A DNA stretch of 52,071 nucleotides from Planoprotostelium fungivorum (Eukaryota; Evosea; Variosea; Cavosteliida; Cavosteliaceae). The stretch lies in NCBI GenBank assembly GCA_003024175.1, contig MDYQ01000197.1:1-52071 (forward strand), given 5' to 3'. Below the pieces are notes generated by a model that saw only the letters and a program-made list of their open reading frames with translations, ran no database searches and was not told the DNA's origin. The translations under genes and the position numbers were made by a program. Below are positions 1-52,071 of this stretch, in pieces; positions within the stretch are counted from its first letter, which is position 1, and each line of letters begins with the position of its first letter.

Positions 1-1569
1 CGAAACTTGACCACGAAGAAACCACACTCTTTCCTCTTCATCCACAACCAATCGAACACGAAGGGAGATCTGGACTCTACGAAGACCATCCCTCTCGGTC
101 AGGCAGGAGATGGTAACGCCATCCTCCTCGGCAACAAGCACGACGTGCTTGTGACGTCACTGCCCATCCAGCAAGAGTATTTGGACTACTGGACCAACAC
201 ATTGAAGTTGACCATCCCCCAAATCTTTGTCCCCAAGACATTCGACACCGATCTCCTCCAGTCAGTCGTCAACCACAAGGAAGACCTCATCGAATTCATC
301 CAACAGAAGCAGAAGGAGGGTAAGGTTCAGAAGGACGTCATCCTCTCCGTCTTCGAAGCCGATGAGAGGGATATCGAACTGTTGGAGGTGACCCTTCTTT
401 TGATTGGACGATTTAAATTCATTCTGATCTCGATGCAGACTCTGAAGAAAGCTGGCCTCGGAGACGATCTGACCTCTGAGTGCAATTACGATCTCCTCAC
501 ATTGGGTAACAAGGATGGATTTAGAGAATTCTGTCACGAACATCAAGTCACTCAACTGCCCGGTGGAACCTTCAAAGACGTCGAAGAGCTCGAAAAGTTT
601 GTCATCGGACAGCATGAACAGAGACACACGGTCGTCATCAAATCACCTCACGGCATCGGTGTGGACGAGCATGATGATCTCATGTCTAAATCATGTGCAG
701 GTGGTGGCGGTCAACTCCGTCTGAAGCCACCCAAGAAGGAAGAGATCGAGAAGGTGAAAGAGGGGTCCAAGACAGCGAAATGGCAGGAGACCGTGAGAGA
801 GTGGATCTCAAAGGAAAAGGCAGTCGAAGCGGAACAATTCGCAGATGCACCGGAGAGAGAGATGGTCGTCGACATCTATATCGATCCCACCGATGAGCAT
901 CATGCCGCCGTTGTCTTCGATCAGCTGGTGAAGAACGAAAACGAAGAAGAAGGCATGGCTTATTACGGAGCAAAATATCCTTCCATCGCAAAGGAAGCCG
1001 AACAGACCATCATGAAGCAGGTAAATGTCACGTAGTTCGGGATAAACCCTAAAACCGATGTACAGGTCGAAGACACTGTGGCACCTGCTCTCGTGAAGGC
1101 CGGATATAGAGGGCCCGCTGGAATCGATGTCCTGTGGAATCCTCTTCATTTCATGGAGCTGAACATGCGAACGGACGCCATCACTTACGTGAAGCATCTC
1201 ACCGGTGAGTTCCCGCCAACCCCTCGATTCAAATTTTGAATCCACACAGATCGTCTTGGAAAGAACTTGTACCAGACCCAGCCCGGATCGACCGCCTTCA
1301 TGTCTCTGGTCAACCTACCCTTGGATCTGGCTCCAGCTCAACTCTTTCAGCAGCACGCGGACGCTTTGTCCGTGACAGAAGAAGGAGTCTTCGCTCTGTC
1401 GAATCCCAACCGCCAGAGGTGGGGCTTCTATGATGTAGTGGCCGTCAGCCCGAAGGGAAGAGCTGCAGCGGAGGAGGTGATGAAGAAGGGATTGGAGAAG
1501 ATATGGGGGAAAGAGAAGGCGGAACACTTCCTCAAGGTGGTCTACGTCCCTGGAACGGCTAAAGAATAG
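1..1569 (+). CDS. ATP-grasp ligase-like protein, 5' partial
   Basis: The reading frame is already open at base 1, so the N-terminus lies outside the window; 492 residues are visible. Three exons are joined by introns 1021-1065 and 1205-1249. The C-terminal half looks like an ATP-grasp fold of the pre-ATP-grasp/PGM1-like peptide-ligase type. A lysine strand VVIKSPHGIGVDEHDD lies near 630-680, followed by an acidic metal-binding end with GPAGIDVLW and MELNMRT near 1110-1170. In ATP-grasp enzymes these segments bind Mg-ATP and activate a carboxylate. The substrate cannot be told from the sequence. The N-terminal 200 residues would be the pre-ATP-grasp domain. The stop TAG is followed at once by an ATAAATGA stretch that may act as a poly(A) signal. 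The family call is moderate; that this is a real, expressed-looking gene is fairly certain. Confidence 0.7.
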
Positions 1570-1764
1570 ATAAATGAGACGATCCGGAATCGACTGGGTT
1601 GAAATGGTTCATGTTGTGATGAGATAAATGACCGAAAATGATTTTTCTCGTCTACAGTGCCATTGTCTGCGGAACGTTTCAAAAACTTTCCGCTGGTGGA
1701 CAATGTCAAAGACAATCTTCTTACTCTCTCTTCACATCAGAAACCCCACCGACAACACTTCAAC

Positions 1765-2550
1765 ATGCGATCCAGTCATTCCACCGCTCACCACTATCCC
1801 ATCTTCTCTCACCGACAAGTCATCCTCGACACCATTCGAGACAATCAGATCGTCATCATAGACTCTGAGAAAGGCTGCGGAAAGACCACACAGATCCCCC
1901 AATATGTCCATCAAGCAGGCCACGCCCGCATCGGTATCACTGAGCCTCGCCGAGCCCTCGCCGTGGCAGCCGCCAAACGCGTTGCCGAGGAGACCACCTT
2001 GACTTTGGGCCAAGGTGTGGGGTATAAGAATCTGCACGAGGATTGTACGAGCACTGGAACGAACATCAAGTACATGACGGATGGAGTGCTTCTCAGAGAA
2101 ATCACTAGAGAGCCCAATTTGGATGGATACGATGTCGTCATCATCGATGAGGCACACGAGAGGACACTGTACACGGATATACTCTTTGGTCTTCTGAAGG
2201 GTGTCGCTGAGAGGAGGAAAGACATCAAGATCATCATCTCGTGCGATGACGGATTGGATACTGGCAGGCTCCTCGACTATTTCAAAAGTGCCGCAGCGGT
2301 CAGCTTGCCAGATAAGAAGATCGTACCAGAGATCCTTCGCACTGATCTGAGTACCACTTTGATCCTCCTCAAATCTCTCGGCATAGAAGATCCCCTTCAA
2401 TTTGACTTCTTCGAGGACATCCATGATGAACAACTTCAGCGGGGCCTTGAGAAGATGAGAGTCTCTGGCTACATCGATGAGAGAGGAGAGCTCACTCGTG
2501 AGGGTAGAGAGAAGATAGACTTTCAATTAGACCCTGTGCAGTGTGCATAG
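1765..2550 (+). pseudogene. DEAH-box RNA helicase remnant lacking its RecA2 domain (Prp2/DHX16-like)
   Basis: One open frame runs from about 1642 (after an in-frame stop at 1639) to 2550; the first in-frame ATG is 1765. It carries the DEAH-helicase motifs of RecA1 in order: motif I GCGKTTQIPQ, Ia TEPRRALAVAAAKR, Ib YMTDGVLLRE and II DEAHER. Motif III, normally SAT, is degraded to SCDDGLD. Shortly after, DYFKSAAAVSLPDKK jumps straight to IVPEILRTDL, the start of the winged-helix/ratchet region, and ends at FQLDPVQCA. About 200 residues holding motifs IV-VI (with QRxGRAGR) are missing, as are the C-terminal OB-fold and the long N-terminus of Prp2-type helicases. Such a protein could bind but not cycle ATP as a helicase. 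The absence of internal stops suggests either recent decay or a retained truncated derivative. A cryptic upstream exon ending at the CTACAG at 1652-1657 is possible. Confidence 0.7.
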
Positions 2551-2712
2551 CTAAGAGAATAAAATAGATGGATACACGATTTATTCTGTCGATTTGGTTT
2601 GTAGAAACGGAACAACCCGCACGCGGCTCGGGAAATCACAATTTCTCCGGGCCAACAGGTGAGCGACACATCCTTCAACTGGTCTCTAAAGATTTATTAG
2701 ACCTCACATCAA

Positions 2713-5700
2713 ATGGCTACCCTTCCAATCCCTCCTCCGCTTCAGCCCCGTCAGTATCACTCTTCAAAGCTGTTCACCTTTGCAGGTGGGCTCGTCGAGG
2801 GTGAGGCGAGGGACATCAAGAAGCAAGCCGTTCCACTGCCCGGTTAGTCATCGTGATGGAGGTGTCGATTGGCTGACATGATATTGTGTAGGATCTGAGA
2901 TCGAGGGCTACTCCGCCATCTACCGTAACGTCAACTCTGTAAAAGAGCTGTTGGTCTCTCTCGATCCCGTGAAATATACGACCTTGTATGACAACTTCAA
3001 TCTAGGTGCCTAATGTTCTCGTTCAATCTTGACAAGATCCATATCCTCACCTTCGAAATAGGTCTCAGCCGTGGTGCTAATCGCCCTCTGTTGGGTCACC
3101 GTCGCTTCGATCCCGCCACAAAGGTAAGAAGACCTTTCCATTTGATCCGTAACTCACATCTCTTTAGACATGGTCAGAATACCTGTGGCAAACATACGGC
3201 GAGGTAAATCATCACCTCACTCCATAACATCTGATTGAATCTTTAGGTCGATGCCAGACGTACCAACTTTGGTGCCGGTCTGTTGAGAGTCCGCGAGGAA
3301 GTTGGTCTTCTCCACAGCAAGCAAGGAAAGCTCAAGGTATCTCCCTCTCCCTCATCTCATCTGATCCTCTATAGGGATGGTCCGATCACTTTGTCGGTCC
3401 AGAGGGTTTTACTGTCGCTCTGTGGTCGCAGAACAGACCCGAGTGGTTCATCGCTGATGCCGCCAACATGGCTTACAACAACGTCACTGTTGCCCTCTAC
3501 GACACCCTCGGCGCTGATTCCGTAGAGTGAGGGGTTCGGGATCGGAGTTCGAAATTGATTGGTTGTAGATACGTCGTCGGACACTCAGAATCTACCATCT
3601 TGATCTCATCCGCCGCTCACGCCGCCGATGCATTGATGATCATCGGCAAGTTGCCCAGCATCAAGGCCATCATCGTGATGGACGATGAGGAAGTCGCTGC
3701 TCCCAACGAGCCCACCGGCCTCGACCACTTGGCCAGGTGACCTCATCCACACATCACATGATGTCATCATCTCACCTCCATCAGATGGGCAAAGTCCGTC
3801 AACGTCCGTCTCTACGGCTTCGGAGAGGGTGACATCTCCACGAAATCTCCCTCGCATCTCTGACACTCCTCCAGTGGAAGCCCTCGGCATCAAGTTCCCA
3901 CGGGCACACATCCGTCCCAGGCCAGAGCACGTTGCCAGCTTGTGCTACACCTCCGGAACCACCGGACACCCCAAGGGTGCCATCTTAACTCACCGCTCCC
4001 TCTTGGCTGCCGCTCACGACGCTTACTCCAGAATCGATGCGGCCCGTCTCATCGCTGACGGCTCCAGGACCCTCTTGTCTTACCTTCCACTGGCTCACAT
4101 CTACGAGAGAACTGTGGAGAACTACTGGGTATCTGCTGGACAGGCCATCGGTGAGTCATGATGATGATGATGGTGATGGTGATGGTGATGGTGATGGTGA
4201 CGGTGGACGTGTAGGATACTTCCACGGTGATCTGTTGGGCATTGTAGATGACGTACAAGCTCTCAAGCCATGGTTCTTCCCCAGTGTCCCACGACTTCTC
4301 AACCGTGTCGTCGCCGGTGACATTTTATTTTCATTTATTGTTTTTTCGTCTCACATGTTCAGGTGTCAAGGCGAAATTAGACGTACCGGGTTTGAAGGGA
4401 GCTCTCGTCAAGAAGGCTCTGAGTGACAAGTACTACAACTTGGAGACCAAGGGACAAGTCACACACGCCGTGTGGGACGTTCTCCTGGGAAAGGTGAGAT
4501 TTGATGGAGAATCTGTGGAGTCATCCTGGGACAGGTCAGAGATGCTTTGGGAGGAAACATCGGACTCATCATCTCCGGTGCCGCTCCCATCGCCCCAGAT
4601 ACTCTCAAGTTCATCAAGGTCGCTTTCCGAACAAATGCCGTAGAAGGTGAACGATCCTCCATCTACACCGTTGTAGATCGAATTTTCAATCATTTCACCG
4701 GTGTGACATTCAAACAGGTTACGGAGCAACTGAAACTTGCGCTGTTGGAACTGTTCAATTGGACAAGGACAACATGGGTGGTGTTGGTACTGTCTGCACA
4801 CCCTGCGAGGTATAGACACCACTTGATGACTGAACCTGACATCCATTCAGATGAAATTGAGAGACATCCCCGAGATGAACTACACCACCAAGGGACCCAT
4901 CAAGCGTGGAGAATTACTCATCCGCGGTAACAACATCTTCTCCGGGTATTTTATTCACGTTCTACAACCCGCCGACCCGTTGCAGGTACTACCTCGACGC
5001 CGCCAAGACCAACGAGGCCTTAGACAAGGAAGGTTGGTACCACACTGGTGACGTGGCATCCATCGACGAGGCTGGTGAGCTTCATTTCACCTCTTCATCC
5101 ACTCATTTCTGCAGGTCGAGTTCGGATCATTGACAGAGTGAAGAACATCTACAAGCTGGGTCAGGGAGAGTACGTCGCACCGGAGAAATTAGAGGTCTCT
5201 CTCATGAACGAGCTGCCCTTCATCGCCCAGATGTTCATCCACGGTGCGTACCGTACGTACCGACGGGGAGCTGACGAGCGGCAGGTGACAGCTTACGCAA
5301 CCACTTGGTCGCCATCTTAGTGGCTGATCCAGAGAGGTTCGCCACACTGGCAACGAACGTTACGGGTAAGTCTGTTACCGCGACGGACGTGAAAGTCCTC
5401 ACCGAGGCCGCCAAACACCCCAAGGTAACGTCTCTCCTCTTTGACTCTCGTTCTAAACATGTTCAGGTCACTCAACACATCTTGAACGAGTTAGAGAGGG
5501 CCGGAAGAAGCCTCAAATTCGCCGGTTATGAAGTTCCGAAGCAGGTGAGATGGAGGGGAAGAGGGTGATCTCTAACGTGTAAAGATCCACGTCATCCTGG
5601 AGCCATTTGCGGGAGACCTCCTGACACCCACCATGAAGTTGAAGAGGAACGTCGCCGCTCAGTTCTTCAAGGACATCATCGAGGGACTGTACTCTAGCTA

Positions 5701-5752
5701 CCAGGAGAAGAACACCACCAAGGGCCCCGGTGACATCACCGCTAAGCTTTAG
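2713..5752 (+). CDS. Long-chain acyl-CoA synthetase (ACSL family)
   Basis: About 19 short exons give a protein of roughly 730 residues starting [11 protein letters not shown]. It activates long-chain fatty acids to acyl-CoA through an acyl-AMP intermediate for lipid synthesis and beta-oxidation, usually on ER, peroxisome or lipid-droplet membranes. Diagnostic motifs are the AMP-binding loop [17 protein letters not shown] (around 3940-4000), [10 protein letters not shown] formed across the intron ending near 4717, and the FACS signature [27 protein letters not shown] (around 5035-5155) with its conserved lysine-rich linker [14 protein letters not shown]. The C-terminal catalytic lysine region TMKLKRN is near 5630. 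No strong N-terminal membrane segment or PTS1 (end is AKL, only loosely similar to SKL) is seen. The intron at about 4152-4214 is filled by a GATGGT-type microsatellite. The start was chosen as the first ATG continuous with conserved N-terminal ACSL sequence. Confidence 0.93.
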
Positions 5753-5824
5753 ATAAACATAGAGATCCTGTTACTTATATCTCTCTGTGAAGACAGAAGA
5801 AGAGTCTTTGTTTGTGTGTTCTTA

Positions 5825-6496
5825 TTAAAACATGACGGCAACAGCTGCAGCCAAGCAGAGTCCAGCAGAGAGGACGGAGGCAGAGGAGTGGCTCTCGGTG
5901 GCAGCGGCGGGGCTGAAGGTCTGGTTGGGTCTGACGGGGAAGGTGGCATCTTTGGTGGTGGACGATGAAGAAGATGAGGTGGTGCTCTCCTGCTCGCAGT
6001 TTCTTCCAGCCTTTCCGGTCAGAACGCAGTAACCCGAGGCACACTGGTGGTCGGTTCCACAGTAAAATCCGTCGGTGTAAGAGGTTCCATTCTCAACGCA
6101 GCAGTGGAGGTCGCGGGCAGAGTTGTTGTAGAAGCAGTTGATCTGCTCTACGACGGAGTAGGTCTCACAGGCGGTCTCGTTGGCGGCCTCGGAAGCTACG
6201 GGGACGAAAGTAGAGGAGGTCGTAAAAGTGGAAGAAGTGGACTCGGTGGAATAGGTGGACTCGGTGGAAGAGGTGGAGTAGGTGCTGCTGGTGGTGCTCG
6301 TGCTGTTGGCCGTGGCTGCTTCGGTCTGATTGGTAGTGCTGTTGGAGGCTGCGAAAGTTTGCGTGGTGGTAGTCTCCGTGGAGTTCTGTGCGACTGTACG
6401 GGTGTCATTCGAAATTCAAATCTCAAAAGAGGCGGGAGACTCACGGACGGCAGTGAAGGCCACAAGAAGAAGGATTGCAGTGCTGAATTTAGTCAT
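5825..6496 (-). CDS. Small secreted/GPI-like Ser-Thr-rich protein
   Basis: Two exons (intron 6394-6444) give 206 residues. The N-terminus MTKFSTAILLLVAFTAVLA is a classical signal peptide with probable cleavage before QNSTE. It is followed by about 60 Ser/Thr/Asn residues rich in STYST and N-x-S/T sequons, a stalk likely to be heavily glycosylated. A cysteine-rich core follows (CETYSVVEQINCFYN, CCVENG, FYCGTDHQCASGYC, NCEQ), with spacing suggesting a small disulfide-stapled domain. A second Ser/Thr stretch then precedes a C-terminal hydrophobic tail (SAGLCLAAAVAVMF), as expected for a GPI-anchor signal. No family is recognised. It probably sits on the plasma membrane or cell coat. It converges with the ACSL gene (72 bp between stops) and diverges from CLN3. 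Confidence 0.82.
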
Positions 6497-6926
6497 GTTT
6501 GAGTGTTCGGTTAGTTGTACAACGTTTGTCGTTTGTGTTCGTGGGGTGTGTGATCGTAGGAATGAATGGTAGGTGGGTCTAATTCTCAACGTCCTCCATC
6601 TCTTGGAATGAGGAATTGTGTGGACCTCCCAAACTTGGAAGACAGGGTTTCCTCTGGTACTTTGAAGTTGATGTCGTCAACCGGAATCAGTACACCTTTG
6701 GAGGACGCACATCATGAACAAATTGTCTCTTTAAATGAGACACATCGATATAGTACGCAAAGGTGGGGGTGTGACACACGATTCGATCTTTGGTGAACTT
6801 GTGGTACTGGCGGAAATGAGAATAAAAGGAATTAAATTCATGCGAGGAAAAAGTTGAGGACAATACAACTGTCAGTACTGCTGGCTTCGCGACGGTTTTC
6901 TCATCCACAACCACCAGATACGAATC
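6497..6926. other. Divergent intergenic region between secreted protein and CLN3
   Basis: This 430-bp stretch separates two divergently transcribed genes and should hold both promoters. It contains short open frames in several phases but none with a signal peptide, conserved motif or intron structure. I see no recognisable RNA gene or repeat. Confidence 0.5.
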
Positions 6927-8781
6927 ATGGGGAGAGACAACTCGTACGACCGCTTAGGTTCTGATGAAGAGAATGATTTTCTACCGAAGGATGTTGGACC
7001 CAGTGAGACCTCCATGTTTGGAATGTCCATTTCTGATGTCGCACAGGAAGGTTCGTGCGTGACCTCATCGGCTTCTTCATCTTGGGTTTGTTGAACAACT
7101 TTGCTTATGCAGTGATGTATTCTGCCGCCTCTGAAATCGTCGATCCTTACAATCTGCCCCTCGCCGTTGTCGTTCTCTTCAACATGTTACCAGGATTCAT
7201 ATCAACGGTGACATCCCCATTTTCATACGCTAAAACTGACCATCGCAGTTGATTGCCCCGTTTTTTGTCGATGTCATTCCTTACTGGTCAGTCCTTCCTA
7301 TCCATCCATCCATCTTTTTCAAAAGAAAAGCGGTCTTTTCATCTGACTCTTTCACAGGATTAGAGTCGTCTTCGTATCCGCTAGTGCCATCTTTGGATTC
7401 ATTTTCGTTGCCCTCCCCGCCGAGCTGAGGTTCCTGGATGGACATAATGCAGGTCAACTGGCCATCATCCTCTTTGGAGTGAGTCTCGGCAGCATCAGTT
7501 CCTCTTTCGGCGAGATCACTTTCTTGTCTTACTCTGCCACCTATCACAAGTGAGTCCATCGACATGTTTGTCACACTCATTCGTCACAGGAGCGTGATCT
7601 CTGCTTTCAGTTCGGGAACGGGTGGTGCAGGTACGTCACGTCTTCTGATCTCATGGACGCACGTCCATCTCGTATGACAAGATGGTCGTTGATCGTGCAA
7701 AGGTATCGCCGGTTCGTTCAGTTACATGCTGTTGAAGGAGGTCATCGGTCTCAGCCTCCAGACCACCCTCTACATCCTCTGCCCATTTCCCATCATCTTG
7801 GCCCTCAGCTACTTCTTCATCTTGTCAAAACCAGAAGACAGACTCGTGAGCATCGTGTTGCATCATGAACATCTGATCTGATGCGATCAGTTACCCGCCG
7901 TGGGAGAGAACAGCAATCTGATCCCAGCCATTCCAGACAGGATGGAAGGTGATGTGTCATGCGATGTCAGAGATGGCTGATCCACGACAGACCCCGAAGA
8001 CAAGAGAAGTCTGACGCTGCACGAGAGATTCGTTCTCATCGTGGTGAGTGCATCTTCCATCACATGATTCACGATCACCATCATCATCATCGATCGTGCT
8101 GATGGTCACGTCAGAAACTGTTACCCTTCACTACTCCTCTCTTCTTGGTCTACTTCATGGAGTACCTCATCAACTCCCTCTTTGTCTTCCTTCTCTTCCC
8201 CGATCAGACTGATATCCCCAAATTGAGGCAGGACAAGTTCATCTACACGACCTACATCACCATCTACCAAGTCGGTGTCTTCATCAGCAGGTGAGAGAGA
8301 GAAGAGAAGCAACTCCTCACCTCTTCAGATCCTCCGTGGAGCTGTTGCCCATTCGCAATCTGTGGTTTCCCGCCATCGCACAGGTTTGAATTTTGAACGT
8401 ACGTTCAGCCGCTGAACGATTGTAGACGATCAATTGCATCCTCGTTTTCACTTTCATCCTGAAGCATTACCTTCACAACCACGCCGTGTGGTTCGTATTC
8501 GTCCTCGTACTGTGGGAAGGTACATCAACATCTGTCCTTTAGACATCTCACATCTGACAGGTTTCATGGGTGGAGCCATCTACGTCAACACCTACTGGAG
8601 GGTGTCTCAAGAGTTCAAGGGAAGAGAGAAGGAGTTCTGTCTGGGTGCGATTGCCATGTCTTACGGCCTCAGTATCACAATCGCCGCCCTCGTCTCTATC
8701 TTCATCACCCAACCTCTCTGTGGATGGCAGCCCAAAGAAGGAGAATTTGGTTTCCCCGAAGCTTGCAAGAAGAACAAATAA
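6927..8781 (+). CDS. CLN3: Battenin (CLN3) lysosomal/endosomal membrane protein
   Basis: About 13 exons encode a multi-span membrane protein of roughly 430 residues. CLN3 is a lysosomal membrane protein; in animals its loss causes juvenile Batten disease, with defects in vesicle traffic and glycerophosphodiester clearance. Family blocks are clear: RRFVRDLIGFFILGLLNNFAYAVM near 7050-7110; the SSFGEITFLSYSATYH block near 7500-7550 followed after an intron by VISAFSSGTGGAG; FFILSKP near 7815; LVYFMEYLINSLFVFLLFP near 8145-8205; YQVGVFISR SSVEL near 8270-8340; and GFMGGAIYVNTYWRVS near 8560-8615. The N-terminus is a short acidic cytosolic tail with EENDFLP, a plausible sorting signal. The first intron (7003-7046) restores the frame from the ATG at 6927 to the first membrane span. 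The gene ends 27 bp from the stop of the convergent VKOR gene, so their 3' ends must overlap. Confidence 0.95.
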
Positions 8782-8808
8782 AATCCGAGACTTGGTCATT
8801 TTATTTTT

Positions 8809-9815
8809 CTACAGACGGCAGCCTGAAAACTCTTCGAGCCGTGAGAAGCTCTGGAAGCCGAGGACTCTCTCTTCCTTTCCTTCTCGCTTCTTGACCCACG
8901 TGGGTGTGTCTGTTTCGATATTCAGCATGAAGAAGCAAGATGATGAAGACGATCACCTGTTATCTTCTCGGCTTCACATTCTGCTTGTCGTGTCTCACAA
9001 TTGATGTATCTCAAGTTGGAGAAAGAGTCACCGAAGATCTGTTTCTGGCGCTGGCAGCTGATGCAACCGTCGGCTCCCCACACGGAGACACCATTGTCTG
9101 TCATACACTGCGTGAACTTTTCTAACTTGGCGGCAGGGACACCCGGTTGGAGGTTCAAGAGCACGATGATGAGGATGTGAGCTGCGATGACGGTGTAGAT
9201 CATCTTACGTAAGACATACATGGACCTGGAAATGTGAGCTGATGGAACGATGTGATCTTTCATGATTCACTTGTAAGCGAGGTCGATGGTGATGGTCTGA
9301 TTCAGGTTTCGGTTCATCATCCAAGAGACAGCCACGTTGGAGATGACGAGAACGTGAACTATGGTACAGGCTGGGCAGATCGCACCCACTCTATATTCTG
9401 CGTAGATGAAGTAGAATACGGAACCTAAGCCAACGCTGGACCACACAAAATGACAGACGGTCCAAGGAATGATTTCCGGTGATACAGTCATGCTGATAAT
9501 AATTCAACCACTCGTTGCAGTGAGGATGAGTTCAATTAGAAAGTCTCACTTTGCGATCTTGAATGAGATATAGAGGAGGGTGATGTACCAAGATGCACCG
9601 AAAATGGAGAGAGGAACACCGAACATGTAGGCCCACTCGGAGCGAGTGACTGCCGTACATGATACGTACGCGTTGATGTCACACATGGCCTCTCCTGGGT
9701 TCTTTGGCTCGGCGTAATGTTCGTGAATGAGATACAGTGATATACATAACCCTATGACACAGAGTAATATGCTGACGATGAGATTGGACCGAAACTTGGT
9801 CTTGATGTGTGGCAT
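8809..9815 (-). CDS. VKOR-thioredoxin fusion protein (disulfide-forming membrane oxidoreductase)
   Basis: Four exons (9815-9550, 9492-9271, 9225-8957, 8909-8809) give 285 residues. The N-terminal part is a vitamin K epoxide reductase fold with four or five membrane spans. The loop cysteines lie in CDINAYVSC and are followed by the characteristic Ser/Thr (TAVTRSEW), then the quinone-site pair CPAC in AICPACTIVHV. The C-terminal part is a thioredoxin-like domain with an active-site pair in GCISCQRQKQIFGDS, and the family's cis-proline loop TDTPTWV is supplied by the last exon. This architecture is known from bacteria and plants (LTO1): the Trx domain accepts electrons from substrate proteins and VKOR passes them to quinone. 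An ER, periplasm-like or plastid-type location cannot be judged here. AAAAATAAAATG directly after the stop is a likely poly(A) signal. Confidence 0.9.
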
Positions 9816-9967
9816 GATCGATTGGATGTGATGATTCCAAACGTCAATAAATTATCCATCTACAAGCCGACGCCGCACGTGTTCACCTCCAAGGCCTGAG
9901 GCCGTGCAGTGCACGAGGTCTATACTCTTCTGTTCTCGTTCGATTTTATTGAAAGTACACCGATGGA

Positions 9968-11519
<1,552 letters not shown>

Positions 11520-11627
11520 CTTAGCCTAGCTGTGGCGGGCCGGTTTTGAGCAGATTTGAACTACAACTCGAGACCTGAAATTGGGTTTATTTTCGACGCA
11601 CGACCCCATCCACACTACCACGAAGTA

Positions 11628-12840
11628 ATGGACTATCTCTTACCTGGTTTGAGTCGAACATCTCCCCCTCCAATCAGAAGGAGGAGTCATTCCGATGCAG
11701 ATGCAGGACTTTCAGAGGGAGACGATACGACGACCGATAATGTCAATGTGAGAGACGAATGTGAATTCGATGGCTTATCAAGTGGTTCAGATGTTAAAAG
11801 CCAGGAGAAATGAGAGTTTCAATAATCTGATGGAGAATCTGGAGGCATTAGCTAGTGCCGCTGGTTTAAAAGATCTCCCCACGGTGATTGCCTCACAATC
11901 ATGCATTACGAAATATTTACAGAGATGCAGCCCTCCCCCAAAGTTGTATCATTGTGGAAGTCCTTTGTAGATTTCGCTTTCCAAGGCAGTGTCATCGATC
12001 TGGCCGTAGGTATCATCATCGGAGGTGCTTTCGGAAAACTGGTCAATTCCCTCGTCAATGATATGATCATGCCACCCATCGGGTAGCTGCTCATTTCCAT
12101 CGTTCCATCTTCTCACCTCCATGCAGATGGCTCCTGAGTGGTGTCGACTTTGCCAACATCTACTTCCTCTTGAAGAGGGGAAGAAAGGCCAAACTGACTC
12201 ACGCCCAATACAAGTCTCTCAACCACGCCCGCGAGGACGGTGCCGTCACAGTGAACGTCGGTGTCTTTCTTAACTCAGTCCTCAACTTTGTCGTCATCTC
12301 GACCATCGTCTTTACATTCGTGCGAACCATCCACCAGCAACAGAAGAAAGGCATGGGAAAACAGAAGAAGTGTATCTACTGTCTCAACAAGATCCATTTT
12401 CGGGCCATTCGGTGAGCCATGTCTTTACGTCCTCCATCTGATGCATGTGAAGGTGTCCGTGTTGCACTTCGACTTTAGAGCCCGAGTCCGGACGTAGCTC
12501 GCCCGAACTCATCGAGAGCCAACACATGCATCGGGCGATGGAGGAGAGCAGCGATGAAGAAGATGGAGAGATGAAGTCGAGAACGCCAGTGATGAAGGTT
12601 TACAAGAACAAGATGCCAAATAAGGTGATGACTCTCAACGGTGGGTTCATCGAGAAGGAGATGAAGTGTCTGTTGTTGTAGTCTTACGCTCTGGTAGGTT
12701 CTCAAGCAAAACCTCAAAAGACAGTTGAGGGAGACCCAATGAAGAGAAAGAGGCGGCCTTCTATACCTCAGCCACAACATCCGGCCGCCCGTCTGAAGGA
12801 ACTACATCTGCACACGTTGCCACTGCATCACCTTCCTTGA
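11628..12840 (+). CDS. Large-conductance mechanosensitive channel MscL with eukaryotic extensions
   Basis: Six exons (introns 11748-11790, 11864-11922, 12083-12126, 12412-12452 and probably 12625-12681) give about 322 residues. The core is unmistakable Msc[20 protein letters not shown] and [18 protein letters not shown] (TM1 with the pore glycines), [13 protein letters not shown], and TM2 [20 protein letters not shown]. MscL opens under membrane tension to release solutes during osmotic downshock. After TM2 lies a CxxC...CPCC pair ([17 protein letters not shown]), a tail also found in some bacterial MscL proteins. An N-terminal Ser/Arg-rich segment of about 60 residues ([15 protein letters not shown]) and a basic C-terminal tail (MKRKRRPS) are extra. 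If the last intron is retained, translation stops at 12681 instead. A bacterial origin with later intron gain is likely; compartment is unknown. Confidence 0.9.
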
Positions 12841-13182
12841 ATACAAATTGTGTACAAACTTCTCGTCATAATTTCTCTTGTCGTTCCTCTTCTCTTCACG
12901 ATGATGTCGAGGATGCAGTGTTGGAGGGTCTTCCGTTCACCAACGCAGAACGTGAGCAACCCTCTTCAATGGATGTCTATAAGCGTGTCTGTAGTGTCTG
13001 TGATGACTCATCACTGAATAGATTGAATGGGGGTGTTGCCCTTCTCTCCATTCGCGGCAGGTCGATAACCCGAGAGAAAGGTTCAAAGAAACTTCGAACG
13101 CCAAAATCGTCTACATTGTTTACATACCTCATCTCGACCCTTCTCATCACAAAGCCACAAGACACAAGATACACGCAGCACG
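12841..13182. other. Intergenic region upstream of the giant surface-protein gene
   Basis: This 342-bp gap has an open frame that begins with TTG and runs into the first exon of the next gene in a different phase. It shows no motif or splice structure of its own. I read it as 3' and 5' untranslated sequence plus promoter. Confidence 0.45.
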
Positions 13183-16100
13183 ATGACGAGATTATCCCAC
13201 GTCAGGTGAGTCGTGATAGTTGTGTTGGGTGGACTGAGATGGGGTAGCTTGGTTCTGATTTGGGTTCTAATCATCGGTCTGTGTTCGATTGTGGAGGGGC
13301 GCAGTCAGCCGAACAATTGTCATTACGAAGAAATACCCTCGACGTTTGATCTGCCCTCTTACCTGGGGTTCAATGATGAATTTCACATTCAGGGAGAATA
13401 CTATGTGAACCTCACCAAGGGCGAGTATAATGGAGAGCATACTATCACATTCAAGCCAAGAGTAGACAGTCTTGGACGTTTCTATGTAGCTCCACACGGT
13501 AATCGGACGATTACCTCGTCATATCTCATTTTCGTCCAGATGCCGACGTCGATCTGTGGCTATATCCAGATGTGTGGACCCCTGGAGCCAACAACCGAGC
13601 TCTGAAGCATTCTCTTTCCAATCTGCACGAAGAAACCATTGAATATCAGTTCACCGGAGGACAGACATATACTCTCCGTCTCAACTTCTTCAAGGCATGG
13701 ATGGGACTTTTCCAGGCCGATGAATGTGAAACCATTCTCTTTGAAGCACAGATGATTCCTCTCCAAACCGCCAAAGATCGCATGAAGAGCCTTCCTACTT
13801 CTCAAGACCACGTGCCGAACGGCCTCAACTTTCAAATGTTGCCTAACGCTTACCACATTGGATACCAGTATGACTCCAGCAACGAACTGAACAACACCAA
13901 CTTGGCCGAAATCCTCCAAATCCGTTCAGACTCCAACTCGGACTACAGCAAGTCCAGAATGGTCAATCAATGGCTCATCCAATTACCATCCAATTATGAT
14001 TCCACATGGCTTCTGGAGGCCTCCGTTGGTGCCGAATTCCTCTATGGAGGATCTTTCGGTCTCTTCATCGCCACTGGAGAATACACACAGTTGGGCAACA
14101 TCGATCTCTCATGTCTGGACCGAGGAAACTGCACCGTGGGCCACAGGAGAAGAATGAACGAACACAGCCTGTCCATCGAGCTCATGTCGGGAAGATCGTA
14201 CACCCTCGTCCTCTTTGATCGCACCGGCCAGAGAAACAACCACACCTCCGGAAAGGCCGTCCCCTTTTCCATGGTCGTCAGCTTGACTCCCAGCAAGAGC
14301 AGCGGCACAGGTTCATCATCATGCAACTCGCCCCTCCTCCCCACCGTCCTCCCCGGTTATTTCGAAGAGCCAAAGGGCTGGTTCCACTACAACGAGAAGG
14401 TCTTACTCAACCTCAGCGTGCCCACCAACACCATATACATCAACGTTCGAGAGAAGGCTTATTTCAGAGTCCACACTTTGGCTCATCGCGTGGACATTGA
14501 TTTGAGGCTGAGAAATGGGACGAGAGAGATCGCCAGCGAGCTCGCGTTCGGATCGAAGGCAGAAGCCATCGCTACCGTCTTAGAGGCAGGTACCTACGAG
14601 CTCAAGATCATCTACTATGGAGTCTACGAGACGAAGCCCTGCGAGACGTTCAGCCTCGAGATCGCCCTCGAGCCTATTTCCGTCTCCGCCGGAGCCAACA
14701 GCCTCACCTGCCCTACCAACAATCTGCCTCAAGCTGATCTGGGATCATTTCCCCGGGCCGACGGACAGAACTTTGTACAGAGAGGAGGTCCTTACTTGTG
14801 GGACTCTGGAGCCATTTGGACCGTTCGAGACATCCACACCATCGCCTTCACCGTCACGAAGGAGATCCACTTCAAGGCCACGCTCGGCTTCAGCTTTGTC
14901 CTCTACGATCTAAATTTGAAGCTGAAGAGCACGACGGCCTCGATCAGCGGCGAGATCCTCGGTGAGCCCACGCGCAACCGTGAGACGATCTCGACAACGC
15001 TCCAGCCCGGAAGCTATCGCCTCACCATCAGTACGAGCCACGCCGGCAGCAGCGTCAACCCTCTCGTCCTCCCTAAATGCGCCGAATTTGACCTCATCGT
15101 GGAAGTCTACAATTCGACCAGCCCCACCTACCAGTACAGTCTCATCCCAACCGATTTACGTATGCCCGGCTATCTCGGCCGTGGAGATTTCGTCCACTTT
15201 GCCGACGAAGTCCTCTTGCCCATCACAAACAGTGGCAGCTGGACCGCCATCACCTACACGACCTTCAACGTCACGAAGAATTCAGTCTTTCGAGTGTGGG
15301 CCGAGCCCCACGACATCGACATCGACTTTGAGTTGAGAGAGAACGGCCTCGTCATCGCAACCAATCTGAACATTGGAACCGAAGAGACGATCATGAAGTA
15401 CCTGACTGCCGGTAAGAGATACGAGCTGAGAACTCATTACTACCGATTCGGAACACCTGGAGCGAATCACAGAGGATGGCACACTGCCAACATGGAGTTG
15501 GCCATCGCACCACAGGTTGACACCCCCGCCGTAGGTGCCGTGTCTTTACCTCCCACCAATTACATCCCCGACTTTGACATGAACAAGTGTCGCACCCAAC
15601 GTGAGTTCGATCGGAACGAAGTAAGAATGACGTCACGATAGCGGAGAAGTGCAAACTCAACCAGACGAGCATCTTCTCTTACAGACAGACTTCCACGGCC
15701 CTGGCTTTTCCCCTGCATTTCAGAGTGACGGGAGGAAGCGTCAGAATCCGCGTCGTCGTTCAGCACGATTTCTTGTACGGAGATCTCTCTATGGAGCTGT
15801 ACGATCGCTCCCGCAGCACAGTCACTCCCATCCACGGACAGAACTACTACAACCGCTACGAGCTCACCCAGTGAGAATTCACACGAGAGTATTCGTTTGA
15901 CACGAACAGGACGCTGAACCCCATCAACGGTAACTACAGCATCATCATCAAAGAGGCCGCCGTCAGTATCTCACCCCGCTGGACTGGCTTCCAGCTCAGC
16001 GTGACCTACGAGTCGACTGAGGTGGTGACCTCCACTTCGACCTGCCCCGCCACATACCTTCCCTACTCCTTGAACAGCCCCGGATACTTGTCCGACTTGT

Positions 16101-19100
16101 CCGCTCAGCAGGTACACTTTGCGAGAAATCTGTTGGTGCCCCCCCTATCTTACTACCGCGACTACATGAAGTTCAACTTGAACAAGGAATCACTCGTATC
16201 CATCGTCGTACCGGAGCATTCCATCGTCGACGTCGACGTTGCCCTTCGCAACGGTACCATGAACAGCCCAGGTGATTCCTACGAGTTTTCTACGACATTT
16301 CTCACACTCTCAGGCTACAACTTTATGTCCCTCACGAGCTACAACGAGGAATCTGCCCACGTCATTCTGAAGCCGGGAACTTACTTTTTAGAGATGAGGT
16401 TCTTCCCTCAACCTGGACGCACCCTGCCCCGCACTGACTGCTTCTACTACCCCGCTCAGATTGCAGTCGTTCCCATGGACATTGTCAGCAAGGTCGAAAA
16501 GCTAAAATCGACCTGTAACCCCGTGAAGGAACCACCCACCTCCCTCACTTCCGTCGTCTACAACGAGAGACACTCTAGAAATCTCAACCAGCCCTTCAAC
16601 AAGGTGATCCCATCGATTTGAATTTTGAATTCTCAATTTCCCGCAGAAAGTCATCTCGTTCACGGTGCCCTCCGTCTCCTTCTTGGAGATCGACATCTTC
16701 TTCAACTTTCCCACCGGTGCCATCAGCATGTCCCTCGCCGGCTCCACTGCCGGCTCCAGCTCCATCTCGGGTGGGAACACGCTCCGTCAGCCCGCCATCA
16801 TGGGTCAGAACCGCCAGACCCTCCACCGCCTCTTGGCCCCGGGCAGCTACAACATCACCCTCCACGACCCCTTCGAGGTGAAGGGCAGGGCTACAGTCAT
16901 CAACGGTTGTTCCGACTACCAGATCTTCTACACGTACACCGCAGCCACCCCCGACGAAGTCTCGGACGACGACAGAAAGTGTCTCTTTGCATCTACCCTC
17001 CCCGCAGATCTGGCCGATGCCAGTGGAGGATCTGCTCCATTCGGAGGCCCACAGGCCGCCGACGGTACCGTTCGGATCTACGGCTCTGATTTCCTCTTGG
17101 ACGAGGGAGAGCATTACATGAGCTTCCAAGTCAAGGAGAAGAGTTACGTCAGGGCCTTCGCTCAGGGCAACCACGAGGAAGATGACGTAGACTTTATCAT
17201 CTACAAGGACAACGTGACGACACCGGCCATCTCATACTCGATGGGTGTGGGTCACATCGAATCGAGCCCGGTGAAGCTGTCCACCCCGGGCAAGTACGTC
17301 TTAGACATCAACGTGTGGGACGTCGGAGAGAAGGATTTGGATTGCCCACTCTTCCACTTTGAATTCGCCCTGAGAACGGAAGCCAAATTGAAGAGTGAGT
17401 TGGCCTGCCCCATTCTGCCCGCCGATCACTTGCCTCCCACGAACATCAACGTCGCGTCTGTCGCTTCAGAAGGTCTAGTGGGTACCTACTACTTGACCAA
17501 GGACGACATCGCCCGCTACACTTCTGGCTACCGCATGAAATATCGCATCACTGTCGTCAATAAGGACAAGGACCGCTTCATCTACGCCGGAGTCCTCTTT
17601 GATTTCCTCGCCAACGATTTCAGGATCAGCATCAGCGATTCGCAGGGTCGTCTCGTGGAGAGTGGAGTCAACAACGGTCTACCCAGGGCCCCCGAGTACA
17701 TCAATTTCGAGAGCTGGCTCTTTGCCCAACTCCTGAAGAATACGACTTACTACTTGGACATCGAGGAGTTCCAACCCTTCCGCTTCGATTTCCCCTCCGT
17801 CTGCCACAAGTTTGAATTTGAATTCTTCAACTTTGATGGAGAAGGTGATCCATCAGAAGCACCGTTCATCGACATGATCTACCCCGAGAGCGGTGAGATC
17901 GTGGAGCCCAACGAGGACCTCTGGGTCTATGTCGACTTCAGCGAGCCGGTGAGTCTGACGTGTCGACGTCGACATGACACGTGACAGGTGGGCACGCCCG
18001 ACAATACGCAGAGGAGGAACCTCCTCAAGTGGGTCAAGGATAACTCGGCTCTCTACTTGAAGCAGTCCAGCTCCACCAGCAACATCCTCCCCGTTGAAGC
18101 AGACATGTGGGAAGACTCTGAATTCACTTACCTCGACGTGCGATTCCAAGCGGCAGACATTGTGCCCGACAGAACCTTCACCATTCACCTCGATGCCTCT
18201 AAATTCAAGGACACGAACGGCGTCAGCTTCGTCAACCCACTCGGCTCGCCCACCTTCTCCACCTCCCCCACAGACTTCTGCAACAACCACGGTAACATGG
18301 TCAACGGTGTCTGTCAGTGTAACGCCGGCTACACCGGAGCCCGGTGTGATCAATGTGCGACGGGCTACCACCAGGAAGGACAAGAGTGCAAGCCAGATGC
18401 CGCCTGCCCCGCCGATTACTGTCACGGACACGGAGAGTGCGTTCCCTTGGACAGCGAGAGGATCTGCTTCTGTAACTACGGCTACGCGGGCAGGACCTGC
18501 GAGGAGTGTGCCTACGGCTTCGAAAAGGACTCGACCACGGGAGAGTGCAAGCTGTTACCACAAGAAGACGAAGAGCCGATCCAATGCGAGCAGAGCATAT
18601 TGCCCACTTCACTCGATGCTTGGGGTTACCTCCTTCCGACGAGAGAGGTGAATGTCTACATCGATGTCTCTGTTGACGTGGACAGGTACACTTGAGCGAA
18701 GACTTTTACCTCGACCACGTCCACGGAGTGCACGAGATGACTTTCTCTCTGGAACGAGAGAGTGTCTTCCGTATCTTGGCGGAACCTCACAAGCTGGACA
18801 TTGACATCTGGCTGTACAAGATTGACGACCAAGGGAACACGGTCTATCTCGACGCACTCTTGTCGTTAGAGGGTGTAGAAGAAGTCATGTACAAGACCTT
18901 GCCCGGTGGAACACCCAACAAACCCGCGAAATATCTGCTGAAATTCCAGTACTTTGATTGGGAGGACGTTTCGGACACGTGTCACTCGGCTTACATCGAA
19001 CTAGCCATCGTTCCTAAAAACAGAGCTCAGGGTATCGCCAACAAGATGGCCGCCGTCTGCACTGGAACCGAATCGAAGCTGCCCACTAACCAAGACAGTG

Positions 19101-22100
19101 AGTCGACGACTTTGACTTTCTCTCTGACTCGTCACAGTCTTTGGAAAGAGCAACCGCTACCCCCGCATCGAGAGTGACATGACACTCAAGCAGAAGGGCG
19201 CCAACTTTATCGTTGCCAAGGGCAGCGGTAAGGCCAATTACGCGGGAAAGATCGATTTTGAAATCGTAACGGCCAATCCGTGGTCCATGGCAACCATCCA
19301 CGCCACGACATCTTCCCAGTTTGCCATCGGCGACGTCGCCCTCTTACTCGAGTCCGGCGACAACGCAGATCACTGCACGACCAAAGGAGGTACGTACATT
19401 ACGTCGCACGGCGTGCCGATCTGACGTGTCCCAGCCGCCGGTGACAATTGCGTCTTGTCCTCCCCCACCTACAACGGACACACCCTCCACCAGAATGTGT
19501 CTCCAGGCAAGTATACCCTGTGGTTCTACGAGCCCGTCACCCAGATCAAGAACATCACTTCTTGTGCCGTGTTCGACTTTGCCATGGAGATCAGTATGAA
19601 CGCTTTCATGGACGATCTCGTCGAATGCGATGGAACAGAGTTACCCTTCTCTTTCAACCAACCTGGATACGTCACAAACGGTTACATGCACGTCGTCGGA
19701 GACTTTTTGGCACAGACGAGATCGGTATCCCTCACGGTGAGCCGTCGTACCGATTCGCACGAAATGTCACGGAAATGTCACGGAAATCTCATTTCATCAG
19801 GTCCCCGCCACCTCTGTCTTCCGCATCGCCGCGACTTCGTGGGTGGAATCCCTCAGCTTCACCATCAAGACCGAATCTGGCTCCGTTCTCAAGACTTCTC
19901 GCACGGCCGATCGCCACCCCGAGATTGTCGTGCAGTTGTTCTCCGGTAAATACACCGTGGAGATTCGCATCTCTCCCACCGATGCGGACTACTGCCCCAT
20001 GATGCGATTGGAAGCTGCTCTCAAGCCACAGAGTGACGTCAAACAAGTCTCCTGCTCCAACTCGGACATTGTCTTGCCCAAGCCCGTTTTCCTCGGTTCT
20101 CTACCCTATGGATTCGGATCGACAGACGGAAAGAGGTAAGTCCCGTCGGTGTCGGTGTTGATTCTGATGTACGCGATAGGTGGAAGGGCCGTATCAACGG
20201 TAACCTCGTGATGGACCCGGTCAACTTGCACTTCACTTCGTCTGTTTTCCTCGCGGCCACCGTTGTATCTGATTTCCTCACTTCCGGCTTCAAGTTGGTC
20301 GTTCGTCCCACCAACGACAGGGTCAACTCGGACGAAGTGTGGGGAGAGCCAGCTTACAACTCTCACGAGATCAACACTTACTTTGCTCCCGGTAATTACA
20401 CGCTACAAGTGCGATCGACCATGCAGCCACAAGATCTGGGACCAAATTACCCCTCGTGCGGTTACTTTGATCTGGACATTGAGATCTTCAGCTTGGGACA
20501 GATCTGGAACTACCCCTGCAACAGATCCGGTGACGTCATACCCAACAGTTTCATGGGAATGCAACACCTCGGAGGTTCCGATCGCTTCACCCACGCCGCC
20601 CACTACCGTGTACCCCCCCTCTCCGACGTATCGTACGTCAGCCGCTCTATCCCCTTCAACGTCTCGCAGAGATCTTTCATTCGAGTCAAGACCGAGCCCC
20701 ACGATGTCGACGTCGACATCTCCTTAGTGGAGTACACTTCAGATGGTAGGACCAACACCATCACCCACGGTGGCTACCTCTTCAACGAAGAAGAGAGCTT
20801 CATCAACGACTCTCTCGTCCCCGGAAAGAGATATGCCGTCGTCATTCAATTCTGGAAGTTCAACGAGATCAAGGACGAGTGCCCCGTATTCGTCATGCAC
20901 ACGGCCATTGCCCCCGTCGCCGATCTAGCTCAAGTCCGTGCGACCTGCCCGGAGAACAAACCGATGGCCAAGGCAGAGAGAACGCTGCACTACTCGTTCG
21001 ATTCGTCTTCACCCGACTCGAACCCCTTCTCCTTCGTGCAGAAGAAGGGAGTCGAAAAGTCGTTCAGCATCGAGATCGAGCCCATGGCTTCCTCCGACAT
21101 CGTCGTGCAGATCCAAAACGATTTCACATCGGCTGATCTGAGCGTGACCCTGGAGAAGCTGAATGCCGATGGAGTCACGGTGAGTGAGCAGTACTACGGC
21201 TTGGACTTTGGATTCGGCGCCACCATCAGACAGTGGGCCATTTCTTCTGGAAAATGGAAGGTGAGCGTTGATCTCCCCATCGATGTGTAGACTGATCGAT
21301 TCAGGTCACCGTGTATCAAACCCAGGCCGCCTTCGATGGCTGCGTCGAGTGGAACCTCCTCTTGGCTTGGAAACCCGCCGACTACAACCACGGTAGAAAA
21401 TCACACCTCACCCTACCGATGAACCTCAACGGTGCGGGCGATCTCGCTTACGATGATTTCGATCACTTTGCCGGGGTCTTTTCTCTGTTCCACAGCGGCC
21501 AGGAGACGATAGAGATGAGTCTGAGGGAGCCCTCTCTCGTTCGCGTGTCGACGGACCAGAACAACGCTCTGTCCGAGAGGGTGAGTTCTCGCAGAAAACT
21601 CGACGAAAACTCAATCGTACAGATCGAAGTGAAAGTGCAGGGAAGATCGAGTGACTACTCTTACTTGGGAGAACACACTGGACGTGTCACTCTCAGCATC
21701 GATCGTCCCGACTTCACCATGGTTGACAAACACGCCGACGTCGGTGTAGAGATTGCCGTCTTCCCGATGTCTTGGATCAATCAGCTCACTTCTTCTTGGC
21801 CCGTGACGAAATGTGAAGACAATCCACAGTGGAAGATCGAACTCGATCCCAACGGACACTACCAGTATGACAAGGACATCTCTCTGCCTTCGACCACGAC
21901 AACTCAGGTCATTCAGAGCCAAGAGTTTACCCTCAAGAAGGAATCTTTCGTTCATGTTTCCATCGGTTTCGATTTCATCAATTCTGATCTGGAGATCGAG
22001 GTGAGATCGTCCGTCTACAACGAGCCACATCTGACTCGATACAGATCCAACAGAAATCGGGAGACTTGTTCCACGGAAAGAACAGCAAGAACCACCACGA

Positions 22101-24480
22101 GTTCCGCCAAGTATTACCCGCCAACACGTACACCCTCATCATCAGGCAGTACAACAACATCGCCACCTCTACCTCTCATCCGAGTCTGTGCAGCAAGTAC
22201 CACTTGAGAGTCTACATCGGTGACGCCAAGGACGCCATCGCCAACGCAGACTGTGCCTCCGCACAGCTCGTCCCTTGGAACTTAAACTTGAACAACCCAT
22301 CACGACAGATGTTCAACGTCTTTGGTGAAAACTTTTTGATGAGAGGTGAGTGCGATCAGTTGAGTGGAGAATGACAACGACGCAGGCGACAGACAGATCA
22401 TGTATGTCAACGTGTCGAGCGATTCCATTCTCTCCCTGTTCACGGACAGGAGGGGAGGCTATGACGACGTCACCTATCACGTGTACAAGACTCACCCTCA
22501 GTATCGAAACAATCCCGAATCTGCCGTATTCACCGCAAATGGACAGACCAGCCGTGATGCCCTGTTCAAGCTGCCTCAGATCTTTGACAAGGTGATGATA
22601 TCTTATGTCTTTGTCATTTCTGATGAGATGAAACAGATGACACAGTACGAAATCGAATTGGTGTACGCCAAGAATAGCCTCTACTCGAAGCCTTGCCCCA
22701 GCTTCGGCATGCAGCTCGTCATCGCTCCCAAGAGCTACGTCGCCCAGTCTGCAGCCTGCCCCACGAAACCCACTGCCATCGGACAACTGAAGAGACAAGT
22801 CGACGTCGGCAACACACCCACCTCCGTCTACTTTGATGGCTCTCTCAACGGTGACTTTGTCACTGCATGGTACTCTCCACACTTCCAGCAGATGATCTAC
22901 AACACTTCGATCAACGTCACGAGACAGACGGATCTGGTTGCTACGGCTATGTACGACGACCTTCTCTCTCACTTTGAGATCGTGCTGTACAGAAACACAT
23001 CGTACGGTGTGTCTCAGTCCATCGCATCGAACAGGAGGATATTTGCACAAGAATCCCACGTCTACAACGCCCAGCACACCTTCTCGTTCTCCCTCTGGCC
23101 AGGAAATTACATCGTAGCCCTCCGTGCCAAGGTTTTGAGTGAGTGGAGCATTTCGTGAAGACATTCGACTGACTCGTGTGCAGGTGCTCACGCTCAATCC
23201 AACGACATGTCCATCCACATGGCCTGCTATCCCTTACTCTACACCCTCCAATTCGTACCCTCTGACGTATCCACTTCTGTTGTGAGAGGTGTGACACCTC
23301 CAACCGCAAAGGAGGTCAACCCGGGTCTACCTCTCTCCTTGGAGATCGATTTCCCTTCCGTACCGAGAGCCGGCAACAGCCCCCTTAGCAGCAACATGAA
23401 CGCCCTGAAGAACATCCTCTACCTCATCCCAGCCAAGGACACGAACAACAACAACAACGCAAAGAGGGAAGCCAATGAAGTGGCCTGCAACAGCATCGAG
23501 TTCGTCTCCCCCGTGACGTACAAGGCCAAATTCCTCACGAACCAGATGCAGCCGGGCATCGCTTACAAGTTGGAATCCAGAAACACACAGGGAGAGATCA
23601 AGACCGACAAGGGTGTGGCCATACAGCTCGTGACGTACCACCGCTACACGGTGGCTGATACCAACTGCAACGGTCACGGCGTCATCTTAGATGGTACCTG
23701 CAGGTGTGAAGAAGGCTACGCTGGAGCCAGCTGCCAGCTCTGCGCCGATGGCTACAAGGAAGAAGGAGGCAAGTGCGTGAAGAACAGTGGATTCTGCCGC
23801 GTAGATTCTTGTGGCTGTAACCCTCTAGTACCCGACTACTGTGTTCCCATCGGAACGTGCAAGGAGGACAACAGCGACAGACACTTCCACTGTGAGTGCC
23901 CCAGAAACTACGCCGGTGACCTGTGAGTTTCATCCTCTTGAACCCTAACACCGACCGTACGCAGTTGCGACCGGTGCGCCAAGGGCTACGACCACTTTGA
24001 ATTGGGATGCACTGCCGGGGGTAGCTGCAAGTGTGACCACTGCGACCGTAAGACCTGCGTCTGTGACGAAGGTTGGGCGGGAGAGCTGTGTGACCGCTGT
24101 GACGACGGCTACTCTGGCTTGGCCTGTGAGATTGGTGGTGAAGCCATCAAGTCCTCTCGCCGCGCCAGAATTGCCGGTGGCCTGTTGGGTGCAATCGTTA
24201 TCTTGGCTACCGCAGGTTTCGTACTGTGGAACAAGTACGGAAAGAACCAGAGAAACGTGAGTGTGAGAGAGAGAGGAAGGAAATGACATCGAGACAGCCT
24301 TACATGGCCGTCGATGCCGACATGGAGAGTGCGGCGGAGATGTCGCTGTTTGACGATGATGATGATCAGGGACATCATCGGTTTGAAGAGGAAGAAGAGA
24401 ACAATGGAGCGGGTAACGGATCGACTCGAAATGAGCCGGAGCCTGAGCCGGAGCAGAAGCTCTTCTCACTGGACGACTGA
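13183..24480 (+). CDS. Giant type I surface protein with PPC-like repeats, Ig-like and EGF domains
   Basis: About 20 exons joined by 38-60-bp introns give roughly 3,490 residues. A 23-bp first exon plus exon two encode a signal peptide (MTRLSHVSLVLIWVL, then IIGLCSIVEG). The ectodomain is a string of beta-rich modules of about 170-200 residues. Their signature is FRVxAEPHDIDIDFELRENG (for example near 13490, 14480, 15300, 16215, 17170, 18780, 20695), usually followed by an AGxYxL-type strand, much like bacterial pre-peptidase C-terminal (PPC) domains. Two Ig-like segments (about 17865-18270, IYPESGEIVEPNEDLW; about 23290-23650) each precede EGF/laminin-type Cys clusters (18280-18560; 23660-24130). 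A single TM (GGLLGAIVILATAGFVLW, near 24175) follows, then an acidic tail ending KLFSLDD. Many N-glycosylation sites occur. It is probably a cell-surface adhesion or recognition protein. No named family is recognised for the whole. Confidence 0.88.
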
Positions 24481-24776
24481 TCCAATGAATAAATTCAATG
24501 TAATTCATAACGTGTGGCGTGCTGATGGAGCGTCTACCAACTCCTGAGAAGATCGTTGTGGTCCACTGCTTTCGGCTTTTACGCGAAGCTAATACACTCT
24601 TCATCGGCGTTTTATTCAGTTCTCACTGTACGTGACAGTCATATCATCGTTGTAGACCCCTTACCTTAGCTGGGACATTTCTGTGTTTGTGGGTGCGGTT
24701 CAGCGAAAACACTGGACCAAAGTAGGATGAAGTTCCCAACAGCATTTTCAAGACAGAACGCACCAGACAAACAACC
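24481..24776. other. Intergenic region
   Basis: This 296-bp gap lies between the giant surface-protein gene and the zinc-ribbon gene. AATAAATTC at 24487 is a plausible poly(A) signal for the upstream gene. Nothing else is recognised. Confidence 0.5.
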
Positions 24777-25762
24777 ATGAGCTACACATGCGAACATTGC
24801 TCCGAACAATTCTATGCCGATCAAGTAGAAGGTGACCTGGTCGACTCAGACACGCTATCGTCCTCCATCGTCTCTCACATGCAAGGGGCTGTGTTTCATC
24901 ACGATAATGCCGACCAAGAGCTCGGTTCTTCCGGTAGCATCATAACACAAATCACTGCCCAGTGCCCGCATTGTGAGGAGGATGTCGAAGTGATGGCCAC
25001 CGTCTCCTTCTCGTTCACCATCGACGATAATTGGGGTTTCGACGACGTGGATGAGGTTTTGGAGGTCAACATTGAGCCAAAGCGTCAGACGGGCTCTCCC
25101 AGGAGGCCGACTTCAGTGATCTCTTAGAACTGGCCAACGACATCGAAAAGTTTGGAATCGAGACCGAAGAGGCCGAAGAAGTCATGAGCGAGATCGCCCA
25201 GAAGAGAAGAACAGCTGAGAAAATCTTGAGTGGTCACGGCATGGTGCACACTCGTTATCTCTATCACTGCACTCCACCTTCCACTGCGAACGAGATCAAG
25301 CTAGAGGGAAAACTCCGCGCGAATCGACACAAACCCACTTTTCTCACATGCCCTCTCGACGACATGAAGATCCGTGGTGTTTACTTCTCTGGGCTTGCCA
25401 GAAGTGACGGTCAGCCCAAATTCACCTCGTCACCCTACGGTTCTGAGAGGGTCAAGATATCTTCACAGGTATTCGTCTCTTACTTGATCTATTTCGCCTC
25501 CCACCATCAGATCAAGAAGAATGATTACTTCATCCTGGTTCTCATCTCCCCCAACGATCCTGGGGTTAGAGAATGTGATAAGAATTTGAGCCGCCTGGAC
25601 CCAAACGACAACGTTTTCCTGCAGCTCTCTCGCCGTGGTGTCCAAATCAACGAGAAGTGGTGCTTCATCGAATTGTTTATCGTGGGCGACGTGCCCATTG
25701 CTGACGGTATTTGGGACCAAGTGAGAGACACCGGAAGATTCGATAGACTTCCTTCAAAATAA
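24777..25762 (+). CDS. Unrecognised protein: zinc-ribbon-like N-terminus and possible ART-like C-terminus
   Basis: Three exons are predicted. A 38-bp intron in the 25063-25100 region links VDEVLE to EADFSDLLELAND in frame, and a 42-bp intron near 25470-25511 links VKISSQ to IKKNDYFI. The result is 301 residues. The N-terminal 75 residues hold two CxxC pairs (CEHCSEQF and CPHCEEDV) about 60 apart, consistent with one zinc ribbon. A short acidic linker and helix follow. The C-terminal 190 residues start with YLYHCTPPSTANEIKLEGKL and contain RGVYFSGLARS. This order (Tyr-His, then an I..GKL helix, then a VYFS strand) is reminiscent of ADP-ribosyltransferase-like folds, but no catalytic triad can be assigned with confidence. 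I do not recognise the gene; function unknown. AAATAAACC over the stop is a likely poly(A) signal. Confidence 0.75.
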
Positions 25763-25956
25763 ACCTTTGTATCCGCTTGACTTTCTCTTTGTTGATTCTC
25801 TACCCTCTTCTTGACATGCAGTGATCTGAATACATCTGCACGAGACAGTTGCTCGTTACTTTTCTTCGTGTGGATCCGTCCACAGAAGGCAACAACATTG
25901 ACGATCACAACATGGACTCTTTTTCGTGAATTAAATACGTTTTATCGTCTAGAACC

Positions 25957-26948
25957 TTACAGAAGAGTCTTCTGGCCGGGAGCCGTCTGTCCCAAGTTGA
26001 TGGGTGCGTGGAGTCCGGGTGTCACCAGCTCGGGCTTCAGACCTCTCTCTACCACTCCAGGTTGAACGACACCAACGGTGCCGACGGGGTACTGAGGGAT
26101 AGACATGGGAGTGATGGCGGGGTGGCTGATCTGGTAGGCCTCACGAGACAGAGAGTAAGCCTCAGATGACTGTCCAGTGGAGTTCAACTCGCTCATGCTG
26201 GGGAATCCGGCCTGGTAGCCCTCTCCAACGGCGGGCTGGAAACCAGATCGGGTGAGACCGGTGATGAAGGTGGGTGGCTGTCTGACCTGCCAGACGCCGA
26301 CGAGGGTGTTGAAGAAGGCCTCGGCGTTCTTCTTCAGGGCGAAGAACTGGTAGACGGTGCCGTCACCGGTGAAGAGTTGGAATCCATCGGCGCGATTGGC
26401 AGATCCGGCGGCGGTGCCGGCGGGCTCGAAGCGGTAGACACCCTTGCCAGCGGATGTTCTGTTGGATGGGACGATATCGACAACGTTGGACCATGGAATG
26501 AGAGAAGTGACGACCTTGTTCTGTCCATCGGTGTGGGAGATCCAGCCAAAGTGGTTCTGAGAGACGTAGATCCATCCAGAGAGCTTGGATTTGTCGCCAT
26601 AGGCGGTCTTGGCACGGAACTCGTGGAGGAGGGGCTCCTGTTTGGACGATTAGAAATGGTGAGACGGTGTGGATGTTCGTATGAGAAGATGGTCTCTCTT
26701 ACCGTGAGGGCAAAGTAAGACCAGCGAGAGCGAGCGTCTCCTGAGCCGTTGATGTTCTCAGCAGCTCTGTGGGTGAGGTTGTGTACCTTTCCTACGATAC
26801 CACTGCGAGTGGGGTGCTGGAATTCGATGGTCTGAGAACCTCCTGGGGTGGTGTAATGCTTAGTGGTTCTCTGAAAGTGCTCGAGGTAACCGGGCTGCAC
26901 TTGGGTCCAGTTCTGTTGGGCAGGGATGTATTGTCCTCCGTATTGCAT
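25957..26948 (-). CDS. GRAM-domain protein
   Basis: Two coding exons (26948-26703 and 26637-25957) give 308 residues. A probable further intron in the 5' UTR (27016-26950) ends one base before the ATG. Residues about 83-190 form a GRAM/PH-like domain: EPLLHEFRAKTAYG, SGWIYVSQNHFGWIS, TSLIPWSNVVDIVP, then GTVYQFFALKKNAEAFFNTL. GRAM domains bind phosphoinositides or proteins at membranes, as in myotubularins and sterol-transfer proteins. The N-terminal 80 residues (MQYGGQYIPAQQNW, THRAAENINGSGDARSRW) and the Pro/Gly-rich C-terminal 100 residues are not assigned. A START-like or catalytic domain is absent. It could be a small adaptor for membrane recruitment, which is inference. Confidence 0.8.
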
Positions 26949-27450
26949 TCTGGATCGTAACGTCAGCGATCAGGTGATGGAAGGAGGTATGGTGGAGAGA
27001 GGGTCGTTCGACTCACTTGTTTTAGTTGGCGCGTGAACGTGTGGCTTGAGTGGTTGTTGGCTTGGATAGATATGATTGGCTGTGCGAGTAAAAGAAGGGC
27101 CACATTTCATTCAAATTCCTGCTCATCTTCCACGCGACTTTTCACCTACCACACGACTTACGTAAATCACAAGCACACTACAACAGACACGCTCTCTCCT
27201 CAGAGCTTCTATGGCACAGACACTTGCCTTCCATCCTACTTCTATTGTCTACCATCCATCGTATGTGATGCAACGGATTACGTTCGATATACTCATGATT
27301 GGCCGTTGGAGTGTTTGTAGATTCGATATCTAAAGATTCGACTGGGTTCCCCGGTTGGCTAACGTGAGCGTATCTCTTTGGAAGAACGCAAGCACAAGAA
27401 CATTCTAAACCCCACACTCCAAGTATCAAACTCTTCATCGATCTTCCATC
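26949..27450. other. Divergent intergenic region with a probable 5' UTR intron
   Basis: This 502-bp interval lies between the divergent GRAM and MORN genes. On the minus strand, 27016-26950 has GTGAGT...CCAG boundaries and sits just before the GRAM start codon, so it is probably an intron in the 5' UTR. The rest is AT-richer and contains no convincing coding or RNA gene. Confidence 0.5.
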
Positions 27451-28215
27451 ATGCCATCTCCAAAGATGAAAGGATTCCTGGGCTCGCCCGTCTTGAAGAG
27501 AGCATTCAGTGGCTCACCACTGAGAGGAAGAAAGAAGGAAGCTCTGGCAGACTGTGATGAATACTCACAGGTGACGTCGATATCATCGTCTGTGACTCGA
27601 TCAATGTTGATTTCCATCCAGGTCGAGGAGTGTGACGTCGTCGAGGGAAGATACGTGGGAACCATGGTCAATGGTCTCAAGCACGGTCAGGGTAAATTGA
27701 TCTGGCACGATGGAGACTCTTACAGTGGTGCGTGGGCCAACGATATGAAACACGGACACGGTATCATGTCTTGGACTAACGGAGACACCTATGAAGGAAA
27801 CTGGGAGCAAGATCAAAGACACGGAGTCGATACGAAGACAACCTACCGCAATGGAGGTTCTTTCATTGGAACATTTGAGAGAGACACCCGCACAGGACCC
27901 GGCAAGCTCCTCTGGCCAGGTTTGTTTTTTGCATCACGCACCGTATCAAAAGACTGAGATGTATAACCAGATGGAGATGTCTTCGAAGGCAACTGGAAGG
28001 AGGGCAGAAGAGTTGGAACAGGAGTTCTAATCACTCGGGATGGAAAGAAGTTCGATCAGACATGGGATGAGACAGAGGCCAATTACAGTGTCTCTCTTCC
28101 AGCCAAGCATCCAGAAGGTTATGGAAATCCTTTCATCGACTCACCTTCAAAGCCCATGAACAACAAATCAGCACCACTCATTGACTTGTCGTCTGAGTCT
28201 GCTTATAACATCTAA
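27451..28215 (+). CDS. MORN-repeat protein
   Basis: Three exons give about 220 residues. Four to five MORN repeats (YxGxxxxGxxHGxGxxxW) run from about 27645 to 28000: GRYVGTMVNGLKHGQGKLIW, YSGAWANDMKHGHGIMSW, YEGNWEQDQRHGVDTKTTY, FIGTFERDTRTGPGKLLW and a last repeat DVFEGNWKEGRRVGTGVLI after the intron. MORN repeats form beta-hairpin rods used as membrane- or cytoskeleton-associated scaffolds and dimerisers. The N-terminus is basic and Ser/Pro-rich (SPVLKRAFSGSPLRGRKK), a likely phosphorylated, membrane-leaning segment. The C-terminus (PLIDLSSESAYNI) has no catalytic domain, so this is a stand-alone MORN scaffold and not a PIP5-kinase. The start ATG at 27451 is the first in frame. Confidence 0.88.
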
Positions 28216-28622
28216 AGCCCTGTTAGATATCTGTATAAAATGTGTTCTGTGGTAAGTTCTACTCTTCTATTCACACGACCTCATGATGTTCCTGTCGGTG
28301 TTGGGGTGGGAATGTGTGAAGGACATGCAGCTTGCCTTCCTCGGTTGCCTTGCCTCGAGTTAAGGTGTATAAAATGAGAGAAAAGGAGGCATATTTCTCC
28401 AGACGTTGACTTTAAAGTTATTCGCAGTCCTCACAATCTACAGGAGGAACTGAGAGACAACGTGTGTCAAAACTCGCAGTTCAGACACCACAGACAGCAT
28501 GGAGACCAAAGCAGGGTCTCGGCTCTCTCTCATGAAGAGTTCGAGCGTAGTTGCTGTGAGGTGTGTGTAGGCGCAGGATACATGATAGATTACCGTTGGT
28601 CGGTTCCACATTTCATTAACGG
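28216..28622. other. Intergenic region
   Basis: This 407-bp gap lies between the MORN and RhoGEF genes. It contains two TATAAAATG stretches (near 28235 and 28365). A 96-codon reverse-strand frame overlaps the next gene's first exon and has no supporting motif. No RNA gene or repeat is seen. Confidence 0.45.
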
Positions 28623-31600
28623 ATGGGTAGACAGGATTTTGCAACGGCACCTCCGGTTTTGACTCCTTATATGATGCAAGAGAAGAGGAGATCTCTGCGA
28701 CCCACATCGCAACACATCCCGAAGACAAATGGGGTTAACCAACAAGGTCAGTTCTATTCGATGTCCATCTGGCTAATTCCTCACAGACATTCTCAAGACC
28801 AGCGTCGGTGGTGAGATCATATGATTACCCGAAAGTCTATCAATCTCGTTTCTAAATTCACGTCGCAGGTAGTGAAGGAGATGACCAATCTGAGGGTTCC
28901 AGCATTCTGAGTGAGAGGCATCTCATGACATTCCTTCCGAGATAAAGACATCGGTCTGAACTGCAACAGGCTCACCCAAGATGAGAAAGCTCGAGAAGGA
29001 GCTCACAGATACCGAAAACACGCAGAAGTTTTTAGATCGACAAGCATGTCGTCTGACATTCAGAAGGTCGAGGAAGAAGAAGACCACCGAAGAGTCTCTC
29101 TCTCACCATCTCGGTATGTCCGACATCGTATATCATTTCAGATCACATGTAATCTCACGTCAAATAGGAGAAGCGCTCACGACTCTATCCAAAGATCTAA
29201 AGAAAGCCATCGGTATGTCTTTCATTCTCATCATGTCCACACTGAATCATCTCAGGCGATCACACCCTCTCCGATTTCACCCTGCTCATCCAAAACAACC
29301 GCGTCTCTTGTCACAAAATCATCTTATACACGCGCTGTCCCATCATCCGCGCTTTCATCGAAGTGATGTTCCATCTCCATCTCATCTCATCTCCCACAGA
29401 AAGACATGCAGGCGACCGAGTTCAAGATCAACTGCGAACATTTTGAGGCCGGGGCCGCCCTCGTCGAGTACTTTTACACGGGACAACTCACTTCCATCAG
29501 CGTCCGTCACTGCGAAGACCTCTTCGTTTTGGCGGGAGAATTAGAGCTCCCCGAGCTGCAGTTTCTCTGCATAGAAGCTCAGGCCAAAATGAACGAAGAG
29601 AAGAAGGAACAATCTGCAGAGGATGCAGAACTACAAGCCGAGCAGCAGGTGACGTCACGCGACTTCATCATGCGTCACTCACATGAAATAGAAGAGGATC
29701 AATACGAGGAGGAACATTGCAAAGGAGACGTTAGACACGGAGAGGACTTACGTCAACTCGTTGAAGATCATCTTCGAGGTGATGAGATGAGCTGGCGAAG
29801 AATGACATCATCAGTTGTTCATCAAACCGTTCAGAGAAAAAGTGAACGACAGCAAGAACCAGATATTGACCAACGACGAGATCACCGCCATATTCACGTC
29901 GTGGGAGGTGAGGATTTATTTCTTTTTATTCTTTCGATTTGGGACCGAGAGACGACAGGTCATCTGGAAGTGTCACGAGGGTTTACTCTCCGTCATAGAG
30001 AAGAGGTTCCAGATTTGGGACGACCTGCCCGAGTTGGGTGATATCTTCTTGGACAAGGTAGAAGCGGAAATCCCGACGAAATCTCGACGGCTCATCACCT
30101 GTACAGATCGCATTCATCAAACTGTACAAACATTACGTCAACAACTACGACAAATCTATCGCAGCCATACGACAACTGAGAGAGAAGAAGCCAAAGTTCA
30201 GAGAATATTTAGAAGCCAACGAATTCACCGCAGCGATGAATGCCATGGCATTACAGTCCTTCATGATCTTACCTGTACAGAGAATCCCCCGGTGCGTAAC
30301 CGAGCGTAACTCTCCCACTGATTCTCCACAGATACGTACTGCTCCTGACGGATCTGCTGAAGAATACGCACAAGGAAGATCACGATCACATCAAATTGAG
30401 TCAGGCCCTGGAGACAATCAAAGACTTGGCAGAATACATCAACCACAACAAGAGTGACACGGATGAGATCAATCGATTGCTGCAGATCAAGGAGAAGATA
30501 TCAGGGTGGCCTGAAGCCGATGCAGAGAGGTTCGTCAAGGCGAAGAGAAGGTGAGATGGATGTGTCATGAGAGCGATGTGAGATATGTAGACGGAAGATA
30601 GAATAAGAGAGAAGAATTTAGAATAGAGAAGAATTTAGAATAGAGAAGAATTTAGAATGGAGAAGAATTTAGAATAGAAAAGAATTTAGAATAGAAGAGA
30701 ATAGAAGAGAGATAGAGGAGAATAGATGAATGAGAAGAAGTAGAGAGATAGAAGGATGAAACAGAAGATGATATAGAGGACAGGTTAGCGAGGGAGACGG
30801 TGATGACTGTAGGCAAAGACCGATGCACGGTTTATTTATTCAACGACGCCATCCTCGTGGCTAAGGGGAGAACGAAACAGAAGTACAAAGACCTCATCCT
30901 CCTCCAGACTTGTCAGGTGAGCCACCCTTAGTCATCACGAGAGCAAGAGAAGGAGAAGAATGAAATGATCCAGCTGCTGCCCGTGAGTCAGAAGTTTGAC
31001 TTTGAAATGATGACGCACCACGGGAAATTGGGATTTGTCGCCGGGGCGGAGAAGGTGAGGAGATCTCGCGGAAATTTCGAGAATTTCAAGTTGAAGATGG
31101 AGCAGGACAGTTGGATCAGGGCCATCGCCGAGGCCATCGAATCATCCCAGAAGGAATTGCTTCACTCTGCCTTCTCCGGTGATTTATTTCATTTTATTTC
31201 TATTTCTGACAATCACCCTCACTGTGTGAAGACATGTTCTGACGATGACTTCAGGTCACGATCAGAGGGACAGTGAAGGCTCGAAACAATTCAATAAGAT
31301 CAGAGAAGCTGAAGACAAGAGAAAAGCTGCCGAGGTCATCTCGTTTTCGTTCTCGTTTCACTCAAACCATTCAGGCCGTGCAGAAGATCCTGACCACGGA
31401 GAAAGAGTACGTACAACAGCTCACGCTACTACACGAGGTGATAGAGAGAGATATCTGTGAGTTGACGTAGACAGAAATATTATCTTCCGGTCAAGGAAGC
31501 GGGCCAGACAAATTCACCTCTGTTGACTCTGACGGTAACGAAGGCCGTCTTCAGTTGTCTGCCTCAAATATTAGAAGCCAGCCAAGAGTGAGTCGAAATG

Positions 31601-32467
31601 TTGAGTCGAGAAATTGAAGGCGAGTTGTAGATTTACGAATAAATTGGAGACGAGGGTGGTAAATTGGGAGCAAGATCCACACGTGGGAGACCTCTTCTTC
31701 GCTCACGTGAGGGCAGTGAGAGAGTGTTTCATTCTGACGAAGCGTTGTAGATCACTCTGGCATCGAAATTGTACACGGAATATCAGAACGATACGGCATT
31801 GGCCATCGACTTTTTAGATCATCAGATGACAAACGATGTCGGATGGGCTGGTTTTCTCGTGAGTACCACATCGTGATCATGATGCACATCACCACCATCC
31901 ACCATCACATCACATCCGTCATCACCATCATCGTGATGATCTGAACGATATGACAGATCGGCACAGAGAAAGAGACCGGAACGAATCTAACCAAACTGAT
32001 CGAGCTCCCGATGAAGAGATTATCTCAATACTACATCGACCTCAGAGAGCTCTCCGTCATCACACCAGAAGGCAACCAAGATCAGAAGAAGCTGACTGAA
32101 GTCCTCGATCGCCTGAAAGAATGCATGGAAGGGATGAAGAAGCACTCTGCAGACCTCTCCAAGCTACCAAAGACACCATCGAAGCAAGGGACTCCACAGT
32201 TGACGAGGAGTGAGTCTTCACCATCACATTCGTTTCATTCGATCGATTTCATCATTTGTCGTGGACTGTTTCATCTCGTTTGATTCTCAACTGACGATGA
32301 AGAATTAGGGGGCTCTGGAAAATTAAGTCCTGGAACTGTTTCGAGGCGTGCTCTCACAGATGGAGCTCAGTCTCCACCACAGGTGATGGACATGACACTG
32401 ACACCCATCACATTGATATTGACACACACGACAGAGGAATAAGACGACGAGTGCGTTTTTCAATTGA
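28623..32467 (+). CDS. BTB-DH-PH-DH Rho guanine-nucleotide exchange factor
   Basis: More than twenty short exons give roughly 800-850 residues. A basic Ser-rich N-terminus (MGRQDFATAPPVL) leads to a BTB/POZ domain: DHTLSDFTLLIQNN, CHKIILYTRCPIIRAFIE, then FEAGAALVEYFYTGQLTSIS (about 29260-29500). A first DH domain follows: ETLDTERTYVNSLKIIFE, FIKPFREKVNDSK, and the helix MILPVQRIPRYVLLLTDLLK (about 29700-30390). A PH domain (TVYLFNDAILVAKG, about 30830-31180) comes next. A second DH domain begins QKILTTEKEYVQQLTLLHE (about 31380) and continues past YYIDLREL (about 32040) without a second PH. DH-PH modules load GTP on Rho-family GTPases; the BTB could dimerise or recruit cullin-3. The intron at 30552-30788 is about 237 bp, much longer than its neighbours, and contains a tandem repeat. 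Confidence 0.9.
30610..30694 (+). repeat. 17-bp purine-rich tandem repeat in a RhoGEF intron
   Basis: Five contiguous copies of the unit AGAAGAATTTAGAATAG lie at 30610-30626, 30627-30643, 30644-30660, 30661-30677 and 30678-30694, with one or two mismatches in copies three and five. More irregular GAATAGA repeats follow to about 30770. The array accounts for the unusual length of this intron. Confidence 0.9.
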
Positions 32468-32510
32468 AAGAATAGATAGTGTTTGTATCTCGTTTATTCT
32501 CTACAATGGA

Positions 32511-34204
32511 TCACATGGGGGTGGCTGCCAAGTCTCTCCTGGCCTCCAAGATGAAAGAAGGAATGTCAATCATGCGACACGGCCTGTACTTCTCCACCGC
32601 TTGCACGCTCTATTTCCATTCAGTCCCTTCGATTCCATCTCTCCATGTCAACGATCCATCTTATGTCTTGGATTCTCCTCACTTCGAACAAGAGAAGCAT
32701 GTCGGTGATGTTATCTGTGAAGGAAGAAGAGAGTGTGTGAGAAGGTGTGGTTGTACTCGGTGAAGCGTGAGGAACAGAGGTGGGTGGTGTCTTCATGGGT
32801 GTAACCACCACGGGTGACATCCCTATGACGTCATCATACGTCATCACTTCCTCTCTCACCGTTCCCCCCCGGAGTCCCTATCGGAGTGTAACCCCCCAAT
32901 AGCCTGTGAGCCGGCTGTGTCAGCGTTCTCAGATTGTTCTTCATCGAACCGATGGCATCCGTCAACATCATCTTCTGCATGATGCCGACGGCGACACACT
33001 CGTGACACACGGACAAGAGAGATCGATCGCTGTCTTCTCCCCTCGCCAGCATGTTGGCGATTCCCTTGCAGAACTGTACGGTCTGGTCGTATCGAGTGAC
33101 GGCCTCGGTGATATACCTCCCCTCCTGTTCCTTTCAGTAGTGCGAGGGACGAAATGTGTGACTGTGCTACCTCGTAGAGCCGTGCGCTGTGCATGAATTT
33201 GAGGGCGGCCTCGATCCACTTTCTCGTCCCCTGTGGGTTTCTGCCGAGCGTGTCGCCTTCGTGTTTGATGTCCCTCGCTTCGTTCCAGATCTTCTCGGCT
33301 TCTTCTTTCGTGTCCACGCCCCTTCGGTTGTCTCGGTGTGATCTCTTCTGGACGTCCTGTGATGATGCGTGAGATGATGTGGAGGGGATGATGGAGGTGG
33401 AGGAGAGTTGGATCACACCTTTGAGCTGCGAGAAGAATCGGAAGTGGATGGAGGGCGAGATGATGCATCTTTCGATCGGTCGCTGCGATCGGTCGTGTGA
33501 TGTGATCTCTTTTCGTCTTCGTCCGAGAGTCTTCTCCTCTTCGGAGGTGGTGAGGGTGATCTCTCCCTTCGTCGTTGTCATTCGTTGGATGAGATCACAG
33601 GTGAATGGTGAGACATACCTTCTCGATGATTGGACGTGAATGGGCGAGATGATCGGGGGCAAATCGATCATTCCGATAATGTCCTGTACGATCGTCATTC
33701 GAATCACATCACAAACGGAAGATGGGTGTTCGTGTTCATCGGAGGTCGTCCCACCTTGACTCTCAATAGTGGCTTCAACCTCTTCTCACGACTCGTCGTT
33801 GGGGGCTCCACTGGTTTCCTGTTGTTCTGTTCCTCTACTTCCCTCAACTTCGCTCGCTGCTCTTCCGCGATCTCGCTGAGAGGAACGACTTCAATGATGG
33901 GAGGTGTCCTCCATGATCTTTGTACAGTCAACAACGGGTTGTAAGAAGGATAAGAGAAGAATGGATGAAGGAGACGGTGGAACAATGAAGATTACCTTGT
34001 GTTCTCCCATTCAGGGGGTGCACATGATCCGTACTCGTCGATGCATCCCGTCAAAGTCTGCATCGTCATGGTCAAAAGACTGTTGGACAGTTTCCTGGCA
34101 ATGGCGCTCTCTATTTCTGCTTTACAACCCGATCTTCCTTCGGGACGTCTGGGGGTTCTAGGAGGAGAGCGGGAGTGTCCATCTATACAACGTGAGTCCT
34201 TCAT
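32511..34204 (-). CDS. Ser/Arg/Asp-rich protein with AF4/FMR2 C-terminal-like helical region
   Basis: Eight exons are predicted, giving about 410 residues from MKDSRCIDGHSRSPP. The N-terminal half holds SPPRTPRRP, a helical stretch (ESAIARKLSNSLLTMTMQTL) and a low-complexity RRRLSDEDEKRSHHTTDRS segment. The C-terminal half is helical: EAEKIWNEARDIKHEGDTLG, KWIEAALKFMHSARLYE, then (after an intron near 33175-33125) GRYITEAVTRYDQTVQFCKG and SVCHECVAVGIMQKMMLTD. The order, with the charged-serine segment before it, recalls the C-terminal homology domain of AF4/FMR2 elongation scaffolds, but the similarity is weak and unverified. The end follows a Thr/Pro-rich stretch and an exon ending ARRDLAATPM. 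AATAAA just beyond the stop (about 32490) supports this strand. A function in transcription is only a suggestion. Confidence 0.65.
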
Positions 34205-34433
34205 CTCTTCGATTGTTGACCGAATGACTCACTCCAAATGTCCCTCCCATCTCTCGACGTTCGTTTGTGAACCACAGCCATCTGATGGAAACAAACAGAT
34301 CAGACGTTCAAGTTGTCCTCTATATCCTATTGGGATGATCTCTTCTGTGGCCTTTCGTTCCGGAATTTTCGTTCGGTTTGTGTTGTAGTCCTTCCCATTT
34401 TTTCTCACGCCTACGAGCATCATCATCCACCAC

Positions 34434-35024
34434 ATGTCCTCAATAGAAGATGAAAAGGCTTTAGAAGGTGACGACACGTTGCAATGACTGATGTTCACGA
34501 TCGACAGATGACAATACATCGAATGCGATCGACGACAGGAAGAGGAGGATAGAGGAGATCAGAAGGAAGAAGAACGTCATTGACCGACAATTAGAAACTA
34601 TCTGTAAAAAGAAGACGTATCGACCACCGAAGAAGATGAAGCATGAACCGAAGCCACCAGCTCCCCTCGAAACGGTCGTGAGAGGCTGTGGGCTGAAAGA
34701 TTTTGTGAAAGCGAAGGAGAACCTGCGAGGAATAAATCAGAAGGTGATCACAGATCACCTCACCTCATTCTGAACCTCACCCAGTCACCTTTAGAGAAGG
34801 AAATCGACAAACTGGTTCAGAGGGGAGAGTTCGAGCTAGCAGAGATCCTCAGCGACAAGTTATCCGAGGACAGAGAAGAAGAGAGGAGGGAGGAGCAGAG
34901 GTCGACACTGGCTTCCATGGAAGCCGTGAAGAAGAGCGAGGGAGAGACGAAGGGGAAGAGAAAGAAGAAGATCCAGTGGGGGTTCGAGATCAAAGAGAGA
35001 TGGGAGACGAAAGGAGCTATGTAG
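34434..35024 (+). CDS. FAM204A-like basic coiled-coil protein
   Basis: Three exons (first intron about 34472-34507, second about 34743-34795) give 165 residues starting MSSIEDEKALE. The protein is very rich in Lys, Arg and Glu. An N-terminal coiled coil (DRKRRIEEIRRKKNVIDRQL) is followed by PPKKMKHEPKPPAPLE. A second helix, EIDKLVQRGEFELAEILSDK, leads to the C-terminal block KKKIQWGFEIKERWETKGAM. That final block and the preceding helix match the C-terminal signature of vertebrate FAM204A (C10orf84), as I recall it; that protein has no firmly known function. Nuclear or nucleolar location is likely from the basic composition. The upstream 229 bp is shared as a divergent promoter with the AF4/FMR2-like gene. 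Confidence 0.75.
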
Positions 35025-35207
35025 CCCAAGCAAGGGATTGAATATAGAATATATGCCTGTCAGAGTGACACGACCAGGTTGTTTGACACCGTTTGCCGAG
35101 GTTGCATTCTCTTCGTTCTCCCTCATCTGAGGTAAGAGGTCCTTCTCTAGACGATGAAGGACTTGCGCTTGAAGAGGAACTGAACGTGTGCAGGTTTATA
35201 TCTCAGG

Positions 35208-37595
35208 ATGAACACCAACACATCCAATCCGAGTTCTTCCAAGACCTCCAGCCGCTCCTCTTTGGAATTGAGTTCTGAAGAGAGATCTTCCATCGTATCT
35301 GAGAGAGCGAAGAAAGTCAATCAGCTGTGGGAGTTGCAGCAGACTTCATATGAGAAACATCTCAAGCAGCCGGAGAAGTCTTCTGGGACGAACAGTCTAT
35401 CGAACAGTAAGATGCCCGTTGATGATTCTTGGGTCAACGCAATCATTGAGAGACCTAGCGTGAGTAACATTTGCATCACCCACTTCAAGATGGTCTAAAA
35501 GATTTCAGGTTCTCTTGGAGGATAATGAACTTCTCTCCAAGTTCTGTAAAGAATATACTTTCATCAATCCCGAGTTCCTCCCCGCCGTCTATAACTACTT
35601 TGAAGTTCACAACAAGCAACTGCAACTCTTGGAATGGGCCATCAAGGAAGAAGTTACCAACACAGGTATCGATAATAGCGCCTCCGAACGCGGGCATATT
35701 CTAATGTAATGTGCAGCCGGAGTCCACGATCTCTTCCGCGGAGACTCGATTGCCACTCACCTCTTCTATGTGATCTTTTTTGGGGATCTCGGGAAGAGAT
35801 ACTTGAGAGCTACCATTGTTCCTCTCGTGAAACTCGTTTTGGCCTCCAAAGCGGGTGCTTTAGAGGTGCTATCTCTTTCTAGACTCTCATCCGACATTCG
35901 TCATATCGACCTGAGATCTCACGTTCTACAGACGGATCCGGCCAAAGTGGGCAAAGAAGTGGACACAGAAGCCAACGCCAGAATGCAGATCGAGTTCACC
36001 ATGAAGTTCTTGGAATTCCTCAATCGCTCATCCGATACATGCCCCCTGTGAGTCATCACCATCACCTTCCTCCCACTCACATCCACAGCATCCTCAGAGA
36101 AGCTTTGGCTCTGGTGAGAAAGAACATCGAGTTGAGATTCCCTGAGGCCAAGCACATCTTGGGCGTCATCATCTTCTTGCGTTTCTTCTGCCCCACCCTC
36201 GTGTTTCCCCTCAAGCACGGCCTCACTTCTGAAGGTAACCGTCGCCCCCATTTTTCTCCAATTTATTCTCTCCATCTGCATCTCATCAACTGAGACGAAA
36301 CAGCCGAGCTGGGTAGATCCATCACGGAAGACGCAGAGAGAGGTCTCGTCTTGTTGAGTAAGACCATGCAGAGTCTCGCCAACGGTGTCGAATTAGAGGC
36401 CTCCAAACCCTACGCAGAACTCTTCAACAAATTCATCAAGGACTACAACCCGAAGATTCGCGAGTTCGCCGACGAGCTGATCGTGAGATGATGGAGATGG
36501 TCGATCGCGTCTGTGACACATCATCAGGACGAAAAATTCATCAAAATGTCCAGGAGAATCATAGAGGCGTCCGTCAAGCCCCCCGATGCCATGCAGATAG
36601 GAGAGGCCGAGGTGAGTTGTAGACCGACAATAAAATAGAATAAAATCCTGAACCCACTTCAGGAAGAGTTGAAGGCTTCCATCCAGAAGGTCAGAGGTCC
36701 CCCAGACAACGCCAGCGACGCCGGCTCAGAGACTGCAAAGAGCAACGTCTTAGAGGACAAGGTCAAGCTATTCGACGCCCTCTCTGTCTTTGGAGAGTGG
36801 AGACAGGTATCCATTCAACTCTCACACGACACTGACGTCTGCATCAGGTGAGCTTCAGCAAGAGCAGTGGCGTGGGAGTGTACAAGGGAAAAGAAGACAG
36901 CGAGTACTCCGAATACTGGAAGATCGTCTTCACTGCCGAGGCCTCCCTTCCCTCGGTCAAGGTGAAGAGGAGTGACATCGAATGTCGATTGACGTTGTAA
37001 AGAGGTTGTCTCCGTTGGAGTTGGAGGAGTGGGACTCGAAGATGTTCTTCTCTGAGTGCCTGGAGACATTCGATCCCGATCTGATGGACTGGCACACCCT
37101 CTTCCAGCCTCCCATCTTCTCTTCCCCGAGAGATCTCGTCAACACCGTGTTCCGTTACGCAGAGGGAGAGAGCAGGTGAATAGAACGTCTTGTCTCGCTG
37201 GATGAGAAGAGAGGACTGATGGATGTAGATGGTACCAGATCACTTATTCCACGAAGAGACCCGATTATCCTCCATCTAGAAAGATCATCCGCTCTGAGAT
37301 CCCCTGTGAGTCATCTCATGATACATGAGATACAATCCACTCGTCATCATCATCATCATCATCTCCATCTTCATCATCATCATCATCAGAAGAGAACTGA
37401 AGGAGAACAGTCAAAGCCCTCCTGTTAGAGAGAAGCCAGAAGGACCCAAACAAATCGGTGCACGTGATCCAATTCACGACAGAAGAGACCACGGCAACTA
37501 CACTGGCAAAGGACGCAAAGACGTTCAAGAGACATCTGCGTGCGGCCCACAACCACCACCTAAAGAAGAGTGGAGGAGATTCCAGTAAACAATAA
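35208..37595 (+). CDS. RasGAP-START fusion protein
   Basis: About ten exons give roughly 640 residues. The N-terminus is Ser-rich (NTSNPSSSKTSSRSS). A RasGAP domain spans about 35515-36450: LLSKFCKEYTFINPEF, DSIATHLFYVIFFG, GKRYLRATIVPLVKLVL, and the helix HILGVIIFLRFFCPTLVFP, which resembles the FLRF-x-x-P core of the family. The position of the arginine finger is not certain (GDLGKRYLRA is the nearest candidate). It would stimulate GTP hydrolysis on Ras- or Rap-type GTPases. The C-terminal region (about 36760-37480) reads as a START lipid-binding domain: GVGVYKGK, EEWDSKMFFSECLETFD, PPIFSSPRDLVNTVF, then RWYQITYSTKRPDYPPSRK and RSEIPFKALLLE. The last intron runs through a TCA microsatellite and is resolved by the acceptor in GAACAG. 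A START domain could tether the GAP to a lipid. Confidence 0.85.
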
Positions 37596-37708
37596 CCGTT
37601 TTTGTCAACAATAAGAGGATATTATATAAACAAGGTCAGACAACCCATACTCTATAACATAGAGGAGACAATCTCGTTCAGTCCAATGCGATATACGGTA
37701 ACGAGTGT

Positions 37709-40148
37709 TTATGGTAGTGGGAGAGTTCTCCTGCAGGTGGGACACTCTAGCTTCTGCTCCAACCACCTCTGCAGACATTCATCGTGGAAGATGTGCTCGC
37801 AGGGTGTGACCATGTAGGTACCACCCGGTAACTCCACGGAATTCATACAGATGACACACTCTACGCTCTCCGTGTGGTCTCTCGTGACCGGCCTGAAGTA
37901 ATTGTACTTGACGGGAATCAACTGAAGAGGTCAGTGTGAGCGTGTCATCATCTTCACCTGGGATGGAACGAAGAAACGAGGGCCCAGGTGATCTTGTAGT
38001 ATGAGAATGACCACTTGGAAGAACAGCCATCTGTTTCATTTGAATGAGAAGATGTCGTCATTGAATGTCTCATGAGAGTTGGAGACTCACGATACACCCA
38101 TCAAGACCAACACGGGCTGATTCTCCACCTTGACAAAGTTATAAGGACAGGCCAACAGATCTACAACCAGTCAGGGAGAGAACATCCATCATCCTCACAG
38201 GCAGGTAACACTGACCGAGCCAATGCCATACCAATCATGTACTTTCTATCCACTGTTCAGACGCGACAGAGTCAACATTCTCACATGTGAAGTGCCCTGC
38301 AGCTGCCCAATACGACATTACAGTAGATCTGCGGTAGATAAAACGAGAAACCCACAAAGATGACCACGGGAAACAATATCTTGACGAACCACAGGACCAC
38401 CGTGGGTATGATCAAGAGAAGTGCATCTGTTCACCGTCACCCCCTCCATCATCCATCACATCACTCACACAAGCGGAGGTAGAAATAGCCCAGATCTTGT
38501 CGTGGATCGGCGTGGTTGGGTCTGCGAGTCCTCCATATGTGCATAAAGTACGGAACTTCGAATACACCAAAGAGGGAGACCTTCAAGAAGGCCACAAGGG
38601 CGAACGGGTTGAACATGTTGTCCCAGAGCAGTGCAGTAGAGATGTGAAGGATACCGATGTAACAGTCCATCATTGTAGTCATGGCCATGGATAAGAGGGA
38701 GACTTTCGTGATCATCTGGGAGGTTCGATGAGATTTCGATCGAAGGCGAGGTTTTAAGGTTTAAAGATTGAACTCACCGATTGGGTGTTTGTGTGTTTGA
38801 TCTGGGCGATCATGAACAAGATCTCCCCCACCGTTACCTCCTCCCGTCACTCTCCGTTTCAAATTTTGAATTTCTCACCAGTGACATGACCAACGTGTAC
38901 CTCCCCGCCTTCTCTGCAATGTCCACAGAGGACAAGCTGTGCAGCGTCACAGTCGATTCATAGAGACAGTTTGGAGAGTAGATGTATCCCTCCATATCCA
39001 CTCTCGGCCTCTCCTCTGGTGAATCGTCACCGGCCAATCTCTTGTCTCTCAGATATTTCTTGTGGGCGATCACATCGTAGATGTCTGTGTGGATCAGGGA
39101 GGAGAGGAAGGCGACTCACAGTTCCATCTGTGGTTGAAACCTCTGTCTTTCTCTCCCAGTGTGGCCACGAGAACGACAAAACAATTGGAGTCTCTGTCTT
39201 TGAAGACGTGATCTGATATGAGTCAACGATGATGATGATGTCATCGATTGGGTGATGGTGGAGATGATGATGAGCGACCGTGATGATGAGATGCTCACGG
39301 CGTAGGGGTATTATGGGTTGTCCTTGGGTCACGTTATTTCCCTTGGCTATAAGGTCAGAGGATTCAATCCGTTCTCTCACCTATGGTCTGGACCGCTGTC
39401 GTTTCTGCCGTCCAGAAGGCCTCTGCAATTCCACTCTTCTCCTTCTTCGGTGACAATTCCAGCGAGAAATTACTGATGATGTTGCCCCTGTCGTATACTC
39501 TCAGATGCTTTTCATGAGAGAACAAGAAGAGAAGAGAAGATGATACGTACGAGAAGGGATTCCCGAGGAGGTACAGAGCACCTTGGATGGGAAAATAAAA
39601 CCCCTGGATGTTGTAGTAGACGTAGCGATCGGTGATGTAATGACCATCCCGCATGGACAGTTGACCCTGTGGAAGTGAATTTCAATTGAGGACCGTGGAG
39701 GGCTCACCTTCACGGTGTGGATCTGCTCGATGGTGGTTGGGTGATTGGTAAGATCCAAATTGAGAGCACCTTCCGTGTCCGTGAATTCGATAGTCTTCTT
39801 CATGTGGTATCCTCCTCCTTTGATGTGCCATTTGGCTGAGGTGATTTAGAAGTACGATGAAACGTCCACAGATGGGCGCAGAGGTTCGCGTCTCACCTTC
39901 GTATTTATCCGTAAGATTGAGTGGAAAGGTGGATGTACTGTTCTCTTTTGTCATCATGCGCTCGAAAAGTATTCGTCCGTGGAACTAACGCACATATCAC
40001 ACTTGGATCCTTATCCTACGATTCTCACCGTTCCATTGCTCGTGTAATCGAGGATGATCTGTGGTTCTGTCGTGATCTCTTCGGCAGCTATACAAATTGC
40101 ATATGATAAGAATATGTACATCGTTAACGTGCGTGAGCACCTTCCCAT
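37709..40148 (-). CDS. Tul1/Dsc1-like transmembrane RING E3 ubiquitin ligase
   Basis: About 13 exons give roughly 630 residues, starting with a signal-anchor MGRCSRTLTMYIFLSYAICI. The lumenal region has the beta-rich family blocks GQLSMRDGHYITDRYVYYNI and QGFYFPIQGALYLLG (about 39570-39660), SNFSLELSPKKEKSGI, and CFVVLVATLGEKDRGFNHRW. A membrane bundle follows: TKVSLLSMAMTTMMDCYIG, LLWDNMFNPFALVAFLK, and LGPRFFVPSQ. It ends with a cytosolic RING-H2: CVICMNSVELPGG, CEHIFHDECLQRWLEQKLEC and CPTCRRTLPLP. This is the Golgi/endosome DSC (Tul1) ligase core, which ubiquitinates membrane proteins for vacuolar or ERAD-type turnover. The apparent alternate N-terminus at about 40228 starts with TTG; the ATG at 40148 gives an unbroken signal peptide. 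It diverges from the Atg27-like gene with 120 bp between starts. Confidence 0.88.
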
Positions 40149-40268
40149 CTTGTGAGATTGGCTCGTCTCCCAATTGATGAGCCGAAAATTGGACGTATTG
40201 CTGATCTACAACATCGAAATCTGAAATCAAGTTTCAGCTTCTCAGAAGAGAGCGGAACGACAAAGAAG

Positions 40269-41260
40269 ATGAGGGGGATCGATATACTAGCAGCGCTTTC
40301 TTTGACTCTCGTCTGTATCGCTTCTGCTAGCTGGGGAGATTGCACCTATGGCGATTACGATCTCACAGCTCTCAAACAGGCAACAGACATTATCACCTCA
40401 GATCAAGGGGTATGTACTCTCTTCCAGAAACATCCGAAATTAACGAAAAGCACAGACAATGTATTCTTTCAACTTTTGTCAGAATCTCCAGGCACCGGGG
40501 GCATGCCCAGCGGACTGCAGCGCTTGCTCCAGTTATCAGATGTCTAACGGCATGAACCAAGTCGCCTGCCTGATCAATAATGCTTCCGTCTCTTTCAGTC
40601 CCTGTGAGAGCTGATGCATTACCTGTTCGTAACTGATGCTATTCTTCAGTGCCACCGACAAATCCTACTACTGGGACTGCTGGACCACAAGAAGGTGATG
40701 AAGGCGTTTGTCGTTCACTTGACTTCGAGTCTGATGGCTACTGAGCAGGACTGTTGATCACTTCCTTACAGATACCACAATATCTCAATCAAGGTGAACA
40801 ACCAAAAGCCCTCAACGCCTACATCTACGTCTACTGTAACGAGACTTACAAGACGCCTCAACTCCTGACCAACGGTTGGACTGGAGCTGGATTCCAACTA
40901 TTCAATCTCACCACGGCTGCTGGCTGCAAGAGAGTTCCACAAAGCCCAGATGGAGGTGGTGGCATCGGTGCCGGCTGGGTCATCTGCATCTTGTGACCTG
41001 ATGACAAGGAGAAGAGGAGGGCTAAACGGAGACAGGGTGTTCGTGACAGTCGTTCTCTACTGGGCTGTGGGAGGCATTGCTATCCGAGTCAGGACGGGGG
41101 CTTTTGGTGTTCCCAATCAGAACGTGTGGAAGGAGACAGGGAGTCTCATCACGGTGAGTCATCTGTACAACGTCTCATCTTGTTCTCTTCCTCACAGAGG
41201 AGATTTGATAGTCAAACACTCCGTCACCCGTCATGTGATGTTGAGATGAAGAAGTCGTGA
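40269..41260 (+). CDS. Atg27/MRH-like type I membrane receptor, copy 1
   Basis: Six exons encode about 243 residues. The signal peptide is MRGIDILAALSLTLVCIASA, followed by the luminal module WGDCTYGDYDLTALKQATDI. After an intron come PGACPADCSACSSYQMSNG and the Cys-pair domain ending YIYVYCNETYKTPQ and NGWTGAGFQLFNLTTAAGCK. The TM segment, WVICILVFVTVVLYWAVGG, is completed across an intron, and the tail RTGAFGVPNQNVWKETG resembles the PN-x-x-FW sorting tail of Atg27 and M6P-receptor-homology proteins. Members cycle between Golgi, endosome and autophagosomal membranes. The apparent stop after WVICIL lies in an intron whose acceptor restores the TM. The adjacent copy 2 has the same overall length (992 bp). 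Confidence 0.8.
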
Positions 41261-41594
41261 GATGAGACGAGAAGACTGACAGAGAGACAGGACGGAGTCA
41301 AATTCTCTATGAGCAAGGTGACAGGAAAGAGAGAAGAGTACCAATCTGTGTAACAATAGAATCACATACAAGAGAGATCGAACCACTGTACACCTTCTAT
41401 TTGCTGTTCATTTTCCTACGTGCTTATTGACTCTCATCGTTCCTCTCATGCGTCAAGTACACGAGTTGCATAGGATCAGAACACATACACCTCTTGACAT
41501 GGCCGAAATCGTCTGAATTTGTCAGATTTCGGATAGTCTTCTACAATGGCGGAAATGTCCAACCAAGTTTCCAGGAGAAAGCAGGCAAGAGAAG
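41261..41594. other. Intergenic region within a tandem duplication
   Basis: This 334-bp gap begins with a 3' UTR block (GAGACGAGAAGACTGACAGA, 41264 onward) that recurs at about 42585 downstream of copy 2. It shows the duplication unit is about 1.32 kb and includes 3' flanking sequence. The remainder is unrecognised and probably holds the promoter of copy 2. Confidence 0.7.
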
Positions 41595-42586
41595 ATGAGA
41601 GGTGCCGATCTGCTCGCGGCGTTGTCGTTATCACTCGTCTGTATCGTTTCCGCTGGCTGGGGCGACTGCACCTACGGTGATTATGATCTCACAGCCCTCA
41701 AACTGGCAACAGACATCACTCTGAGGGAACAGTCGGTATGTGTTCCTCTCGACAATGATAGAGTCTGATTCGACACAGACGATTTATTCTTTCAACTTCT
41801 GTCAGAATCTTCAGGCACCGGGGGCATGCCCAGCGGACTGCAGTGTCTGTTCCAGTTTAGCAACTCACGGCATGACTGAAGTCGCCTGCATGATCAAGAA
41901 CTCTTCCGTCTCTTTCAGCGCCTGTGAGCTAATGCATTACCTGTTCGTAACTGATGCTATTCTCCAGTGCCACCGACAAATCCTACTACTGGGACTGCTG
42001 GACCACAAGAAGGTGATGAAGGCGTTTGTCGTCCACCTCACTTCGAGTCTGATGGCCACTGCAGGACTGTTGATCACTTCCTTACAGACACCAAAAAATA
42101 TCAATCCAGGAGACAGACCACAATCCGCTAACGTATACATCTACGTATACTGTAACGAGACCTACACGGTACCTGTGCTCTTAGCCAACGGTTGGACTGG
42201 AGCTGGATTCCAGCTGTTCAATCTCACCACGGCTGCTGGCTGCAAGAGAGTTCCACAAAGCCCAGACGGAGGCGGTGGCATCGGTGCCGGCTGGGTCATC
42301 TGCATCGTGTGAGCTGGAGAAGAGGAGAGGAAGAAAAGTTAAACGAAGACAGGGTGTTGGTTGCAGTCGTTCTCTACTGGGCTGTGGGAGGCATCGCGAT
42401 CAGAGTCAGGACGGGGGCTTTTGGTGTTCCCAATCAGAACATGTGGAAGGAGACAGGGAGTCTCCTCACAGTGAGTTTATTTATGTATACATCTTCTATG
42501 ATTTCTTCTATTCTTTATAGACATCGACATTCAAGCGTTCCATCATTATCGTGATGACGATCGTGATGAAGATGACGATGTCATGA
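41595..42586 (+). CDS. Atg27/MRH-like type I membrane receptor, copy 2
   Basis: This tandem paralogue of the gene at 40269 has the same exon pattern. The signal peptide is MRGADLLAALSLSLVCIVSA, and the luminal domain is close to copy 1 except for a more divergent centre (SVCSSLATHGMTEVACMIK, SFSACELM) and TVPVLLANGW. The shared blocks NGWTGAGFQLFNLTTAAGCK and RVPQSPDGGGGIGAG are identical. After the TM the tail keeps RTGAFGVPNQNMWKETG but ends differently, in an Ile/Met-rich stretch (RSIIIVMTIVMKMTMS) in place of the polar end of copy 1. Intron retention would give one long frame (41740-42312), so intron usage here rests on comparison with copy 1. Its role would be as for copy 1. Confidence 0.78.
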
Positions 42587-42751
42587 GACGAGAAGACTGA
42601 CAGAGAGACAGGACGGAGTCAAATTCTCTATGAGCAAAGTGACAGGAAAGAGAGCAGAGTACCAATCTGTGTAACAATAGAATCATCGTTCATGAGAGAA
42701 ATACTAAACTGTACATCATCTATTCATCTTCAATCCTCAATCTGCGTGCTC

Positions 42752-43879
42752 TCATCCTCTCGCTGGAGACAGAGGAATCGTCTCGTAGTCCATCTCGTCC
42801 TCTCCTTCCGTGTCGCCTCCTGAACCCGATGTGATGATCACCGAGGGGCTGCTGGGTCCACTTCTCGTGGGGCTACTCCTCGTTGGACTGCTCCTCGTCG
42901 GGCTGGGACCCCTCGTCGGTGAACTGTCCGGGCTGGCTCTCTTTCGCGATGGCATGGACGATGTGTTCGTGTGGGGTGTCTTGATGAGAGACGTGTTGGA
43001 TGTCTGAGGAGAAGATGATGGAGAAGAGTTCGCATCGGGTGTCGATCTGCGGTTGGGATCGAGGAGGGTTGCCAGAACGAAATCGGCCTCGAAGATGTTG
43101 AAGTAGGTGAGGGAAGCCAAGGCAGGTCTTCCAGCTCGGTCGAAGTGAACCACCACGGGTTGTCCGGCGGACTCGCAGAATCCAAGTAGAGCCTTGAACT
43201 CTTTGAGGCAGAAGGTGATGTCTGTCTCCCCCACTTGATACTCATCGAAATCGGCCGCATCTAGAGTCGTCTCGGTTCGTAAGAGTTGGGTGGCTCTTCC
43301 AGCTGTCGTGTCTTCCGAATGAGATCGAAAGCGAAGATGAGTCTTGCCAGTGGAGAGAGTGATCTCCTCGACAGAAGAGTGGAAGTTGGATACCGCTTCT
43401 AGAAGTTTCCTAGGGACACAGACGAGGCGATTAGGACAGGAGTCTTTGTCATAGACTGCACTGACTGGTTGGATCTCTTCGTAAGTGAGTTTGTACAACT
43501 TTTTGACTCCTAAGATTGGTCAAATATGGACGATGTGACATCACTCACCATGCTTGCAATGTAATTCAAAGACGAATCGTTCTTGGATGAGATCTAATCT
43601 CAAGATGCACTTTTCTATGGTATCGTATGCACGGAAGACTGCTTGGCAGGGTTTCAACTTGATTGCGAACTTTCTCTCTTGGTTATCTTCGAGTGAGAGG
43701 TGATCAAAGAAGCCACGGTGAAGATGGAAGGCAAAAAAGGCCACTCTCGAAGAGTTGAGAGTTCGAAGGATGATTCTGTCTTGGTGTGCCTCTATGAACA
43801 TGTCCTCTCCGATCTTCCCTAGGCATTGGACCGTCTTTGCGAATAGTTTTGTATATCCCGTAGAGAGTGTGCACTCCAT
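42752..43879 (-). CDS. RAD9: RAD9 checkpoint clamp subunit
   Basis: Two exons give about 362 residues. The first exon encodes MECTLSTGYTKLFAKTVQ, then RIILRTLNSSRVAFFAFHLH, the Rad9 version of the PCNA-like N-terminal fold. The second begins VKKLYKLTYEEIQPV and continues through NRLVCVPRKLLEAVSNFHSS and DITFCLKEFKALLGFCESA, the family's C-terminal PCNA-like half. Rad9 forms the 9-1-1 clamp with Rad1 and Hus1, loaded at damaged DNA to activate ATR-type signalling. The C-terminal tail (about 85 residues) is Ser/Pro/Thr-rich with SPTR repeats (RGPSPTRSSPTRSS) and an acidic end (GEDEMDYETIPLSP), typical of a checkpoint-phosphorylated tail. The ATG at 43879 lies only 20 bp from the divergent ATG at 43900. 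Confidence 0.95.
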
Positions 43880-43899
43880 CGTGTGTGTTGTATTGTGAA

Positions 43900-44833
43900 A
43901 TGGAGTCGTGCTGTCGTGTCGGATTTCCTGGAAATGAGTACACCGAATTATGGCGGGAAGACTATCAATGTAGATTGGATAAAATGGTTGGGTTTCGCAG
44001 ACAGATGAAGACGATCTTTCTCATTCCAGCCGTGATATGCATCTCGATTCAGTCCGTATATCCTTGGTGAGTTTGATTGTATAAGATCGACACTCACCTT
44101 GACCAGGCAAGATGTGTTGGAGATGAAGAGTCAGCAACAGCTGTATCTCATGTCTCCGTACACATACGCTTCGTATTGTCTTAACTTTCTCACATCTTTG
44201 AGCTGGTTAATCCATAATCTTCTGACCGAAGATTATGTGTTCGTGGGTGCATTCGGCATCCAATCGATCTGTTCCGCTTATTTCATGTACATCGTTGTGA
44301 ACACTCAACCTCGTCAACGGGTGGGACATTATTCCACCGATCGTCCAGATCTGATATGGACCGACAGAGAATCAGTCGTCTCCTCTTCATGAGCTCCGCT
44401 CTGATCATGTCCTTGATGGGCCTCTTATTGGATCCAGAACTCACGGTTCAACTGACTGCGACTCTCCTCACTATCATATCGTCGCTCATTCCTTTGGGTA
44501 ATCTGTGAGTTCAACTCCCATCTCCTCTCTCATCTTCACAGACGACTACTCCTCCAAGATTACAACCAAGTTTCACCCTCTGAATCCTCACTGTTCTCCA
44601 CCATCGTCTCGCTGTTGTCGAACCTCATGTGGGGTTCATACGGAGCTACCGTGGGCGATCAGTTTATCTTCCTTCCAAATATCCTCGCCGCTGCCATCGA
44701 CTTCAATGTCATGATCGCCACACAATTACTCAAGGTGAAGTGGTGTGACAACGTGATCAACTGATCGATGGAAGGCACCACCAAAGGGAAGAAGAGTGCA
44801 CGCATCACCAATGATCATATAGCGGCGAACTAG
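43900..44833 (+). CDS. SWEET/PQ-loop-type sugar transporter-like membrane protein
   Basis: About five exons give roughly 235 residues with seven hydrophobic segments. The second triple-helix half is the clearest: SLFSTIVSLLSNLMWGSYG and DQFIFLPNILAAAIDFNVM, close to the SWEET signature (W-x-x-YG and D-x-F-x-x-x-PN). The first half has NFLTSLSWLIHNLL and EDYVFVGAFGIQSICSAYF. SWEETs are bidirectional sugar uniporters. The extended N-terminus (MESCCRVGFPGNEYTELW) is not typical, so translation may start at a downstream Met near 43982 or 44007. The last exon is ambiguous: acceptor CCAAAG gives a stop at 44822, and GGGAAG gives one at 44833; the latter is used here. Confidence 0.78.
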
Positions 44834-45133
44834 TGGAAGTCTTGAAACATCAGAAGAGGTTCAGTCTATTTCTGATCATTCCGCTCGTGACCGATGATCG
44901 AGAGGCGCAGCACATGATCACTGTTGTCTCGTCTGATAGCATCTTACGTTCTCAGCCATGGGACAGTCGAGTTCATCTGCAATAAACCCATACGTATGTT
45001 ATCAATACGTTTGTGGCATCCAAAGTATATAGATTCCAGTGAGATCGATGGGAAGCTTCAATTGGAAAGGACATGAGGACAAACCTGACAGGTATCGCGT
45101 CAGAAAATCGTCAACCATAAAATAAGCCACGCG
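44834..45133. other. Intergenic region
   Basis: This 300-bp gap lies between the SWEET-like and LRR receptor genes. No coding, RNA or repeat feature is recognised. It probably holds the LRR receptor promoter. Confidence 0.45.
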
Positions 45134-48100
45134 ATGAGCGTCAGGAACGAACACGTTCACCTATTGATCGCTTGCTATGTATCACTGCTGTTAGTTCAGT
45201 GTGAGGCTACTGACCTCGCTGTGACCATGCAGCAGATGTGGAAGACATTGGGAGGTAAGAGCAGCGACTGGATTCTGTATCTCAGGTAAACTGCAGGTCC
45301 TTCCCCATATTGGTCCGGAACCGATGTGAGTGGATGTGAATGTGATGGATCGGAACTTCTAATGTCTAAAGATCTGCAATGCCGACGATTTCATCGGTGT
45401 TACTTGCAACGGCTTTACCGGACCGACGTCTATTAATCTCTCCTCAATCCAACTCAGTGGTCAGATCCCATCCAACATCGGCGTGCTAACGAACCTCACG
45501 TCTCTCATCATCAGTAATACCCACTTGAACGGCTCCATCCCATCATCCATCGGCGATCTTTCCTCTTTGAACGTCCTTCAACTCTACAACCTCTCTCTAT
45601 CTGGAGTCATTCCACCATCCATCGGCAACTTGACGTCCCTCACCTCCCTCTCTCTCAGTTACAATTTCATCGAAGGAAACATCACTTCTGCTCTCTCGCA
45701 GCTTTCATTACTGACGGAGCTCTCCCTCGATCACAACCGCCTCAGCGGCATCATCCCGAATGACCTCGTGAACCTCCGATCCCTCGAATACTTTCACCTC
45801 GAAGACAATCTCATCGGTGGCCCTCTCCCGAGTTGGCTGGGTGAACTGACTCAGCTGATCGACGTCAACTTGGTCAACAACCGATTGACCGGACCCATCC
45901 CTCCTTCCATCGGGAATCTGACCCAGCTGGTTCACCTCAGTCTGAGTCAGAATCAACTCAACGGCTCATTACCTCCACAGATGGCCCGGCTCACCCGTCT
46001 CGCTCATCTCTTCATCGGACAGAACAACATCACCGGGCCCTTCCCTTCTTTCCTTCAGAACCTGACCCTGCTGGAGGACGTCTACCTTGGTGATAACTTC
46101 CTCACCGGTCAGATTCCAGCGGGGGTCATCAACTTGCCCCTCCTCAGACTCTTCGACGTCAGCTCTAACTTCTTAGGGGGTGCCGTGAGTGCGAGGGATT
46201 CCAACCTCAACGCCCTGTCGAATTTATTCTTGGGATCTAATTCTTTCACTTCCGTGGGGTACATTGCAGTCACCGCCGTGTGTGACCTCTCTGACAACCG
46301 TCTCCCCTGCTATCCTCCTCTCAAGGTGCCTTCTATCTGCAGTTTGAATTATCTCCCCTGTGGTTCAACCGACATACTGGGGCTGTACAATAATATGACC
46401 ACGTTGACCACCGGAGATGCAGAGGTGAGAGGAGTTGTAGAAGGAGAAGACCTGAACGAGAGACAGGTGATATTCAAGAGTGGTGCGGTTGATCCCATTC
46501 AGGTGAGAATAACCCGGTGTATCGATCTCACGTTGTCGTTGTAGACGGTGGAAGTGATATCGGCCGTCGCTTTGGCTCTGTCACGCAACACGTCTGCGTC
46601 CTTTGAGTACAAGACGAGCGAGATTTCGCTGACATTTCAGACGTACAACTTGACTCTCAACGACACGATCCACGGTTCGATCACCGACAGCAATATCTCC
46701 GTCATCCTTCCCTTATCTACCATCATCACAGGACAGGGTGAGCATCAACTAAACGTACGTGTGTCACACATCTGACGGGTTCAGTTCATCTGTTATTATC
46801 TTCCCTCTCTTTCAACCCATTTGCATCCATCGTTGACCAGATCATGTGAATCTCCATGCACCGTAATCATTCTTCTCACCGTGTTGACCGAGTTGTAGAT
46901 ACAGTCCCGTCGTGGGAGTGAGTGTCTACAGTAACGGTCGAAAAGTGCAAGTGAGTGGAGTGAGAGAAGGCATCAACATTTCCATGGGAACCATCGGCGT
47001 CCTCCCCCCAGGACACAGTGAGTTTGCCTCGTTGACATACATCTCATCTCATCAGAGCCGATCTGTCAATATTGGAACGAAACAGAATCCTCGTGGTCGA
47101 GAGAGGGATGTAATATCGTTGTAGACGGTGACGTCATCATCTGTCAGAGCACCCACTTGACCAACTTCTCCATCGGTGTCTCACGCATAGAGACTCCCAC
47201 CACCATCCGGCTGATCGATGCCACCTCAGTGGATGAGTCACCACAAGGAAACAAGAAACTCATCATCATCATCATCGCCAGCTGTGCTGGTGGAGTGATG
47301 CTGCTGCTCCTCTTGACTGTCATCGTCTACCTCAGCCGGAGAAGAGTGAGTGAAGGATCATCGCATGGGCTGACAAGCGAAGGCCCCATCAGAGATTCCC
47401 ATCGGGCTGGAGAAAGAAGAGAAGAATGGAGGAACGCTCGAATGGATGGAGAAGATTCACGATGGAGAATATTCTCAAGTGTGGAGGGCCATCCACAACG
47501 GTACAACGACGGTAGCTGCAAAGAAGGTGCAAGAGAAAGACGTGCGAAAGTTGATGCAGGAGGCCTTGAGATTGAAGGTGAATCGTTTCTATTTGTGATG
47601 GGAAATAACAGAGCTCAGTCGTTTCATCATCCAAAGATCGTCTTATACTTGGGGCAGAATCTATCAGGTGAGAACAATGGATTAAAATGAACGTCTTTGT
47701 TTTCACCTGATTACACGAGACTGAACAAATTCAGAGAGATGGATGGCTATTGAGTGGATGCACAACGGAAGTCTCTTCTCTTACAGCCAATCTCATCCAA
47801 TACAGAGACACGTACAGACCATGTGAGAGCTGTTTGTTTTGGATGAGGGTCTGAGTTTTCGACAGAATGACGCAAGTGGTGCAGGGGATGTTGTACTTAT
47901 CAGACCAAAACATTGTGCACACTCAACTGACACCCCACCATGTGAGCAACGACATCATCTCATCCCCGTTGCATCATCTCATCATCTCATCTCATCTCGT
48001 TTCATCTCATTCTGATATGCTTCAGATCCTATTGCGAGTCACTGATGACACTGTCGAGGTAAAAGTGTCAGGACTGAGCGAGAGCGTTGCAGACGGTGCT

Positions 48101-48517
48101 AAACACAACAAGAAACCAGAAGAACACACAGTGAGGACGAGTTGCGCGTTGAGTTTGGAGTGAGAGATGGACAGGCGCCAGAAGTGATTCGATACGGCAG
48201 ACAATACATCCAATCAGATGTATGGAGTTTTGGTCTTGTATTGACATTCATCATGAATGGAGGTCCACACGAACAGGTGAGGCATCGTCGCACCATCGCT
48301 CTCACTTCATCTGAGCGAGGTATAGAAGGAAAAAATGAGGGATTTGACTGTGAAAGTATTGATACACGACTGCACTGAGGAAGAGATGACCAGCCGAACC
48401 ACGTTTGCACAGATTGCACAGAAGCTGAAAGGGAGAGAGGAATGTAAGGAAAGAGAGTCATCCATCATCGTGCAAGAGACACACGACAATGAAGATCCTT
48501 ACTCTGTGATACATTGA
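45134..48517 (+). CDS. LRR receptor with GAIN/GPS domain, TM segment and intracellular pseudokinase
   Basis: About 14 exons give roughly 925 residues. A signal peptide (HLLIACYVSLLLVQCEA) and a Cys cap precede eight to nine plant-type LRRs such as GSIPSSIGDLSSLNVLQLYN and GPIPPSIGNLTQLVHLSLSQ (about 45450-46330). A beta-rich region then ends in a GPS motif, PICQYWNETESSWSREGCN, then IICQSTHLTNFSIGV (about 47050-47185). HLT is the autoproteolysis tripeptide used by adhesion GPCRs and polycystins. One TM segment (about 47258-47335) leads to a TKL-like kinase fold: GEYSQVWRA, VAAKKVQEKD, HHPKIVLYLGQNL and APEVIRYGRQYIQSDVWSFG. The catalytic HRD is HTQ (IVHTQLTPHHI) and DFG is SGL, so phosphotransfer is unlikely. 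It ends EDPYSVIH. This is probably a surface receptor with a possibly cleaved ectodomain and a scaffold-type kinase domain. Confidence 0.88.
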
Positions 48518-49522
48518 AGACCACACAGATGACATTGAAATAAAACATATGATGCCTCGGCTTCGTACACCAAACTCGTCGAATTGATCAACTGGGTCAT
48601 TCTATTGAAGTGTCACGAGGGATTTGTTGTGGATGTACATCTTGGGCGGCTGCTGACTTGATAGATAGAATACAAAATGAAAAAAGAAAATGGCTGTGTA
48701 AAATAGGTCGATGCATTGTTGAGGGGACAAAAGATTCGAGTGCAGATAATAATGCACAAGGTGGTGGATGATACAGAATGAATCGGATCAGGTGCCAGAT
48801 CGGCAAGATTGAGAATCCACCTCCCTGACCATTGAATAGTGTTCGTTCAGAGGGAATCGATTCTCTAATCATCATTTGCCCCTACTGACGAGTTGAGGGC
48901 AGTCTTCTATCTGGAGGATAGGTGAATCTACGGCTAAAGACGAGAGTGATGGGTGTAGGAGATGATTAGACTGCATCTGCGACGATATAAGCAGAGCTGA
49001 TCCCTTCTACCTTCTTAACTAAGGCAGTCCTGCAATTACATTAAGAAATACAAAAACAGGTGATCGTCGCGTTCGATATAGACGATGTGATCATCAATTG
49101 TGGCTTAGAACCCGAGAGATTTCGATAATTGGCGCTTCCGCGATTGCAATTCACCACGAGACGAACAACATCAACAGTGAGCTCGTCCATCTCCGTCATT
49201 TCTTATCCATGAAAAAACAGCAAACAGAGATCGCTTTTGGCCCCTCCAGTCTCCCACTCTCAATCGCACCGCACCCCTGTGAAGCTCCCTCTCCAGATCA
49301 AGAGGGAGATGATCGATGGAGGATGGAGGAGGAGAGGAGGATCGTCATACACATTGGTATTTGGAGAAGATGAGATGTCTCGAATGAAATATGAATTGTA
49401 GGACAGATGTGACTGTGTGTGTCATCTCCGTCAGGAGAATCGGTCTCTCGACCTGGCCGAATTTGGCGCCAAAATTGAAAATTTTTGGGTCTTGCAGCGC
49501 GTTTTGAGAGTGCACATCGGGC
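48518..49522. other. Gene-poor region
   Basis: About 1 kb with no convincing gene follows the LRR receptor. AATAAAACA at 48539 is a plausible poly(A) signal for that gene. A short frame from the Met at 49210 (KKQQTEIAFGPS..., 54 codons) has no supporting motif. Confidence 0.4.
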
Positions 49523-49616
49523 GCTCCAATGGCGGAGTGGTAAAGCCCAGCCTCTTGTTTGAGTGTCTGGCCTTTGCGCTCTCGGGTTCAAGTCCGGCGG
49601 AAAACCCATCTTTTTT
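49523..49616 (+). other. Degenerate tRNA-like element with pol III boxes
   Basis: An A-box-like TGGCGGAGTGG (49530-49540) and a B-box GGTTCAAGTCC (49585-49595) are spaced 44 bp apart, as in class II tRNAs with long variable arms. A run of six T (49611-49616) follows as a pol III terminator. A short D-stem (GGC/GCC) can be drawn, but the acceptor stem does not pair and the T-stem is poor. It is more likely a tRNA-derived SINE or a decayed tRNA than a working tRNA gene. Confidence 0.45.
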
Positions 49617-50023
49617 GCTCTTAAGAAGAAAATTAGGAGGAGCAAAGAGAGAAACACCAACGGCACACGCCGAGAAGAGCGACGGATTGGACAGTTCAGA
49701 CTTGCGAGGATAGATTGCCTCGTATCTGAACACGCTGAGGTAGGATTGGTTCATATCACAAGTTCTATATATGCGTGCGGATGCATCGAAACACATCTCC
49801 AACTAATCAAGAATAATAATAGGACGCTATATGTATCGACGGTGAGAGCGGTTATAAGATTTCTATCATCATTCTTCATTTCAACCTCTGACAAAGTTTG
49901 GAAGATGCAGCACAGATTTTATCGCGAACGAACAATCCAACGTATCTGCTGCTGATATTGTAGTTCGAGTGATTGAAGATAACATCTCATTTCCATCTCA
50001 CATCCATGATCAGCCAATAAGAC

Positions 50024-50299
50024 TCATGCTTTATTGCTGACATTGAGACGAATTGAAGGGGTGAGTCTGGCATAGATGATGGTGTCCATGAACATGAGAT
50101 GGAAACCCCCCAAATCACTATCAGATTGATCATCAGTCAACAAGATCTGAATGTGACATTCACTGGATTGATGCATCTGATAGTGATGATGTCCAAATAT
50201 GGTCATAACCTCTGATCTCAATACATCTGTATGGAGTGGCACCTTGGTGTAATAAAGATGGCCATTGTCCTCTGCAAAGACAGTCTTGATGTGGTAACC
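50024..50299 (-). other. Uncertain open frame, possibly a gene fragment
   Basis: About 90 codons on the minus strand read open between two stops: GYHIKTVFAEDNG, then LHTDVLRSEVMTIFGHHHYQ, and FHLMFMDTIIYARL. The hydrophobic pattern looks protein-like, but there is no ATG or clear splice site at its upstream end, and the codons are AT-richer than those of neighbouring genes. AATAAA overlaps its stop. No family is recognised. Confidence 0.25.
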
Positions 50300-50782
50300 T
50301 TAATGTGCACTGCATCACTGATGACATTGAATATCTATATGTGCTGGTAGACAATGTGGTTGATGGATAACTTTGGGAATATTATCAGTGGCTCAGTAGA
50401 ACTAAAAATGCCAACCCAATAAAAAAAAGAGAGAACATGGAACAAATGAGAGATGTGTTTCCCAACTATGCCAAAGAGATGAGACGAAGTTCTCACAACT
50501 GATAACTTCTATAGATAGGATAATGGTCATCATATCAAAGCAGAGAACAGAGAAATTCAATAAAACATCTTGCAAATGAAAGACAGTAATTTCTCTTTTT
50601 TGTCAGTTTGGAAATTAGATATATATGGGCAGCAGGGAACTGAAACCAATATTTGAAGTAATGAACCGTGAAAAAACATACAACAAAAAACATGAATAAC
50701 ATGAGATGTTGTGTACAGAAAAATTAGTAATCAGAGCAGTTTGCTGAGTCAGAAACAGGTCAGAAAACTAGTGGTCATGCCA

Positions 50783-50810
50783 CGTGCGTTATTTGGAAAT
50801 AGCGCACGCG
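50783..50810. repeat. Hairpin-forming inverted repeat 1
   Basis: An imperfect palindrome pairs CGTGCG with CGCACG and ATTT with AAAT, around a two-base centre (GG). It is the first of three related elements in 350 bp. Confidence 0.6.
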
Positions 50811-50948
50811 AGGCCATATTTCATTTAGGGAAGGTGTCAGGTCATTGATGACAGTTTACCCAGGTGTAGAATTACCTGGGCTACACGGTGGTATATTCAG
50901 TTTTTTCGTCTGGACTAACATAGCAGAGAAAAGTGTAAAATATACCAT

Positions 50949-50976
50949 GCGTGCGCTATTTTGATTTAACGCACGC
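50949..50976 (+). repeat. Hairpin-forming inverted repeat 2
   Basis: The 28-bp element runs from GCGTGCGCTATTTTG to ATTTAACGCACGC, with self-complementary ends GCGTGCG and CGCACGC. The element at 51107-51133 is its exact reverse complement. Confidence 0.75.
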
Positions 50977-51106
50977 GGGGTCTTATCTCATTTAGGGAGG
51001 GTGCCAGGTCTGTTTTCTCAGTTCCCACGCGTAGAGGTACGTAAGAACTACGTAGAAATGGTTACTAAACCACCGTCCAACCATTACCATCAGAGATAAA
51101 GGCCTC

Positions 51107-51133
51107 CGTGCGTTAAATCAAAATAGCGCACGC
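51107..51133 (-). repeat. Hairpin-forming inverted repeat 3 (reverse complement of repeat 2)
   Basis: CGTGCGTTAAATC followed by AAAATAGCGCACGC is the exact reverse complement of repeat 2, in inverted orientation about 130 bp away. The two could form the terminal inverted repeats of a very small element. Confidence 0.75.
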
Positions 51134-51336
51134 ACCATATGCATCGTTTTTGTGAACCGTGACATATACCGTTGGAATCAGCGCAGTTTGCTGAGTCAGA
51201 AACAGGTCAGAAAATAGGCACAATGCTTTGTTGGTGTAGGATAATTTCCAAAAGCATGCCTTTATCATTGTGTTTATGCTTTTTGTTAGATTCTATGTTA
51301 GGTCGTTTGTTGCATTCTGCTTTATCCTTACACTAA

Positions 51337-51972
51337 TGTCATCTTTCATCTGTCTTTGTATGAAGGTCTATGTGAAGTACATTCATCAACAAAGTGCCAC
51401 AATACACAATGAAATGAAAGTGCAGAGAGTTAGTCAATAATATAGCAACAGTATAGAAGCACAATCTCATCTTCAATGTTTATTATAGTTTCATACATGT
51501 ATCAGTCTTCCAAACTGTGCTGTATCCATATCAATGAATTCTTCATCTTCACCCATTCCAATTCCTACCACCCTCATAATCACCACATCAGTGACATCAG
51601 ACTCACCTGTCTCTTTGTCTTGGTCCCAGTGATAGATCTGCATTGAGATCNCACAGATGTCATCTTTAAACTGTCTTTGTACTGAAGGTCTATGTGAAAT
51701 ATATTCATCAACAAAGTGTCACAATACACAATGAAATGAAAGTGCAGAGAGTTAGTCAATAATATAGCAACAGTATAGAAGCACAATCTCATCTTCAATG
51801 TTTATTATAGTGTCATACATGTATCAGTCTTCCAAACTGTGCTGTATCCATATCAATGAATTCTTCATCTTCACCCATTCCAATTCCTACCACCCTCATA
51901 ATCACCACATCAGTGACATCAGACTCACCTGTCTCTTTGTCTTGGTCCCAGTGATAGATCTGCATTGAGATC
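51337..51972. repeat. Tandem duplication of about 0.32 kb with an N in the junction
   Basis: Copy 1 (51337-51650) and copy 2 (51658-51972) are nearly identical over about 314 bp with a spacing of about 321 bp. Differences cluster in the first 60 bp (for example TTTCATCTG versus TTTAAACTG). The single N at 51651 sits in the short junction, so this may be an assembly-made duplication or an unresolved repeat. Confidence 0.85.
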
Positions 51973-52071
51973 AGAGGTCATCTCCCATAAGGACCTGCAG
52001 AGACATAAAAATTTGTGTCTCTGTCTTGTCTCGCATTTTTCGGATCTGTCTCGACAAAAAATTGCTTGTCT

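Follow-up and report, generated by a model that had tools for sequence, protein, structure and literature searches.

The window, a stretch of 52,071 nucleotides of Planoprotostelium fungivorum DNA, carries a receptor gene in which leucine-rich repeats (LRRs), a GAIN region ending in a GPS motif, a single transmembrane helix (TM) and a kinase fold that lacks catalytic residues follow one another. At least 150 GPS motifs are present in the genome, and most of the readable ones adjoin a kinase domain of this kind. The explanation that we favor, with a probability of roughly 55%, is that the genes encode LRR receptors gated by GAIN, which control partner kinases without catalysis of their own. We put at slightly less than even the chance that they form a receptor class of their own, with well over 100 self-cleaving GAIN receptors signaling through dead kinases and LRRs in nearly all long models.

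Gene model and layout of the receptor

Three-frame reading combined with the fitting of GT..AG introns gave a protein of 916 residues, whose frame is unbroken from the ATG at 45134 to the stop at 48517, the two ends assigned to the gene in an earlier note on this DNA. The introns are 37 to 84 nt long (Table 1). A frame break in the last exon had raised the suspicion of a pseudogene; it was removed by a 44-nt intron at 48131-48174, a site where paralogs have an intron too.

Table 1. Features of the receptor gene (positions in the window)
Feature	Position	Strand	Basis
Whole gene, 14 exons	45134..48517	+	Spliced model, complete frame, GT..AG introns
Exons 1-7	45134-45254, 45297-45325, 45372-46502, 46545-46737, 46785-46845, 46899-47017, 47056-47345	+	
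Exons 8-14	47383-47577, 47619-47667, 47735-47822, 47866-47941, 48026-48130, 48175-48276, 48326-48517	+	
Predicted signal peptide, about aa 1-24	45134..45205	+	Hydrophobic N-terminus
Leucine-rich repeats	45417..46340	+	Pfam LRR_8 (4 stretches), LRR_1, LRR_4; genome-search place C144:45636-45815
GAIN region, intron-split, subdomain B supported	46455..47180	+	Profile of 11 paralogous regions vs PDB GAIN
GPS motif, aa 553-591	47058..47174	+	PF01825: 47.6 bits (genome search), 42.2 bits (protein)
Predicted cleavage triplet His-Leu/Thr, bond between 47159 and 47160	47154..47162	+	Sequence
Single transmembrane helix, about aa 620-642	47259..47327	+	Hydropathy
Kinase fold, exons 8-14, approximate ends	47440..48460	+	PF07714 102.6 bits aa 668-863; PDB Lck/Src matches
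HRD position, His-Thr-Gln	47918..47926	+	
DFG position, Gly-Leu-Ser	48071..48079	+	

From the N to the C terminus, the protein comprises a predicted signal peptide, LRRs, GAIN subdomain B with the GPS, one TM and the kinase fold. The profile checks that the earlier note had proposed for the GPS and the kinase both came out positive, as did that of the LRRs it had described: the protein scored 102.6 bits for PK_Tyr_Ser-Thr, 86.5 bits for Pkinase, 69.1 bits for LRR_8 and 42.2 bits for GPS (PF01825, cut-off 22.5). The interval between GPS and kinase contains one strongly hydrophobic segment, in agreement with the single TM of that note, and a single TM was likewise found in the spliced models of 10 paralogs. 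Neither the seven TMs (7TM) that follow the GPS of adhesion GPCRs nor the 11 TMs of polycystin-1 are thus present in these 11 models. An LRR ectodomain, one TM and a cytoplasmic kinase fold make up the layout of LRR receptor kinases. Chance is excluded as the source of this arrangement, because the GPS match has an E value of 1.2e-10 and the order GPS, TM, kinase is repeated in the paralogs, whose kinase parts have introns at mostly matching places and phases.

Damage to the genes was considered as well. In one paralog, L011, an in-frame TAA interrupts the GPS stretch, and the aligner marked frameshifts in seven kinases (L002, L016, L071, L101, L128, L113 and L142) and in the LRR-GAIN linkers of 5 of the 10 long models (L001, L004, L005, L008 and L009); some of these will be missed introns and some may be real. 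A pseudogene or a gene-model artifact is nevertheless hardly credible, given a frame that is complete over 14 exons, the shared kinase introns and a dN/dS of about 0.23 (see below), and for the window gene it is already contradicted.

We aligned the region of approximately 182 residues that ends at the GPS in the window gene and 10 paralogs, and searched the resulting profile against the PDB. The best-scoring match, ADGRF1 (2.1e-6), and ADGRL3 (3e-6) covered the GPS and little more. The matches to ADGRG2 (7e-5, profile positions 64-181), ADGRG1 (0.0011, positions 102-181) and ADGRG3 (positions 117-180) support a GAIN subdomain B preceding the GPS, although the GPS provides most of the score; the GAIN-like region of the earlier note thus holds for this subdomain. 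In Pfam searches of the 11 members, the GPS alone was found in all, and other matches were weak and limited to one or two members. As for subdomain A, none of the 11 members had a Pfam GAIN match, and the profile match spans B only.

The GPS family and its cleavage site

A PF01825 search of the genome (36.86 Mb, 471 contigs) returned 176 first-look candidates, of which 150 were scored, all above the cut-off, so that the family numbers at least 150 GPS. The unusual receptor is therefore no isolated case. The motifs are spread over 85 contigs, 59 of them having another GPS within 10 kb, and contig C351 alone carries 10; besides the window gene, all 149 loci were retrieved, and contig ends truncate four of them (L014, L023, L056 and L110). 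The 147 GPS readable within one exon amount to 130 distinct strings, and some copies may therefore be recent duplicates or duplicate contigs. At the 118 loci measured, the kinase starts 213 to 430 nt downstream of the GPS, a distance that could accommodate one TM or a few but is too short for seven. LRRs were identified in 9 of the 10 long paralog models (all except L003), and a listed LRR_8 place lies no more than 4 kb upstream of at least 38 of the 150 GPS; this is a minimum, as 150 of 1179 LRR_8 candidates were scored and 105 listed places compared. A genome search with LRRNT_2 gave only 2 matches and was of no use for counting. We also considered a viral or prokaryotic origin of the receptor. 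It was rejected: searches with profile A1 yielded 23 pattern stretches in the viral_contigs collection and 35 in genome_contigs, and no relative was confirmed in either.

The GPS of the window gene reads CQYWNETESSWSREGCNIVVDGDVIICQSTHL up to the predicted cut and TNFSIG after it. It contains C-x-x-W, W..GC and HLT, and its fourth Cys is replaced by Ser, residue for residue as read earlier. The triplet H[LF]T is kept in all 150 GPS. Among the 147 one-exon motifs it is HLT in 146 and HFT in 1, and in the other three (L146, L148 and L149) an intron, read by eye, lies between His and LTNF. Both P1' Thr and P3' Phe are present in 147/147, whereas P6' is Gly in 109/147 and P7' is mixed. In the tethered agonist of adhesion GPCRs, the P6' and P7' residues are tied to the 7TM pocket. 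Compared with the consensus of this agonist, given as TxFAVLM in PMC12716839, the family keeps T1 and F3 throughout and has lost the P6'/P7' signature. As far as the sequences tell, the GPS has retained the residues for folding and cutting, and not those for a 7TM pocket.

The cysteines of the motif vary in an ordered manner. C4 is absent from 34 of the 147 GPS, that of the window gene included, and HLT is kept in all 34, which argues against the Ser at this position being a sign of damage. C2 is absent from 17, every one of which lacks C4 as well. Both cysteines are thus present in 113 motifs, C2 only in 17, C4 only in none, and neither in 17 (Fisher p = 3e-13, or 2e-11 on the 130 distinct strings, relatedness being ignored in both). 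In latrophilin, C2 and C4 are disulfide bonded. The pattern fits such a bond in the family, with C4 tending to go first, and the window gene would then be at the middle stage.

These features bear on whether the GPS could be a relic of structure or maturation, with cleavage having no role in signaling and the LRR part pairing on ligand as in plant LRR receptors. Some adhesion GPCRs function without cleavage, and the poor conservation of P6' and P7' would fit this explanation. Yet the invariance of P1' Thr and of H[LF]T seems stricter than structure alone would need, and the 17 genes that have neither C2 nor C4 still keep HLT. We consider a relic rather unlikely.

Kinase folds that lack catalytic residues

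In the window kinase, HTQ replaces HRD and GLS replaces DFG, confirming the losses reported before, and the VAIK Lys is kept. Its assignment as TKL-like is only loosely supported: the kinase fold stands, whereas the closest PDB matches obtained with phmmer are the Src-family tyrosine kinases Lck and Src (best 1.2e-21).

Kinases were aligned across the family with a purpose-written spliced profile aligner. The kinase was clearly aligned at 121 of the 150 loci, which comprise group A, to which the window gene belongs (73 loci), groups B (14) and C (15), and 19 others. Among the remainder, 17 loci scored 100-299 and 12 below 100, with nothing kinase-like at 5 of these 12 (L067, L068, L087, L093 and L111). 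A segment of the HLTSFSLQ group reached 28.3 bits against PF07714 (cut-off 23.1).

Because the profiles were seeded with the window gene, motif columns could be misplaced in distant members, and the following counts of readable positions among the 121 loci are to be taken with that proviso. The HRD Asp is present in 10/120 and absent from 110/120, the DFG Asp present in 11/120 and absent from 109/120, and both Asps are found in only 4/119 (L106, L108, L134 and L147). Non-catalysis is thus not universal. In group A, the HRD Asp is kept in 0/73 and the DFG Asp in 0/72; the window gene and its group have lost both the catalytic-loop and the DFG Asp, the hallmark of pseudokinases. The protein hence differs from LRR receptor kinases in its catalytic HRD and DFG motifs. 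The ATP-site (VAIK) Lys is kept in 108/117, the αC-Glu in 118/121, and the two together in 105/118. Without a score cut, the 150 loci yielded 140 readable HRD loops, with no Arg and 12 Asp; the DFG Asp was read in 21/132 and both Asps in 6/130, two of these six (L042 and L043) being weak alignments. Wrong splicing is unlikely to explain why the residues are missing, since 110 of 120 readable kinases of the family would have to lack the catalytic-loop Asp for that reason.

Twelve kinases of the same genome without a GPS served as controls. Both Asps were present in 11 and neither in one (L163), with the bias toward canonical kinases that comes from choosing them for strong Pfam matches; for L166-L169 and L171 the motif was read by eye, as the regular expressions missed HLD or DLG. 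Genome-wide, the pattern HRDxKxxN, which misses some kinase types, had 156 matches, compared with 3 for its reversed form. None of the first 100 of the 156 as listed, which reach contig C310, fell within 2.5 kb downstream of a GPS, and 108 of the 150 GPS sit on contigs numbered up to C310.

The fold itself has been preserved. Among the 73 group A genes, pairs with a dS of 0.1 to 1.0 over more than 150 codons had a median dN/dS of 0.227, and all 76 pairs, which share genes and are not independent, were below 0.4. The kinase fold is under purifying selection despite the loss of its catalytic residues.

A FastTree phylogeny was built from 122 GPS kinases and six controls and rooted on one control; 28 of the 150 GPS loci, with short or weak alignments, and two of eight controls were left out. 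The 122 GPS kinases group together (support 0.90), and so does group A with L071, L101 and L128 (75 tips, support 0.999). On this tree, the catalytic-loop Asp requires at least 9 state changes by parsimony, or 13 losses if it was never regained, suggesting repeated decay of catalysis, with the largest radiation following its loss.

It may be that the kinase fold retains an unorthodox catalytic activity, in line with the conservation of the VAIK Lys and the αC-Glu, with the catalytic-loop Asp still found at 10 of 120 loci, and with L134, in which both Asps are present and the PF07714 score is 151.5 bits. We regard this as very improbable in view of the complete absence of both Asps from the group of the window gene and of the degenerate glycine loops. 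The kinase fold of the window receptor appears to be non-catalytic, and as most readable GPS adjoin a kinase domain without catalytic residues, the family probably signals by binding rather than by phosphorylating.

Proposed mechanism and relation to known receptors

From the biology of adhesion GPCRs and pseudokinases, we infer how cleavage, release or shedding, signaling, a partner and a sensed cue may be connected. The GAIN domain beneath the LRR ectodomain would cut itself at HL/T during maturation, and the two pieces of the receptor would remain held together non-covalently. When a ligand bound or a force pulled at the LRRs, the N-terminal piece would become looser or come off. This would alter the assembly of the TM/pseudokinase piece and thereby switch a partner, in the simplest case an active kinase; the kinase fold would have been retained as a protein-binding and allosteric module and not as an enzyme. 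The joint retention of the Lys and the αC-Glu is compatible with an active-like fold that could bind and switch a partner, as described for EFR with BAK1 in plants (PMC11259431). That ectodomain shedding may signal to a scaffold kinase, as the earlier note had suggested, we likewise infer from such analogies.

The window receptor shares the GPS, GAIN subdomain B (by profile match), HL/T and a large ectodomain with adhesion GPCRs (ADGRF1, ADGRL3 and ADGRG2), but it has one TM in place of 7TM, a kinase fold on the inside and no conserved P6'/P7'. With plant LRR receptor kinases it has plant-type LRRs, the single TM and the cytoplasmic kinase fold in common; it differs in the GAIN/GPS between LRRs and TM and, across most of the family, in the missing catalytic Asp. 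Polycystin-1, with 11 TMs, and the sea urchin REJ proteins, some of which have one TM, likewise carry a GPS outside adhesion GPCRs, but without the LRR-to-kinase layout. EFR, according to PMC11259431, acts on BAK1 in plants without catalysis of its own, and non-catalytic signaling is plausible in like manner for the window receptor. PMC12716839 describes GPCR-TKL/K fusions in choanoflagellates and 7TM-kinase fusions in choanoflagellates, oomycetes and amoebozoans, which also combine a receptor with a kinase-like domain; these are 7TM receptors, however, and the part of that source drawn on here does not name GAIN for them.

According to the same source, GAIN predates Holozoa, where it is also found in non-7TM genes, and the union of GAIN with 7TM is holozoan (PMC12716839). 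The roles of the non-7TM GAIN genes are not stated in the part consulted, and the family of the window gene, with GAIN joined to one TM and a pseudokinase, provides a concrete example. PMC10445921 describes no GAIN domain in family 2 GPCRs of the amoebozoans that it surveyed; a GAIN on a kinase-like receptor would escape such a survey. Amoebozoa do have LRR receptor-like kinases, most of which fall outside the plant subfamilies (PMC13091385), and an LRR kinase as such would therefore not be new. In Dictyostelium, 29 kinase domains (11%) are predicted to be inactive (PMC1420674). The titles and abstract openings of the best-ranked literature matches do not describe a kinase and a single TM combined with GAIN/GPS, our search found no literature joining "GAIN domain" and "pseudokinase," and the portions consulted of PMC4758236, PMC3268121, PMC2394772 and PMC13197933 contain nothing on this architecture.

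If these genes do form a receptor class of their own, a self-cleaving module would work without 7TM or a tethered-agonist pocket, by way of one TM helix joined to a pseudokinase, and the organism would possess non-catalytic receptors at its cell surface in a repertoire resembling that of plants. The many copies supply natural variants, with and without C2/C4 and with and without catalytic residues, and make it possible to study whether a receptor that has no 7TM tethered agonist can be gated by GAIN cleavage, and in what way a receptor family grows once catalysis is lost.

We compared LRR sequences between six close pairs of paralogs, one of which (L003/L015) had no usable LRR frame. The other five, two of them with only 21 codons, gave a pooled rate ratio of 0.446. 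However, 81 of the 135 amino acid changes stem from the divergent pair L044/L125, and the other four pairs have ratios of approximately 0.15 to 0.33, near their own kinase values of 0.15 to 0.21; an LRR ratio twice that of the kinase, resting on this single pair, was dropped. In the five pairs there was no excess of amino acid change at predicted ligand-facing positions (0.448, compared with 0.441 elsewhere), and hence no sign of diversifying selection at the positions so predicted. The upstream parts of L044 and L125 are only 0.677 identical although their kinase dS is 0.197, which suggests ectodomain exchange or fast change.

Among part of the listed places, eight were found at which an LRR_8 match precedes a PF07714 match by 0.9 to 4 kb and the interval contains no listed GPS, each pair being assumed to be one gene. 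These putative non-GPS LRR kinases are candidate partners of the GPS receptors. They might also suit a scheme in which the GPS receptors act as decoys or buffers, in competition for a ligand or a partner with LRR kinases that are active; dead kinases would be in keeping with a dominant-negative role. A family of over 100 members, in which the intracellular fold is constrained and the cleavage site conserved, exceeds what decoys would need, and we find this scheme quite improbable. Two of the eight places, on contigs C143 and C168, seem to be duplicates of each other.

Kinase state at the GPS loci

The kinase encoded at L134, a locus carrying the GPS self-cleavage motif in the same genome, keeps both catalytic aspartates, within the motifs HCD and DYG, and matches PF07714 (PK_Tyr_Ser-Thr) with 151.5 bits. 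L134 is a likely active member. At five other loci with a GPS (L067, L068, L087, L093 and L111), no recognisable kinase was found within a stretch of approximately 1.4 kb each, indicating either different architectures or broken genes.

Ectodomain, cleavage triplet and membrane helix

Two adjacent paralogues of the window gene on contig C3, L044/L157 and L125/L158, have close kinase sequences (dS 0.197), but the identity of their upstream DNA is just 0.677, making an exchange of ectodomains possible. The ectodomain of L003 may also be different, as its alignment to the window protein starts only at residue 308 and no ORF with an LRR motif was found upstream of its GPS.

In the GPS regions of L146, L148 and L149, reading by eye showed an apparent intron that separates the His from the Leu-Thr of the cleavage triplet, so that the cleavage site would be present only after splicing.

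The transmembrane helices of the window receptor and 10 paralogues contain a stretch of small residues, often CCAxGG, and Gly-Gly is found in 9 of these 11 models. Judging from sequence, this stretch is possibly a helix-pairing face.

Other features of the window

A 689-aa plus-strand ORF at window position 13572 gave no match in the Pfam search, and two of the long ORFs in the plus-strand run contain EGF stretches of the laminin/teneurin type. ARAGORN, run with the bacterial code over the whole window, called no tRNA, including at the tRNA-like stretch. The ORFs matching Rad9 probably represent a single intron-containing Rad9 gene adjoining the receptor gene.

Coordinates of the features
Feature	Location	Strand	Score or basis
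L134 GPS	C234:100133-100252	minus	
Transmembrane helix of the receptor	window 47259-47327	plus	
Two ORFs matching successive Rad9 parts	window 42752-43879	minus	78.0 and 130.2 bits
Run of long ORFs	window 13572-23926	plus	
tRNA-like stretch	window 49521-49605	plus	by eye
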